From Marinitoga litoralis (GTDB lineage: Bacteria > Thermotogota > Thermotogae > Petrotogales > Petrotogaceae), in the NCBI RefSeq assembly GCF_016908145.1, contig NZ_JAFBDI010000013.1, positions 1-58,880 on the forward strand: 58,880 nt of DNA. Direction: 5' to 3'. Both the position numbers and the translations under genes were made by a program. Positions within the stretch are counted from its first letter, which is position 1, and each line of letters opens with the position of its first letter. The notes beneath the pieces are model-generated. The model searched no databases. It had not been told where the DNA came from and worked only from the letters and a program-made list of their open reading frames with translations. Of this stretch, positions 1-58,880 are shown piece after piece.

Positions 1-195
1 TTGAATTTTAAATATTTATACCGTTCTAGTCATTATTATGACTAATTATCTTTATTTTTCTCTTTTTTATTCATTTGACTGTTTACCGGAAATCTAAAAC
101 CAACAATTTCTAAAATAGAATATTCTATAAATAATTATATCACAAATATATTATGTAAAAAATAATAATATTTTGAATTATTTAAACATAATTAA
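1..195 (-). other. AT-rich gap with leftward extended -10 and an inverted repeat
   Basis: No convincing gene lies here. On the minus strand an extended -10 (TGATATAAT, 134-142) would start a transcript running out of the left edge, so this is probably the promoter and leader of a gene outside the window. A 7-bp inverted repeat, TAGTCAT-N4-ATGACTA, at 27-44 sits in that leader and could be a hairpin or operator. A short minus-strand open stretch ends in TAG near 41-43 without a supported start. Confidence 0.35.
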
Positions 196-223
196 AATTC
201 TGAACCCAAAAGGGTTCAGAATT
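196..223 (-). terminator. Intrinsic terminator after gatC
   Basis: Perfect 12-bp stem (196-207 with 212-223) and a 4-base loop, followed on the minus strand by a short T-run. It begins inside the TGA stop codon of gatC and closes the leftward dnaX-gatC gene run. Confidence 0.8.
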
Positions 224-519
224 CATCCTTGTATTCCAGGAACTTTTAATAAGTTTTCTTTTTTCTTAGGGAATTCATCAATAATATTTTTTATTACTTC
301 AGAAGATTTTTCTTCATCTAAATGAAAAACATTCTTTAATATATTTTCTACTGGTGAAAACAATGGTTTTACATTACTGGTATCTACTTCATCAATAATT
401 TCCATGTACTTAAGTATTTCGTTTAAATCTTTTTTTATTATTTCTTTTTCTTCCTCTGATAATTTTATCATAGCAAGTTTTTCTAATTTTGCTATTAATT
501 CATCATTAATTTCTATCAT
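223..519 (-). CDS. gatC: Asp-tRNA(Asn)/Glu-tRNA(Gln) amidotransferase subunit C
   Basis: Small subunit of the GatCAB amidotransferase, which converts misacylated Glu-tRNA(Gln) and/or Asp-tRNA(Asn) to the correct amide form; in the family GatC wraps around GatA as a scaffold. The 98-residue length is normal. The N-terminal helical stretch (LEKLAMIKLSEEE), the central ILKYMEIIDEVDTSNVKP segment and the following PLFSP turn match the family. The ATG is preceded by GGAGGTGCTAA. It is the last gene of the leftward run, 10 bases after the permease stop. gatA and gatB are not in the window, so the complex must be completed from elsewhere. Confidence 0.9.
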   Translation of the reverse strand: MIEINDELIAKLEKLAMIKLSEEEKEIIKKDLNEILKYMEIIDEVDTSNVKPLFSPVENILKNVFHLDEEKSSEVIKNIIDEFPKKKENLLKVPGIQG

Positions 520-529
520 TTAGCACCTC

Positions 530-1813
530 CTAAATCAAAATAAGCTCTACATATAATACAGACAAAATAATATTTATAGCAACTATAATAGAAGCGTATT
601 TAATAAATTCTGTAAATTTAATTTCTTCATTTTTGAATTGTTTTAACATTGCTAATGCAATAATATTAGCTGAAGCTCCAATAGGGGTTAAATTCCCACC
701 TAAACATGCTCCCAAAGATAATGAATACCATAACGGTTTTAAATTTGAAAAAGTCTCTGGGTTTATATGTTGCAAGTTTTTAATTACTGGAATTAAAGTA
801 GCTGTAAAAGGTATATTATCTACAAAACCAGATATAATTCCAGAAACAGTTACTAACATCATAGTAAAACTTCTAATAGAACTTCCAGCAATATCAACTA
901 AAATATGTGTAAAATCTTTTAATATTCCAGTTTGAACTAATCCACCTGTCATAATAAATAAACCAAAGAAAAATAGTATTGTACCCCATTCTACTTCTTT
1001 TAAGATTTCTTCAACTTCATTTCTATCTAGAATTAATAATGCTAAAAAACCTACAAATAAAGCAATTGTAGAACTTTCCATTTCTAGTTGATGTTGAAAA
1101 ATAAAAAGCAATAATGTTAAAATTAACAAAAACCAAGATACATAAAAGCCAAATTTATTTTTTATCGCTGATTTTGGATCAAAAGATTTTACTTTTTCCT
1201 TATCTATTACAAAATTCAACTTATTTTTAAATAATAATATCGTTATTAATTGCATAGCAAAAAGATTTATAAAAGATATTATTCCATTAACTGCAAAAAA
1301 TTCTGTAAAATTTAATCCCGCAGCACTTGCAATCATAATATTTGGTGGATCACCAATTATTGTTGCAGTACCACCAATATTCGAAGCTAAAATCTCACCT
1401 AATACAAATGGCATAGAATCAACATCTAGAGAGTCTGTAATTGCCAATGTAATAGGAATAAATACTAAAACAGTCGTTACATTATCTATAATAGAAGATA
1501 GAACAGCTACAATAAAAGTTAACCCAAAATATAATATATATCCATTCTTATTGAAAGATTTTAAAGTTACTATTCCTAAATACTCAAAAAGACCTTTTTT
1601 TCTAATTACTGATACAAAAATCATCATACCCATTAATAAATAAATGGTATTAACATCAACATAATCTTTAATGGCTTCTACGTGATTTTCAAATATTCCT
1701 AATATCATCATTATTGTAGCGCCAAGTATAGCAACAATAGTTCTATTTACCTTTTCAGTAATTAAAATAGTATAGGAAAAAAGAAAAATAAATAAAGCAA
1801 TAGTACGTTCCGT
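530..1813 (-). CDS. ArsB/NhaD (SLC13-like) ion permease, probable non-ATG start
   Basis: Integral membrane permease of the ArsB/NhaD ion-transporter superfamily; the substrate (anion or Na+/H+) cannot be told from sequence. The hallmark IGGTATIIGDPPNIMIAS lies in the middle, with about ten membrane segments and a second half-repeat around GACLGGNLTPIGASANI. The first ATGs (1711, 1708) would remove the first helix. The frame is open back to a TAA at 1826-1828 and encodes TERTIALFIFLFSYTILITE, a typical first membrane helix, then NRTIVAILGATIMMILGI. That extension has no ATG, GTG or TTG. The SD-like TAAGGGGATGATC places an ACG (1811-1813) at the usual distance, so I give the start there (427 aa). 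An ATG at 1819-1821 overlapping the alaS stop is in another frame, so a one-base indel is the alternative. Confidence 0.75.
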   Translation of the reverse strand, partial: TERTIALFIFLFSYTILITEKVNRTIVAILGATIMMILGIFENHVEAIKDYVDVNTIYLLMGMMIFVSVIRKKGLFEYLGIVTLKSFNKNGYILYFGLTFIVAVLSSIIDNVTTVLVFIPITLAITDSLDVDSMPFVLGEILASNIGGTATIIGDPPNIMIASAAGLNFTEFFAVNGIISFINLFAMQLITILLFKNKLNFVIDKEKVKSFDPKSAIKNKFGFYVSWFLLILTLLLFIFQHQLEMESSTIALFVGFLALLILDRNEVEEILKEVEWGTILFFFGLFIMTGGLVQTGILKDFTHILVDIAGSSIRSFTMMLVTVSGIISGFVDNIPFTATLIPVIKNLQHINPETFSNLKPLWYSLSLGACLGGNLTPIGASANIIALAMLKQFKNEEIKFTEFIKYASIIVAINIILSVLYVELILI

Positions 1814-1817
1814 AAGA

Positions 1818-4427
1818 TCATCCCCTTATATATTCAGAAATATTATTAATAATATCATTTATTTTAGATATATCTTTTCCACCAGCTTGTGCAAAATCCG
1901 GTCTTCCTCCTCCACCTCCTCCTAATTCATTTGCTATTTTCCTCGCTATATTGCCAGCATGATATTTTCCTTTTAAATTTTTTGTAACCTTTACTATGAA
2001 ATTAACTTTATTATCTCCCTTATTAAATAATATTATTATTCCATTATCTAACTTATTTTCAACAATATCAGTTGTATTTCTTAATACACTTTGATCAACA
2101 TTTTCAAACACTTTAATAAATATCTTATCTCCATTAATTTCCTTTACATTTGATAAATCAATAGATTGAGATGTCATTTTTTCTTGTAATTTTTTTACTT
2201 CTTTTTCTAATTCTTTTATTCTATTAATCATTGTTTCTATTTTATGTGGAATATTTTCCTTAGTAACTTCTAAAACTTCAGATATATTATTAATTTCGTT
2301 TTCTAATGAGTTTAAGTATTCTAAAGATTTAATTCCTGTAATAGCTTCAATTCTTCTTACTCCAGCAGAAACAGCAGTTTCTGTAATTATTTTAAATAAT
2401 CCAATTTCTCCAGTGTAGGAAACATGAGTTCCACCACATAATTCTGCACTAAAGTCAGATACTTTTACAACTCTTACTTCGTTTCCATACTTTTCTTCAA
2501 ATAAAGCCATAGCATTTTCACTTTTAGCTTCTTCTAAACTTTTTACCTCAGTTTCTACAAATAAATTTTCTAATATTTTTTCATTAACAAGCCTTTCTAT
2601 TTTTTCTATGCTGTCTTTAGATAATGCCTCAAAGTGAGTAAAATCAAATCTTAATTTTTCTTCTGTAACCAAGGAACCTGCTTGTTTAACATGATCTCCT
2701 AAAACTTCTCTTAAAGCTTTATGTAATAAATGTGTTGCAGTATGGTTCTTTCTAATATTATTTCTTCTTTCTTTATCGACTAAAAGGATAACCTTTTCAC
2801 CTTTTTTAATACTTCCTTTTATAACTTTTCCAAAATGCCCGATTACTTCATTATTTATTATTTTTGTATCGTTTACTCTAAATTCAAAATTATCATTTCT
2901 TATAATTCCAGTATCACCAATTTGACCACCTTTTTCTGCATAAAAAGGTGTATTTTCTGTAATTATTACAATTTCATCATTTTCATTAGCTTCTTCAATT
3001 ATTTCATTATTTTTTACTAAATATAATATTTTACTTTCATCTTCCGTTTTTTCATATCCTGTAAATATATTAGTTTTTAATTCATCTCCTATATATTTAA
3101 ATGCTGGATTTATTTTTGCATATTCTTTATCTCCAGTAGCTTCTCTTGCTTTTTTTCTTTGTAATTCCATTTGCTCATTAAATTCATTTTCATCAACACT
3201 AAATCCATTTTCTTCAGCAATTTCTTTTGTAATATCTAATGGGAATCCATATGTATCATATAATTCAAACGCAAATTTCCCATCTATTACTTTATCTTCA
3301 CTGCTGTTAATATAATTTATTAATTTTTCCATACCATTATCAATTGTTTCTAAGAATCTTTTCTCTTCTGCTTCCACTATATTATTAATGAATTTCGCTT
3401 TATCTACTATTTCAGAATAAATTTCACCATATTCAGATATAACAACATCTATTATTTTTGTAATAAATGGCTCTTTTTTACCAAGCAACGCTCCATGTCT
3501 TAAAGCTCTTCTTAAAATTCTTCTTAAAACATATCCTCTACCTTCGTTAGAAGGTAAAATACCTTCAGAAACTAAGAAAGTTACTGCTCTTGAATGATCT
3601 GCAATTACTTTTATTGATATATCAGTTTTTTCATTTTCTCTAAATTTAACACCAAAAATTTCTTCAATTTTATTAATTATTGGTGTAAATAAATCTGTTT
3701 CAAAATTATCATATACACCTTGTGCAGCAGCAGTCACCCTTTCAAGTCCAGCTCCTGTATCAATATTTTTTCTAGGTAATGGTAATAAATTACCTTCTTC
3801 ATCTTGATAATATTCAGTAAATACTAAATTCCAAATTTCAACATATCTTCCACAGTCGTCTTCAGGGGTACATTTTTCAGGATTTGGACATAAATCCTCT
3901 CTACCTGTATCAAAATATATTTCTGATGAAGGACCACAAGGACCTGTTGGCCCTACTGGACCCCACCAATTATCTTCTTTACCCATTCTAATTATTCTTT
4001 CTGCAGGAAATCCTATTACATCTTTCCATATATTATATGCTTCATCATCATCTAAATATACTGAAACCCATAACTTATCTTTTGGTAATTTTAATACTTC
4101 AGTTAAAAATTCCCAAGCAAATTTAATAGCTTCTTCCTTAAAATAATCTCCAAAAGAAAAGTTACCCAACATTTCAAAAAATGTTTGATGTCTAGCTGTT
4201 CTTCCAACATTCTCAATATCATTAGTTCTAATACATTTTTGACAAGTTGCTATTCTAGTATATGTTGGTTCAACTTTACCCCAGAAAATAGGTTTAAATG
4301 GAACCATACCTGCAACTGTAAATAATAATTGAGGATCACTTGGAATTAAAGGGAAACTATCCATAACCTTATGACCATTTTTTTCAAAGTATTCTAAGAA
4401 CTTTTTTCTTATTTCTTTAGATTTCAT
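1818..4427 (-). CDS. alaS: Alanyl-tRNA synthetase
   Basis: Charges tRNA(Ala) with alanine in the cytoplasm. At 869 residues it is full length. The N-terminal class II catalytic core begins at IRKKFLEYFEKNGH and includes the TARHQTFFEMLGNFSFGDYF stretch. The editing domain has HTATHLLHKAL near residue 560 and the zinc-binding CGGTHV near 664. The C-terminal DHHA1 domain carries the glycine-rich run near residue 837 before RPDFAQAGG. It starts 12 bases after the cdsA stop and its TGA stop abuts the permease translation signal, suggesting coupled translation. Identification is secure. Confidence 0.97.
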   Translation of the reverse strand: MKSKEIRKKFLEYFEKNGHKVMDSFPLIPSDPQLLFTVAGMVPFKPIFWGKVEPTYTRIATCQKCIRTNDIENVGRTARHQTFFEMLGNFSFGDYFKEEAIKFAWEFLTEVLKLPKDKLWVSVYLDDDEAYNIWKDVIGFPAERIIRMGKEDNWWGPVGPTGPCGPSSEIYFDTGREDLCPNPEKCTPEDDCGRYVEIWNLVFTEYYQDEEGNLLPLPRKNIDTGAGLERVTAAAQGVYDNFETDLFTPIINKIEEIFGVKFRENEKTDISIKVIADHSRAVTFLVSEGILPSNEGRGYVLRRILRRALRHGALLGKKEPFITKIIDVVISEYGEIYSEIVDKAKFINNIVEAEEKRFLETIDNGMEKLINYINSSEDKVIDGKFAFELYDTYGFPLDITKEIAEENGFSVDENEFNEQMELQRKKAREATGDKEYAKINPAFKYIGDELKTNIFTGYEKTEDESKILYLVKNNEIIEEANENDEIVIITENTPFYAEKGGQIGDTGIIRNDNFEFRVNDTKIINNEVIGHFGKVIKGSIKKGEKVILLVDKERRNNIRKNHTATHLLHKALREVLGDHVKQAGSLVTEEKLRFDFTHFEALSKDSIEKIERLVNEKILENLFVETEVKSLEEAKSENAMALFEEKYGNEVRVVKVSDFSAELCGGTHVSYTGEIGLFKIITETAVSAGVRRIEAITGIKSLEYLNSLENEINNISEVLEVTKENIPHKIETMINRIKELEKEVKKLQEKMTSQSIDLSNVKEINGDKIFIKVFENVDQSVLRNTTDIVENKLDNGIIILFNKGDNKVNFIVKVTKNLKGKYHAGNIARKIANELGGGGGGRPDFAQAGGKDISKINDIINNISEYIRG

Positions 4428-4439
4428 ATAATCCCTCCA

Positions 4440-5285
4440 CTATATACCTAAAATTTTCATTAAAAAATAAAACGCTGGAGCCAAGTATAATAATCCATCA
4501 ATTCTATCATACATACCACCGTGACCAGGAAGCGTTTCTCCAGAATCTTTTAAATTATATGTTCTTTTTAATGATGATTCTGTAAGATCACCTATTGTAT
4601 CTACAAGACCTACTAAAATAGCAAAGAAAATTGCTTGTATCGGATTAATAATGTTTAATTGAAATATTGATCTTACATATTCATATAGTATTATATAAAT
4701 ATATGTAAATACTATTCCTCCAATTAACCCTTCAACACTTTTTTTCGGTGAATAATTTGGAGACAATTTGTGTTTACCTATATTTAATCCTACAAAATAA
4801 GCGCCAGCATCATATATCCATACAGAAGTTAATACTAAAATTCCAGTAGTTGCACCATTATTTAATATTATATGGTAAAAATACGATAAAAATAATGAAA
4901 TTACTATTAACGCATATACATAACTTTCAATCACTTTTTTATATTTATGTGTATCTTTTAAATACACTAAACTAACACCGGATATAAAAATTATAGATAT
5001 TACATATACAGTTATAGGGTCAAAAATTGATAATCCAGAATAAAAAGCTCTTAATGAAAAGCCATATATAGCACTAGTTAAAGCTGTGATAATTGATAAA
5101 AATAATTTATATCTGTCATCATATTCCTTTAACGTCATTTCAAAATATTCTATTGCAGTTATTAAAATTATAGATGTTACTAATCCAATTGATGTAGGTA
5201 AAGAAAAGAAAGAAAAAACAACAGCAGGACCTAAAACAAATCCTGATAATGTTCTCAATAATAAATTTTTTTTATTAATTGGCAT
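4440..5285 (-). CDS. cdsA: Phosphatidate cytidylyltransferase (CDP-diglyceride synthase)
   Basis: Makes CDP-diacylglycerol from phosphatidic acid and CTP at the inner membrane, the branch point of phospholipid synthesis. About eight membrane segments are visible. The full CDP-DAG synthase signature lies near the C-terminus: SLKRTYNLKDSGETLPGHGG followed by MYDRIDG. I start at the ATG of MPINKKN (281 aa), which has GAAGGAAG upstream and begins one base after the uppS stop; a longer in-frame ATG at 5348 lies inside uppS and is unlikely. The uppS-cdsA pairing is common in bacteria and links lipid-carrier and phospholipid supply. Confidence 0.95.
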   Translation of the reverse strand: MPINKKNLLLRTLSGFVLGPAVVFSFFSLPTSIGLVTSIILITAIEYFEMTLKEYDDRYKLFLSIITALTSAIYGFSLRAFYSGLSIFDPITVYVISIIFISGVSLVYLKDTHKYKKVIESYVYALIVISLFLSYFYHIILNNGATTGILVLTSVWIYDAGAYFVGLNIGKHKLSPNYSPKKSVEGLIGGIVFTYIYIILYEYVRSIFQLNIINPIQAIFFAILVGLVDTIGDLTESSLKRTYNLKDSGETLPGHGGMYDRIDGLLYLAPAFYFLMKILGI

Positions 5286-5286
5286 A

Positions 5287-6000
5287 TTATACACTTCCTT
5301 CATCCGAAGAAATACTTCCAAATCTTCTATCTCTTTTTGTATAGTCAATTATAGCTTTTTCTAATTCTTCTTTATTAAAATCTGGCCAAAGTGTTTTTGT
5401 AAAATATAATTCTGAATAAGCGCTTTGCCACAATAGGAAATTACTTAATCTTATTTCTCCAGAAGTTCTGATAATTAGTTCAGGATCAGGAACATCAGGT
5501 AAATATAAATTGTTAGATATATCTTCTATAGTAATCTTATTTACATTTTGAGATATTAATTTATTAACAGCATCAACTATCTCTCTTCTCCCACCATAGT
5601 TTACCGCTAATATAACATCTATTTTTGTATTATTTTTACTTTTTTCTTCTATTCTCTTACATACATTATATACATTCTCAGGTAGTTCATCAATTCTACC
5701 TGTAAATCTAACTCGAACATTTTCTCTAATAATTTTATTTAACCTTGACTCTAAATATCTAACCATAAGAGAAAATAAAAAGGTTACTTCCTCTTTTGGT
5801 CTTTTCCAATTTTCTGTAGAAAAAGAGTATAAGGTAAGATACCTTATACCCATATCTGAAGCCCATTCTATAACGTTCTCAGCTACTTTAGCACCTTCTT
5901 CATGACCTTTTGTACGTTTTAATCCTCTAAGTTTTGCCCAACGACCATTACCATCCATTATTATTCCTAAATGTGTAGGTATTTTTAATTTATCGCTCAA
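5287..6000 (-). CDS. uppS: Isoprenyl (undecaprenyl) diphosphate synthase
   Basis: Cis-prenyltransferase that extends farnesyl diphosphate with isopentenyl diphosphate to make the lipid carrier for cell-wall and glycan synthesis. At 237 residues it is normal. Visible motifs: [14 protein letters not shown] at the N-terminus (catalytic Asp), [21 protein letters not shown], and the C-terminal [20 protein letters not shown]. The start codon is TTG, overlapping the frr stop as TTGA. dxs, earlier in the same isoprenoid pathway, is elsewhere in the window. A 10-bp inverted repeat (5827-5849) lies inside the gene. Confidence 0.96.
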
Positions 6001-6560
6001 GATTCCATTATCTCCTTTTCTTTTTTATGAAATACTTCATCTATTTTCTTTTCATGTTCTTTTAAAATATTTTGTATTTCATCTTCTAATTTCTTTGCAT
6101 CATCTTCTGGGATTTCTCCATTCTTTTGTTTTTCTTTAATTACTTTAATATCTTCTCTTCTAACATTTCTTAATGCAATTTTCATTTCTTCTGCTAATTC
6201 TTTTGCATGTTTAACCCACTTTTTTCTATCTTCAACAGTTGGGTTTGGAAATTTAACTCTAACTACTACACCATCAGTTGATGCCATCATACCTAAATTT
6301 TCTGCATTTATTGCTTTTTCGATTTTTGAACATAAACTTTTATCCCAAGGAGTGATAACAACTGTTCTATCTTCTCCAACCGTTAAAGTTGCTGTTTGGT
6401 TAATAGGTGTAGGTGTTCCATAATAATCTACAGTTATCTCTTCAAACAATGCTGGTGAAGGTCTTCCTGTTCTTAATTTTTTATATTCTTCTTCTAAATG
6501 TTTTACAGTTTTATCCATTTTTGCTTTTGCTTCCTTTAAAATAGGATCTTTTATTGACAC
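5997..6560 (-). CDS. frr: Ribosome recycling factor
   Basis: Splits post-termination ribosomes together with EF-G. The family-typical tRNA-shaped helical protein is evident: [20 protein letters not shown] near the N-terminus, the beta domain with [18 protein letters not shown], and the long C-terminal helices. I prefer the GTG at 6558-6560 (187 aa), which follows GGAGGTG by six bases; the upstream GTG at 6567-6569 is part of that SD. It overlaps uppS by four bases. The frr-uppS-cdsA order is widespread in bacteria. Confidence 0.95.
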
Positions 6561-6581
6561 AATATCCACCTCCGTAATATT

Positions 6582-9176
6582 TTATATTTTACCATTATAT
6601 TTAACTAATAAATAATCATTTGATATAAATTCAAAGTGTTCTGGTTTAATAAATTCAAAAAATTTATTTATGTTGTATGGTGATAAATACCATAATGCCC
6701 TAGGATCTTTTTTATAAATATTCTCATTTAAATTAAATATAATATAAAGCTCTTTGGTTTTTGATAATAAGTAATCTATATCCATCAATATCTTTCTAGA
6801 ATATTCTGGGTTAAAAAATATTATTGTATCATATGATTTTTTTAAATCTCTATCTTCTATATATTCTAAATTATTTATAGATATGTGATCTTTATTAAAG
6901 AACGAATTTCTAGAATTAATTTCTAATATTTTTTCTGATTTAATATTAGATAAAATATATTTTATTTTATTATTTTTTAATGGGTTTGGAAAAGCTTCAG
7001 AAAAATATTTTGAATAATTCTTTAAATAATTATCAAAACTTTTTAATGCTTCATATGTAGGTAACGGCGAGACATAATATAATCCTTTTTCAGATTCATA
7101 CCATGTTTTTATTGGATTAATAACTGGATATGCCGAAAGCAATTCTCCAATATTAATTACATTAACTATATTATCTTTATTATTATGAATATTTTCTTCA
7201 AGATAAAAACCTGTATAGTTATAATTTCCACCCACTAAATCTGCTAAAATCGGATTTAAAGATAGTGCACTTTCTAAAAATTGTTTTGATTTATCATATT
7301 CTTCAATTTCTTTATAGTAATTATATAATCTTAAGCTTACAAATGATTTAAAATAATTATTTTTTGTTTTTTCAAACACATACAATAATAAGTTTTCAAA
7401 TATTTTCTTATTATCATTTTTTATTTTTAAAGCATAAATGAATTTTAACTCTAAAAATTTATCTCCAAAATAATAATCAAATAATGCTAATTCCCTATGA
7501 TCAAATATATTTATATCAAAGAATAATTCTGTTTTTTTATTCATTTCATCTTTCAATTCTATATATGCAGGTATTAATTCATCAGGATTCATATGAGTCA
7601 AAATATCTTCTATTAAAACTTGAACAAACTTAGCCAATGATTTTTCTAATGATACAGCCTTTTTATACCTTGTTTTAGCTTCATTAAATCTACCATTTTT
7701 TGTTAATATATCTCCTATAAGTAATTCTATAACTGCTTTTTCCTTATCTGAAGAAATTTCTCTTCTAATCCTTCGTATTTTTAATAATAACTCTAATAAT
7801 TTATCAAAACCATCTTCAAATAAGTAATCAATAAACGTGAGTAAAACACCTATAATGTTTTTTTCTGATTTTAGTCTATCGATAAAATATTCCATAAAAA
7901 CAAAAGGATCTTTTTCCTCTGACTTTTCAAAAATTAAATTATATTTATTTATGTTATTTATAAAATTATTATCATAATAATCATTATTTTCTAAAATTTT
8001 ATTATCAAGAATTTTTAAAAAATTTAGTATTTTTTGTTTTCTTTCATAAGAATCTTCTTTTGAAAATTCATCAAACATAAAATTATATAATGTAGAAATT
8101 TTTTCATTATTTTTTCTATAATTAAATTCATTTAGAATTTTATCAATATTTTCAAAATCATTAGTTTTTATTTTTGACATAGCTAAAAAAGCAAGTCCTT
8201 CATTCTTTTTAAACAACGATTGCATTGACCATGTAATTTCACTTCTTCTTTTTTCAAAAACATCTAAATATTTCAAAAAGTCTGCAGAAGCTTTCTTTAG
8301 ATTTTCCCATTCTCTCTTATTATAATATACATTCATTAAACCATAATATGCATCTAAATTCCATTTTGAATTTATTTTAAACCATTTTTCTGCTTCATCC
8401 CAATAACCTTTATTCAATAATTCTATACCCCATAAAAACATAAATTCGACTGTCATAGGGATAGGTTTATAGTCTTTTTTCATAGAATCTTTATATACTT
8501 TTTGTGCAACTTTATATCCTATTTTCATCTTTTCTAAATGTTTTTGAGCAATTGATAATGTTTTCATATATTGTATTAAATAATATTCATCATCTGGATG
8601 TTCTTTTAAATATTTTTCAATTAAAGCTAATGTTCTTTCTGTTTTTTGTTTTCTTCTTAGTCTAGTCCATATATAACCATAATGCAATAATTCCAAATCT
8701 ACTTTAACAGTTTTACCCTTATATACAGGTTGATTGTGCACTATATTTTCATATTTTACTTTACCATTTCTAAAAAATCGTGCAGTACTAGCAATTTCCG
8801 AATGTTTCTTATCAAAATCCAAATAATTTACTGTAGGAATATAAACAGCTACAATATCATTATCAAGAGAAGATAAATATTCTCTAATATTATTTTTTAA
8901 ATTTTCTGATGCTTCTTCATCAGCATCTACAATGAAAACCCATTCTGATGAGGCATATTTTAATGTTTCATTTCTAGCATCTGAAAAACTTCCATTCCAT
9001 GGGAAAAAGTATATTTTATCCGTATATTTTTTTGCTATTTCAACAGTATTATCTGTTGATCCTGTATCAACAAATATTATTTCATCACAAAAATCTTTTA
9101 TACTACTCAAACATCTTTCTATATTTTGTTCTTCATTCTTTGCCATTATACAAGCACTAATTAATTTCTTTTCCAT
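6582..9176 (-). CDS. GT2 glycosyltransferase with helical repeats and methyltransferase-like tail
   Basis: Residues 1-230 form a family 2 glycosyltransferase domain: SACIMAKNEEQNIERCL, IIFVDTGSTDNT and the metal-binding VDADEE. Roughly 230-680 is helical and TPR-like, rich in Lys and Glu. The last 170 residues (ILEINSRNSFF, then YDTIIFFNPE and ELYIIFNLNE) look like a worn class I methyltransferase Rossmann fold with a poor SAM-binding loop; this last part is inference. Such SunS-like GT2-TPR proteins glycosylate proteins or surface glycans, but the acceptor here is unknown. It lies between dnaX and frr with a GGGGGG ribosome site 6-7 bases before the ATG, and shares no obvious function with those neighbours. 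Confidence 0.8.
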   Translation of the reverse strand: MEKKLISACIMAKNEEQNIERCLSSIKDFCDEIIFVDTGSTDNTVEIAKKYTDKIYFFPWNGSFSDARNETLKYASSEWVFIVDADEEASENLKNNIREYLSSLDNDIVAVYIPTVNYLDFDKKHSEIASTARFFRNGKVKYENIVHNQPVYKGKTVKVDLELLHYGYIWTRLRRKQKTERTLALIEKYLKEHPDDEYYLIQYMKTLSIAQKHLEKMKIGYKVAQKVYKDSMKKDYKPIPMTVEFMFLWGIELLNKGYWDEAEKWFKINSKWNLDAYYGLMNVYYNKREWENLKKASADFLKYLDVFEKRRSEITWSMQSLFKKNEGLAFLAMSKIKTNDFENIDKILNEFNYRKNNEKISTLYNFMFDEFSKEDSYERKQKILNFLKILDNKILENNDYYDNNFINNINKYNLIFEKSEEKDPFVFMEYFIDRLKSEKNIIGVLLTFIDYLFEDGFDKLLELLLKIRRIRREISSDKEKAVIELLIGDILTKNGRFNEAKTRYKKAVSLEKSLAKFVQVLIEDILTHMNPDELIPAYIELKDEMNKKTELFFDINIFDHRELALFDYYFGDKFLELKFIYALKIKNDNKKIFENLLLYVFEKTKNNYFKSFVSLRLYNYYKEIEEYDKSKQFLESALSLNPILADLVGGNYNYTGFYLEENIHNNKDNIVNVINIGELLSAYPVINPIKTWYESEKGLYYVSPLPTYEALKSFDNYLKNYSKYFSEAFPNPLKNNKIKYILSNIKSEKILEINSRNSFFNKDHISINNLEYIEDRDLKKSYDTIIFFNPEYSRKILMDIDYLLSKTKELYIIFNLNENIYKKDPRALWYLSPYNINKFFEFIKPEHFEFISNDYLLVKYNGKI

Positions 9177-9189
9177 AATTTCCCCCCGA

Positions 9190-10545
9190 TTAGAAAAGTT
9201 TTATTATATTATTTTTTCTAGAATCATCATTTTCGTCGAATTCATATTGTATATCTAATTTCACCAAATGATTTGATAAGTTTGAATACAAAAGTTCTAA
9301 AACAGTAGCTTTTGATTTAACAATTTGATATTCAAATAAATTATTTTTTTCAAAACTAATTTTAACAAAATCATCTTTTTCTATTATTTTTGCATTTTTT
9401 AATGCAAAATATAATCCTAAATCCATTTTATCTTTTTTATTTAATAATATTTCTAGCACTTTTGAAGTATATGTTTCCTGAATTGTTTCCGTTTTTTCTT
9501 CATATGAAATATTTATTTTATTTTCGTTCACATTATTTCTAACATTAGCAGCTATTAATAATATATTTATATCAAATAATATTTTCTTGTTTTCAGAATA
9601 TTTAATTTCTCTAAATAAATCAGAAAGTTTTTTAGCTATATATATATCTTTTTCTAAATCATTAGAGTTTTGAATTTCATTCATAATATATTCCAAAGTC
9701 TCTTCTAAAAAAGCTTCGACTTCTTTACCTTCATTAAAAATATCATTTGATATCTCTAATAATTTTTCTTTGTTATTATTTTTTAACGAATTAATAAAAT
9801 CAACAATATATTTTTCATCAAATAATCCCAAAATATTTATTACATCATCTTTTGTTATGTCATTATCAGTAAATTTCAATACTTGTTCTAATAAAGATAA
9901 TGCATCTCTTGCTCCACCTTTAGCTTTTCTTGCAATTATTTTAGCCGCTTCGGCACTTATCTTTCTATTTTCTTTTTCAGAGATATTAATTATATGTTTA
10001 GTAATTTCTTGTTCTGTAATATTTTTAAATTGTAATACTTGAGCTCTAGAAACTATAGTTTCTGGAACTTTTTCTAAATTTGTAGTTGCTAATATAAATA
10101 TAACATGTTCTGGAGGTTCTTCTAATGTTTTTAATAACGCATTAAAAGCTTCCTTTGTAAGCATATGAAATTCATCAATAATATATACTTTATATTTACC
10201 AGAAACAGGTCTAAAATTGGCAGCATCCCTTATTTTTCTAATTTCATCTATTCCTCTATTCGAAGCAGCATCCAATTCAATGACATCCATAAAACTTCCA
10301 TCGTTTATAGAAACGCAATTCTCACAAACATTACAAGGATTGTAATTTATAGGGTTTTTACAATTTAAAACTTTACTTAATATTCTAGCAGTAGTTGTTT
10401 TTCCAGTTCCTCTAGGCCCGGAAAATATATATGCATGAGAGATTTCTTTTTTTTCAATAGATTTTTGAAAATATTTTTTTATATGTTCTTGTCCTATTAA
10501 TTCATCAAAAGTTCCTGGTCTATATTTTCTATATAATGTGATCAT
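9190..10545 (-). CDS. dnaX: DNA polymerase III gamma/tau subunit
   Basis: Clamp-loader ATPase of the replicase. N-terminal YRKYRPGTFDELIGQEH, Walker A GPRGTGKTTTARIL near residue 45, a four-cysteine zinc module (CKNPINYNPCNVCENC), Walker B IIDEFHML, and sensor 1 ATTNLEKVP are all present. The 451 residues match a short tau or gamma-sized product; the C-terminal tau extension is small. No credible programmed frameshift site was seen near the gamma boundary (an A8 run occurs only near codon 30). An extended -10 (10584-10592) upstream suggests it heads the leftward gene run. Confidence 0.95.
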   Translation of the reverse strand: MITLYRKYRPGTFDELIGQEHIKKYFQKSIEKKEISHAYIFSGPRGTGKTTTARILSKVLNCKNPINYNPCNVCENCVSINDGSFMDVIELDAASNRGIDEIRKIRDAANFRPVSGKYKVYIIDEFHMLTKEAFNALLKTLEEPPEHVIFILATTNLEKVPETIVSRAQVLQFKNITEQEITKHIINISEKENRKISAEAAKIIARKAKGGARDALSLLEQVLKFTDNDITKDDVINILGLFDEKYIVDFINSLKNNNKEKLLEISNDIFNEGKEVEAFLEETLEYIMNEIQNSNDLEKDIYIAKKLSDLFREIKYSENKKILFDINILLIAANVRNNVNENKINISYEEKTETIQETYTSKVLEILLNKKDKMDLGLYFALKNAKIIEKDDFVKISFEKNNLFEYQIVKSKATVLELLYSNLSNHLVKLDIQYEFDENDDSRKNNIIKLF

Positions 10546-10583
10546 AATTTTCCTCCCGAAGAAATCGTGTATTATTCAAGATT

Positions 10584-10592
10584 ATTATATCA
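10584..10592 (-). promoter_or_regulatory. Extended -10 promoter for dnaX
   Basis: Minus-strand TGATATAAT, about 40 bases before the dnaX ATG and just downstream of the terminator of the preceding operon. No good -35 hexamer is at 17 bases, so recognition may rest on the TGn extension. Confidence 0.55.
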
Positions 10593-10608
10593 TATTATCA
10601 AAAAAAAA

Positions 10609-10632
10609 TAAAAGGGGATTCCTCCCCTTTTA
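10609..10632 (-). terminator. Intrinsic terminator of the signalling operon
   Basis: 10-bp stem containing AAAGGGGA/TCCCCTTT (10609-10618 with 10623-10632), loop of four, followed on the minus strand by eight or more T residues. It includes the TAA stop of the GAF-HD-GYP gene and separates that operon from dnaX. Confidence 0.9.
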
Positions 10633-11877
10633 TACATTAATAGTTTTTTCAAGAGCATTAATGACATTACAATCAAACTTAGTCGGGCAATCTTTTTTTA
10701 GCATATCAAAAACCTTTTCTTTAGGCCAAGGTTCTTTATATACTCTTTTAGCAGTTAATGCATCAAATATGTCTGCTACTGCCAATATCTTCCCAAATTC
10801 TGATATTTCATTATCCTTTTTATGATATGGATAACCAGAACCATCTAATTTTTCATGATGTTCTAATGCTCCTAACGGTATTTTTTTTGATAAAAAGTCA
10901 ATTTCCGATAAAAGTTCAGCTCCTATTATTGTATGAGATTGAATTATTTTATATTCTTCATCAGTCAATTTAGAAGGTTTATTTAAAATTTCATCTGGAA
11001 TGCCAATTTTACCAATATCATGTAATAAAGCCGATATTTCTAATTCTTCTAAAAGGGAATCATCATATCCTAAATTTTTTGCAATTTTAACAGCTAGATT
11101 TGAAACATTTTTTGAGTGAGTATGTGTATAATTATCCCTAATATCAATTGCAGTTGCAACAGCCAAAATAATTCCTTTAATTGTACTACTTAATTCTTCA
11201 TATACCTTAGCATTTATTAGTTTATTAGATATTAGCGATGAAAATAGTTCAATAATATTTTTATCTTCAATATTATAATCTCCATTTTTTTTATTCACAG
11301 CCTCTAATACACCAACAACTTCATTATTTAAAAATAATGGGGTTGCAATTAAATTTATTGTTTTATATTTTGCTTTTTCATCTGTACCTTTAAAATGAAA
11401 AGGATTATTTTCTGCATCATTAATAATTATAGTTTTTTTTGTTTTAAAACATTGGCCAGCTATAGAATTATCTATCGGAACATCAACAGTTTCTATATTA
11501 CCACTTGCACCCCCTGAAGTTATATAAAAGTTTAATACGTTTTTCTCTTCATTATATAATAGTATAGATGCTCCATCAGATTCCAATAATTCTCTTAATG
11601 ACTCTTCAGTCATTTTTAATACAGATTCCAATTTAAAATTACTAACTATAAGTTTTAAAATTTCCAATATATTTTTTTTGCTAAATTCAATTACTAAATT
11701 TTCATTTTCATACATCAGGTTTTTTAGTGTTAACAAATCTAAATCACTAAGCTCTTTACTTGAATAAATCTGAAAATCTTGAGAAACATCATATTTATAT
11801 TTATTTTCTTTACCTATTAAAACTCCGTCTTTAATAAATCCAGAAATCTTATATTCCTGAATTAAATTTTCTATCAT
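10630..11877 (-). CDS. GAF-domain HD-GYP protein, probable c-di-GMP phosphodiesterase
   Basis: Predicted cytoplasmic sensor-phosphodiesterase. Residues about 75-210 resemble a GAF domain (ILKLIVSNFKLESVL, then GASILLYNEEKNVLNFY and GVLEAVNKKNGDYN). The C-terminal half is an intact HD-GYP domain: HTHSKNVSNLA, the catalytic dyad HDIGK (His near 286), EHHEKLDGSGYP, and ADIFDALTAKRVYKEP. Family knowledge says intact HD-GYP domains hydrolyse c-di-GMP. I start at the ATG of MIENLI (AAAGGAG seven bases upstream), one base after the FecR gene stop; an ATG seven codons upstream overlaps that gene. It is the last gene of a five-gene signalling operon. Confidence 0.88.
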   Translation of the reverse strand: MIENLIQEYKISGFIKDGVLIGKENKYKYDVSQDFQIYSSKELSDLDLLTLKNLMYENENLVIEFSKKNILEILKLIVSNFKLESVLKMTEESLRELLESDGASILLYNEEKNVLNFYITSGGASGNIETVDVPIDNSIAGQCFKTKKTIIINDAENNPFHFKGTDEKAKYKTINLIATPLFLNNEVVGVLEAVNKKNGDYNIEDKNIIELFSSLISNKLINAKVYEELSSTIKGIILAVATAIDIRDNYTHTHSKNVSNLAVKIAKNLGYDDSLLEELEISALLHDIGKIGIPDEILNKPSKLTDEEYKIIQSHTIIGAELLSEIDFLSKKIPLGALEHHEKLDGSGYPYHKKDNEISEFGKILAVADIFDALTAKRVYKEPWPKEKVFDMLKKDCPTKFDCNVINALEKTINV

Positions 11878-11878
11878 A

Positions 11879-13993
11879 CTAAAACTCCTTTGTTTCAAAG
11901 TTAAGTGTATAAATAAATTTTTTGTCTCTCATATTATAACTTATTGAATATATAATCCCGGAATTTTCTAAAACGGGATAATATATAAATCCTTGAAGAT
12001 TTGCGTTTTCATTTAAGAATATATTATCTACTGTACTATCTTCCAAGAATCTATATTGAACATAATTAAACCCTGCTGTTAATTGTGGAAGTCCTCCAAT
12101 TGAAGGAACATTAACAGTCATTTGGCCATTTAAGATACTATCTCTATCTTCGCTAAATAATTTATTGTAATTAATTAATATATGTAAATATGGTGGAAGT
12201 GTAAATATACTTTTTCCTATTAATCCAAATGATGATTTAGATCCAAGATCCATATAAAAATTATTTGCTACATTATATTCATAATATGCATTCAAATATT
12301 CAATATTAAAACCATCAGAAATATAATTAAATCCAAACATAAATTGGAAATATGGTGGGAAATTCATAGTTGGACCTGCTAGAAATCCGTATACTGTAGA
12401 TCCATCTTTAGTTAATACAACATCTGTTTCAAGCCCCAATCTAAAGAATAGTATATCTTTATATACTGTAGCTAAGTATGCTTGGCTAATTTCATTTATA
12501 TTTGTAGCTTCATTAGTATTTAATATTGCAGTAATTTCTGTATTAAACAATCCAAAATCAGCATCAATATAACCAAAGAAAATATCTGAAGATTTGCTAA
12601 ATCCAAAAGGAACAAATGAAAGAATTTCATATGGCAAATGAACACCAATCTTAAATTTATTTAATCTTATTTCAGTATCAAATACTCTAGAATATGGTAC
12701 ATAATAATTATTCATAAATAATCCTAATCCCTTTGTATATGAAGGACTAATACCGTATCTAATATAAAATGCTGGAAAATCTAATTTTAAATAATTTATA
12801 GATAATGCACTTAATATATTTTCTGATGGTGAAGCATCTTCGCTAGGTAAGCCATAAAATAATGGACTGTCAATATTCTCTTGATAAGCATTAAATCCTA
12901 TACCTATACCTACAGGACCAATATCAAAACTAGGTGCAAATGAATATACTAAATAGCTATTAGCTCCTTTATTTTGTTTTCCAAAAGATATATTACCTAT
13001 ATTAGCTTTTGTTTGTCCTTCTTCAGCAGGTGCTTGCGTTTCTTTTGTTTCTTTTGTTGGTTGTTCTTCAGTAGCAGCTCCAGGTTCCTCTGGTGTTTCT
13101 TCAGGAATAATTTCATTTTCATATTGTTCTAATGGTTTATCTAGATTTTGAATTTGAGGTTTTACTTGTGCAGGAGAATAATTAAACATATTACCTGCAG
13201 TTACTGGGAATAATTGATTATTAACCATAGTATATACTGTTCCTTCAAAAGTTCTAATTTTTGCAGTTTCTCCACTTTTTTCAAATCCAAACTCAGTCCC
13301 TCTAACTCCAGCAACTACAGAACCTGAGCCAACTAAATATTTAGATCCAGGTGCAAGAATTTCTTTAATTTTATTTACAGTTGCTCCTTTTTTTAACTCG
13401 TACTCGATATCTATATCTCCATTCTCATCTGCTCTTAAACGCTTTAAAAATAATTGTGTTTCAGAAGAAACTTTAATTTCAATATTTAAGTTAGGTTCTT
13501 TTAAGTGTACAAAACCATCTTTCAAAGTTAATAATTCTGATCCTTCTTGTATAATAGTTTCATTACTTAAAGAATCCCAAATATCTGATTCCGGCTCTTT
13601 ATATAATACATTTCCTCTTTTTTCCAAAATAATTAAAGTTGTTTTTTCCACATCTAATGCCTTTTCAATAATATTAATCTTTACTATCTTTTCTACATTC
13701 ATTTCTTCATTATAGAACGTAATTATAGATTCTCCTGGTATCCAAGGAGCTAAAAATTTTATTTGTGCTTCACCATTAATTAATTCAATTCCATCAAACA
13801 AAATAAATGGATCATCGAATCCACCTGCAGATACATCTACATTTAAATGGGTTAATGTAGCCCAATCCGAGGATATTAAAATATTAGTTTCACTACCTAC
13901 AATTAAAGAACTACTTTCTAATGTAATTGACAAATTTGCAAAAATAGCTAAAGTTGTAATTAAAAACAATATAATTGATAATTTTTTATACAT
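11879..13993 (-). CDS. FecR-domain envelope protein with C-terminal beta-barrel-like region
   Basis: Secreted envelope protein of 704 residues. A signal peptide (about 1-18, YKKLSIILFLITTLAIFA) leads into an Ig-like segment (20-115). A FecR-type domain follows at about 130-270, seen as ELKKGATVNKIKEILAPGSK and VVAGVRGTEFGFEKSGETAK. Residues about 285-325 are a Pro/Glu/Thr linker (EETPEEPGAATEEQP). The last 370 residues have alternating, aromatic-rich strands (IGIGFNAYQ, FFRLGLETDV, FQFMFGFNYISDGFNIEY), like an outer-membrane or toga barrel. No lipobox is present. FecR domains commonly sense or transmit in the periplasm; a FecR-barrel fusion next to a CHASE2 cyclase is inferred to be the sensory partner. 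The barrel is a judgement from pattern only. Confidence 0.75.
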   Translation of the reverse strand: MYKKLSIILFLITTLAIFANLSITLESSSLIVGSETNILISSDWATLTHLNVDVSAGGFDDPFILFDGIELINGEAQIKFLAPWIPGESIITFYNEEMNVEKIVKINIIEKALDVEKTTLIILEKRGNVLYKEPESDIWDSLSNETIIQEGSELLTLKDGFVHLKEPNLNIEIKVSSETQLFLKRLRADENGDIDIEYELKKGATVNKIKEILAPGSKYLVGSGSVVAGVRGTEFGFEKSGETAKIRTFEGTVYTMVNNQLFPVTAGNMFNYSPAQVKPQIQNLDKPLEQYENEIIPEETPEEPGAATEEQPTKETKETQAPAEEGQTKANIGNISFGKQNKGANSYLVYSFAPSFDIGPVGIGIGFNAYQENIDSPLFYGLPSEDASPSENILSALSINYLKLDFPAFYIRYGISPSYTKGLGLFMNNYYVPYSRVFDTEIRLNKFKIGVHLPYEILSFVPFGFSKSSDIFFGYIDADFGLFNTEITAILNTNEATNINEISQAYLATVYKDILFFRLGLETDVVLTKDGSTVYGFLAGPTMNFPPYFQFMFGFNYISDGFNIEYLNAYYEYNVANNFYMDLGSKSSFGLIGKSIFTLPPYLHILINYNKLFSEDRDSILNGQMTVNVPSIGGLPQLTAGFNYVQYRFLEDSTVDNIFLNENANLQGFIYYPVLENSGIIYSISYNMRDKKFIYTLNFETKEF

Positions 13994-13997
13994 AACC

Positions 13998-14651
13998 TCA
14001 CCTCCAAATAGTTAAATAAGTAATAATAATGCTTAAAGATAATGGGCCTAATTCAGATTTTGAATTAAATTCCTCTTTTTTATAAAATATAACAATTGAA
14101 ATAAATACAAAAACAAAAGAAAAAATTAAAAATAATATATCGCTATAATATTTTATAAATGGTAAAGAAAACCTAAAAACATAGCCTAAATAATCCCTTT
14201 TATATGGTTTTGAAAATCCATCAATCATGTAAAATAATAAACTTATGAAATATGCATTTAATAATCCTATTGCAAACAATTTCGTGTATTCAAAACTAAT
14301 AAACATATTTTCAGGTTTATACATTAAAGAAATTAATATTAACGATGAAAAATGCATAACCTGATCTAGAATATAATATGTATGGGAATTAAATGCTTTT
14401 TTTGTTCTGTTTTTAAATTTAATAGTGTCTATAAGCAAATGAATAAAAGTTAATAATAAGATCAAATTCAAATTATAAATACTAAGAGATGATGGAATCA
14501 ATAGCAAAAACATAGATAAAAAGATAATAAAAATGTGTAACATTAGAACTTTAACCTTTGAATTTTTATACTTTGCAATATAAGAAGTTTGAAAAACATA
14601 ATCTCCTATAAGATGGGTAAGTAAAAAATAATAAAATACTTCTTCATTCAT
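13998..14651 (-). CDS. DUF3307 integral membrane protein
   Basis: Membrane protein of 217 residues matching the DUF3307 pattern: N-terminal FYYFLLTHLIGDYVFQTSYI with conserved His and Asp, then LLTFIHLLIDTIKF and a helix carrying YILDQVMH. About six membrane segments are visible. Function is unknown in the family. It overlaps the end of the degenerate HD-GYP gene by 8 bases and ends 4 bases before the FecR gene, so it is translationally embedded in the signalling operon and may be a membrane component of that system. Confidence 0.8.
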   Translation of the reverse strand: MNEEVFYYFLLTHLIGDYVFQTSYIAKYKNSKVKVLMLHIFIIFLSMFLLLIPSSLSIYNLNLILLLTFIHLLIDTIKFKNRTKKAFNSHTYYILDQVMHFSSLILISLMYKPENMFISFEYTKLFAIGLLNAYFISLLFYMIDGFSKPYKRDYLGYVFRFSLPFIKYYSDILFLIFSFVFVFISIVIFYKKEEFNSKSELGPLSLSIIITYLTIWR

Positions 14652-15807
14652 TTTCTATCACCTCTTTTAAAACACTTACTAAAATAGGGTTAAAAAAAAC
14701 TCCACTATAACTATCCATTAATTCTAATACTTTTTGTTTAGGTAATTTATTTCTATACGGTTTATCTTCTAACAAAGCATAATATACATCTAATAATCCT
14801 ATTATCTGAGCCAATAAAGGTATTTCATCTCCTTTCAAACCTTCCGGATATCCTTCACCATTCCACTTTTCATGATGATAAAGGACAATTTCTTTTACTT
14901 CTTTAGGTATTGTAGGAATTTTACTGACTAACTCATATCCATTCACAACATGTTTTTTTATTATTTCCATCTCTTCTTTAGTTAGTTCATCTTTTTTACT
15001 TAATATTCTTTCTGGAATTCCTATTTTTCCAATATCAAATATCTTACTTCCAAATTTCAAATTTTTTAAATCTTTTTTTTCTAAAGATAGCTTCTCTCCA
15101 ATTATTAAAGCCGTTTTCTCAATATTTTCATTATGCTCCTCTGCGCCAGGATTTCTTTTTTCAAGAATTTTACTTAAGACATTTAATGATTTATCCAATA
15201 TTATATTAAATTTATTTTCTAAAATAGAGTTTTCAATATTCTTATTTATATAATCTTTAGTTTTTTTGAGAATAGCATAATCAAATAGATCGAATCCATT
15301 ATTTCTATACATTAGAAAAAGACCTATATTATTATTTTCAAAAAATATTGGTAAATAAATTTTATTATTTAAACAGAGAATTTTATTTGATTTAAATTCC
15401 ATCTTCATAAAAGGAATCCTTTGAATCAAATTAAATTCTGGATTTATATAAAAATTTATTTCATCTAACTTAAAGATATCTTTTAATATTTTTTTTAAGT
15501 TAATAATGTTTTCTACAAAATTTATATTCGGATATACATTTGAAAGGAAATTATATATATTTCCCTCAAAATTATTTTCATAAACGTCATTTTTTTTCTT
15601 AATAATTTTATCAAGACTGAGCAAATAATTTTCATTTATTTCTTCATAAAAAAATATTTCAACATCGAATTTTCCTTTATATTTTACATTTATAATTTCA
15701 TCTTTTTTATTTGATACATTATTGAACACTTGATTATTTATTTTAATAATATATTCATAATTTAATTTTTTTAATATATTTATGTTTTCTAATAATAATT
15801 CATCCAT
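14644..15807 (-). CDS. Degenerate HD-GYP domain protein
   Basis: 387 residues; the N-terminal 190 residues match nothing I recognise (a few beta-alpha segments, GAF-like at best). The C-terminal HD-GYP domain keeps the first histidine region (GAEEHNENIEKTAL), YHHEKWNGEGYPEGLKGDE and LLDVYYALLEDKPYR. The core dyad, however, reads IFDIGK: the metal-binding His of HD is Phe (about residue 257). The enzyme is therefore probably inactive or altered, perhaps a c-di-GMP-binding or scaffold protein. It starts 5 bases after the CHASE2 cyclase stop with AAGGAGTAG upstream, and overlaps DUF3307. An intact HD-GYP protein is encoded in the same operon. Confidence 0.82.
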   Translation of the reverse strand: MDELLLENINILKKLNYEYIIKINNQVFNNVSNKKDEIINVKYKGKFDVEIFFYEEINENYLLSLDKIIKKKNDVYENNFEGNIYNFLSNVYPNINFVENIINLKKILKDIFKLDEINFYINPEFNLIQRIPFMKMEFKSNKILCLNNKIYLPIFFENNNIGLFLMYRNNGFDLFDYAILKKTKDYINKNIENSILENKFNIILDKSLNVLSKILEKRNPGAEEHNENIEKTALIIGEKLSLEKKDLKNLKFGSKIFDIGKIGIPERILSKKDELTKEEMEIIKKHVVNGYELVSKIPTIPKEVKEIVLYHHEKWNGEGYPEGLKGDEIPLLAQIIGLLDVYYALLEDKPYRNKLPKQKVLELMDSYSGVFFNPILVSVLKEVIENE

Positions 15808-15812
15808 AATAT

Positions 15813-17792
15813 CTACTCCTTTATCTTATATAATTTTAATGGTAGCTCTTTACCTTTAACTTTAAAATCTCCAATATATTCGAATGAATATTTCGAAGAC
15901 CTTTTTACTATTTCTTCCGTTACTATTAGCCACTCATTCAAATCTCTTGTTAAATGCTCTATCCTTGAAGTAGTATTTACTGTATCTCCAATACATGTAT
16001 AATCCATTCTAAAATCTGCCCCTATATTCCCTATAACAACCTCTCCATAATGCATACCTATTCCAGCATTTATTTCAAAGTCAAACCCCATTTTTTTTAA
16101 TTCAACATTTATTTCTTTGATTTTTTTTCGCATATCTAATGCACATGATATTGCCCTATCAATCTCATCACCAAACTCAATAGGAGCACCAAAAATAGCC
16201 ATTATTAAATCACCAATAAATTTATCTATTGTACCATAATATTTATTTCTAATTATATCTGCCATTTGAGATAAATAATAATTCAAGAATTTTACAACTT
16301 CTTCTGGAGATAATTTTTCTGATTTTTCTGTAAATCCTACAATATCTGACATAATAATAACTACATCTTTTTTCTCTCCACCTAATTCTGTTTTTCCTTG
16401 TTCCAAAAGCATTTGTGCAACATAATCAGGAACATATTTGAAGAAAAATGATTTTATTTTCTTTTTTTCTTTTGATTCTTTAAGAACTGCTTGTGCTGTA
16501 TCAACTGTAGATATTATTAAAGAAGATAATAATGGATAAAAAGTATCTATCCATATATTATTTTTAAACATATAATATGATATGAAAATATATATTACTG
16601 GTATTGAAAAAGAAAATAATTTAACAGTAATTTTATTGAATAAAGAGAAGATTAAAGATAATGAAAGCAAAAATAAGAGAATGATTACTGAATAAAAAAA
16701 GTTAATCCTTTGAATTTTATCCTTAGTTATTAAATTTTGTACAGCTGTTGCATGTAAATATACTCCTGGTTCATTGTTTGAAAATGGAGTAATTCGTAAA
16801 TCATATAAACCTTTTGCTGTAGCTGAATAACCTAAAATTGCAACTTTATCTTTAAAATCATAATTATCATATTTGTTACTATAGACTAAATCATAAAATG
16901 AAATAGTATCAAAAATATTTTCGCCTTTTCCATAAAAATTTAATAAATAAAACCCATTTTTATCTGTATTAATTTTTTCATTCTCAATTTCAATAGAATA
17001 GGTTTTTGGATCAAAAACAAAATCCAATGGCGAATAATCTTTATAAAATGCATATAATATTAAATCCATATGAGGGAATAATCCTGTACTAAAACCATTA
17101 TCATGAGACCAAGTTTCTTTAAAAATCAACGGTATGCTTCTCGCAACCCCATCAGGATCCAATTGCCCAATTTCATATGTAGAAGCTGGAACTAATGAAG
17201 AAAAATCAACAATAGGAGGTATTATTTTATACGCAGTTAGTGGGAAAAACAAAGGTAGATATTCAGGATTTTTTATTTTAAAAGAATAATTTAAATAAAA
17301 CTTATTATTTTCAAGATTTTCTTTAAATTGTTGGTTATAAAAATCATAGTTTTTTTTATCAACTAAAAGATAAGTACCTAATACTGTTTTATAAAATCTT
17401 CTTAATATAGCTGATAATAAAATATCGTCCTTAGACTTTCCATTCTCCATTATATTACTCTCAGAAGGAGTTGTAAAAGAAACATCAAAACCTATAGTTT
17501 TAATTCCTAATTTAAATAATTTAGTTATCATTCTAGCGTAATGTTCCCTATTCCACGGCCATTCATCATTAAAATTGATTGACATATTAATTAATGAATT
17601 TTCATCTATTGCTATAACTACAACATCAGATTTTATTTTTTTCTCACCTCTAATTCTATATCTCAAATCAAAGGTTTTCAATTCAAATATTTCAATCCAA
17701 GGATTGTTTAATAAATAAGTTATTATATATATGGATATAAATAAAATATAAAGAAAATGACTAACTTTTAAATTTTTTATAAATTTTCTCAT
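15813..17792 (-). CDS. CHASE2-domain class III adenylate cyclase
   Basis: Membrane receptor cyclase, 659 residues. A short N-terminal membrane helix (about 12-28) is followed by an extracytoplasmic CHASE2 sensor (about 35-345; FDLRYRIRGEKK, VVVIAIDENSL, GFDVSFTTPS, AILGYSATAKGLYDLR). Three membrane helices follow at about 358-430, then a class III cyclase domain. Catalytic features: metal Asp in MSDIVGFTEK (about 482), second metal Asp in IDKFIGDLIMAIFGAP, and DYTCIGDTVNTTSRIE with the Asp typical of adenine selectivity and the transition-state Asn/Arg. The product is thus inferred to be cAMP. It is the first gene of the five-gene operon, with GGTG five bases before the ATG. Confidence 0.9.
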   Translation of the reverse strand: MRKFIKNLKVSHFLYILFISIYIITYLLNNPWIEIFELKTFDLRYRIRGEKKIKSDVVVIAIDENSLINMSINFNDEWPWNREHYARMITKLFKLGIKTIGFDVSFTTPSESNIMENGKSKDDILLSAILRRFYKTVLGTYLLVDKKNYDFYNQQFKENLENNKFYLNYSFKIKNPEYLPLFFPLTAYKIIPPIVDFSSLVPASTYEIGQLDPDGVARSIPLIFKETWSHDNGFSTGLFPHMDLILYAFYKDYSPLDFVFDPKTYSIEIENEKINTDKNGFYLLNFYGKGENIFDTISFYDLVYSNKYDNYDFKDKVAILGYSATAKGLYDLRITPFSNNEPGVYLHATAVQNLITKDKIQRINFFYSVIILLFLLSLSLIFSLFNKITVKLFSFSIPVIYIFISYYMFKNNIWIDTFYPLLSSLIISTVDTAQAVLKESKEKKKIKSFFFKYVPDYVAQMLLEQGKTELGGEKKDVVIIMSDIVGFTEKSEKLSPEEVVKFLNYYLSQMADIIRNKYYGTIDKFIGDLIMAIFGAPIEFGDEIDRAISCALDMRKKIKEINVELKKMGFDFEINAGIGMHYGEVVIGNIGADFRMDYTCIGDTVNTTSRIEHLTRDLNEWLIVTEEIVKRSSKYSFEYIGDFKVKGKELPLKLYKIKE

Positions 17793-17808
17793 ACTATCAC
17801 CTAAATAT

Positions 17809-17817
17809 ATTATAACA
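17809..17817 (-). promoter_or_regulatory. Extended -10 promoter of the signalling operon
   Basis: Minus-strand TGTTATAAT. The expected start of transcription is only about ten bases before the cyclase ATG, so the SD (TAGGTGAT) would sit at the very 5' end of the mRNA. The chemoreceptor terminator lies immediately upstream. Confidence 0.55.
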
Positions 17818-17832
17818 TATTTTATAAAAAAT

Positions 17833-17855
17833 AAACCCCACCCTTGGTGGAGTTT
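17833..17855 (-). terminator. Intrinsic terminator after the chemoreceptor gene
   Basis: Minus-strand hairpin AAACTCCACC-aag-GGTGGGGTTT (10 positions, one G-T pair), followed by ATTTTTTAT. It separates the chemoreceptor from the cyclase operon. Confidence 0.85.
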
Positions 17856-17864
17856 ATCATAATA

Positions 17865-20012
17865 CTATAATTCAAATTTATTTGAGTATTTAATCATTTC
17901 ATTTGTCATTTTTTCCAAATCTTCAATCAAATTATCAAATTGTAAAATTTTTTCTTTTTGATTTGTCATTAATAATGATACTCCATCTATCTTTTCTGTA
18001 ATTTGTTGAATAGAAATAGATATTGATTCAATAGCCTTAGATATTTCTAATGTTGATAATTTTTGTTGATTAGAAATATTAGAAGTGTTTTCAACCATTT
18101 CAGAAATATTACTTATTTCTGATAAAATAGATTCCATTTGAACTCCAATTTCTTTTATAGAATCTATTATTTGGTTTACCGTTTTTGTTATATTTGAACT
18201 CTCATTTAATGCTAAACTAGCATCATTTACTAAAGAATTCAAGTTTTCGGATATATTTGAAGCAGAATGATTTGATTCATCAGCTAACTTTCTAATTTCA
18301 TCAGCTACAACTGCAAAACCTTTACCAGCTTCCCCTGCTCTCGCAGCCTCTATAGCAGCATTTAATGCTAATAAATTTGTTTGTTTGGATATCTCTGATA
18401 TTTGTTCAACTATTTCTTCAATAGCCTTTGATTTTTCAAATAAATTATTTATCATACTATTACTTTTACTTACTAATTTTTCTATATTTGAAACATCTTC
18501 AATCATATTTTGGATTTTACTTCTTCCATTTTCTGCGTTTCTATTTATTTCTTTTGTTTTTAAATTCAATCCATTAGCTTCAGAATTTAATAAATCTGCT
18601 CCAGATGCAATTTCTTCTATATTTGCTGTAGTTTCTTCTACAGAGGATGCAACAACTTCTAAGTTATTTTTTATTTCTTCAAATGATTCAAAAGTATTAT
18701 TAGTTACATTAATTATTTCATTTGATGATTTATCTAAGTTCTCTTCTACACTCATTAATGTATTGGAATACTTATTAAATAACAAAACAATATCTTTCAT
18801 GTTATTTTTTAATAAGTTAAATATATTAGCAATTAATCCAATTTCATCCTTTCTATTTAAATCAATATTTTTCTTTAAATTTCCCTTTGAAACATTTATA
18901 GCGTATTCTTCTATTTTTTTGATTGGTTTTGTAATACTATTTGAAAATACAAAAGATATAATTAAAGCAATAATAATCGTTAATGTTATTGTAATAATCA
19001 AAGTATTTTTTAAATCATTTATTGGCTTAAAAACTATATTTTCGTCTTTTTCTAATACTAATTTAATATTATTTATATTTCTAAAAACATATGAAACACC
19101 TAAAACACTTTTATTAGAATAATTTTTGTATTTTATAACTTTACTAAATTCTTTAGGATATTTTTCAATTAATGTTCCTAATTCCATATTATCTAATTTA
19201 GTTATTAGTTTATTATTCGAATTAATAATAAAAATATTTGTTGATAAATCTTTATTTAAAGTTTTAAATAAAGTATCTCCAAATTTAGCAAAATCCACCG
19301 ATATAGCAATATATCCATATCTTGAAAATCTGTATATAAATGGCATTCCTAAAAATAAAACAGGTTTATCGTTATACATTTCTATATCCGATAAAACTAT
19401 ATTAACATTATCATCTGGTTGCACTTTTAATAATTTATATAATTTGCCAAAAGACGTGTTTTTGATTTCATCATTTTCAAGATTTGCTGTAAAATCATTT
19501 CCTTTTCTTAAAGAATAAATTATATTTCCTTCATTATTAATTAAGTATATATCTTCCAAATTTTGTGATAATGCATAATTAACTAAATTAGGATGATATT
19601 TTCTATGAAGTAAATCATAATCTGATATTGAAAATTCATCATCACCATATTTCGCCAATTCTTCTTCATTAACACTATTCATTTTATATCTTTCTTCTGG
19701 AGCATATTGATTTTTAAAAACATAAACATCTTTTAAATTATTTATATCTTGAAAGTCTTTAAAATATGAATCCATTGTTTTTAACATTATAGGTATGTAT
19801 TGAAAGTTTGCAATATTTTCTAAAGCATTTTTATAATTTTCAATTAATAAATTTGTTTCAAAAACCTTTGAATCAATTATATTATATAAATTGGATTTAA
19901 TTTCATTTTCCAAAGATTTTTGAGATGAATTTAAAGAGATATATCCAATAATAATAAAAGGGATAACTAATATTAAAAGAAAAATAAGAACTAATTTGTT
20001 TCTAAAACCCAT
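17865..20012 (-). CDS. Methyl-accepting chemotaxis protein
   Basis: Transmembrane chemoreceptor of 715 residues. TM1 is at about 5-25 ([19 protein letters not shown]), then a large extracytoplasmic dCache-like sensor region, TM2 near 340-360 ([19 protein letters not shown]), a HAMP domain ([20 protein letters not shown]) and a methyl-accepting signalling domain. The hairpin tip ([31 protein letters not shown]) is near 550-575. No C-terminal CheR/CheB tether pentapeptide is present. I start at the ATG of MGFRNK, preceded by AGGAGGTGTATT; an earlier in-frame start ten codons upstream has no ribosome site. It is divergent from cheW, its likely partner. The ligand is unknown. Confidence 0.93.
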
Positions 20013-20045
20013 AATACACCTCCTAAGATATTCAAAATACACATA

Positions 20046-20074
20046 ATTATAACATTTTTTAGAAAGAATTTCAA
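20046..20074 (-). promoter_or_regulatory. Sigma70-type promoter of the chemoreceptor gene
   Basis: Minus strand: TTGAAA (20069-20074), 17-base spacer, TATAAT (20046-20051), with a TGT extension. Close to consensus; its -35 overlaps the -35 region of the divergent cheW promoter. Confidence 0.75.
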
Positions 20075-20098
20075 TGTTTAATATATTTATGATATAAT
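20070..20098 (+). promoter_or_regulatory. Promoter of cheW
   Basis: Plus strand: extended -10 TGATATAAT (hexamer 20093-20098), with a weak TTCAAT 17 bases upstream (20070-20075) that lies on the chemoreceptor -35. AGGAGGG and the ATG follow within 28 bases. Confidence 0.6.
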
Positions 20099-20125
20099 AT
20101 TATTGATAAAAAAAGGAGGGATATT

Positions 20126-20584
20126 ATGTCTGTAGAATTAAAAGTTGTTAGTTTTAATGTTTGTGAAGAAAGATTTGCGATTGACATTAATCATGTTGAT
20201 ACTGTTATAGAATACAAAAAAACCACTAAAGTTCCTGAAACATCAGATTATATAGAAGGTATTGTAAATTTTAGAAATGAAGTACTTCCGATAATTAACT
20301 TAAGATTAAAATTTAATTATACAAATTTTGAAGATAAAAGTAAATCTAAGGTATTAGTTGTAAAAATAGAAGATAAAAAATTTGGATTAATGGTAGACGA
20401 AGTAAAAGAAGTAATGAATATAAATCAAGAACAGTTAGAAGAACCGCCATCTGTTGGTGGAAATAATGCTGATTATATAAGTGGAATTATAAAAACTAAT
20501 GATAATATGATATTTTTAATCGATGTTGAGAAAATTCTTTCAAAAGCCGAAAAAATAGAATTAAATAAGATAATAAATAAATAA
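20126..20584 (+). CDS. cheW: Chemotaxis coupling protein CheW
   Basis: Cytoplasmic adaptor that links chemoreceptors to the CheA kinase. 152 residues, the usual size, covering one SH3-like CheW domain: VVSFNVCEERFAIDINHVDTV, VPETSDYIEGIVNFRNEVLP with the conserved NxRxxxxPI-type stretch, LVVKIEDKKFGLMVDEVKEV and DYISGIIKTNDNMIFLIDVEKIL. The ATG follows AGGAGGGATATT. It is divergent from a chemoreceptor and convergent with the PD40 gene. No cheA or cheY is in the window, so the remaining chemotaxis genes must lie elsewhere. Confidence 0.93.
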   Translation: MSVELKVVSFNVCEERFAIDINHVDTVIEYKKTTKVPETSDYIEGIVNFRNEVLPIINLRLKFNYTNFEDKSKSKVLVVKIEDKKFGLMVDEVKEVMNINQEQLEEPPSVGGNNADYISGIIKTNDNMIFLIDVEKILSKAEKIELNKIINK

Positions 20585-20586
20585 TA

Positions 20587-21744
20587 TCATGGGAGCCTGA
20601 TTGCAAAAATATCAGGCTCTCCATTTTTATAATACAAAGAGAAAAATACTATATTATTATATATGTATGGATAAAAAGCATCATCTGAAATATCCATAGT
20701 CAAAAATTCTTCATTATTGCTAATAGGATCAAATAATGTTATTCTATAATACCCATTTTTATATTTTGAATAAACTATATAGTTATCGTTAGCAATTGGA
20801 TCTACTTCATTTAATTCAGAAATAATTATAGGACTGATTTTTGAACCATCGTATACGTATATATTACTTCGCCCCGTTTTTGAATCAATCATTTGAAAAA
20901 TTATCCTATTTTTATATACAGAGGGTTTAAATTTAAAAGTGTTTTTTAAAGAAGTTATTTTTGTTATTTGTTTATCTTTTAATGAGTATTTATATATTTC
21001 TGTCCAACTTTCACCATTTCTTTCTTCTACAGAAAAATACACTTCTCCATTTTTATAATATGGAGTATATGCATTATATGAATCATTAGATATTCTAAAA
21101 ATATCTTCCTTTTCAGGATTATACAAAAGGACATCCCATTTTCCATATAATGAACTTTGAAAAACAAAAGTCCCATCTTCAGTTATACTAGGAAAATATT
21201 CTGAAGAAAAATCTAAGGAAATATTAATATATTTGTTTTTAATTAAATCATATCCCCATATATTTCTATTTCCTGTATATCGATCAGAGATAAAAATTAT
21301 TTTATCTCCTTCTGAAGAAATATATGGATATTCATCAATGCCATCCCAATATGTTAATTGAATAAAATTCCAATTCTGGTCAAAAATAAATCTTTTAAAT
21401 GCAATTTTTTCAAGAACCTTTGTAGTAAAATTCCTTACCCAATTATCATTATCAACTATTTTTTCTGATAAATCCAATTTTGTACTGTCAAAAGATGCAA
21501 CAACTCTCACCGAATTTCTTGATGAATCCTCAGTAAATTCTAATTTTATATTGTAATTAATATCTTCCATATTTTTATAAACATTATATGAATACAATAA
21601 CTTTGACTCAAATTCTTGTATAATTTGATTCATTATCCAAGAATTTGAGTTTTGTATTAAAAGAATATTTTCTTTTTCTATTTTTATTTGCGAAAAAACA
21701 AAAGAAATAATAATCAAAAAAAATAATGTAAATATTCTTTTCAT
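20587..21744 (-). CDS. Secreted PD40/TolB-type beta-propeller protein
   Basis: Extracytoplasmic protein of about 385 residues. The N-terminus is a clear signal peptide (MKRIFTLFFLIIISFVFSQ). Repeated propeller blades are visible: DEYPYISSEGDKIIFISDRY, SEYFPSITEDGTFVFQSSLY, NAYTPYYKNGEVYFSVEE, FKFKPSVYKNRIIFQMID and AFYPYIYNNIVFFSLYYK. Each has the PD40 x-P-x-x-S-x-D-G-x-x-I-x-F pattern, and the N-terminal 120 residues resemble a TolB N-domain. No Pal or TolA genes are adjacent, so a Tol role is not claimed. I start at the ATG one base after the yqeY-like stop; the TTG three codons earlier overlaps it. Confidence 0.78.
   Translation of the reverse strand: MKRIFTLFFLIIISFVFSQIKIEKENILLIQNSNSWIMNQIIQEFESKLLYSYNVYKNMEDINYNIKLEFTEDSSRNSVRVVASFDSTKLDLSEKIVDNDNWVRNFTTKVLEKIAFKRFIFDQNWNFIQLTYWDGIDEYPYISSEGDKIIFISDRYTGNRNIWGYDLIKNKYINISLDFSSEYFPSITEDGTFVFQSSLYGKWDVLLYNPEKEDIFRISNDSYNAYTPYYKNGEVYFSVEERNGESWTEIYKYSLKDKQITKITSLKNTFKFKPSVYKNRIIFQMIDSKTGRSNIYVYDGSKISPIIISELNEVDPIANDNYIVYSKYKNGYYRITLFDPISNNEEFLTMDISDDAFYPYIYNNIVFFSLYYKNGEPDIFAIRLP
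20593..20626 (+). terminator. cheW terminator nested in the end of the facing gene
   Basis: GAGCCTGAT (20593-20601), 9-base loop, ATCAGGCTC (20611-20619), then TCCATTTTTA on the plus strand. It lies within the last codons of the convergent PD40 gene, whose stop is only two bases from the cheW stop. Confidence 0.75.
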
Positions 21745-21745
21745 A

Positions 21746-22183
21746 TTAACCAAGCATCTTTTTTACTATAGAATTAACTTTATTTCCATCTACTTTACCT
21801 TTTAATTCCTTCATAGCTTTACCCATTACTTGACCAAATTTTGCACTTTCTCCTAATTCACTTATAATATTTTTTATAATTTTTTCTATTTCTTCATCAG
21901 GCATTTCAGGTGGAAGATATTCTTTTAATATATTTAATTCATATTCCTCCTCTTCCACTAGATCTTCTCTATTAGCTTCTCTATATTGTTGAATAGAGTC
22001 TTGTCTCATCTTAATTTGTTTTCTAATTAAAGCCATTATTTCCTCATCATTTAATTCTTTTTGTTTTTCAACTTCAGCTTTCTTTATTTCTGTTTTTAAA
22101 ATTTTAATAGCATTTAAAGCTTTTGAATTTTTTTCTTTCATATATTTTTTTAAATCTTCGTTTAATTTAGCTTTTAAGTCCAT
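21746..22183 (-). CDS. GatB/YqeY domain protein
   Basis: 145-residue helical protein of the YqeY family, which shares the C-terminal tRNA-contact domain of GatB. Motifs: LNEDLKKYMKEKNSKALNAI, EEIMALIRKQIKMRQDSIQQ, YLPPEMPDEEIEKII and GKAMKELKGKVDGNKVNSIV. Whole-length match to the family. The function is not established; a tRNA-related role is suggested only by homology. It has its own extended -10 upstream, and its stop is followed after one base by the PD40 gene start. Confidence 0.9.
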   Translation of the reverse strand: MDLKAKLNEDLKKYMKEKNSKALNAIKILKTEIKKAEVEKQKELNDEEIMALIRKQIKMRQDSIQQYREANREDLVEEEEYELNILKEYLPPEMPDEEIEKIIKNIISELGESAKFGQVMGKAMKELKGKVDGNKVNSIVKKMLG

Positions 22184-22215
22184 TAAACCACTCCTCTCTA
22201 AAATATCTTTTTACT

Positions 22216-22224
22216 ATTATACCA
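22216..22224 (-). promoter_or_regulatory. Extended -10 promoter of the yqeY-like gene
   Basis: Minus-strand TGGTATAAT about 33 bases before the ATG, just past the terminator of the sugar operon. The -35 region (TGCAAA at 17) is weak. Confidence 0.55.
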
Positions 22225-22255
22225 TATTATTTTTTAAGTTTGCATAAAAAAAACA

Positions 22256-22281
22256 AGAAGAATTCCAAATGGAATTCTTCT
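22256..22281 (-). terminator. Terminator of the sugar-utilisation operon
   Basis: 11-bp stem, AGAAGAATTCC/GGAATTCTTCT (22256-22266 with 22271-22281), AAAT loop as read on the plus strand, followed on the minus strand by TGTTTTTTTT. It overlaps the stop codon of the GH130 gene. Confidence 0.9.
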
Positions 22282-23227
22282 AAATTTTACTATTTTTCTT
22301 TGTAAATTCTATTAATTCATTTAAATATGCAAAAGCTATTCCTATGTAAGTATCTGCAGCTCCATAATAAATAGCAATTTTATCATTTTTAACTAATGCT
22401 GAACAAGGAAATACAACATTTGGAACAAATCCTACTGTTTCATAACTTTCTTCTGGGGTCATTAAATAATTGTTTGATCTATATAACACTTTTGATGGAT
22501 CTTCTAAATCTAACAATGCAGTTCCAAAACTATACACATATCCATTACATGTATTTGTAACTCCATGATAAATTAACAACCAACCTTCATTAGTTTCAAT
22601 AGGTATTGGACCTGCACCTATTTTTAAATTCTCCCACCAAGAATCATTTTTTCTACCCATTAACCATTTATGATTTCCCCAATGTATAAGATCATTACTT
22701 TCGCTAATAAAAATATCTCCAAATGGAGTATGACCATTATCGCTTGGCCTACTAAGCATATAATACTTTCCATTTATTTTTCTTGGAAATAAGACACCAT
22801 TTCTATTAAATGGCAAAAAAGCATCTGGAAGTCTTTCAAACTTAATATAATCTTTTGTTCTTCCTACTCCTATTGTAGGTCCATGTAAATCTGTACAAAA
22901 AGTTATATAGTAATAATCATCCAATTTCACTAATCTAGGATCATAAGCGTACACAGGAACTGATATATTTCCATCTTTATCTATCCATTCAATAACATTT
23001 TCATCAAATTCCCAATTTATTCCATCATCACTTCTTCCAATATGAAGATTAGGTACTGTATTATTATGATCTACTCTAAAAACACCAACAAAACCATTAT
23101 TATATGGCAAAACAGCTGAATTGAATATTCTAGCACCGTTTTTAAATTGATTTCTCTTTGTAATTGGGTTCTTTGAGTATCGCCATATTATTTCATTATT
23201 GTCTTTTCTATCTTCCCAAGGTATCAT
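22280..23227 (-). CDS. GH130 family glycoside phosphorylase (beta-mannoside type)
   Basis: 315-residue cytoplasmic phosphorylase of family GH130, which cleaves beta-1,4-mannosidic bonds with phosphate to yield mannose 1-phosphate. The five-bladed propeller pattern is seen: ARIFNSAVLPYNNGFVGVFR, VDHNNTVPNLHIGRSDDGINW, YDPRLVKLDDYYYITFCTD, NGVLFPRKINGKYYMLSRPS and WLLIYHGVTNTCNGYVYSFG. The catalytic Asp is probably in the AYDPRL region. Which disaccharide it prefers (mannobiose, mannosylglucose or longer) cannot be read. It overlaps the LacI gene by four bases and is last in the operon, consistent with intracellular breakdown of imported oligosaccharides. Confidence 0.87.
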   Translation of the reverse strand: MIPWEDRKDNNEIIWRYSKNPITKRNQFKNGARIFNSAVLPYNNGFVGVFRVDHNNTVPNLHIGRSDDGINWEFDENVIEWIDKDGNISVPVYAYDPRLVKLDDYYYITFCTDLHGPTIGVGRTKDYIKFERLPDAFLPFNRNGVLFPRKINGKYYMLSRPSDNGHTPFGDIFISESNDLIHWGNHKWLMGRKNDSWWENLKIGAGPIPIETNEGWLLIYHGVTNTCNGYVYSFGTALLDLEDPSKVLYRSNNYLMTPEESYETVGFVPNVVFPCSALVKNDKIAIYYGAADTYIGIAFAYLNELIEFTKKNSKI

Positions 23228-24216
23228 TTTTTCACCTCTTTTACAGAATTCCTTTCTATTATTTTGGTTGGTAAAATAATCTTTCTTTTTACTTTACTTC
23301 CTTTTCCTTCTATTCTTTCAACTAGCAATTTTGCTGCATTTTCTCCCATTTCTTTTCTAGGTTGATGTATTGTTGTTAATGGAGGGTATAAATACTTAGA
23401 ATAATTATCATTATCAAAACCAATTATTGAAATATCATCTGGTATTGAATATCCAGCCTCGTATATAGCTCTTGCTCCTCCAAGAGCAACTTGATCGTTA
23501 ATAAAAAATATAGCTGAAAAATCTTTACCATTTTTTTCTAAATATTTTTTTATAGAATTATAACCACCTTCAAATTCAAAATTTCCTTCTAAAACTTTTA
23601 AATTAATATTATATTTTTTAGAAAAATCTATAACAGCTTTTTCTCTTATCTTTGCAGAATAATATTCTCTTTCTCCACTTACAAAAATTATGTCTCTATG
23701 TCCTTTATTATACAAATATTTCATAGCCATGTATGCAGAATGATAATTATCAATTCCTACAGTATCAACATTTATATCACTATCATTTCTATCCACAGCA
23801 ACTACTGGAATAGCAGATCTAATTAGTTTTTCTATATGTTTATCATCATTTTTTGTAGTACAAATAATAATCCCATCTACTCTCCTTGAAAAAAATTGTT
23901 CTAAAATCTCTATTTCTTTATTCAAAAGCAAATGTGTGGAAGTTACAAAACTATCATATCCATGTTTAGACAATTCTAATTCAATACTTTCGGATATCAT
24001 ATTATAATGATTTCCTAAAAGATTCGGAACAATAATTCCTACAAGATAATGTAATTTTTTCCTTGCAACCTGAGGGGGTTGATAATGGTATTCTTGTAAG
24101 GCTTTAAGTACTTTTTTTCTTGTTTCTTCCGAAACATTTTCCGCACCATTTATAACTCTTGAAATTGTTGCAATTGATATACCGATTTTTTTAGAAATTT
24201 CCCTCAAAGTTGCCAT
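23224..24216 (-). CDS. LacI-family transcriptional regulator
   Basis: Sugar-responsive repressor. N-terminal LacI helix-turn-helix (TLREISKKIGISIATISRVI, then NGAENVSEETRKKVLKAL) with the hinge helix region QVARKKLHYLVGIIVPNLLG, followed by a periplasmic-binding-protein-like effector domain (NDQVALGGARAIYEAGYSIP, ISIIGFDNDNYSKYLYPPLT, TTIHQPRKEMGENAA). I start at the ATG of MATLRE, eight bases after AGGAG; the GTG three codons before has the SD touching it. It is encoded within the operon it presumably controls. A palindrome in the operon promoter (32540-32557) is the likely operator. The effector is not known. Confidence 0.92.
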   Translation of the reverse strand: MATLREISKKIGISIATISRVINGAENVSEETRKKVLKALQEYHYQPPQVARKKLHYLVGIIVPNLLGNHYNMISESIELELSKHGYDSFVTSTHLLLNKEIEILEQFFSRRVDGIIICTTKNDDKHIEKLIRSAIPVVAVDRNDSDINVDTVGIDNYHSAYMAMKYLYNKGHRDIIFVSGEREYYSAKIREKAVIDFSKKYNINLKVLEGNFEFEGGYNSIKKYLEKNGKDFSAIFFINDQVALGGARAIYEAGYSIPDDISIIGFDNDNYSKYLYPPLTTIHQPRKEMGENAAKLLVERIEGKGSKVKRKIILPTKIIERNSVKEVKK

Positions 24217-24227
24217 TTGTCTCACTC

Positions 24228-25688
24228 CTATTCCAAATTATATGGATATTTAATATAATTAAGCAAATAATTATTTATTCCATTATTTTCAATTATATCT
24301 TTATAAACAAAATAAGCAGGTTTACATGTTCTTACTTTAGTTTCATAATCAACATGTATTAGACCAAATCTTTTTGAAAATCCTTCTGACCATTCGTAAT
24401 TATCTAATATTGACCAATACATATAACCTTTTACATTAGCACCTAATTCAATAGATTCATGAATGTTTATTAAATGAGAAACAATAAAAAAAGGTTGAAT
24501 ATCTCCTTTATCTGCAATACCATTTTCAGTAATATACATTATTGGATTATTATATCTTTCTTTAATTTCTAAAATAATTTTCTTTAATCCTAAAGGATAA
24601 ACTTCCCATCCCATATCAGTTACAGGTTTATCTGTCTTAATTAATTTTCCATTACAAGAGTATCCATATCCATCTACAACTTTCCATTTATTATCATGTC
24701 TTTTTACAACAGTTCTTGTATAATAATTTATTCCTAAAAAATCTGTTTTACCTTTCATATCTTCTCTGAACTTTTTATTTCCATCAATATGAAAATCCAA
24801 AATCCCTCTAAAAATCATATCAGTAAAATGATAATTATAAAAATATTTTGCATCTTCAACAACCTCTATATCCTCAGGAGATTCAGGATCAATCCATGTA
24901 AATGAGTAAATAAATCCAATAGGTTTTTTTGTATATTGTTTCATTGCATCATAAGCTCTACAATGTGCTTCTGCTTGATTTTTTTGAGCCAATTTATAAT
25001 ACTCTTCATTTATAATAGATGGTGGAAATCATGACTTTGGCTGTAAATATGCTAAAGAAGATACTATTTGTGGTTCATTCATAGTAGACCAAAAATCTAC
25101 AATTTCATCTAATTCGTTAGCTAGAAACGCTCCATATTTAGTAAATTCAATTACTGTATTTTTATCAACCCAACCAAAAGGTCCTTTATGATATAAGTTA
25201 ACATTAATAGGATCGTGTATCCATAATGGCAATGAAAAATGATTTAAATCTACCATTACTTTAATATTTTTTTCCTTAAGATCAATAATTATTTTTTTAT
25301 AATGTTCTAAAGCTTCTAGATCTGCTAATTTTTTTAATTCTAAAATAGCATTTTCATCAACTTCTATAGAAATAATATCATCATTCTTTTCAATGACTTT
25401 TGTTTTTACATCAAAGGTTGGATTTGGAAATATTCTTGACCACTCAATACCAATTCTTACAATATTCAGTCCTAATTTTTCCATTAATTTATTATCTTCT
25501 TTATACAATTCCCAATAATTTGTTCCATTTTCTGGAAAATCTCCACTTACTAATCCAGCATTTATTATTCTTTCATCATGAGTCCATTTAAACCAATCAG
25601 TATTATTATCTATTACTTTTCCACCCATTTCAAATTGAAATCCAGACATTGATATTCCAAATAAAAAATCTTCAGGGAATTTTTTCAT
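24228..25688 (-). pseudogene. GH1 beta-glycosidase (archaeal/Sulfolobus-type), interrupted by one in-frame TGA
   Basis: One 486-codon reading frame with a single internal TGA (25029-25031). The first part (219 codons) begins KKFPEDFLFGISMSGFQFEM and contains the acid/base motif FWSTMNEPQ. The second part resumes in frame and contains the nucleophile motif YITENGIADKGD and YWSILDNYEW. The stop replaces the Gly of the SGFPP motif (here QPKS-stop-FPPSI), consistent with GGA to TGA. Length and the long insert before the acid/base match Sulfolobus/Pyrococcus-type GH1 beta-glycosidases and mannosidases. The rest is intact and codon use is like its neighbours, so decay is recent, or the base is a sequencing error, or there is readthrough. 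A TTG restart at 24992 has no good ribosome site. Confidence 0.85.
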
Positions 25689-25710
25689 ATTATACCTCCA
25701 ATATTATTAA

Positions 25711-27024
25711 TTATTTATTCAATAAAAAATTTTTATACCACAAAGCACTATCTTTTAAATATCTTTTTTGAGTATTATAATCAACATATACTAAACCAAA
25801 TCTTTTTGAATATCCATGTGCCCATTCAAAATTATCCATTAATGACCATATAAAATATCCTCTCAAATCTACTCCATCTCTTATTGCTTCTAATGCTGAT
25901 TTAAAATGATCTTTTATATAATTTATCCTATAATCATCATGAATTTGTCCATTTTCTAATTTATCTGGTCCAGCCATTCCATTTTCTGTTATATATAATG
26001 GAAGTTTATATTTTTTATTAAATTCTACTAGCATATCGTATAATCCTTTTGGATATATTTCCCATCCCATTTCAGTTTTTGGTAATGGACCTTCTGCATG
26101 TTTGAATTTTAAAGGATGATTTTCATCAAACGCTATTACTTGTCTTGTATAATAATTTACTCCAAAGAAGTCTATTTTTTGTGAAATAATATCAAAGTCA
26201 TTTTCTGGTATATCTAATTTCATATTTTTTAATGAAATTACAGCTTCTTCAGGATATTTACCATATATTATTGGATCATGATACCAACCATTTATATATT
26301 GATCAACTAATTTTGATGCTTTTATATCTTTTTCATCATTCGATAATGGTTCCACCTTCATGACTACATTTGTTATTCCTATATTTCCATCTTTCACTAA
26401 ATCTCTAAATGCAATAACAGCTTTTCCATGTGATCTTAATAGGTTATGAGCTGCATAAAATGATTCTTGGAAATTTCTATGACCTGGTGCATGTTCTCCT
26501 ACAAAATATCCTAAAAATGCAGAACACCATGGTTCATTTAAAGTTATCCAATATTTTACTCTATCTCCTAATTTATTAAACATTAATGCTGCATAATCTT
26601 GAAAATAATTTGCTATATCGGAATTTAACCAACCATTTTTTTCTTTGTATAGATAAAATGGTAAATCCCAATGATATAATGTAATAAAAGGTGTAATATT
26701 ATTTTCTAATAATTTATCAACAAGCCTTTGATAGAAATCAATACCTTTTTCATTTGGTTTTATACCATCAGTCATAACTCTTGGCCATGAAATAGAAAAT
26801 CTATATGCATCAACACCTATGTCTTTCATTATTTCAACATCTTCTTCATATCTATGATAATGATCACATGCTATATCACCATTATCACCATTCTTTGTTT
26901 TCCCTGGTGTATGTGAAAATTCATCCCATATTGATAGACTTCTATCCTCTACTCCACCTTCTATTTGATATGATGCTGTTGCTGTTCCAAATTTAAACCC
27001 TTTTGGGAAATCTGTTCTTTTCAT
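25711..27024 (-). CDS. GH1 beta-glucosidase
   Basis: Intact 437-residue family 1 glycosidase of the bacterial BglA type; retaining hydrolase of beta-glucosides and related disaccharides in the cytoplasm. Motifs in order: FPKGFKFGTATASYQIEGGV, YRFSISWPRVMTDG, FITLYHWDLPFYL, acid/base LNEPWCSAFLGYFVGEHAPG, FFGVNYYTRQVI, nucleophile LYITENGMAGPDK, and SLMDNFEWAHGYSKRFGLVY. It has no signal peptide. It lies 4 bases downstream of the ABC ATPase gene and just before the interrupted GH1, so imported beta-linked oligosaccharides are the likely substrate. Confidence 0.94.
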   Translation of the reverse strand: MKRTDFPKGFKFGTATASYQIEGGVEDRSLSIWDEFSHTPGKTKNGDNGDIACDHYHRYEEDVEIMKDIGVDAYRFSISWPRVMTDGIKPNEKGIDFYQRLVDKLLENNITPFITLYHWDLPFYLYKEKNGWLNSDIANYFQDYAALMFNKLGDRVKYWITLNEPWCSAFLGYFVGEHAPGHRNFQESFYAAHNLLRSHGKAVIAFRDLVKDGNIGITNVVMKVEPLSNDEKDIKASKLVDQYINGWYHDPIIYGKYPEEAVISLKNMKLDIPENDFDIISQKIDFFGVNYYTRQVIAFDENHPLKFKHAEGPLPKTEMGWEIYPKGLYDMLVEFNKKYKLPLYITENGMAGPDKLENGQIHDDYRINYIKDHFKSALEAIRDGVDLRGYFIWSLMDNFEWAHGYSKRFGLVYVDYNTQKRYLKDSALWYKNFLLNK

Positions 27025-27028
27025 TTTA

Positions 27029-27934
27029 TTACCTCACTTTCACAATATGATTTTTTTCAAATTCCATATATATATTATCATAATTTTTATTCTTAAAATA
27101 AAATTTTTTTATTTCATCCTCTACAGTTTCTGGTAAAAATTGTTCATTAGGATCCCATTTTTTATCTATTTCGGGAACAGAATTTAACAACATTTTTGTA
27201 TATGGATGAATAGGATTATTATATACATCATATGTATCTCCTTGTTCAACAATTTCTCCTTTATACATTATTAAAGATCTATCGCTTAAATAATATCCTA
27301 ATGATAAATCATGTGTTATAAAAATAATAGACATTCCTGTTTCTTCCCTTATATCTGATAATAAGTTTAAAACATCTATTCTCGTAGAAGCATCTAACAT
27401 ACTTATTAGTTCATCTGCAACTAGTATTTTTGTATTCATTAACAAAGCTCTAGCTATTAACAACCTTTGTAATTGTCCACCACTTAATTGATGAGGATAT
27501 TTGCCTAAGATATTAGTTGGATTCATACCAACTTGATTAATAACTTTTTCTATTTTTTCTTTTCTATTTTTTTCATCAGGGCAAAATGTTTCAAAAACCA
27601 TATTAAATACTCTATCTACTTTGAATAAAGTATTAAAAGAAGAAAAGGGATCTTGAAATATAGCTTGCACGTTTCTATAATACTCCTTTGTATCATCTAT
27701 ATCCCAAATATTTTTATTTAAAAATAATATTTCACCATATGTAGGCTTTAATAATCTCAATATCATTTTTCCTACAGTTGTTTTCCCACTTCCGCTCTCA
27801 CCGATCAAAGATAAAATTTCACCTTTTTTTATATTAAAAGATACATTATTTACAGCTTTAAATTTATTTTTACCAAAAAAATCTGTTCCAAATTCTTTTG
27901 TTACATTTTTTAATTCCATATATATTTCACTCAT
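27029..27934 (-). CDS. Oligosaccharide/oligopeptide ABC importer ATPase (OppF-type)
   Basis: Cytoplasmic ATPase of an Opp/Dpp-type importer. Walker A GESGSGKTTVGK, Q-loop AIFQDPFSSF, signature LSGGQLQRLLIARALL, Walker B ILVADELISMLD (the usual DEP is DEL) and switch His FITHDLSLG. The C-terminus carries the short oligopeptide-importer extension (NNPIHPYTKMLLNSVPE). I start at the ATG of MSEIYM, six bases after AGGTG, overlapping the OppD-type gene by 8 bases. In Thermotogota such Opp-type systems often carry oligosaccharides, and the GH1, GH130 and LacI neighbours support sugar rather than peptide transport. Confidence 0.92.
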   Translation of the reverse strand: MSEIYMELKNVTKEFGTDFFGKNKFKAVNNVSFNIKKGEILSLIGESGSGKTTVGKMILRLLKPTYGEILFLNKNIWDIDDTKEYYRNVQAIFQDPFSSFNTLFKVDRVFNMVFETFCPDEKNRKEKIEKVINQVGMNPTNILGKYPHQLSGGQLQRLLIARALLMNTKILVADELISMLDASTRIDVLNLLSDIREETGMSIIFITHDLSLGYYLSDRSLIMYKGEIVEQGDTYDVYNNPIHPYTKMLLNSVPEIDKKWDPNEQFLPETVEDEIKKFYFKNKNYDNIYMEFEKNHIVKVR

Positions 27935-28898
27935 TATTTTCACCTACATTCCAACAAGCTACTTGATGGCCATCTTCATATGTTTTTATTGGTGGATTTT
28001 TTAAACATTTTTCATTTGCTAAAGGGCATCTAAATCTAAATCTACATCCTTCTTCAATATTCAATAAATTAGGTGGTGTCCCTTTTATACTAGATAATTT
28101 TTTTTCTTTTATTCTTATATCACTTTTTGGTATAGCCTTTATCAATGCTTTTGTATATGGATGTTTAGGATTGTTTAATATTGTTTCTGTTTTTCCAATT
28201 TCAGCTATTCTTCCTGCATACATAATCATAATTCTATCTGCTATTTGATTAAGAACTGCTACATCATGAGTAATAAATATCATAGATTTAACTATATTCA
28301 TATCTCTAAATTTAACTAACATATTACATACAAATCTTTGCGAACTAACATCTAATGCTGAAGTTACTTCATCAGCAATTAACAAGTCTGGATCTAATAA
28401 AGTCGAAATAACCATTATAACTCTTTGTTTCATTCCTCCAGATAATTCAACAGAATATCTATCTATTACATCTGGATCTAAATTTACTAATTTCATTCTT
28501 TCTTTTACCTTTTTAAAAAATTCTTCATTTGGAATAATCCCATGTTCTTTAACAAGATCTGAAATAAATGTTTTTATTCTTTTTGTAGGACTAAATGCAT
28601 CCATTGCATATTGAGGTATAATAGATATATTTTTAAATCTTATATTTTTCATTTCTTTTTTTGATAAACTCATTATATTTATTCCATTTAAATTAGCTTC
28701 TCCTGATATATAATTCATAGGAGGTTTTAATAATATCAAACTGTTTCCCAAGGTACTTTTGCCACATCCAGATTCTCCAGCTATTCCTAAAATTTCTCCT
28801 TGATTTATATGAAAAGTAACATCATCTATTGCTTTTACATACCCTTTTAGAGTTTTATAATACACTTTTAAGTTTTTTATATCTAAAACTTTATTCAT
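27927..28898 (-). CDS. Oligosaccharide/oligopeptide ABC importer ATPase (OppD-type)
   Basis: Second ATPase of the importer, 323 residues. Walker A GESGCGKSTLGN, signature LSGGMKQRVIMVISTLL, Walker B LLIADEVTSALD, His switch IFITHDVAVLNQ. The C-terminal oligopeptide-transporter domain has a cysteine-rich stretch (CRFRFRCPLANEKC, later VACWN), common in OppD proteins. An ATG at 28898 is chosen; a GTG three codons upstream sits only two bases from GGGAG. It overlaps the following ATPase gene. Confidence 0.92.
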   Translation of the reverse strand: MNKVLDIKNLKVYYKTLKGYVKAIDDVTFHINQGEILGIAGESGCGKSTLGNSLILLKPPMNYISGEANLNGINIMSLSKKEMKNIRFKNISIIPQYAMDAFSPTKRIKTFISDLVKEHGIIPNEEFFKKVKERMKLVNLDPDVIDRYSVELSGGMKQRVIMVISTLLDPDLLIADEVTSALDVSSQRFVCNMLVKFRDMNIVKSMIFITHDVAVLNQIADRIMIMYAGRIAEIGKTETILNNPKHPYTKALIKAIPKSDIRIKEKKLSSIKGTPPNLLNIEEGCRFRFRCPLANEKCLKNPPIKTYEDGHQVACWNVGENNE

Positions 28899-28903
28899 TA
28901 ATA

Positions 28904-29761
28904 TCACATCTCCCGTAATTTTGGATTAAATACTTCATCTAAACCTGTATTAATAAAATATAAGGAGGTTACTAATAATGTTATAACTAGTCCAGGAATA
29001 ATAGCCCACCACCACATTCCAAGTTGAATAGCATTCCAATCTCTAGCAACTTGCATAATTAATCCTAAAGATATTCCTTTCGTAGGACCTAATCCTATAA
29101 AATCTAAAGTTACTGCTGATAATATTGCTCCACCAAATTGAAGAATATAAACCATAAATATATATGAAAACATATTAGAAGCAATATCTTGTAATATTAT
29201 TTTTCTAGTTGGCAATGCTGATATTCTTGATAAATTTACAAAATCCTTATTTTTAATTGACATTGTTAAAGATCTTACAGCTCTTGCTGTCCATGGCCAA
29301 TTTGTTAATCCTATAATTACGCTTTCAAAAACCATACCTCTAAAAGATAAATAAGCAGAAATTATAATTAAAACTGCTAATGTAGGAATAACAAGCATAA
29401 TATTTGTAATCATCATTAATGATTCATCTACCCATTTACCTTTGTATCCAGATAAAAAACCTACAAATAAACCTATTATTGTTGCAAGCGTTCCACCAAA
29501 AAAACCTACAAAATATGAACTACGCAATCCATACACTAATTGCGTAAAAAGGTCATGACCAAAAATATTTGTCCCCAACCAAAATTCTTTACTTGGTGGC
29601 ATATATCCAGGACCAGCATATTCAAGTGGATCATATTTTGCAAAATATGGTCCAATCAAACCTAATAAAAGAAAGAAAGTGAAAATAATTATTCCTATAA
29701 TAACTTTTTTATTTTTTAATGCAAAATATAAATTTTCATATTTTTTTAGATTGAATTTCAT
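28904..29761 (-). CDS. ABC importer permease (OppC-type)
   Basis: Inner-membrane permease with six predicted helices. The N-terminal cytoplasmic KFNLKKYENLYFALKNKK segment is typical of OppC. The EAA loop is seen near SVIIGLTNWPWTARAVRSLT and the LSRISALPTRKIILQDIASN stretch. The ATG of MKFNLK (285 aa) has GAGGAGG five or six bases upstream and follows the OppB stop by one base; the ATG six codons earlier is inside the preceding gene's end. Confidence 0.92.
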   Translation of the reverse strand: MKFNLKKYENLYFALKNKKVIIGIIIFTFFLLLGLIGPYFAKYDPLEYAGPGYMPPSKEFWLGTNIFGHDLFTQLVYGLRSSYFVGFFGGTLATIIGLFVGFLSGYKGKWVDESLMMITNIMLVIPTLAVLIIISAYLSFRGMVFESVIIGLTNWPWTARAVRSLTMSIKNKDFVNLSRISALPTRKIILQDIASNMFSYIFMVYILQFGGAILSAVTLDFIGLGPTKGISLGLIMQVARDWNAIQLGMWWWAIIPGLVITLLVTSLYFINTGLDEVFNPKLREM

Positions 29762-29762
29762 T

Positions 29763-30752
29763 TTAAACCTCCTCGACATACGAGTATCTTATTCGTGGGT
29801 CTATAAATACATATATTACATCAACTATGAAATTACCAACTAAAACCATTATTACAATAACTAAAAATATTCCTTGAATCAAGAAGTAATCTTGATTTTG
29901 TATTGCTTGCAATAATAAAAATCCTAAACCTGGATATGAAAAAACACTTTGTGTTGTTAAAGAACCTAAAATAATTGTTCCTAATTGTAATGCTAAACCT
30001 GTTACTTGTGGCAAAATAGCATTTCTAAAAGCATATCTTCTAATTAATTTATCTGATGCACCTAATGCTTCCATATATTTCGAATAATTTGAACCCATTT
30101 CATATATAATCATGTTTCTCATACCTATAGCCCAACCACCCATCATTACCAAAAATAATGAAATAAATGGTAATGCTAAATGATATAAAAAATCTAAAAT
30201 AAATTCTAATGTAAATGATGGCGTCATTGTATAACTATATGCTCCAGATAATGGAAAAATAGGAATCATAAATCCTAAAAACCATGCCATTAATAAAGCC
30301 ATCCAAAAATATGGAGAAGAAGTTAAGAAAAAGAAAAATGGGATAATAGAATTATCAGTTTTTTTGTTTATTGCTGCTAAAGCTCCTAATTTATTTCCAG
30401 CTAACCAACTTAATATTATTGCTGGAACTAATAAGACAATATCATATATAATTGATCCTTTTATAATATCCACTACACTTTTTGGATATAAAAAAACGCT
30501 AACTCCTAGATCTCCTTTAAATAAAGAAATCCAAAAATTAATATATTGTTTCCATAATGGTTGATCTAATCCAAATGCCTTAGTAAAATATGTATTTAAT
30601 TTTTCTGTAGCTTCTGGAAGTCCTGCAAATCTTGATAGTAATAATGACACAGGATCGCCTGGCATAAAACGAGGAATTGCCCAATCAATAGATACAGCTA
30701 CAAAAAAAGTTATTAAATATATTAATATTTTTTTTCTTAGATATTTTCCCAT
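29763..30752 (-). CDS. ABC importer permease (OppB-type)
   Basis: Inner-membrane permease of 329 residues, about six helices. N-terminal LRKKILIYLITFFVAVSIDW then FMPGDPVSLLLSRF, typical of OppB; the EAA-type loop includes YMEALGASDKLIRRYAFRNA. Starts at an ATG six bases after AGGAGG. It forms the heterodimeric channel with the next gene. A 10-bp hairpin separates it from the solute-binding protein gene upstream. Confidence 0.92.
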   Translation of the reverse strand: MGKYLRKKILIYLITFFVAVSIDWAIPRFMPGDPVSLLLSRFAGLPEATEKLNTYFTKAFGLDQPLWKQYINFWISLFKGDLGVSVFLYPKSVVDIIKGSIIYDIVLLVPAIILSWLAGNKLGALAAINKKTDNSIIPFFFFLTSSPYFWMALLMAWFLGFMIPIFPLSGAYSYTMTPSFTLEFILDFLYHLALPFISLFLVMMGGWAIGMRNMIIYEMGSNYSKYMEALGASDKLIRRYAFRNAILPQVTGLALQLGTIILGSLTTQSVFSYPGLGFLLLQAIQNQDYFLIQGIFLVIVIMVLVGNFIVDVIYVFIDPRIRYSYVEEV

Positions 30753-30776
30753 CACAATCCTCCTGTTTATTTATAT

Positions 30777-30800
30777 GCTCCAACTCGTTAGAGTTGGAGC
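30777..30800 (-). other. Intercistronic hairpin between binding-protein and permease genes
   Basis: Perfect 10-bp stem GCTCCAACTC/GAGTTGGAGC with a 4-base loop and no T-run. This placement, just 3' of a solute-binding protein gene, is typical of mRNA-stabilising or partial-termination elements that raise binding-protein output over the permeases. The role is inferred. Confidence 0.65.
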
Positions 30801-30812
30801 AATCATATTAAT

Positions 30813-32498
30813 TTATTTTGCTGGTTTTAAATTTAATAACATTATGTTTCCGCCAACTTGCCATCTTCCACCCCAAAGTGATGGCCATGCAACAGGGTTT
30901 TCTTCGCCTGGATAATTTGTCCAATACTTTTCACTAGCTTGGAACCACATTCCATTATACCAAAGTGGAATAACTGGCATTTCTTCTAAGAATATTTTTT
31001 CAATTTTAGATGCAATCTCTTTACCTTTTTCTTCATCTCTTGTCCTATTAAATTCATTTACTAAATCAAACAATTCTTGATTAACGTATCTTCCCCAGTT
31101 TCCGCCATACTCTTTTTCATTATTAACTTGATTAGATTCAAATAACCAGTTAAAGTATGTCCATGGTGTTGATGAAACATTACTATTAAAATTGTTAATT
31201 AACATATCAAATGTTGCAGAATTCATATCTTCCATGTATTTTCCATAATCAGGGAATTTAGGTTCTGCTTTAATTCCAATTTTTTCAAAATCAGCAGAAA
31301 TATTTTTTATTGATTCCATCCAATCTGTCCAACCAAAAGGTACAATTATTGTTAAGTCTATTTTTTTGCCATCAGGTGTTTCTCTAAAACCATCATTATC
31401 AATATCTTTATATCCTGCTTCATCTAAAATTTTATTTGCCATTGCTGGACTATATGTAAATCCGTATTCTTCAACTATTTTTTCGTCATAATATTTCATC
31501 CATGATTCAATAGGTAAGAATCCTAATGGATTAGCTTTTTCAACTTGGAATTCAAACACTCTTCTAATTATAGGTGAAACATTTATTGAATAAGCTAAAG
31601 CTTTTCTAAATCTTGGATCATCCATTGGTTTCTTTCTTGTATTTAGGAATAATAATGCAGTATTATCTGATAACATATATGGAGCATTTTTAAACCAAGT
31701 TTTTATTCCGTATATGTTTTTAACTGATGGAATTCCAGGTAAGAAGAAGTTACTTACATCTAATTCACCTTTCATTAACATTCCTAATGCAACATTGTTT
31801 GAGAATATTTTTAATTCAACTAAATATTTTGGAGCAGGAAGACCAAAAGTATCTTTTCCCCACCAATCATCATTTCTTTTGAAAATCATTCTATCATCTG
31901 TTTTGTCATATGCTAAATACATACCTGAACCTATAGGATTTTCATTAGCTAAAGTAACAACATCATCAATAGGATATCTTTCCCAAATGTGTTTAGGAAT
32001 AATAGAAATTTGATATAATTGATAATTCCATTCATGATATCTTGGATCTGAAAATTCAAATTCAAGTTCTGTATCACTTAATTTTTTTATGTTTGTCATC
32101 CAGTTCCAAATGGAAGAATATGTAATTCCTGTATTCATCTTAGCAATTTCAAAAGTGTAAATAACATCATCGGCATTTAATACTTCACCATCTGTCCACT
32201 TTAAATTATCACGTAATTTTAAATAATAGTGATTATCATCTTTCCAATATCCTTCTTCTGCTAACCAAGGAATAAATTCATTTGTTAATGGATCATACGC
32301 AAATAATGTTTCATAAATTCCACCAACTGTTCCCGGAACAGCAGCCCAAGGAGTTAAAGGATTCCAGTTAGATGGAGCGCTCCATAATCCCCCACCAAAG
32401 AAAAAAGTTTCTTCACGTTTCAATGTTTCAGAAAAAGATGTTACTGCTAAAATAATTAATATGAACACAATAAAGCTGTTTTTCCAAAAACTTTTCAT
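30813..32498 (-). CDS. Family 5 extracellular solute-binding protein
   Basis: Substrate receptor of the importer, 561 residues. Signal peptide 1-23 (KSFWKNSFIVFILIILAVTS) without a lipobox Cys, as usual in Thermotogota. SBP_bac_5 features: GGIYETLFAYDPLTNEFIPW, LAEEGYWKDDNHYYLKLRDN, LKWTDGEVLNADDVIYTFE, RKPMDDPRFRKALAYSIN and LIIVPFGWTDWMESIKNISA-like pattern in the second lobe. Aromatic residues (several Trp near 35-45 and 515-545) fit sugar binding. It is the first gene of the operon, directly downstream of the promoter with the embedded palindrome. Confidence 0.92.
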   Translation of the reverse strand: MKSFWKNSFIVFILIILAVTSFSETLKREETFFFGGGLWSAPSNWNPLTPWAAVPGTVGGIYETLFAYDPLTNEFIPWLAEEGYWKDDNHYYLKLRDNLKWTDGEVLNADDVIYTFEIAKMNTGITYSSIWNWMTNIKKLSDTELEFEFSDPRYHEWNYQLYQISIIPKHIWERYPIDDVVTLANENPIGSGMYLAYDKTDDRMIFKRNDDWWGKDTFGLPAPKYLVELKIFSNNVALGMLMKGELDVSNFFLPGIPSVKNIYGIKTWFKNAPYMLSDNTALLFLNTRKKPMDDPRFRKALAYSINVSPIIRRVFEFQVEKANPLGFLPIESWMKYYDEKIVEEYGFTYSPAMANKILDEAGYKDIDNDGFRETPDGKKIDLTIIVPFGWTDWMESIKNISADFEKIGIKAEPKFPDYGKYMEDMNSATFDMLINNFNSNVSSTPWTYFNWLFESNQVNNEKEYGGNWGRYVNQELFDLVNEFNRTRDEEKGKEIASKIEKIFLEEMPVIPLWYNGMWFQASEKYWTNYPGEENPVAWPSLWGGRWQVGGNIMLLNLKPAK

Positions 32499-32532
32499 AA
32501 TAAACCCTCCCTATATAGTTTTTAACAAATTC

Positions 32533-32561
32533 ATTGTAACATGAAAAGTGTTTCATGAAAA
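32533..32561 (-). promoter_or_regulatory. Promoter of the sugar operon with palindromic operator
   Basis: Minus strand: TTTTCA (32556-32561), 17-base spacer, TACAAT (32533-32538) with a TGT extension. The 18-base palindrome CATGAAA-N4-TTTCATG (32540-32557) fills the spacer, an ideal place for a repressor. A second, weaker repeat AGTTT-N3-AAACT is at 32572-32584. TGAAA/TTTCA half-sites are compatible with LacI-family operators; the assignment to the operon's LacI protein is inference. Confidence 0.6.
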
Positions 32562-32679
32562 AAAACCACCTAGTTTCATAAACTGTTTTATATGGGTTTA
32601 TTTTCAAATATAAATGTAAATCTTTTTTGTTCTCATATTTTTAATATTTTAGTAATAAATAATTTTCTTTAAATTGAGG

Positions 32680-32708
32680 TTGACAAGTAAAAATAAAAAT
32701 GATATAAT
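32680..32708 (+). promoter_or_regulatory. Consensus sigma70 promoter of the TetR operon
   Basis: TTGACA (32680-32685), 17-base spacer, TATAAT (32703-32708), with TGA extension. The best promoter match in the window; transcription should start near 32715. Confidence 0.85.
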
Positions 32709-32717
32709 CATAAAAAA

Positions 32718-32730
32718 TGACCGGTGGTCA
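32718..32730 (+). promoter_or_regulatory. TetR-type operator O1
   Basis: Perfect inverted repeat TGACC-GGT-GGTCA lying at the expected transcription start and ending at the ribosome site of the TetR gene. The same repeat recurs before the oxidoreductase gene (33400-33412). Probable autoregulatory site. Confidence 0.7.
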
Positions 32731-32740
32731 GAGGTGTTTT

Positions 32741-33379
32741 ATGTCTAGACAAAATTATAATGAAGAACAAATTCTTGAAAAAAAGAAATATATTATGAAA
32801 ATAGCAAAAGATATATTTTATAAAAACGGATATGAAAATACTTCTATGATAGAAATTGCCAAAAAAGCAAAAATGGCAAAAGGTACAATTTATTTGTATT
32901 TTTCTAGTAAAAAAGATTTGTTTTTCTCTTTGGTATATGAAGGTTTGGAAATTTTAGAAAAAATGATTAAAGATTATACAAAAAAAACAGAAAAAGGTTT
33001 AGAAAAAATATTAAATATGGGTAGAGCATATATTGATTTTTATAGAAAATATCCTGATTATTATAGTTTTGTAATAAAATATGAATCAGAAAAAGCTGAT
33101 TTAGATGTCGATGAATCAATTGTTATTAATTCTTATGAAAAAAGTGAAGAACTATATGATATTTTAAAGCTATTAATTATAAAAGGTATAAATGATGGTT
33201 CTATAAAGGAAGATATAGATATTAACAAAACTTCAATGCTATTATGGCTTCAAACAATTGGTGTTGTTCAACAATATGAATTAAGAAAAAAGTTATATGA
33301 AAATTGGGATGAAAATTTTTCAGCTTCTTCTATTTTAGATTTTTATATTGAATTCATGGAGAAAACATTAAAAAAATAA
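32741..33379 (+). CDS. TetR/AcrR-family transcriptional regulator
   Basis: 212-residue repressor. The N-terminal helix-turn-helix is clear: IMKIAKDIFYKNGYENTSMI, EIAKKAKMAKGTIYLYFSSK, KKDLFFSLVYEG. The C-terminal ligand domain is helical and variable. I start at the ATG of MSRQNY, four bases after AGAGGTG; the ATG eight codons earlier lies within the operator. Downstream genes are a FabK-like oxidoreductase and acyl carrier protein, so an acyl-CoA or fatty-acid-type ligand is possible, as for FadR/FapR-like TetR proteins, but this is inference. Confidence 0.92.
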   Translation: MSRQNYNEEQILEKKKYIMKIAKDIFYKNGYENTSMIEIAKKAKMAKGTIYLYFSSKKDLFFSLVYEGLEILEKMIKDYTKKTEKGLEKILNMGRAYIDFYRKYPDYYSFVIKYESEKADLDVDESIVINSYEKSEELYDILKLLIIKGINDGSIKEDIDINKTSMLLWLQTIGVVQQYELRKKLYENWDENFSASSILDFYIEFMEKTLKK

Positions 33380-33399
33380 TTAATTTTTTTGTTTTAAAA

Positions 33400-33412
33400 T
33401 GACCAACGGTCA
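33400..33412 (+). promoter_or_regulatory. TetR-type operator O2
   Basis: TGACC-AAC-GGTCA, identical half-sites and spacing to O1, within the larger shared context AATGACC-N3-GGTCAGA. It ends just before the ribosome site of the oxidoreductase gene. A TAAAAT (33395-33400) overlapping its edge could be an internal -10. Confidence 0.7.
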
Positions 33413-33420
33413 GAAAAGGG

Positions 33421-34479
33421 GTGAATATTATATATAAAAAATTGACAATTGGTAATTTAGAAATTAAATATCCAATAGTTCAAGGTGGAATGGCTGTAGG
33501 TATTTCTCTAGATAATTTAGCTGCAGCAGTAGCAAATGCTGGAGGTATAGGTGTAATAGGAACTGCAGGAATTGGCCTTTTTTCTGAAATAAAAAATTAT
33601 AGGGAAGCAAGTATTTCTGGACTAAAAAAAATAATTAGAAAAGCAAAAGAAAAAACAAATGGCATAATAGGTGTAAATATTATGGTTGCTCTTACTAATT
33701 ATGGAGATATGGTTAAAACTGCTATTGATGAAAATATAGATATTATTTTTTCAGGAGCAGGTCTTCCATTATCTTCACCCTCTTTTTTAAAAAAAGAAAG
33801 CAAAACAAAATTAGTACCTATAGTTTCATCTTTAAAGGCTGCTCAAATAATAGTAAAAAGATGGATATCTAAATTTAATTATATTCCTGATGCTTTTGTA
33901 TTAGAAGGACCTTTAGCTGGTGGTCATTTGGGATATAAAAAAGATGAATTATTTTCAGAAAAAAATAAATTAGAAAGAAATATTCCTCTTTTAAAAGAAT
34001 ATTTATTGAACGTAGAAAAAAAATATGGAAAAAAAATACCTCTTATAGCTGGGGGAGGATTATATTCAAAGGAAGATGTAGAAAAAGTATTGGGTTTAGG
34101 TGCTGATGCTGTTCAAATGGGGACACGATTTATTGCGACAGAAGAATGTGATGCTAATATAAAATTCAAAGAAGCAATTATAAAGGCAAAGGACGAAGAT
34201 ATCACAATAATAAAAAGTCCTGTAGGATTACCAGGAAGGGCGTTGAAAAATTCATTCATAGAATCAGTAGAAAAAGGTGATAAAAAACCATATGAATGTA
34301 GATATCATTGTATAAAAACTTGTGATTTCAAAGATGCTCCATACTGCATTGCTAAAGCATTATATAATGCTGCAATCGGAAATTTAGAAGAAGGTTTTGT
34401 TTTCACAGGAAAATCAGTATCAAAAATTAATAGAATTCAAAAAGTTGAGGATATCTTTAATGAATTATTTGAAAATTAA
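33421..34479 (+). CDS. FabK/2-nitropropane dioxygenase-like FMN oxidoreductase
   Basis: TIM-barrel flavoprotein of 352 residues in the NMO/FabK family. Seen: YPIVQGGMAVGISLDNLAAA, AGGIGVIGTAGIG, GIIGVNIMVALTNYGD, AGGHLGYKKDE, and the FMN-phosphate region IPLIAGGGLYSKEDV with GADAVQMGTRFIAT. Near the C-terminus four cysteines are spaced C-x3-C-x3-C-x7-C (CRYHCIKTCDFKDAPYC). Activity may be enoyl-ACP reductase II or nitronate monooxygenase; the adjacent acyl carrier protein favours the former. The GTG at 33421 lies inside the SD (GGGGTGAA), so an ATA at 33430 six bases after GGTG is an alternative start. Confidence 0.82.
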   Translation: MNIIYKKLTIGNLEIKYPIVQGGMAVGISLDNLAAAVANAGGIGVIGTAGIGLFSEIKNYREASISGLKKIIRKAKEKTNGIIGVNIMVALTNYGDMVKTAIDENIDIIFSGAGLPLSSPSFLKKESKTKLVPIVSSLKAAQIIVKRWISKFNYIPDAFVLEGPLAGGHLGYKKDELFSEKNKLERNIPLLKEYLLNVEKKYGKKIPLIAGGGLYSKEDVEKVLGLGADAVQMGTRFIATEECDANIKFKEAIIKAKDEDITIIKSPVGLPGRALKNSFIESVEKGDKKPYECRYHCIKTCDFKDAPYCIAKALYNAAIGNLEEGFVFTGKSVSKINRIQKVEDIFNELFEN

Positions 34480-34493
34480 AGGAGGAGATTAAC

Positions 34494-34733
34494 ATGGACA
34501 AAAAAGAATTATTTGAAAAAGTAAAAAAAATTATAGCTGAAAGTTTAAGTGTTGAAGAAGAAAAAATCACCGAAAACGCAAGTTTAACAGATGATTTAGA
34601 ACTAGATTCATTAGAATTAGTTGATTTAACAATGGATTTTGAAAATGAATTAGGAATATCTATTGATGATTCAGAATTAGAAAAAATAAAGACAGTTGGA
34701 GATATTGTAGATTTATTAGCAAGCAAAAACTAA
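34494..34733 (+). CDS. acpP: Acyl carrier protein
   Basis: 79-residue acidic carrier protein for acyl chains. The phosphopantetheine attachment serine is in ELDSLELVDLTMDFE (Ser39), and the SVEEEKITENASLTDDL helix-1/loop pattern is typical. Strong ribosome site AAAGGAGGAG. It follows the FabK-like gene by 14 bases and ends at a terminator, so TetR-FabK-ACP is a compact unit. The holo-ACP synthase that would activate it is in the window at 38.7-39.1 kb. Whether this is the organism's only ACP is unknown. Confidence 0.93.
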   Translation: MDKKELFEKVKKIIAESLSVEEEKITENASLTDDLELDSLELVDLTMDFENELGISIDDSELEKIKTVGDIVDLLASKN

Positions 34734-34753
34734 CACCTATTCCTCTTTTTGGA

Positions 34754-34784
34754 AAAAGAAGAGCGTGTAAAACGCTCTTCTTTT
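34754..34784. terminator. Bidirectional terminator between acpP and the ABC exporter
   Basis: Perfect 12-bp stem, AAAAGAAGAGCG with its complement, and a 7-base loop; T-runs follow on both strands. It serves acpP (plus) and the ABC permease (minus). Confidence 0.92.
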
Positions 34785-34789
34785 ATATA

Positions 34790-35539
34790 TTAATATATTC
34801 CAATTGTCCCATGTTTTCTAGAGAAATTAATACATATATCAAAAAATATTAGTCCGATAATAAAATATATTATTGAGTTAATTATAAAATAAGATAAATT
34901 AATATAATTTAATGTATTGGCTGTTATATCTTTTAATAATCTTACTCCAGGATTTATAGGCAAAAACCAAACATATGGTTCATTTACATTTGTGAAAGCC
35001 AAAGGATAAAGTAGAAATTGAAAAATTCCTACAAAAGACGTGATCTTTTTAAAAACAATTGCAAGTCCTCCAATTACTAATCCTATACCATAAGCTTGTA
35101 ATAATGCTAAAAGTAATATGATTAAATGCATAATAGAAAGGTTAATAGAGATACTAAAAGTGATCATTGATAAAAACATAATAATGAAAATAAGGACTAC
35201 CTGAAATAAGATATTTATTAGGTTACTTATCATTAATGATATTGAAAATGGTAAATAGCTTAAAAATAACTGCTCAAGTACCCCTATTTTTGCATAAGTT
35301 GTAATATCTCCAGATACACCTCCAATGCCGGATAAAATTATCATAACAAAAATATATCCGAATAAGAATGAAACATTATTATCTCTAAAATATTCACCAA
35401 CATTTCCTCCAATATTTGAAAGGCCTCCATATAATCCAACAAAAATAAGATATAATAAAAAAATAGAAAAAATGCTATTAAATTTATATCTTTTCATATT
35501 TGTTATTCTTAGTTCTAATTCTGCAAACAAAATACCCAT
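34790..35539 (-). CDS. ABC-2 type exporter permease
   Basis: 249-residue membrane protein with about six helices, of the ABC-2 permease type (FAELELRITNMKRYKFN at the N-terminus, then SGIGGVSGDITTYAKIGVLE and QLFLSYLPFSISLMI). It partners the ATPase gene two bases upstream. Substrate unknown; drug, lipid or Na+ exporters of this type exist. Confidence 0.85.
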   Translation of the reverse strand: MGILFAELELRITNMKRYKFNSIFSIFLLYLIFVGLYGGLSNIGGNVGEYFRDNNVSFLFGYIFVMIILSGIGGVSGDITTYAKIGVLEQLFLSYLPFSISLMISNLINILFQVVLIFIIMFLSMITFSISINLSIMHLIILLLALLQAYGIGLVIGGLAIVFKKITSFVGIFQFLLYPLAFTNVNEPYVWFLPINPGVRLLKDITANTLNYINLSYFIINSIIYFIIGLIFFDICINFSRKHGTIGIY

Positions 35540-35541
35540 TA

Positions 35542-36468
35542 TTATCGCCCCCTAATTGATATAAAAATTTCTTCCAGATTCGGCGTATGAGTATGTATTT
35601 TATTGATTTTTAATGGTTTTAAAATTTCCATTATTTCATATATTTCTATTGAATCATTGAAATATATTTCTATTTCTTTTTTATCTTCATTTAAAACATA
35701 TTTATTATTATACATACTAAGTTTACTTTTTACTAAATATAAATCATCAAAAGATATTATTAATTTTTTCTTTTGAAATTCTTTTTTTAATATATCTAAA
35801 TTCTTATCAATGATTATTTTTCCTTTATCTATAATTAAAATTCTATCAGCAACTTTTTCTGCAATATCTAATTGATGCGTTGTTATCAAAATTCCCTTAT
35901 TTTCATGTTTTAACTTTTTTATGTATTCAACTATAAATTGAGAAGCTTCATAATCAAGACCTAATGTAGGTTCGTCTAGAAGCAAAAGTTGAGGTTTGTG
36001 CGCAAGAGATGCTCCTAAAGCAACTTTTTGTTGCATCCCTCTACTAAGTCTTTCGGTTGGAATACCTATTTTGTCTTTTAAATTCAATTTTTCTGTTAAT
36101 TCATATGCAATTTTTTTTGCTTCTTTTTTCCCTATTCCACGTCTCATTGCAAAATATTCAATATTTTCTACTACATCTAATTTCCATAATATATTTCTAT
36201 TTCCTTCCAAAATAACCCCTAATTTTTTTGCTACTTTATGTGGCTCCTTTTTTGGGGAATAACCACATACATTTATTTCGCCTGATGTTGGAAGAAAAAG
36301 GCCACATATAGATTTAATTGTTGTTGTTTTACCTGCTCCATTAGGACCTAGAAAAGCTATTATTTCACCTTGATTAACTTCAAAAGAAATGTCCCTTACT
36401 GCTTCAATTGTTTTATTTTTATATTTATACATTTTTTTCAAATTTCTAACACTAAGTAAATTCACCAT
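35542..36468 (-). CDS. ABC-2 type exporter ATP-binding protein
   Basis: 308-residue ATPase of the DrrA/CcmA/NatA type. Walker A FLGPNGAGKTTTIKSI, signature LSRGMQQKVALGASLA, Walker B LLLLDEPTLGLDYEA, His switch ITTHQLDIAEK, plus a C-terminal extension of about 90 residues. The ATG follows GGGGGGAAGATA. It forms a two-gene exporter with the following permease. No regulator is adjacent. Confidence 0.92.
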   Translation of the reverse strand: MVNLLSVRNLKKMYKYKNKTIEAVRDISFEVNQGEIIAFLGPNGAGKTTTIKSICGLFLPTSGEINVCGYSPKKEPHKVAKKLGVILEGNRNILWKLDVVENIEYFAMRRGIGKKEAKKIAYELTEKLNLKDKIGIPTERLSRGMQQKVALGASLAHKPQLLLLDEPTLGLDYEASQFIVEYIKKLKHENKGILITTHQLDIAEKVADRILIIDKGKIIIDKNLDILKKEFQKKKLIISFDDLYLVKSKLSMYNNKYVLNEDKKEIEIYFNDSIEIYEIMEILKPLKINKIHTHTPNLEEIFISIRGR

Positions 36469-36670
36469 TATCTTCCCCCCAAAATAAATCTAAAACAAAA
36501 CATAATTAATTACTTCAAAATCAAATTTGTGAATTTATATTCAAGTTAGAATTAAAAAAATTTTTATTATTTCATATATTTATTTTAATAATATATAATT
36601 ATATATACAAAAAAATGTTAATTATATATTATATTTAATTTATTTTTTGTTAAAATAAAATAATTATAAA
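36469..36670. other. AT-rich intergenic region, nothing recognised
   Basis: About 200 bases of very AT-rich sequence between the ABC exporter operon and the ligA terminator. It must hold the exporter promoter (minus strand), but I could not pick a convincing one. The tract at 36600-36650 is rich in short AT repeats. Confidence 0.4.
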
Positions 36671-36695
36671 AAAAGAACGCAAGATGCGTTCTTTT
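36671..36695 (-). terminator. Terminator after ligA
   Basis: 11-bp stem AAAAGAACGCA/TGCGTTCTTTT with a 3-base loop, then TTTTTTTATAA on the minus strand (shared with the stem arm). It overlaps the ligA stop codon and closes the long leftward housekeeping run. Confidence 0.9.
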
Positions 36696-38691
36696 AGAGT
36701 TTATATTTATTAAAAAATTCTTCTTCAGTCATTATCGGTATGCCGAATTTTTTAGCTTTTTCAAGTTTGCTACCTGCATTTTTCCCAACAACTAATAGAT
36801 CTAATTTTTTTGTAACGGTATCTTTGAAAACTCCTCCATTTTTTTCAATTAATTCCTTTAATTTGCTCCTAGGCATTCTTTCTAATTCTCCAGTAGCACA
36901 TATAGACATTCCATTAAATATACCTTCAGAAGTCATATCCTCATTTTCTAATTTTACACCAGATTTTTTTAAATCTTCTATAATTTCCCTAACTCTATCA
37001 TTTTTAAAAAAGTCATATATTTGTTGAGCTATATCATTACCAATTCCTTCAATAGAAATTAAATCATCATATTCAGCATTCATTAAATTATTAATGGATT
37101 TAAATTTTTTAGCAAGGTCTTTCGCTATTTTTTTCCCAACATTTGGTATTCCTAAACCATATAATACCTTATCAAGACCTCTTTTCTTTGAATCTTCAAT
37201 CTGTTGAAGGATTTTGCTAATCATTTTAGGTCCAACACCATGACCTAAAGTTGCTAATTTAAAATGATCTAAACTATATAAATCGGATACTTTTTCTATT
37301 AATTTTGCTTCAACAATCCTATCAATTAATTTCGGTCCTAAACCTTGAATATTCATTGCATCCCTAGAAACCCATACTTCTAAATTTCTTTTTAGTTTTG
37401 CTTTACATAATGGATTTAAACACCTTATAGCTACTTCAGATGGATTTAATTTCCCAACTTCCCCTCCACATACAGGACATTTTTCTGGTTCTTTAACTGG
37501 AATTTCATCACCATTTCTTTTTTCTACAATAACATTAACAACTTGAGGTATTATACCCCCTGCTTTTTCTATTTTAACATAATCATTAATCCTAATATCT
37601 CTTTCTTTAATATATTCAAAATTATGTAAACTTGCTCTTTGAACTGTAGAGCCTTCTAAAAATACAGGTTCAAAAATTGCTACTGGTGTTATAATACCTG
37701 TACTCCCAACTTGAAAAATAATTTCTTTTACTTTAGTGATAGCTTGTTCTGCTGGAAATTTAAATGCTATAGCCCATCTCGGACTTCTAGCTGTATTTCC
37801 TAATAATCCTTGGTATTCAAAGGAATTTACCTTAACAACCATTCCATCAACATCATATTCTAATTTGCTTTTATTTTCAATCCAATATTTCCAATAATCA
37901 ATTATTTCTTCTACAGACGAAACTTTTTTTGTGTGAGGATTAATTTTAAACCCTAAATTTTTTAAAAATTCCAATGCTTCATATTGAGTATTTAAGTTAT
38001 AATTTTCTGGAGATAATATATAATATATAAAAGAATCTAAATGTCTTTTTGAAACTACTGATGTATCTAATAACTTTATTGTTCCTGCAGTTGAATTTCT
38101 AGGATTTGCAAAAACTGGAAGCCCTTCTTCTTCTCTTAATTCATTTATTTTCAAAAATTCTTTCTTAGGCATGAAAATTTCACCACGAACTTCAATATCT
38201 ATTTCATCCTTTAATCTTAAAGGAATACTTCTAATGGTTTTTACATTTTCAGTAACATCATCTCCAAATAAACCGTCACCTCTAGTAATTGCTTGAACTA
38301 ATAATCCTTTTTCATATCTTAAAGATATTGAAATACCATCAATTTTTAATTCGCATGTATATTCCACATTATCTATATTTAATAATTTAGATACTCTATT
38401 TGTAAATTCAATTATTTCTTCTTCGTTATATGTATTATCCAAACTCAACATAGGTGTTGTATGTTGAACTGTTCTAAACTCATCTAAAACTTTTCCTCCA
38501 ACCCTATAACTAGGTGAGTCTGGAGTCCTTAACTCAGGATATTTTTTTTCTAAATTAACAAGCTTATTAAATAATTTATCATAATCGGTATCGGAAATTA
38601 GTGGATTATTTAAAACATAATAGTGGTAATTATATTTTTCAATTAATTTTTTTAATTCATTATATTCTTTTTTTATGTTTTCTGGTATCAT
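36694..38691 (-). CDS. ligA: NAD-dependent DNA ligase
   Basis: Joins nicks in replication and repair using NAD+. 665 residues, full length. N-terminal domain Ia (YHYYVLNNPLISDTDYDKLF), adenylation lysine in CELKIDGISISLRY, GEIFMPKKEF, OB fold, zinc finger (CPVCGGE with CLNPLCKAKL), helix-hairpin-helix repeats (LGIPNVGKKIAKDLAKKF) and C-terminal BRCT (GMSICATGELERMPRSKLKE). The ATG of MIPENIK has GGAGGG just upstream; the ATG four codons earlier abuts the acpS stop without a ribosome site. mutS2 and mutS lie upstream on the same strand. Confidence 0.97.
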   Translation of the reverse strand: MIPENIKKEYNELKKLIEKYNYHYYVLNNPLISDTDYDKLFNKLVNLEKKYPELRTPDSPSYRVGGKVLDEFRTVQHTTPMLSLDNTYNEEEIIEFTNRVSKLLNIDNVEYTCELKIDGISISLRYEKGLLVQAITRGDGLFGDDVTENVKTIRSIPLRLKDEIDIEVRGEIFMPKKEFLKINELREEEGLPVFANPRNSTAGTIKLLDTSVVSKRHLDSFIYYILSPENYNLNTQYEALEFLKNLGFKINPHTKKVSSVEEIIDYWKYWIENKSKLEYDVDGMVVKVNSFEYQGLLGNTARSPRWAIAFKFPAEQAITKVKEIIFQVGSTGIITPVAIFEPVFLEGSTVQRASLHNFEYIKERDIRINDYVKIEKAGGIIPQVVNVIVEKRNGDEIPVKEPEKCPVCGGEVGKLNPSEVAIRCLNPLCKAKLKRNLEVWVSRDAMNIQGLGPKLIDRIVEAKLIEKVSDLYSLDHFKLATLGHGVGPKMISKILQQIEDSKKRGLDKVLYGLGIPNVGKKIAKDLAKKFKSINNLMNAEYDDLISIEGIGNDIAQQIYDFFKNDRVREIIEDLKKSGVKLENEDMTSEGIFNGMSICATGELERMPRSKLKELIEKNGGVFKDTVTKKLDLLVVGKNAGSKLEKAKKFGIPIMTEEEFFNKYKL

Positions 38692-38703
38692 ATAACCCTC
38701 CAT

Positions 38704-39057
38704 TTATATTATCTCTAATAATACAATTGATGTAGCATAATTTCTTTCATGAGAAATAGAAATATGTATTATATAATCTCCAAATTTTTCTTTTAAATAC
38801 TTCATTGTTTTTTCATCTAAATAAGGTTTTCCTTTATCATCATTTAATATAGTTATTTCTTTATATGGAATGAAAGTACCAAAAGCCTTTATCAAAGATT
38901 CTTTCACTGAAAATCTTCCAGCAATAAACTCCTTTTTTCTTTTTTCACCAGAAAATGCGTTTAATAATTCTAACTCTTTTTCACTTAAAACTTTTTTTTC
39001 TATCCCAAGATTAATTCTTTCTATTTCTATTATATCTATACCAATTCCTTTTATCAT
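38704..39057 (-). CDS. acpS: Holo-[acyl-carrier-protein] synthase
   Basis: Transfers phosphopantetheine from CoA to the serine of ACP. 117 residues with both family motifs: GIGIDIIEIERI at the N-terminus (Mg2+ Asp) and AGRFSVKESLIKAFG. Overlaps the FtsA-related gene by four bases (ATGA). Its presumed substrate is encoded at 34494-34733. Confidence 0.95.
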   Translation of the reverse strand: MIKGIGIDIIEIERINLGIEKKVLSEKELELLNAFSGEKRKKEFIAGRFSVKESLIKAFGTFIPYKEITILNDDKGKPYLDEKTMKYLKEKFGDYIIHISISHERNYATSIVLLEII

Positions 39058-41120
39058 TCAAATATCATCCTTATTTCATCGCCATTTTGAATTTTCTCAT
39101 TAAAACTAAATATTTCTTTTCCATTTATAAAAATCTTATATTTAGTAAAATTTGATATATCAAAATCAATGTGTAGAAATAAGTCTAATAGTTTTATATC
39201 TTTTTCATGTTTTTCAATACTTATTTGCATACCATCATATACTTTGTTATTTATATCAATTTTATTATTATTTTTATCCTTAACAACAATTTCTTCTACT
39301 GGAAGCTCTATTTTATTTCCATTAAGAGTAATATTTATGTGTTTTTCTGGTTTAATATCAACAAATTCGCTTATTTTAGGTAAATTAATACTTTTTGAAT
39401 ATAGTTTATCTCCATCAAATATTTCATCATTATCATTTAATATTTGGTCATCTCTTAAAAGTATATGCCCACTTGGTATTTCATATGAATTATTATTAAT
39501 TGAAAATCTCACTTGGGATGAATTTAAATTTAATGTGTTTACTGTTGGATTTTTCAATTCGATTTTATCTCCGTCATTTAATTCATCTTCAATAGAAACT
39601 TCTATTCCATTTTTAATAATTTTAGGGTATATCTCAACTTCTTTTTTATCAATATATATTTTATATGGTAAAATAATATCTTTCAAATAAAGCTTTTTAA
39701 CTTCTCCGTTTTTAGGCTTTCCAACTTCTATTATATCTCCAGGTTTTATTGGAGAATTTAATGATGCCATTTTACCGTTAATTTTTATTTGTGCTTCTTT
39801 TCCTTTTTCACCTGGAATAAATTTTAATTCACCATTTAATTCATATGATATTGCTGGTGCAGGTTTTCCAACTAAATCATTTATAGTAAATCCAGCTTGT
39901 AATAATGCTTGTATAGCAGATATATTTCCTCCTACTAACATCATATTAATAGGTTTATTATTTACCATAACTCTTGCAAACACATTTCCTTCATTTTTAT
40001 GAGCAACATATGCAATTCCTACAGGTGTAATGAACTCACTTCCTTCTAATGATTCATTTTCAAATTTCACATATTCTATATTTTTTATATCTTTTAATGT
40101 TATTCTATTTCTAGATAAATTCAATTTCAAAGCTAATTTATCAATAAACCCTGGAACCTTTGCACCGCCACCAACCACCATTACAGCTATAGGTGGTTTA
40201 CCATTTAATTCTAATATTTTTTCAGAGATTTTTGTTGTTATTTCTTCTATAATTGGATCAATAATTTTAATTATATCTTCTTTATCAATTTCATGTTCAA
40301 AATCTAATATATCCTTATATTTAATAATATTATTTCCTTCATCATTTAAAGACCTTTTTATTTTTTCAGCTATTTTAAAATCTACAAGTAACTCTTTTGA
40401 AATGGCTTCTGAAATTTCATCACCAGCCATAGGGACCATACCATAACCTATTATTGTTCCATCTTTTGAAATTGCAATATCACTTGTACCCGCTCCAACA
40501 TCAACCATTGCAATATTCAATGTTCTTAAATCTTCAGGAACTATTAAATTCATTGCAGCAATAGGTTCTAATGTAATATGAACAGGTTCTAATTCATTTA
40601 GTTCTAAAACTGCAAGCATAGCATCTACAACATTTTTTGGTAAAAAGGCTGCAATAACTTTAACTTTAGCAATATTCCCTTTATGACCTTCTAGTTTTTT
40701 TATCCATTCTCCATCTAATTCATAATATAATACTGAATATCCTACACAATAAAAATTATTTTCTATATCTAGATTTTCAACAGCTTTTTTTACTGCTTCT
40801 AATTCCAAAGATTTAACTAAATTAAAATCTATATATTTATCATTACTAATATCCTGTTCATATTCACCCACAGTTGTTATTAAAAATCTTCCAGCTAAAG
40901 CAACTGCAACATTTTTTATATCTTTATTTTTTTCTTTTAATTTTAATAATACTTTTTCAACACCTTTAGAAACCTTAGTAACATCATGTATTTGTCCATC
41001 AAGCATTGCTCTATTCTCATGCTCTTTTATAGCAAAATCTTTAATAATAATTTCAGAATCATTATTCATTTCAGAAATTAAACCAACAATAAATCTAGTC
41101 CCAATATCTAGTGCAAACAC
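39054..41120 (-). CDS. FtsA-related actin-like ATPase with C-terminal extension
   Basis: 688-residue protein. Residues 1-360 are an actin/Hsp70-like fold of the FtsA/PilM type: ALDIGTRFIVGLI (phosphate 1), IAMVDVGAGTSDIAISKDGT (phosphate 2), MVVGGGAKVPGFIDKLA (adenosine loop). Unlike classical FtsA (about 420 aa), it continues for over 300 residues in beta-rich repeats, including KINGKMASLNSPIKPGDIIE and two later NGD/DGD-type turns, suggestive of ThiS-like beta-grasp units. Start is GTG, five bases after GGAGGTG. Similar long FtsA-like proteins exist in Firmicutes. A role in division or envelope assembly is inferred only. It is not accompanied by ftsZ. Confidence 0.72.
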   Translation of the reverse strand: MFALDIGTRFIVGLISEMNNDSEIIIKDFAIKEHENRAMLDGQIHDVTKVSKGVEKVLLKLKEKNKDIKNVAVALAGRFLITTVGEYEQDISNDKYIDFNLVKSLELEAVKKAVENLDIENNFYCVGYSVLYYELDGEWIKKLEGHKGNIAKVKVIAAFLPKNVVDAMLAVLELNELEPVHITLEPIAAMNLIVPEDLRTLNIAMVDVGAGTSDIAISKDGTIIGYGMVPMAGDEISEAISKELLVDFKIAEKIKRSLNDEGNNIIKYKDILDFEHEIDKEDIIKIIDPIIEEITTKISEKILELNGKPPIAVMVVGGGAKVPGFIDKLALKLNLSRNRITLKDIKNIEYVKFENESLEGSEFITPVGIAYVAHKNEGNVFARVMVNNKPINMMLVGGNISAIQALLQAGFTINDLVGKPAPAISYELNGELKFIPGEKGKEAQIKINGKMASLNSPIKPGDIIEVGKPKNGEVKKLYLKDIILPYKIYIDKKEVEIYPKIIKNGIEVSIEDELNDGDKIELKNPTVNTLNLNSSQVRFSINNNSYEIPSGHILLRDDQILNDNDEIFDGDKLYSKSINLPKISEFVDIKPEKHINITLNGNKIELPVEEIVVKDKNNNKIDINNKVYDGMQISIEKHEKDIKLLDLFLHIDFDISNFTKYKIFINGKEIFSFNEKIQNGDEIRMIFE

Positions 41121-41122
41121 AA

Positions 41123-43435
41123 TTACACCTCCACAAAGGTAACACCAGTTCCCCCTTCATTATCATTTCCCAGTCTAAAAGATTTTATTCGCCTATTACT
41201 TCTCAAATACGCCCATATACCTAAAGCTAATTTTCCAGTTCCTTTACCATGAATTATATATCCCCCATCTAAATTTGAAGCTAGTAAATCTGAAATAAAC
41301 TTTTCAACTTCCGGCAATGCTTCTTCTACAGTCATTCCTCTAATGTCAATTTCATTTTTAACTTTTTTAACTACAGGAATATTATCATATTTTCTCGTAT
41401 TAATTTCCTCAATTTTTTTGTCAATTTTTATATCATCTATGGATACTTCTAATTCAAACGGTTTATCTAAAAATTTTACAAAAATTTTATCCCCACTAAT
41501 CTTTATTATTTTTGCTTTTTCTCCAGAAATAGAAACAACATCACCTTTTTTAATATTTTTATTTTTATTTGACTTTTTTTGTATTTTTAATGTTTGTAAT
41601 TCACTTTTTTTATTTTCAACTTTTTTCCCTAATTTTCTTATCTTTTCTACATCTTTTTCTTTCTTTAATATATTAATATAATTATCAATTTCTTTCTTTA
41701 GTTCTTTTAAATAATCATTATATTTTTTTATTTCTTTATCTAGCTTTTCAATTTCCTTTTTCTTTAATATATTTATTTTTTCCTCTAAATCTTTTTTCAA
41801 TGTTATTACTTCTTTACGCTTCTCTTTGTGGGCTTCTTTTTCCCTTTCCAATTCTTCATAAATTTGTGTTAGATTTTCTAATATTTTTTCATCATATACT
41901 TGTTCTTTGCTTAAAAAGTTATTAGCTTTTAATAATATATCTTTTGGAAGCCCCAACTTTTCAGCAATATCTAAAGCATGTGATGCACCTGGAACTCCAA
42001 CTAATAATTTATATGTAGGTGAAAGAGAATCTTTATCAAACCCCATTGAAGCTGATATTAAAAATTCATTTTCAATAGAAAAAGTTTTTACTGCAGATAA
42101 ATGTGAAGTTATAAAAAATGTTGATTTTATTTCAATTAATTTTTGTATTATTGCCAAAGCAAGAGCTGATCCTTCAATTGGATCTGTTCCAGTTCCTAAT
42201 TCGTCTATTAACACTAATGTTTTTTCATTGACATTATCAAGAATAAATTTAACATTTTTCAAATGAGCTGAAAAAGTACTTAATGTTTGTTCAATACTTT
42301 GTTCATCACCAATATCACTAAATATTTTTTCATAATAAGGTATTTTAGCATTAAAAGCAGGAATAGGAAGAACTGCATGAGAAAAAGCAACACTTATTCC
42401 TATAGATTTTAATACAACTGTTTTACCACCAGTATTAGGTCCTGTAATAATCATCCCTAATTTATTATCTGGTAATTTTAAATTTACAGGCACCACTTTT
42501 TCTTTTTCTATAAGTGGATGTCTAATTCCATCTAATAATAAAACCTTTTCATTTTTTGATGGTTTTAAAAAAATATAACTATTTTCTTTAGCGTATCTAA
42601 TTTTTGAAATTAATCCATCAATATATTCTATTATTTTAATATTCTTTTTTATATTATATAAATTTTTAGATGTTTCTAAAAAGATTTTTCCTAAAATTCT
42701 AGCAATTTCAGCTTTTTCTGATGCAATTAAATCGTTTAATTCAGAGTTTAATTTCCCAACTTCATATGGCTCTATATAAACAGAAACGCCAGTATCAGAA
42801 TATGCAATAACTGTTCCATTTATTTTATTTTTATGTTCAGATCTTATAACAATACAGTATCTATTATTTTTTAATGTTGGTTGATCTAAAGAAATATATT
42901 TTTTATATTTTGATATTATCTTTTTTAAAGTCGAATATAATGACTTTTTAGTATTATCTATCTTTCTTCTTAGTTGTCTTAAATTATCACTTGCAGAATC
43001 TTTTATTTCTCCATCTCTATCAATTGACTTATCAATTAATTTTATTAAATCATTAGTATCAGGAATAGAATAAACTATTCTTTCGATATTAGGAAAATCT
43101 TTTAAATAATTTTTATTTTCATTTATCAAATTAATTGATTGCGCTAAGAACTCAGAAATTCTCCTATATTCTATAGGAGATAAATAATTATTATTATCAA
43201 GTTTTTCAATTTCCAAATAAATATTTGGAATACCTCTTAAATCAAAATGACCATATTTTATTGAAAAATCATTATAATCATTTAATACGTTATATTCTTC
43301 TTCTAGCTTTTCAATATTTGCAATATATTCAAAATTATTTTTTATATATTGTTTTCCATATATTGAAAATGAATAATTAGCTATTTTATCTAAAATTTTA
43401 TCTATTTCTAGATCTTTATATGTTTTTTGATTCAT
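41123..43435 (-). CDS. mutS2: MutS2-type ATPase with Smr nuclease domain
   Basis: 770 residues. DNA-structure-binding ATPase that suppresses recombination and, in Firmicutes, also rescues collided ribosomes. Walker A ITGPNTGGKTVVLKS, Walker B VLIDELGTGTDPIEGSALAL, long coiled coil about 510-640 (Lys/Glu-rich), and C-terminal Smr domain with EIDIRGMTVEEALPEV and YIIHGKGTGKLALGI. It lacks the MutS mismatch-reading domain, as expected for MutS2. The ATG is 12 bases from the nearest GGAGGTG, which lies within the end of the preceding gene. Two short palindromes (43161-43179, 43211-43230) fall in its N-terminal coding part. Confidence 0.95.
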   Translation of the reverse strand: MNQKTYKDLEIDKILDKIANYSFSIYGKQYIKNNFEYIANIEKLEEEYNVLNDYNDFSIKYGHFDLRGIPNIYLEIEKLDNNNYLSPIEYRRISEFLAQSINLINENKNYLKDFPNIERIVYSIPDTNDLIKLIDKSIDRDGEIKDSASDNLRQLRRKIDNTKKSLYSTLKKIISKYKKYISLDQPTLKNNRYCIVIRSEHKNKINGTVIAYSDTGVSVYIEPYEVGKLNSELNDLIASEKAEIARILGKIFLETSKNLYNIKKNIKIIEYIDGLISKIRYAKENSYIFLKPSKNEKVLLLDGIRHPLIEKEKVVPVNLKLPDNKLGMIITGPNTGGKTVVLKSIGISVAFSHAVLPIPAFNAKIPYYEKIFSDIGDEQSIEQTLSTFSAHLKNVKFILDNVNEKTLVLIDELGTGTDPIEGSALALAIIQKLIEIKSTFFITSHLSAVKTFSIENEFLISASMGFDKDSLSPTYKLLVGVPGASHALDIAEKLGLPKDILLKANNFLSKEQVYDEKILENLTQIYEELEREKEAHKEKRKEVITLKKDLEEKINILKKKEIEKLDKEIKKYNDYLKELKKEIDNYINILKKEKDVEKIRKLGKKVENKKSELQTLKIQKKSNKNKNIKKGDVVSISGEKAKIIKISGDKIFVKFLDKPFELEVSIDDIKIDKKIEEINTRKYDNIPVVKKVKNEIDIRGMTVEEALPEVEKFISDLLASNLDGGYIIHGKGTGKLALGIWAYLRSNRRIKSFRLGNDNEGGTGVTFVEV

Positions 43436-43438
43436 TAA

Positions 43439-43993
43439 TTAAAAAAGCACCTCCACTCCCAGCGAAACAGGAATATAATTTACAGTAACCATATTATTAT
43501 CAGTTGTGAAATATCTTGATTCGTATCCAACATAAGCAAAAGTTTTTATTGAGGAAATATTATATGATATACCTAAATTAATGTTTATTGAAGTAGATAA
43601 GTTATTAAATTGATCTTCAGTGTGGATGCCACCTAATGCCATAACATTAAATTTTGTATTAAAAAGAAAATCTGTATTATATAGTGTGATAATACCTAAT
43701 TCATAACCAGTATTTTCAATATCAGCATTTAAATCAATCATACCTGTTTTATCTAAATTATCATATATAGTATAACCAAAATATGGTCCGAATAACATTT
43801 CAGGAGAATCTTCAGCTGGATACATTATTGCTATTTTTAAAGAGTAATAATCTGATTTAAAATCTTCATCCCAATTTAAATCTAATGATGTTGAGCTTGA
43901 TGTTACCCCGTATGATCCAAAAGTCATTAAATTAAAAGAAAATCCTGAAATAATAATTGTGATAAGCAAAGATAAAATTAATAATTTTTTCAT
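43439..43993 (-). CDS. Small secreted beta-rich envelope protein, unknown
   Basis: 184 residues. Signal peptide (KKLLILSLLITIIISGFSF) then alternating amphipathic strands: LKIAIMYP, LFGPYFGYTIYD, YELGIITLY, NINLGISYNISSI, TFAYVGYESRYF, ending VSLGVEVLF with a terminal Phe, as in small outer-membrane barrels. I do not recognise a family. It lies between dxs and mutS2 with short spacing, so it is co-transcribed with unrelated housekeeping genes. Confidence 0.65.
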   Translation of the reverse strand: MKKLLILSLLITIIISGFSFNLMTFGSYGVTSSSTSLDLNWDEDFKSDYYSLKIAIMYPAEDSPEMLFGPYFGYTIYDNLDKTGMIDLNADIENTGYELGIITLYNTDFLFNTKFNVMALGGIHTEDQFNNLSTSININLGISYNISSIKTFAYVGYESRYFTTDNNMVTVNYIPVSLGVEVLF

Positions 43994-44006
43994 AATTTAT
44001 CCCCTT

Positions 44007-45848
44007 TCATCTATTTTTAATTTTTGAATATGAATGTATTATTTCCTTTATTTTTGAAGGTTTAACCACATATTCATCCAATAACTCTTTTCTAGTTCCT
44101 TGAGGCACGAATTCATCTTCAACTCCAAATGTGTATAAATTACAATTTATATTATTTTTAATTATATATTCTTTTATTTCTTCATTAAAACCACCTTTTA
44201 AACTATTTTCTTCAACAGTAATTATATTTATTCCGTTTTTTATATAAATATCTAAAACGTGTCCATCTATATTTTTTATAGACCTTACACCAATTATTGT
44301 TGCATCTAATTCATTCCACAATTCTTTATACTCTTCTATTAATTGACCTACAACAAATATTACATTATTTAGATTATCTCTTTTTAATACTTTCCAAGAG
44401 TGATCAACTATACTTAAATTATTTAGAATATTGTCTATAGAAATTTTTTCTCCACCTCGCGGAAATCTAATAAATGTAGGTATATTAATATCCTTTTTTA
44501 TAGATGTATATATCATATTTGCAAGGTCTTGAGCATTTAATGGCGTTAGTACTTCTATATTTGGAATTAATCTCAAATAAGAAATATCAAAAACTCCGTG
44601 ATGTGTTGGGCCATCTTCTCCAACTATACCAGCCCTATCCAATAAGAATAATACTGGAATATTTTGTAATGCTATATCATGTATTATAGAATCAAAAGCC
44701 CTTTGCATAAACGATGAATATATATCAACAATTGCGAATGTTCCAGAAAGCCTAGTTGCACCTGAAGCAGTAACTATAGATGGTTCAGTTATCCCTAAAT
44801 CAATTACTTTATCTGGATAATTTTCTTTAAGAATATTTAATCCTGTACCTTCTTCCATAGCTGCTGTAAAAGAAATAAAATCTTCTTCATCAGCGACATG
44901 TTTTAGAGTATACCCTACAATTTTTGAATATGATACTTTTTCTGATTTTTTGTTGCTAACGCCATGAAACTTAGTTGGATTTTTTTCGGCAAAATCTAAA
45001 CCTTTACCTTTTATTGTTTTTAAGTGTAATATACATGGCCCATCTTTATAGCTTTTAATGAACTCTAAATATCTTTCTAATTCTTTTATATTATGTCCAT
45101 CAACTGGTCCATAATATTTGATACCCATATCTTCAAAAATGCTTAATGCATTATTATATACTGTATGTTTTATACCTTCTTTTACTTTTTTTAATGCATT
45201 TTCTATATCATGTCCGACTTCAGTGCTTTCTAAAGAACCTTTGATTTTCCCTTTAAATGAATAGTAATCATTTGAAATCCTTATTTTATTTAATAGTTTT
45301 GCAATTGCACCTACATTTGGAGAAATAGACATTTCGTTATTTAATAAAATTATTTTTATTCTCGAGTCAATAGATTTTAATTGATTTAATGATTCTAATA
45401 TCATTCCACTTGTCATTGCTCCATCTCCAAAAATGGCAATTATATTCTTTTCTTTATTTTGTTTTCTAAAACCTAACTCATATCCAATAGCTGCTGCTAC
45501 AGATGTTCCTGCGTGTCCAGCTCCAAAATAATCATATTTGCTTTCAAAAATATTTGTAAATCCACTTATACCATTTCTTTGTCTTAATGTTTTAAAGCTT
45601 TCCCATCGTCCTGTAAGTAACTTGTGAATATATGCTTGATGGCTAGTATCCCAAATAATTACATCTTCTTCAGGATCAAATACTCTATACATAGCTAGTG
45701 TCAATTCAACTGTTCCTAAATTAGAAGATAAATGACCTGTATTTTTAGTTACAGTGTCATATATATAATTTCGTATCTTATTAGCGAATCTTTCTAATTG
45801 TTCATAATTCATTTTCCGAATCGCATGATATAAAGGTTTTTCTTTCAT
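44007..45848 (-). CDS. dxs: 1-deoxy-D-xylulose-5-phosphate synthase
   Basis: First enzyme of the MEP isoprenoid pathway: pyruvate plus glyceraldehyde 3-phosphate, thiamine-diphosphate dependent. 613 residues. N-terminal SSNLGTVELTLAMYRVFDPE, TPP motif IIAIFGDGAMTSGMILESLN, YFGPVDG-like YYGPVDGHNIKEL, and the transketolase half with LLDRAGIVGEDGPTHHGVFD. ATG has GAGGTGATGAA upstream. It supplies precursors for uppS in this window. Confidence 0.95.
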   Translation of the reverse strand: MKEKPLYHAIRKMNYEQLERFANKIRNYIYDTVTKNTGHLSSNLGTVELTLAMYRVFDPEEDVIIWDTSHQAYIHKLLTGRWESFKTLRQRNGISGFTNIFESKYDYFGAGHAGTSVAAAIGYELGFRKQNKEKNIIAIFGDGAMTSGMILESLNQLKSIDSRIKIILLNNEMSISPNVGAIAKLLNKIRISNDYYSFKGKIKGSLESTEVGHDIENALKKVKEGIKHTVYNNALSIFEDMGIKYYGPVDGHNIKELERYLEFIKSYKDGPCILHLKTIKGKGLDFAEKNPTKFHGVSNKKSEKVSYSKIVGYTLKHVADEEDFISFTAAMEEGTGLNILKENYPDKVIDLGITEPSIVTASGATRLSGTFAIVDIYSSFMQRAFDSIIHDIALQNIPVLFLLDRAGIVGEDGPTHHGVFDISYLRLIPNIEVLTPLNAQDLANMIYTSIKKDINIPTFIRFPRGGEKISIDNILNNLSIVDHSWKVLKRDNLNNVIFVVGQLIEEYKELWNELDATIIGVRSIKNIDGHVLDIYIKNGINIITVEENSLKGGFNEEIKEYIIKNNINCNLYTFGVEDEFVPQGTRKELLDEYVVKPSKIKEIIHSYSKIKNR

Positions 45849-45857
45849 TTCATCACC

Positions 45858-46286
45858 TCATAAACGTTTAAATTCTTCTTTAGCTATTCTATCTAAAATT
45901 CCATTAATGAATTTTGCACTTTTTTCATTAGCATATTTTTTTGATAACTCAACCGCCTCATCTAAAATAACTTTAGGCGGAATGTCTTCTCTATTTTTTA
46001 ATTCAAATATACCCATTCTAAGAATTGACTTTTCAATATTAGCAATTCTTTCAAAATCCCAATTTAATAAATATTTCTTTATTAAATCATCATATTCATT
46101 CTTATTATGATATACATTTTCTAAATAAATTTCTGCTTCTTCTACTAGGTTTTGAGGGACCTTTTTAGTTTTTAAAAGGTCCCTCAATAATTCCAATGCA
46201 TCTTCATAAGAAACATTATTGTTAAAGTCTAGTTGGAAAATACTTTCTAAAACAGCTTCTCTTACTTTTCTTCTTTTAGAAATCAA
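45858..46286 (-). CDS. nusB: Transcription antitermination factor NusB
   Basis: 142-residue all-helical RNA-binding factor that, with NusE, binds boxA in rRNA operons. Motifs: KRRKVREAVLESIFQLDF, NWDFERIANIEKSILRMGIF, PPKVILDEAVELSKKYANEK, SAKFINGILDRIA. Start is TTG, seven bases after GGGAGTG and overlapping the asp23 stop (TTGA). A perfect 14-bp hairpin lies inside the gene (46152-46187). Confidence 0.93.
   Translation of the reverse strand: MISKRRKVREAVLESIFQLDFNNNVSYEDALELLRDLLKTKKVPQNLVEEAEIYLENVYHNKNEYDDLIKKYLLNWDFERIANIEKSILRMGIFELKNREDIPPKVILDEAVELSKKYANEKSAKFINGILDRIAKEEFKRL
46152..46187. repeat. Perfect 14-bp inverted repeat inside nusB
   Basis: Arms 46152-46165 and 46174-46187 (TTGAGGGACCTTTT and its exact complement) with an 8-base loop. 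It falls within codons about 33-45 of nusB, encoding the RDLLKTKKVPQN segment. There is no T-run on the coding strand beyond a few bases. Confidence 0.8.
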
Positions 46287-46720
46287 TTTTCAACACTCCC
46301 ATTGTTTTCTTCGTATTCTTCTACATATTCTGTTTTTATTTCTTCAAGTTCAGGTTTACTTTCAAGTTCTTCTATATTATTTTCTTCATTTTCAGAAACA
46401 ACTAGTCCGTCTAACACTATATCAACATTTCTCACTGGAACTTCTGTCATTTTTTCTACTTCAGTTTTTAAGAAATTTTGTAAATCTTTAGCAAATTTTA
46501 TAATGCTAGAACCGTATTTTGCCTTTGTTTTTAAAGAAATAGATATAGTTTCATCATCATTTTCAACTATTTTTATCATTTTAGCTAAATCTTTTTCATT
46601 CAATTCAGCATCAGGAATTTGTTCTTTGAAAAAAAGTTCATATGATTTCATGGCCAATTCTTTCAAAGCACTATCTGTAAATTCTAATTCACCGAATTGA
46701 TTATTTTCATTTATGGCCAT
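46283..46720 (-). CDS. Asp23/Gls24 family protein
   Basis: 145-residue member of the Asp23/Gls24 (YqhY/YloU) family, associated in Firmicutes with envelope stress and lipid homeostasis. Seen: GELEFTDSALKELAMKSYEL, IVENDDETISISLKTKAKYG, IIKFAKDLQNFLKTEVEKMT, VPVRNVDIVLDGLVV, then an acidic tail. Strong ribosome site GGAGGGATACTG. Position between efp and nusB mirrors yqhY of Bacillus. Confidence 0.88.
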   Translation of the reverse strand: MAINENNQFGELEFTDSALKELAMKSYELFFKEQIPDAELNEKDLAKMIKIVENDDETISISLKTKAKYGSSIIKFAKDLQNFLKTEVEKMTEVPVRNVDIVLDGLVVSENEENNIEELESKPELEEIKTEYVEEYEENNGSVEN

Positions 46721-46734
46721 CAGTATCCCTCCTC

Positions 46735-47292
46735 TCAGGCTCTTTCTATATACTCCCCTGTTCTAGTGTCAATCTTAACTTTTTGTCCTACTTCAACAAA
46801 AAATGGAACTGTTGTTTTTAATCCTGTTTCTAAGATTGCAGGTTTCCCTCCACCTGAAGCTGTATCACCTTTGAAATTAGGTTCTGTTTCTGTAACTTCA
46901 AGAACAACTACTGTAGGTAAAACAATACCAACTGGTTTTTCATCATAAAATGTTAAAGTTACTTCTAAATTATCAATTAAAAAGTCTTTCGCATCTGAAA
47001 CATCTTCTTCGGATAATAAATATTGTTCATATGTACTTAAATCCATAAAAACGTAATTATCTCCATCATGGTATAAATATTCTGCTGGTCTATAATCTAA
47101 AGCAGCTTCTTCTACTTTTTCACCGGAGTTAAAGTTTTTATCAATAACATAACCAGTTTTTATGTTCTTTAACTTTGTTTTAATTATTCCACTACCTCTA
47201 CCTGTAAAGTGTTTTTGCATTCCCAATACTCTATATAATTCACCATCTAATAAGATAATCATACCTTTTTTTAAATCTCCTACTACAACCAT
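46735..47292 (-). CDS. efp: Elongation factor P
   Basis: Relieves ribosome stalling at polyproline. 185 residues, three beta-barrel domains: [20 protein letters not shown], the domain I loop [16 protein letters not shown], middle domain [20 protein letters not shown] and C-terminal [17 protein letters not shown]. The tip residue of the loop, the modification site in many bacteria (Lys34 in E. coli), is Arg32 here; Thermotoga EF-P is similar from memory. No modification enzyme gene is in the window. ATG follows AGGAGG by eight bases. Confidence 0.96.
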
Positions 47293-47335
47293 CTTTTTTT
47301 CCTCCTCTTAAAAAATATTATAGAATATTCATATT

Positions 47336-48418
47336 TTATATGATAATCAAAGATTTATCAAAAGAAGTTAATACTTCATATCCATCTTCAGTAACCAATA
47401 CATCATCTTCGATCCTTACTCCCAAATCTCCTGGTAAATATATACCTGGTTCGATTGTTATGATATCTCCAGGTTGTGAAATCTCTTCAGACATATATGA
47501 AACTCTTGGACTTTCATGAACTTCTAACCCTAATCCATGACCTAACCCATGTGAGAAATATTCACCATATCCACCATTTTTAATTATATCTCTAGCAACT
47601 TTATCTAATTCACTATATTTCATTCCTGGCTTTACAGCTTCAACTGCAGCTTTTTGAGCTTTTAAAACTAATTCATAAATTTCTTTTTGCCTATCGCTAA
47701 TACCTTCAGTTGCAACTGTTCTAGTTATATCAGAATTATAACCATTTGCATATGCTCCAAAATCAATTACAATTAATTCACCTACATTGATTTTTTTATC
47801 TGAAGCAATACCATGAGGTAAAGCTCCTCTTGGCCCTGAAGCTACTATTGTTTCAAAAGCATAATTATCAGCACCATATATTTTCATATTATATTCAAGT
47901 TTAGCTGCAAATTCTTTTTCTGTCATCCCTATATAAAAACTATCTAAAGTTTCTTGTAAAGCTTTTTCTGCAATTATAGCTGCTTCTTTTATAAACTTAA
48001 CTTCTTCTGAAGATTTAGTTCGTCTCATTTCTAAAATTAAATTTTCTGAAGGAATAAATTCAAAATCTTCAAATTTCTTAAATACATTTAAATATGTATT
48101 TGTAGATATTCTATTTGATTCAAAACCTATTTTTGATCCTTTTGGCAGTTTTATTATATTCTCTAATTCATCATATAATTTTTTCTTAAATAATATTGGT
48201 TTTTCTCCTGTTTGCTTTTCAGCTTGTTCAGTGTATCTCCCGTCAGTCATAAAAACTACATCATCATGAGTAATGTAAACTATTGAAAATGATCCAGTAA
48301 ATCCTGTTAAATAATATGATGTAGGTTTTGAAGAGCTTTCAATATTTACAACTAAAAATGCATCAAGTCCTTTAGCTTCCATTTTTTCTCTTAAAAATTT
48401 AATTCTTTCTTCAAACAT
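47336..48418 (-). CDS. pepP: Xaa-Pro aminopeptidase (M24 family)
   Basis: Cytoplasmic metallopeptidase removing N-terminal residues ahead of proline. 360 residues. Creatinase-like N-domain then pita-bread fold with metal ligands: IDFGAYANGYNSDITRTV (two Asp), HGLGHGLGLEVHESP (His), ITIEPGIYLPGDLG (Glu) and VRIEDDVLVTEDG (Glu). The ATG of MFEERI follows AAGGGGGAT; the ATG eight codons earlier has no ribosome site. It precedes efp, as in Bacillus (papA-efp). Confidence 0.92.
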   Translation of the reverse strand: MFEERIKFLREKMEAKGLDAFLVVNIESSSKPTSYYLTGFTGSFSIVYITHDDVVFMTDGRYTEQAEKQTGEKPILFKKKLYDELENIIKLPKGSKIGFESNRISTNTYLNVFKKFEDFEFIPSENLILEMRRTKSSEEVKFIKEAAIIAEKALQETLDSFYIGMTEKEFAAKLEYNMKIYGADNYAFETIVASGPRGALPHGIASDKKINVGELIVIDFGAYANGYNSDITRTVATEGISDRQKEIYELVLKAQKAAVEAVKPGMKYSELDKVARDIIKNGGYGEYFSHGLGHGLGLEVHESPRVSYMSEEISQPGDIITIEPGIYLPGDLGVRIEDDVLVTEDGYEVLTSFDKSLIII

Positions 48419-48462
48419 TTTGATCCCCCTTAATATTCTCATTTATATATTCTTAATTAATA

Positions 48463-48471
48463 ATTATACCA
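48463..48471 (-). promoter_or_regulatory. Extended -10 upstream of pepP
   Basis: Minus-strand TGGTATAAT in the mutS-pepP gap, about 45 bases before the pepP ATG, with no proper -35. Suggests that pepP-efp-asp23-nusB-dxs can be transcribed separately from mutS. Confidence 0.55.
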
Positions 48472-48481
48472 TATTTGAATT

Positions 48482-50917
48482 TCAAAATAGCTTTAATTGA
48501 TTTTGGTTTTTAGTAATCTTTCTTCTCTTTATATTTTTCATGGATTTTAATTTACTTTCGAATTCAGTTTTATCTGATATTTCTTCCATTACTTCCTTTG
48601 CTCTATTAATTACTTCATCAGGTATTCCCGCTAATTTAGCAACTTCAATTCCATAACTCTTATCACTAATACCATCTTCTATCTTATGCAAAAAGATTAT
48701 ACCAGATTCAGTTTCTAAAACCTTTACTCTTTTATTAATAATTCCATCATAAAAATCACTTAACATAGTTAATTCCATATAATGAGTAGCAAAAATTGTA
48801 TATGATTTTAATGCTTGATATATATATTCAGATGTAGCCCATGCTACACTGATTCCATCAATTGTACCAGTCCCTCTTCCAACCTCATCTAAAAGAATTA
48901 AACTATTTTCGTCTGCATTATTTAATATACTAGATACCTCTGACATTTCTACTAAAAATGTTGATTTACCACTTACAACATCATCTTTAGCTCCAATTCT
49001 TGTAAAAATATTATTTAAAACTGGCATTTCTGCGTATTCAGCAGATACATAAGAACCTATTTGAGCCATTATAGAGATAATCCCTATTTGTCTTAAATAT
49101 GTTGATTTACCACTCATATTGGGACCGGTTAAAATAACAAATCTTTTTTCGTTGTCAAGATGAATACTATTTGGAGTAAAGTTTTCTGTAAATTGTTCAA
49201 CAACAGGGTGCCTTCCATTAACAATGGAAAACTTATTCATATTAAATACCGGTCTCACATATTTGTTTTTTATTGAAACTTCCGCAAAACCTCTTAAGAT
49301 ATCAATTTCTGATATTTTAAGCGATAATGTTTTTAATTCTTTTACATATTTCTGAAGGTTAACTATCAACTGATTATAGATTACATTTTCTAATTCATTT
49401 ATTCTTTTTTCTGCAATGGCATATTTTTCTTCTAAATTTCTTAATTCTTCTGTTATAAATCTTTCAGAATTTACTAATGTTTGTTTTCTAATATAATTAG
49501 GAGGCACTTTATCTATATTTGCTTTTGTTACTTCAATATAAAAACCATATATTTTATTTCTAGAAACTTTTAAATTGTTTATTCCTGTTTTTTCTTTTTC
49601 CTTTTCTTCAATATCTTTTAAATATTCTGAAGAATTTTCAAAAACATCTTTATATTGATCTAATTCGTTATTAAAACCTCTTTTTATAACTTTACCAGTT
49701 CCAACTTGAGTAGTTGGTTCATCTTCAATTGCTTTATATAATAATGATTTTAAATCGTTAAATTCATTTAATTCTTCTAAATTTAAAACTCTTAATAATT
49801 CGTTTATATAAGGAATAACTTCTAATGTTGATCTTAAAGCTGTTAAATCTCTTGGTGTTGCACGTAATAATGAAATTCTTGATGCTATTCTCTCAATATC
49901 TCTTATAGAACTTAAATACTCTTTCATTTCTTCCATTATTAATTGATCGTTTCTAAACAATTCAACTATATCAAGTCTCTTTTCTATTTCACTCTTATCT
50001 ATCAAAGGTTTAGAAATCCATTGTTTTAAAGTTCTAGCTCCCATCGATGTCTTTGTATATTTTAATACATCATATAGTGTTTTCCCTTTATTTTCTTTAT
50101 TAGGTAATAATCCTAAATTCAATATTGTTGTTGAGTCTAAAATCATGTTTTTTGAGCTTTTAAACCTTTTAGGAATAGAAAAATGAGTTATTTTTTGTTT
50201 TTGGGTTATTTCTAAATATTTAAAAACCGCACCTAAAGAAATTAATTCAAAATCACTTAAATTTAAAACATCTAAATTTATAATTCCATAACTCTCTTTT
50301 ATTATTTCTTCATAATTATTATTGTAGTACCATTCGTCCAATTCTTCAATATATATATCAGGACGTATATTTTTTATTTTTTGTTTTAAATTTTTTAATT
50401 TTTGAGAAATTAATATTTGAACAAATGAATACGACGAAATAAAATCATAAATTTCATTATCTGTAAAATCAAAAGTATCAATATATAATTCACCAGTACT
50501 AAAGTCAAAAATAATAAATACATATGACCCATCTTTGTTATCATTTATTAAAAGTGAATACCTATTATTTTCATCAATCATATTTTCTTCAACTACAGTC
50601 CCTGGGGTAAGTATTTTCGTTACTTCCCTCTTTACAATCCCATTAGCTGTAGAAGGGTCTTCAACTTGTTCACAAATAGCAACTTTAAATCCATGATCTA
50701 ATAATTTTTTCAAATAATTATCCAATGCATGATAAGGAATTCCGGCCATTGGATGGCCGTTTCTTTGAGTTAATGTTATTTGCAAAACTTCACTAGTAAT
50801 TTTCGCATCTTCAAAAAAAGTTTCGTAAAAATCACCTAATCTAAATAATAATATACTGTCTTCATATTCCTTTTTTATTTCAAGATATTGTCTTATCATT
50901 GGAGTTAATTTTGTTAT
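48482..50917 (-). CDS. mutS: DNA mismatch repair protein MutS, probable ATA start
   Basis: Mismatch-recognition ATPase. The mismatch-reading GDFYETFFEDA (Phe and Glu of F-x-E) is near the N-terminus; Walker A ILTGPNMSGKSTYLRQIGI, Walker B LILLDEVGRGTGTIDGISVA and the HTH-like C-terminus are present. The first ATG gives MIRQYLEIKKEY, which lacks the conserved TP before it and has no SD. Reading upstream in frame gives ITKLTP-MIRQY, matching the family, with an ATA (50915-50917) exactly five bases after GAAGGTG. I place the start there (811 aa). No ATG, GTG or TTG exists between the upstream TAA and the ATG at 50899. Confidence 0.9.
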   Translation of the reverse strand: MTKLTPMIRQYLEIKKEYEDSILLFRLGDFYETFFEDAKITSEVLQITLTQRNGHPMAGIPYHALDNYLKKLLDHGFKVAICEQVEDPSTANGIVKREVTKILTPGTVVEENMIDENNRYSLLINDNKDGSYVFIIFDFSTGELYIDTFDFTDNEIYDFISSYSFVQILISQKLKNLKQKIKNIRPDIYIEELDEWYYNNNYEEIIKESYGIINLDVLNLSDFELISLGAVFKYLEITQKQKITHFSIPKRFKSSKNMILDSTTILNLGLLPNKENKGKTLYDVLKYTKTSMGARTLKQWISKPLIDKSEIEKRLDIVELFRNDQLIMEEMKEYLSSIRDIERIASRISLLRATPRDLTALRSTLEVIPYINELLRVLNLEELNEFNDLKSLLYKAIEDEPTTQVGTGKVIKRGFNNELDQYKDVFENSSEYLKDIEEKEKEKTGINNLKVSRNKIYGFYIEVTKANIDKVPPNYIRKQTLVNSERFITEELRNLEEKYAIAEKRINELENVIYNQLIVNLQKYVKELKTLSLKISEIDILRGFAEVSIKNKYVRPVFNMNKFSIVNGRHPVVEQFTENFTPNSIHLDNEKRFVILTGPNMSGKSTYLRQIGIISIMAQIGSYVSAEYAEMPVLNNIFTRIGAKDDVVSGKSTFLVEMSEVSSILNNADENSLILLDEVGRGTGTIDGISVAWATSEYIYQALKSYTIFATHYMELTMLSDFYDGIINKRVKVLETESGIIFLHKIEDGISDKSYGIEVAKLAGIPDEVINRAKEVMEEISDKTEFESKLKSMKNIKRRKITKNQNQLKLF

Positions 50918-50951
50918 ATTATCACCTTCTTCTTAGGAATGAATCAATATA

Positions 50952-50973
50952 TTAGGGCGCAAAAGCGCCCTAA
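50952..50973 (-). other. Hairpin after clpP without T-run
   Basis: Perfect 9-bp GC-containing stem TTAGGGCGC/GCGCCCTAA, AAAA loop. On the minus strand it is followed by TATATTGATTC rather than a T-run, so it may be a weak terminator or mRNA 3'-end stabiliser between clpP and mutS. Confidence 0.6.
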
Positions 50974-50976
50974 ATA

Positions 50977-51573
50977 TTATTTTATTTCTTTCCTATTCTT
51001 TATAACCTTATCAATTAAACCATATTTCAAAGCTTCATCAGCAGACATAAAGTAATCTCTATCTGTATCTTTTTCTATTACTTCAATAGGTTGTCCTGTG
51101 TGTTCACTTAAAATACCATTTAACATTTTCTTTATTCTTAATAACTCTTGTACTTGTATTTCTACATCTTTCGCAGTTCCTTGAGCGCCACCCCATGGTT
51201 GATGTATCATTATCCTTGAATTTGGCAACGCAAATCTTTTCCCTTTCGCCCCAGCAGCTAATAATACTGCCCCCATAGAAGCTGCTTGACCTATACAAAT
51301 TGTTGCTACATCAGGTTTAATGTATTGCATTGTATCGTACATTGCTAAACCTGCTGTAACTGATCCTCCAGGACTATTAATATACAAATAAATATCCTTT
51401 TCAGGATCTTGTGCTTCTAAAAATAATAATTGTGCTACAACTAAATTAGAAACATAATCATTAACTTCTGAACCTAAAAATATAATTCTATCTTTTAATA
51501 ATCTTGAATAAATATCATATGCTCTTTCATATCTTCCTGTTGATTCTACTACTACTGGAATTGGCATGCTCAT
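50977..51573 (-). CDS. clpP: ATP-dependent Clp protease proteolytic subunit
   Basis: Serine protease of the Clp degradation machine. 198 residues. Catalytic Ser in [17 protein letters not shown], His in [16 protein letters not shown], Asp in [18 protein letters not shown]-terminal [20 protein letters not shown] is typical of mature ClpP. It overlaps the remA-like gene by four bases. Its ATPase partner (ClpX or ClpC) is not in the window. Confidence 0.96.
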
Positions 51574-51815
51574 TCTTCATTCACCTTCCTTATTTTTTCT
51601 AAAACTTTATCAATTGATAAAGCTGTTAAAAACATATGCCCGCTATCTGTAAAAATTATTGATTTTACACTTTTACCATATGTTAAATCTACTAAACTAG
51701 TGGTATTTTGATGTTCTTTTTTCAAACGTTTATAATGTGAAAAACTTTCTGGTATAATTGAATGTATCCTTTCTGCAACTATAAAAGAATTTTTTGTTAC
51801 ATTAATGATAGACAT
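51570..51815 (-). CDS. RemA-like regulatory protein (DUF370)
   Basis: 81 residues, DUF370/RemA family: [68 protein letters not shown]. In Bacillus RemA is a DNA-binding activator of matrix genes. The ATG of MSIINV lies five bases after GGAGGTG; a longer in-frame start ten codons upstream is inside the leader. First gene of the remA-clpP operon, with a good promoter at 51837-51865. Confidence 0.85.
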
Positions 51816-51836
51816 ATTTTCACCTCCATGTTTTAT

Positions 51837-51865
51837 ATTATACACAAAAAATATTAAAAAATCAA
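51837..51865 (-). promoter_or_regulatory. Promoter of the remA-clpP operon
   Basis: Minus strand TTGATT (51860-51865), 17-base spacer, TATAAT (51837-51842), 22 bases before the ATG. One of the few -10 elements here without the TGn extension. It overlaps the leader of the divergent obg gene. Confidence 0.7.
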
Positions 51866-51880
51866 AACGGAGGCGATAAC

Positions 51881-53209
51881 ATGAGCGAAAATATTTTTAT
51901 AGATGAAGCTATAATAACAGTTTCTGCCGGGAAAGGTGGGGATGGTGTTGTTAGTTTTAGAAGAGAAAAATTCATTCCAAAAGGTGGTCCAGATGGCGGA
52001 GATGGTGGAGACGGTGGAAATGTCATCATTGTATCTAAAATTGATAAAAACACTTTAGTAGATTTTAGATACAAGAAAAAATTCAAAGCAGAGGATGGAA
52101 AAAATGGGCAAGGTAAAAAAATGCATGGAAGGAACGGAAAAAATCTAATCATAGAAGTACCTATTGGTACTTTAGTATACGACTATGACACAAATGAATT
52201 AATTGCTGACTTAAAATATCCTAACCAATATGTTGTTGTTGCTAGAGGAGGAAAAGGTGGTAGAGGTAACATTCATTTTGTAAATTCAACAGTTCAAGCT
52301 CCAACAATTGCTGAAAAAGGTGTAGAAGGAGAAGTACGAAAATTAAGATTAGAATTAAAAGTATTAGCAGACGTTGGTATTATAGGATTTCCTAATGTAG
52401 GAAAATCTACGTTAATATCTGTTATTTCTAACGCTAAACCTAAAATTGCAAATTATCATTTTACAACTTTAATACCTAATTTAGGTGTTGTAGAAATGGG
52501 AGATGGAAATAATTTTGTTGTTGCAGATATCCCTGGATTAGTACCAGGAGCTCATGAAGGAACTGGTTTAGGAGATAAATTTTTAAAGCATGTAGAAAGA
52601 TGTTATTGTTTGGTTCATATTTTAGATATTTCTGAAATGGAAGGAAGAAGTGCTATAGATGATTATTATACTATCAGAAACGAATTAGAAAAATTTTCAC
52701 CAAACTTAGCACAAAAATTAGAGATTGTTGCAGCTAATAAAGCAGATTTATTAGATGAAGAAGAATTGAAAAAAAGAATAAATATATTAGAAAGTAAACT
52801 AAATAAAAAAGTAATACCAATATCCGCTGCTACCAAGAAAAATGTAGATATTTTATTAAATGAAATTTGGGATAATATAAAAGAAATGAGAGTAGATAGA
52901 CAAAGAGAGATTATGGAGTCTCTTAAAAATGCTCCTGAAAAATTGAAATTAAAAATAAAACCTGTTGATGTAGAAATACCTAAAAAAGTGAAATTTGAAA
53001 TAATTAAATGGGATGAAGATGTTTACGAAATCACTGGAAATGATGTTGAATTATTATTAAAAAGATATCCTATTGATCAAAAAGATGCAAGAATTAAAAT
53101 TTTGGAAATATTGGAAAAAAGCGGTTTGGAAAAAACATTAAAAAATCTTGGAGTAAAAGAAGGAGATACTGTATATTTAGGAAATTTTGCATTTGAATAC
53201 ATGGAGTGA
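51881..53209 (+). CDS. obgE: Obg family GTPase
   Basis: Ribosome-associated GTPase for 50S assembly and stress control. 442 residues. Glycine-rich Obg fold at 1-160 ([32 protein letters not shown]), G domain with [14 protein letters not shown] (G1), [20 protein letters not shown] (G3) and NKADLL (G4), and a C-terminal OCT domain (about 350-430). Start has CGGAGGCGATAAC. nadD follows at once. Confidence 0.97.
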
Positions 53210-53213
53210 TATT

Positions 53214-53774
53214 ATGATAGTAGTTTTTGGAGGTTCATTTAATCCACCACATATAGGCCATAGAATAATAGCTGAATATGCTTATGATTATTTAAAACCT
53301 AAAAAATTTTTAATTATTCCAGCTGTTTTGCCACCACATAAATTAGAAGAAAAAAATATCGCAAATTTTGATATTAGAAAAAAATGGTGTGAAATTACTT
53401 TTCCTAAAGAAAGATTTACAGTATCAGATATTGAGAATCATTTACCCAAACCTTCCTATACTTATCAAACAGTATTGAAATTAAAAGAGATGTATAATGA
53501 CGATATATATTTATTAATAGGTGAAGATTCCTTAATTAATTTTCACACATGGTTTAAATGGAAAGAATTATTAAAAGAAGTAACTTTAGTAGTATATAAA
53601 AGATATTCGGAAAAATTAAAGTTTGATAATTATAATTTATCTCATATATTTTTAAATTCTCCATTAATAGAAATATCCTCGTCAGAAATAAGAGAAAGAA
53701 TAAAAAAAGGACAAAGTATATACGGAATGGTTAATGATAGTATCGTTAATGAAATAAAAAACACCTATAGGTAG
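53214..53774 (+). CDS. nadD: Nicotinate-nucleotide adenylyltransferase
   Basis: NAD synthesis: nicotinate mononucleotide plus ATP to deamido-NAD. 186 residues from the ATG of MIVVFGG (GGAGTGATATT upstream, 4 bases after the obg stop). Nucleotidyl-transferase motifs GGSFNPPHIGHR and SSSEIRERIKKG. The last codons (KNTYR-stop) are part of a 48-base palindrome shared with the facing HD gene. obg-nadD adjacency is common, often with an HD hydrolase next to nadD. Confidence 0.95.
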   Translation: MIVVFGGSFNPPHIGHRIIAEYAYDYLKPKKFLIIPAVLPPHKLEEKNIANFDIRKKWCEITFPKERFTVSDIENHLPKPSYTYQTVLKLKEMYNDDIYLLIGEDSLINFHTWFKWKELLKEVTLVVYKRYSEKLKFDNYNLSHIFLNSPLIEISSSEIRERIKKGQSIYGMVNDSIVNEIKNTYR

Positions 53775-53798
53775 CTATCTATAGGTGTTTTTTATTTC
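53751..53798. terminator. 48-base palindrome: bidirectional terminator holding both stop codons
   Basis: Perfect 20-base arms (53751-53770 and 53779-53798); the 8-base centre GTAGCTAT itself pairs except for one G-T. The stops of nadD (TAG, 53772-53774) and the HD gene (TAG on minus, 53775-53777) abut at the centre. Each strand ends with a GGTGTTTTTT run, so it terminates both genes. Confidence 0.9.
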
Positions 53799-54341
53799 TA
53801 TTTTTATATTGTTTAAAAAATCTTCAATAACCTTTATTTTTTTTAATGCAATATTTTTGGCTGTTTCGGTATTCATATTTTGTGGAATTTTCAATATCTT
53901 TTTTTCAATGTATTCTATATTTTCTTCAATACTCTTTCTCTTTTTATTCATTAAAATCCTAGATAAACCAGTATATCCTAATAAATCTAATTTATCAGCA
54001 TCTATTAAAATATTAGCTTCCAAAATATTTGTTTTTCTAAGTTTATGGCTTGCAATACAAAATGCAACGTCTGATGCATTTTTATAATTTAGTTTATTTA
54101 AAAACTCTTCAGCCCTTTGCGCTCCTTCTAAAGCATGATCTTTTATTTTTCCATCCACCTCATCTTTTTTAGCTATATCATGCAAAAGAGCAGCAAATGT
54201 TACAATTTCTAAATTTCCCCCTTCTTTTTCACATATTATCCTTGCGTTATATGTAACTCTTATAATATGTCCTAAATCATGAGTTATATCAAAATCAATA
54301 GTATTTAAAAATTCAAATATTTTTTCTTCAATGTTTACCAT
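53775..54341 (-). CDS. HD-domain phosphohydrolase
   Basis: 188 residues. Metal-dependent HD superfamily: HDLGHIIRVTYNARII, catalytic LLHDIAKKDE, DHALEGAQRAEEFL, ASHKLRK and ILIDADKLDLLGYTGL. Substrate unknown; likely a small nucleotide or phosphate ester. An HD gene (YqeK) often follows nadD in Firmicutes, but here it faces nadD and belongs to a different HD subgroup. The last hexapeptide IKNTYR is identical to that of NadD because of the shared palindrome. Starts within the end of the AIM24-like gene (7-base overlap). Confidence 0.82.
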   Translation of the reverse strand: MVNIEEKIFEFLNTIDFDITHDLGHIIRVTYNARIICEKEGGNLEIVTFAALLHDIAKKDEVDGKIKDHALEGAQRAEEFLNKLNYKNASDVAFCIASHKLRKTNILEANILIDADKLDLLGYTGLSRILMNKKRKSIEENIEYIEKKILKIPQNMNTETAKNIALKKIKVIEDFLNNIKIEIKNTYR

Positions 54342-55108
54342 CTACTATCTCCTCCAAATAATCCGCCTAATATATTACCACCTATACCATCTATTCCTTT
54401 TGTTTCGCCTTGATTTTTAAATCGTGCAGCTGAATAAATTCTATCTGCTAACCTAGAAAATGGAAGACTTTGCAAATAAACAGTACCTGGTCCTGTTAAT
54501 CTAGTAAGAAACAACCCTTCTCCACCAAATAACGCATTTTTAAATCCACCCACAAATTGAATATCATAATCTACTGTATTTGAAAACCCAACAACACATC
54601 CAGTATCTACTTTCAAAGATTCTCCTGGTAGTAAGTTTTTTTCAATAATCATACCTCCTGCATGCACAAAAGCAAACCCATCTCCTACTAGTCTTTCTAA
54701 TATAAATCCTTCTCCACCAAATAAACCAGCACCGATTTTTTTAGTAAAAGCTATTTCAATATCTATTCCTGCAGCTGAACATAAATAACTATCTTTTTGA
54801 CAAATAAATTCTCCACCAAATTTATTGAGATCAATAGGAATCACTCTACCTGGATAAGGAGCCCCAAATGCAACGTGTTTTTTACCTTGGGATGTATTAA
54901 GAAAATTCGTTACAAAAAAACTTTCCCCAACTATCATTCTTTTTAGTCCTTTAAAAAATCCACCCCCAGTATTAGTTTGCATTTCTATTCCATCTTCCAT
55001 ATACATCATTGCTCCTGCTTCAGCACGAACACCTTCCCCAGGATCTAATTCTATCTCTACTAATTGCATGTCATCACCTATTATTTTGTAATCAATAATG
55101 TCAGCCAT
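54335..55108 (-). CDS. AIM24/TIGR00266 family protein
   Basis: 257 residues, whole-length match to the AIM24 (DUF124) family: YKIIGDDMQLVEIELDPGEG, AEAGAMMYMEDGIEMQTNTG, glycine-rich FKGLKRMIVGESFFVTNF, FGGEGFILERLVGDGFAFVH, and FGGEGLFLTRLTGPGTVYLQ, giving tandem beta-helix-like repeats. Soluble, no signal peptide. Molecular function is unknown. Promoter is an extended -10 at 55141-55149. Confidence 0.9.
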   Translation of the reverse strand: MADIIDYKIIGDDMQLVEIELDPGEGVRAEAGAMMYMEDGIEMQTNTGGGFFKGLKRMIVGESFFVTNFLNTSQGKKHVAFGAPYPGRVIPIDLNKFGGEFICQKDSYLCSAAGIDIEIAFTKKIGAGLFGGEGFILERLVGDGFAFVHAGGMIIEKNLLPGESLKVDTGCVVGFSNTVDYDIQFVGGFKNALFGGEGLFLTRLTGPGTVYLQSLPFSRLADRIYSAARFKNQGETKGIDGIGGNILGGLFGGDSRW

Positions 55109-55140
55109 AATATCCCCCTCTTATTTTTGAAGTTTTTTTA

Positions 55141-55149
55141 ATTATACCA
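55141..55149 (-). promoter_or_regulatory. Extended -10 promoter of the AIM24-like gene
   Basis: Minus-strand TGGTATAAT 33-41 bases before the ATG, without a good -35 at 17. Confidence 0.55.
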
Positions 55150-55339
55150 TAAATAATATTTTTTATATATAAGTATTTTTCAAGTAAAAATTGATAATAT
55201 TCTATATAAATCCATTTTAGAATTATTAATTATCTTGAAAAAATGATGGGGAGATATAAAAACTTATATTGAAGAACATTTGAAATAATTTCTAACATAA
55301 AATTTACCTTTCTAAAAATTCAGAAAAGGATAGTTTATA
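55150..55339. other. Intergenic region with possible gene remnant
   Basis: No gene. A 13-codon open stretch on the plus strand (55247-55285) reading WGDIKTYIEEHLK-stop looks coding-like but has no start and is preceded by TGA; it may be the tail of a lost gene. Confidence 0.3.
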
Positions 55340-55348
55340 TGTTATAAT
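55340..55348 (+). promoter_or_regulatory. Extended -10 promoter of sfsA
   Basis: TGTTATAAT. Transcription would begin near 55355, at the GGTGAT ribosome site, only about nine bases before the ATG. Confidence 0.55.
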
Positions 55349-55363
55349 TGTTATGGTGATAAT

Positions 55364-56026
55364 ATGAAAATATATAATATAGGGAAAACAATTAAAGGGA
55401 TTTTTATTGAAAGACCTAATAGATATTTAGCTAAAATAAAAGTAAATAACGAAATAGAGAATGTTCATGTACATGATCCTGGAAGATTACATGAATTATT
55501 GTATATAAACAACGAAGTTCTAATAAAAAAAGCTAATAATTCAAAAAGAAAAACAAAGTATGATTTAATTGCAGCAAAAAAGGAAAATGAATATGTTTTA
55601 GTAAATTCTATGTATCATAGATATATTGCTGAAAAAATACTAAAAGAGAAATATAAGGATTTAAAAGCGGAAGTAAAATATAACAATAGTAGGATAGACT
55701 TTTTAGCAGATAATAAAATATGGATTGAAATAAAGGGTTGTACTTTGTCAAAAAATGATGTCGCTTTATTTCCTGATGCTCCAACCAACAGGGGATTAAA
55801 ACATTTATCTGAATTAATTGAATTAAAAAACATGGGCTATGAAACCCATGTATATTTTTTGATTTTTTCTAATGCAAAATTCTTTTCTCCAAATTGGGAA
55901 ACTGATCCTGAATTCTCTAAAAAATTAATTGAAGCAAAAAATACTGGTGTAAAAATACATCCTTTATTATTTTCATATAAAAATGATATTATATACTTTG
56001 AAAAAGAAATTGACTTAATAGAATGA
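55364..56026 (+). CDS. sfsA: SfsA family protein
   Basis: 220 residues, matching SfsA: IKGIFIERPNRYLAKIKVN (OB-like N-domain), VHVHDPGRLHELLYINNEVL, KTKYDLIAAKKENEYVLVNS, and a nuclease-like C-domain with NSRIDFLADNKIWIEIKGCT (Asp and Glu-x-Lys), FPDAPTNRGLKHLSELIEL. SfsA binds DNA nonspecifically and was linked to maltose regulation in E. coli; the D...ExK pattern suggests a nuclease fold. GGTG is five bases before the ATG. A terminator-like hairpin occurs inside (55830-55851). Confidence 0.92.
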   Translation: MKIYNIGKTIKGIFIERPNRYLAKIKVNNEIENVHVHDPGRLHELLYINNEVLIKKANNSKRKTKYDLIAAKKENEYVLVNSMYHRYIAEKILKEKYKDLKAEVKYNNSRIDFLADNKIWIEIKGCTLSKNDVALFPDAPTNRGLKHLSELIELKNMGYETHVYFLIFSNAKFFSPNWETDPEFSKKLIEAKNTGVKIHPLLFSYKNDIIYFEKEIDLIE

Positions 56027-56467
56027 TTATATTAAAATAATTCCTTTTTCAATATAAGCTTTAGCCAAAGTAATCATTTGTCCCCATCCAACAGCACATC
56101 CATATTTAATACTTAACTCATTTATATCAAAAATTTGAGTATAATCTATAATTTTTATCCAAGTACCTTCTTCTCCGCTTTGAAAAATAATATCTACTTT
56201 AGATCTATAACCTTTTTCATATTCATACCACCAAAAAGATATTTGTTTTTTATTAATTAATTCTATTATGTATCCAGAATCTTCTACAACCTCACCAAGC
56301 GTTAATCTTTCCCATCTGAAATATAATTTTCCATTAGGGATTAATTCCATTTTCATTCCGTCAGTAAACCACGGATCCCATCCTTTTTCATTAACAAAAA
56401 CATTCCATACTTTGTCTATTGGAGCATGAAAAAAGTCCATTATTTCAATTGGTGGAGTTTCTATCAT
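56027..56467 (-). CDS. SRPBCC/AHSA1-like domain protein
   Basis: 146 residues of the START/AHSA1 fold: FFHAPIDKVWNVFVNEKGWD, PWFTDGMKMELIPNGKLYFR, GEVVEDSGYIIELINKKQIS, FWWYEYEKG and GWGQMITLAKAYIEKG. Likely binds a hydrophobic ligand; function unknown. Convergent with sfsA with abutting stops. ATG has GAGGTGAATT upstream. Confidence 0.8.
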   Translation of the reverse strand: MIETPPIEIMDFFHAPIDKVWNVFVNEKGWDPWFTDGMKMELIPNGKLYFRWERLTLGEVVEDSGYIIELINKKQISFWWYEYEKGYRSKVDIIFQSGEEGTWIKIIDYTQIFDINELSIKYGCAVGWGQMITLAKAYIEKGIILI

Positions 56468-56532
56468 AATTCACCTCTTTTAAATTGTTAAATTTTCTGA
56501 TAAAATATAATATAATTATGAAGAAATATATT

Positions 56533-57006
56533 TCATTTTTTTATATCTTTTGCACTTAACCCTTTTATAATTAATTCTGTTATTTTTATATAATAAAACT
56601 TTACTACAAAAAAAGTTGATGCTCCTATAACTGGCCATAAGTATTCAAATATCTTTACATTAAAAAAAGATTTGTACATAAAATAGGATGATGCCACTGG
56701 AACGAGAAAAAATATAATGTGTAGCATTTTATATTTTTTATTAACAACTATACTTAATACTGGTGGCAATAAATAGGTTGTAAAAAATATCAATCCGAAT
56801 AAATCATTTAATATTAAAATCAAAAATCCTGAGGTTATTGTTGAGATTAAAAAATATTCTATATTTGTCATTTTATATACTAAAATTAAAGGTATTAAGC
56901 TAAAAAAAGCTATAAATATACCTAATACTGGAACAAACATTTGAGATGAGAATAATAACACTGTTATGACGCTTAACATAGCTGAATAGGTTATATTTTT
57001 TACCAT
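56533..57006 (-). CDS. Small membrane protein of unknown function
   Basis: 157 residues, about five membrane helices: LSVITVLLFSSQMFVPVLGI, FIAFFSLIPLILVYKM, FLISTITSGFLILILNDLFG, LIFFTTYLLPPVLSIVV, IIFFLVPVASSYFMY. The topology recalls the YybS/DUF2232 or ECF substrate-binding types, but I cannot assign either. It is divergent from the MarR gene with a 69-base gap, so it may be a MarR target. Confidence 0.6.
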   Translation of the reverse strand: MVKNITYSAMLSVITVLLFSSQMFVPVLGIFIAFFSLIPLILVYKMTNIEYFLISTITSGFLILILNDLFGLIFFTTYLLPPVLSIVVNKKYKMLHIIFFLVPVASSYFMYKSFFNVKIFEYLWPVIGASTFFVVKFYYIKITELIIKGLSAKDIKK

Positions 57007-57075
57007 CTAATTACCTCACTTTCAAAAATAATAATAAAAATATAATAATAAAATTATATATAGGAGGAACTTTAT

Positions 57076-57519
57076 ATGGACAAAAAAAGATTAGAAAACT
57101 TTGAAAAAAAGTTAAGGGATATATGTTTTAAAATTAAAGTTGAGGGTAGAAAAATAATTAAAAATATTGATATTTCTCCTGCACAATTTGATTTATTGCA
57201 AATAATATATTTTAGGGGACCAAAAAGAGTTACAGATATAAGTATAGCACTAGGAATTACTAAAAGTACTACTACAGGATTAATAAATAGATTAGAAACT
57301 TCTGGTTATTTAAAAAAAGTTAAAGATGAGAAAGACAAACGTGTAACTACGATTTCAATTACTGAAAAAGGTGAAAAAGTTATTAAAGATGTTATCAACG
57401 CTCGTATTGATTTTATGAATAAGGTATTATCGAAAATAGATAATCCTGAGGAATTAATGATTCAACTGGAAAATTTAGATAATATTATTAATGAGGTGAG
57501 AAGTAATGTCGAAAAATAA
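57076..57519 (+). CDS. MarR-family transcriptional regulator
   Basis: 147 residues, winged helix: SPAQFDLLQIIYFRGPKRVT, DISIALGITKSTTTGLINRL, ETSGYLKKVKDEKDKRVTTI (wing), SITEKGEKVIKDV. Typical MarR size and motif order. Start has AGGAGGAACTTTAT. Overlaps the PEGA gene by 14 bases, so the two are coupled. Confidence 0.92.
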   Translation: MDKKRLENFEKKLRDICFKIKVEGRKIIKNIDISPAQFDLLQIIYFRGPKRVTDISIALGITKSTTTGLINRLETSGYLKKVKDEKDKRVTTISITEKGEKVIKDVINARIDFMNKVLSKIDNPEELMIQLENLDNIINEVRSNVEK

Positions 57520-58606
57520 TTTATTATTTTTTATATTTTTAATTCTCACCGTATATTTATTTTCCTTTAATTTAAATATAAATGCTCCAAAAAATTCTTT
57601 GATTTATGTCAATGGTCAGTATATGTTAACTGTTAAAAATCCATTAGAAACCCTTGAACTCCCTCAAGGAAATTATAATATAAAATTATCAAAATTTGGA
57701 TACAGTGATTATGAAATTGATATTAACTTAGATAAGGATATGACAATAAATGTAACTTTAATTCCATTGTCTTCTATTGAGTTTATATCTAATTTAGCTC
57801 ATTTCTATGTAAATATTAATAACGAAAAAAAATTAATTAAAAATGGAGAAATTATTACTGTTCCAATAAATATAAATAAATTAAGTTTTGAAGCAAAAGG
57901 GTATAAACCTATTGAAATAACTGTTGATTTAAAGCCTTTTGAAACAAAGAAAATCAACTTGGATTTTTTACCAGAAAATGTTGTTACTTTTGAATCTACT
58001 CCAGTTGCAAAATTATATATTAATAATAATTTTGTTGGAGAAACCCCATATTCAACAATTCTTGAAACAAAAAAGTATTATATAAAACTAGAAAAAGAGG
58101 GTTTTTTACCTATTGAAAAAGAAATTGAATTTAATCCTAATGATAATAATACATTAAAATTCGAGTTAAAAAAAGGGCTTCAACTATCTATAGATTCTTT
58201 ACCTCAAAATGCTTTAGTAATGATTAATGGTATGAAAATGGGATATACCCCAAACACTTTTACTATAGAATCTGGAAAACTGGAAATAATTGTATCAAAA
58301 ATTGGTTACATATCAAAAACTTTAACTATTAATTTAGAAGAAAATAATAAACAATTATTTTTTGAATTAGATGAAGATTATAGATTAATTAGATTTCAAG
58401 AATTTCAAGATCTATCTTTCTATTTAGATGGAAAATACATTGGCGATAACGTAGAATTTTTAGAATTAGATGGGATGCCACATATAATAGAAATAACTTC
58501 AAAAACAGAAGATCTATTTTTTAGGTATATTATCGATAAAGATTCCCCAAGAGAATTAAATTTAAATCCAAAAGTATATACTTCTATAGAAGTATCAGAC
58601 TGTTGA
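57506..58606 (+). CDS. PEGA-repeat secreted protein
   Basis: 366 residues. Signal peptide (NNLLFFIFLILTVYLFSFNL) then about five PEGA-type beta repeats: SLIYVNGQYMLTVKNPLETL, FYVNINNEKKLIKNGE, AKLYINNNFVGETPYSTILE, ALVMINGMKMGYTPNTFTIE and LSFYLDGKYIGDNVEF. Each has the x-V-x-I-N-G-x-x-x-G-x-T-P pattern; the last is divergent. Surface or periplasmic adhesion-type role inferred. The stop codon (58604-58606) overlaps the start of the IS1182-like end, so the C-terminus may be truncated by the insertion. Ribosome site GAGGTGAGAAGTA. Confidence 0.8.
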   Translation: MSKNNLLFFIFLILTVYLFSFNLNINAPKNSLIYVNGQYMLTVKNPLETLELPQGNYNIKLSKFGYSDYEIDINLDKDMTINVTLIPLSSIEFISNLAHFYVNINNEKKLIKNGEIITVPININKLSFEAKGYKPIEITVDLKPFETKKINLDFLPENVVTFESTPVAKLYINNNFVGETPYSTILETKKYYIKLEKEGFLPIEKEIEFNPNDNNTLKFELKKGLQLSIDSLPQNALVMINGMKMGYTPNTFTIESGKLEIIVSKIGYISKTLTINLEENNKQLFFELDEDYRLIRFQEFQDLSFYLDGKYIGDNVEFLELDGMPHIIEITSKTEDLFFRYIIDKDSPRELNLNPKVYTSIEVSDC

Positions 58607-58612
58607 CAAACC

Positions 58613-58647
58613 CCCGCTTCTAGTAGTAAAATTAGACTAGAAGCGGG
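58613..58647 (+). terminator. Hairpin at the IS left end
   Basis: 11-bp stem CCCGCTTCTAG/CTAGAAGCGGG with a 13-base loop, followed by TTTTATT. Could terminate readthrough from the PEGA gene into the transposase, as is common at IS ends. Confidence 0.75.
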
Positions 58648-58695
58648 TTTTATTCATTTTGTTGGCATTTTTTAGAAAAGATGGGGGGATAAGAA

Positions 58696-58880
58696 ATGCT
58701 TACAATAAGGAAAGAGCATAAAAGGAATCAATATGAAATGATGATAACGATAGATGATTTAGTACCAGAGGATCATTTAGTAAGGAAAATAGATAAGGTA
58801 ATAGATTTTAGTTTCATATATGATTTAGTAATAGATAAATATAGTTTAATAACAGGAAGGCCAAGTATAGATCCAGTAGT
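58696..58880 (+). CDS. IS1182-family transposase, N-terminal part
   Basis: First 61 codons, running off the window. The sequence (TIRKEHKRNQYEMMITIDDL, VPEDHLVRKIDKVIDFSFIY, LITGRPSIDPVV) is the DUF772-type N-terminus of IS1182-family transposases. The ATG follows GGGGGGATAAGAA. AGG codons for Arg are more frequent than in neighbouring genes, consistent with a mobile element. Confidence 0.85.
   Translation, partial: MLTIRKEHKRNQYEMMITIDDLVPEDHLVRKIDKVIDFSFIYDLVIDKYSLITGRPSIDPV

Follow-up and report, generated by a model that had tools for sequence, protein, structure and literature searches.

The window, the whole 58,880-nucleotide stretch analysed here, contains five genes on the minus strand, which extend from 17792 down to 10630 and are transcribed from high to low coordinates. 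Based on the open reading frames and Pfam matches, gene 1 (15813..17792, 659 aa) encodes a predicted CHASE2-class III adenylyl cyclase, with CHASE2 at about 16659-17723 and the cyclase domain at about 15828-16373. Gene 2 (14644..15807, 387 aa) encodes a degenerate HD-GYP protein (HD_5 at about 14698-15183), and gene 3 (13998..14651, 217 aa) encodes a DUF3307 membrane protein. The exported FecR protein of gene 4 (11879..13993, 704 aa) has its FecR domain at about 13235-13480. Gene 5 (10630..11877, 415 aa) encodes a GAF-HD-GYP protein, a predicted c-di-GMP phosphodiesterase; we favour the ATG at 11877 as its start over the TTG at 11898 given in the list of open reading frames.

From gene 1 to gene 5, the junctions are a 5-base gap, an 8-base overlap, a 4-base gap and a 1-base gap, in agreement with the sequence-only reading of this DNA, which had described the genes as tightly packed or overlapping. 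That reading had also given them a shared promoter and terminator. A terminator-like hairpin with a T tract (10608..10633, minus strand) follows gene 5 and forms the operon end, and another (17830..17858, minus strand) ends the upstream MCP gene and provides the upstream border; six terminator-like sites were counted, where 1.7 ± 1.4 would be expected. The single promoter is plausible: a weak candidate -10 box, TATAAT, locates at 17809..17814 on the minus strand, and promoter-like matches in this AT-rich region are no more frequent than in shuffles (90 versus 85 ± 11). Downstream of the operon lie dnaX and a glycosyltransferase gene. Upstream, we notice a chemoreceptor (MCP) gene and a divergent cheW (window 17865-20584), which adjoin the operon only within the same genus.

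Distribution and descent of the operon

Searching 103 Thermotogota genomes revealed the cyclase in 37 and DUF3307 in 41; about 30 have a FecR protein that matches across most of its length. In the neighbourhood tables, all five genes are intact and contiguous in the order AC-HD1-DUF3307-FecR-GAF.HDGYP in 25 of the 103 genomes, the window included, and these genomes belong to families f1, f9, f10 and f11. Further operon loci are interrupted by contig ends and match the same order as far as the sequence reaches. The order is the same across families despite a cyclase identity of 42-53% and changing flanks; outside the window's genus, MCP, dnaX and glycosyltransferase no longer hold their position beside the operon. 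The sequence-only reading had proposed to check the five-gene unit by its order in related genomes and took scattered genes as evidence against it, and apart from L050 (below) no such scattering is seen. The five genes are one deeply conserved operon, which is more than local packing.

Family f5 has a short form, consisting of the cyclase, a GAF-GAF-HD-GYP gene and DUF3307. No FecR gene was detected in this family in the Thermotogota genome search, and FecR is therefore not a constant member. We built a tree from 33 cyclases of Thermotogota and 19 others. All Thermotogota cyclases form one clade with 100/100 support, in which f5 splits first and f1, f10 and f11 are each one group. The simplest reading of the distribution would be one old acquisition, followed by vertical descent and repeated loss.

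One genome (L066) carries fragments of the cyclase, which look like one such loss. At L050:4139-8289, the cyclase is inverted between two identical transposase genes and split from the rest of the operon. A further candidate for operon decay, L053 (G041), was dropped, as its glycosyltransferase gene is also broken, the genome is 87% complete and sequencing frameshifts are possible.

Properties of the five proteins and candidate cAMP receivers

The product of gene 1 matches CHASE2 (PF05226) with 146 bits and Guanylate_cyc (PF00211) with 88 bits. Hydrophobic segments at residues 10-28 and 360-406 fit the layout of a CHASE2 sensor, namely an N-terminal helix, an extracytoplasmic CHASE2 domain and further membrane helices. 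In the cyclase domain, D483, D528, K524, T599, N606 and R610 are kept in 33/33 orthologues; they provide the two metal Asp, the base-specifying Lys and Thr, and the transition-state Asn and Arg. The Thr stands in place of the adenine-specifying Asp, which we take to be the class IIIb signature. Among solved structures, the domain is closest to bacterial class III adenylyl cyclases, for example CyaB. By its catalytic residues, gene 1 is a predicted class IIIb adenylyl cyclase, as the earlier assignment to the CHASE2 adenylate cyclases had it, and it is the sole class III cyclase (PF00211) gene in the window's genome.

Meanwhile, four genes of this genome account for five cNMP-binding matches. 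One encodes a tandem cNMP protein of 452 aa, which we counted when its match had an E of about 1e-15 or lower and its frame was at least 330 aa long. Of the 37 cyclase genomes, 27 carry it, and in the other 10 it was not detected; of the 66 without a cyclase, 0 carry it. Fisher p is 7e-17 by genome and 2e-6 by genus, both inflated by shared ancestry. The second domain of the protein keeps the GE...R cassette; in known proteins, the Glu and Arg of this cassette make contact with cAMP. Another receiver candidate is a single cNMP-domain gene (168 aa; L232, G000:C6:63786-64289), located directly after an Ion_trans_2/TrkA-N (RCK) K+ channel gene. This pair recurs in f1, f10 and f11, in 10 genomes with a cyclase. 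The 168 aa protein carries the canonical FGEMSL...PRSA cassette and is closest to PKA regulatory subunits; it also matches the SthK channel domain.

Predicted cNMP-binding proteins outside transcription track the cyclase, and this co-occurrence is new here; like the gene order, its conservation and the intact or degenerate active sites, it is read off the sequences. The operon context names candidate cAMP receptors open to a binding assay. cAMP signalling in Thermotogota appears to be undescribed in the literature that we searched, which may be because Thermotoga maritima, the model species, does not figure among the control genomes that matched a class III cyclase.

The tandem cNMP gene of the window's genome (L220, G000:C1:59767-61122) lies directly after minD-minE-yjbQ. 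We dropped this min-operon position as a functional link, since the gene follows lepA in another genus (L248) and the arrangement looks genus-specific. Orthologues of the tandem protein are duplicated in several species of the window's genus. We also notice a third cNMP gene, which, together with a gene for an unknown protein of 170 aa, comes directly downstream of the gene for a PBP transpeptidase (L217, G000:C19, 140-2821); the phosphate cassette of this cNMP gene appears degenerate.

Gene 5 matches HD_5 (138 bits) and GAF. The HD pair, the Lys, the third His, HHExxDGxGYP and the distal Asp are kept in 27/27 sequences, and the first His column is H in all 27 except L061. The metal-site motif HD...H...HHExxDGxGYP...D of HD-GYP phosphodiesterases is present. 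PmGH, the GAF-HD-GYP protein of Persephonella marina (PDB 4mcw), aligns with gene 5 through both GAF and HD-GYP over 335 aa (E 1e-58). The positions of HD, Lys, His, HH and Asp are common to both, whereas the Glu of the PmGH motif PETQNH is a Tyr in gene 5. In PmGH, this Glu is presumably the third-metal ligand. After PmGH, the solved relatives of the GAF domain include cNMP-binding GAFs (1ykd, PDE2A). The GAF motif NK..F...D is found in nearly all gene 5 orthologues; we rejected it as a mark of cNMP binding, since it is widespread and not diagnostic.

In contrast to gene 5, gene 2 (HD_5, 126 bits) keeps HHExWNGEGYP and has its HD pair replaced by FD at about 15034-15039. The window and its genus have FD at this position, several genera have YD, and genus g27 has AN or IN. 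Such replacements occur in 31/33 sequences, and the intact HD is found only in the two f5 genomes. Further metal ligands are gone in f9 and f10, and HHExxDGSG is kept almost everywhere. Gene 2 appears to descend from an HD-GYP enzyme and to have become a pseudo-enzyme in the lineages that carry gene 5 as well. The two proteins bear out the earlier statement that one HD-GYP is intact and one degenerate. The window's genome has 16 GGDEF matches, so c-di-GMP is probably produced.

The protein of gene 4 is built from a signal-like helix, a beta-rich N-terminal region, the FecR domain, an acidic/proline linker and a C-terminal region of ~370 aa. Its FecR (PF04773) match in the window, 22.7 bits, is just under the Pfam cut-off of 24, but each of the 17 orthologues that we scanned hits FecR with E <= 0.1 (3.5e-16 for the strongest), and the motif AGVRGT is invariant in the domain. 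The C-terminal 370 residues also occur alone, as exported proteins of ~400 aa in many Thermotogota, cyclase-less genomes included. Two of these stand-alone homologues (L244:2946-4142 and L246:2083-3264) both end in Phe and have no Pfam match, and a C-terminal F or W is found in many, not all, gene 4 orthologues. These features fit a putative outer-membrane barrel, and the toga-like barrel of the sequence-only reading stays a candidate fold. The single-sequence AlphaFold model of gene 4 has a pLDDT of 33, the excess of amphipathic strands is weak (32/300 shuffles are as high), and the PDB search with the FecR profile gave no solved relative.

Gene 3 matches DUF3307 (PF11750) with 90.4 bits against a cut-off of 23. 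Residues H13, D17, Q21, K28, H39, H71, D75, K78, D95 and H99 are kept in at least 90% of 33 sequences and sit in predicted membrane helices, and the single-sequence AlphaFold model is all helical (pLDDT 57), though, like that of gene 4, of too low quality for comparison with known folds. Because the conserved charged residues lie inside membrane helices, an active or ion-binding role of DUF3307 is suggested. The phylum-wide operon gives this family a testable functional setting.

Partners in other phyla and a possible envelope-to-cAMP relay

CHASE2-AC, an FecR outer-membrane protein and a phosphodiesterase are clustered in Campylobacterota (PMC9239204), and the Thermotogota operon clusters the same three gene kinds. 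On the other hand, the Campylobacterota cluster involves a TPR protein, and its description includes neither DUF3307 nor the C-terminal region seen in Thermotogota nor a second, degenerate HD-GYP. The cluster was acquired by transfer, whereas the descent in Thermotogota appears vertical, and the phosphodiesterase of the Thermotogota operon belongs to the HD-GYP (c-di-GMP) type and not to the class-II cAMP PDEs. The combination, which the sequence-only reading did not recognise, is thus less isolated than it seemed. The operon as a whole set, together with its likely receivers, is undescribed in the literature searched; its parts are known elsewhere.

The operon may well work as one signalling unit, inherited vertically, through which the state of the envelope is passed on to cAMP, a reading to which we give about even weight. 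The sequence-only proposal of an envelope-sensing system that converts surface state into two second messengers is partly supported; its hypothetical elements are the sensing of the envelope and the role of both cAMP and c-di-GMP as outputs. For such a unit, we infer the export route, contacts, signal, direction of regulation and enzymatic activities as follows. The exported FecR protein, with an outer-membrane barrel and a periplasmic FecR domain, would register the state of the outer envelope. Its FecR part would contact the periplasmic CHASE2 of the inner-membrane cyclase, either directly or with the DUF3307 membrane protein, and the cytoplasmic class IIIb domain would produce cAMP. The main readers of this cAMP would be cNMP-binding proteins outside transcription, including the one encoded beside the RCK K+ channel gene. 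The HD-GYP pair would tie the unit to c-di-GMP: gene 5 would supply the phosphodiesterase activity, while gene 2, catalytically dead, would serve for binding or as a scaffold. The GAF of gene 5 is possibly the entry point for a nucleotide or other signal.

It is also conceivable, if doubtful, that CHASE2 alone senses a small extracytoplasmic ligand, and that the FecR protein and DUF3307 are not receptors but envelope proteins expressed along with the cyclase, either as targets or for housekeeping. The short form of f5, which keeps AC-HD-DUF3307 without FecR, is in line with this, as are the many CHASE2 cyclases outside the phylum for which no FecR gene was found nearby. However, across 80 loci with CHASE2 cyclases outside the phylum, a FecR-like gene is at most four genes away from CHASE2-AC in 19 cases and further off in 0, well above the local background. 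An exported FecR protein (LysM-FecR) also adjoins a CHASE2 sensor in the Burkholderia BiofilmReg operon (PMC5192318), in which the output is a histidine kinase and response regulator instead of a cyclase. With these counts and the published precedents, the earlier remark that FecR and CHASE2 genes are known neighbours is upheld.

Genetics in Sinorhizobium likewise speaks against sensing by CHASE2 alone and for the relay from the FecR protein to the cyclase. There, the outer-membrane beta-barrel NsrA is needed for CHASE2 cyclase signalling (PMC7529298, PMC13001267). The NsrA - CyaD1/CyaD2/CyaK - Clr pathway resembles the proposed relay in that an outer-membrane barrel acts upstream of inner-membrane CHASE2 cyclases making cAMP (PMC7529298), but its reader is the transcription factor Clr, its signal is a plant protein, and no such five-gene operon is described. 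With the Thermotogota operon, a relay of the NsrA type, leading from the outer membrane to a cyclase, would have a second lineage. In a more specific version, the FecR protein would drive the CHASE2 cyclase, DUF3307 would be the intramembrane coupler and the dead HD-GYP the scaffold, and cAMP would act mainly without a transcription factor, via free-standing PKA-R-like cNMP domains that gate the K+ channel and touch the division machinery. We put this version forward tentatively and consider it rather unlikely.

The operon might instead be centred on c-di-GMP, with cAMP mainly controlling the GAF-HD-GYP protein, which would lower c-di-GMP, so that cAMP would act only through c-di-GMP. In the 80 loci from other phyla, GAF-HD-GYP-like genes lie within four genes of CHASE2-AC 17 times and further away 3 times; one of the 17, the L185 neighbour taken for an HD-GYP, is actually a GAF-SpoIIE protein. 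In Campylobacterota, a class-II cAMP phosphodiesterase (PDEase_II) is fused to GAF-HD-GYP beside the CHASE2 cyclase (L170:10044-12437, L159:7526-9871), possibly a two-messenger phosphodiesterase that joins both messengers in one polypeptide. This recurrence and the cNMP-binding relatives of the gene 5 GAF would suit a c-di-GMP-centred unit, but separate cNMP-binding proteins track the cyclase in the genome and the GAF motif is not diagnostic, and we regard it as improbable. DUF3307 was seen beside or near a CHASE2 cyclase in one Elusimicrobiota and one Auribacterota genome, too few for significance.

Chance co-transcription in a compact genome, with no functional unit, would suit the gene density of Thermotogota genomes, but it is already contradicted by the constant order across diverged families with changing flanks and by the recurrence of the partners outside the phylum, which leaves it barely credible.
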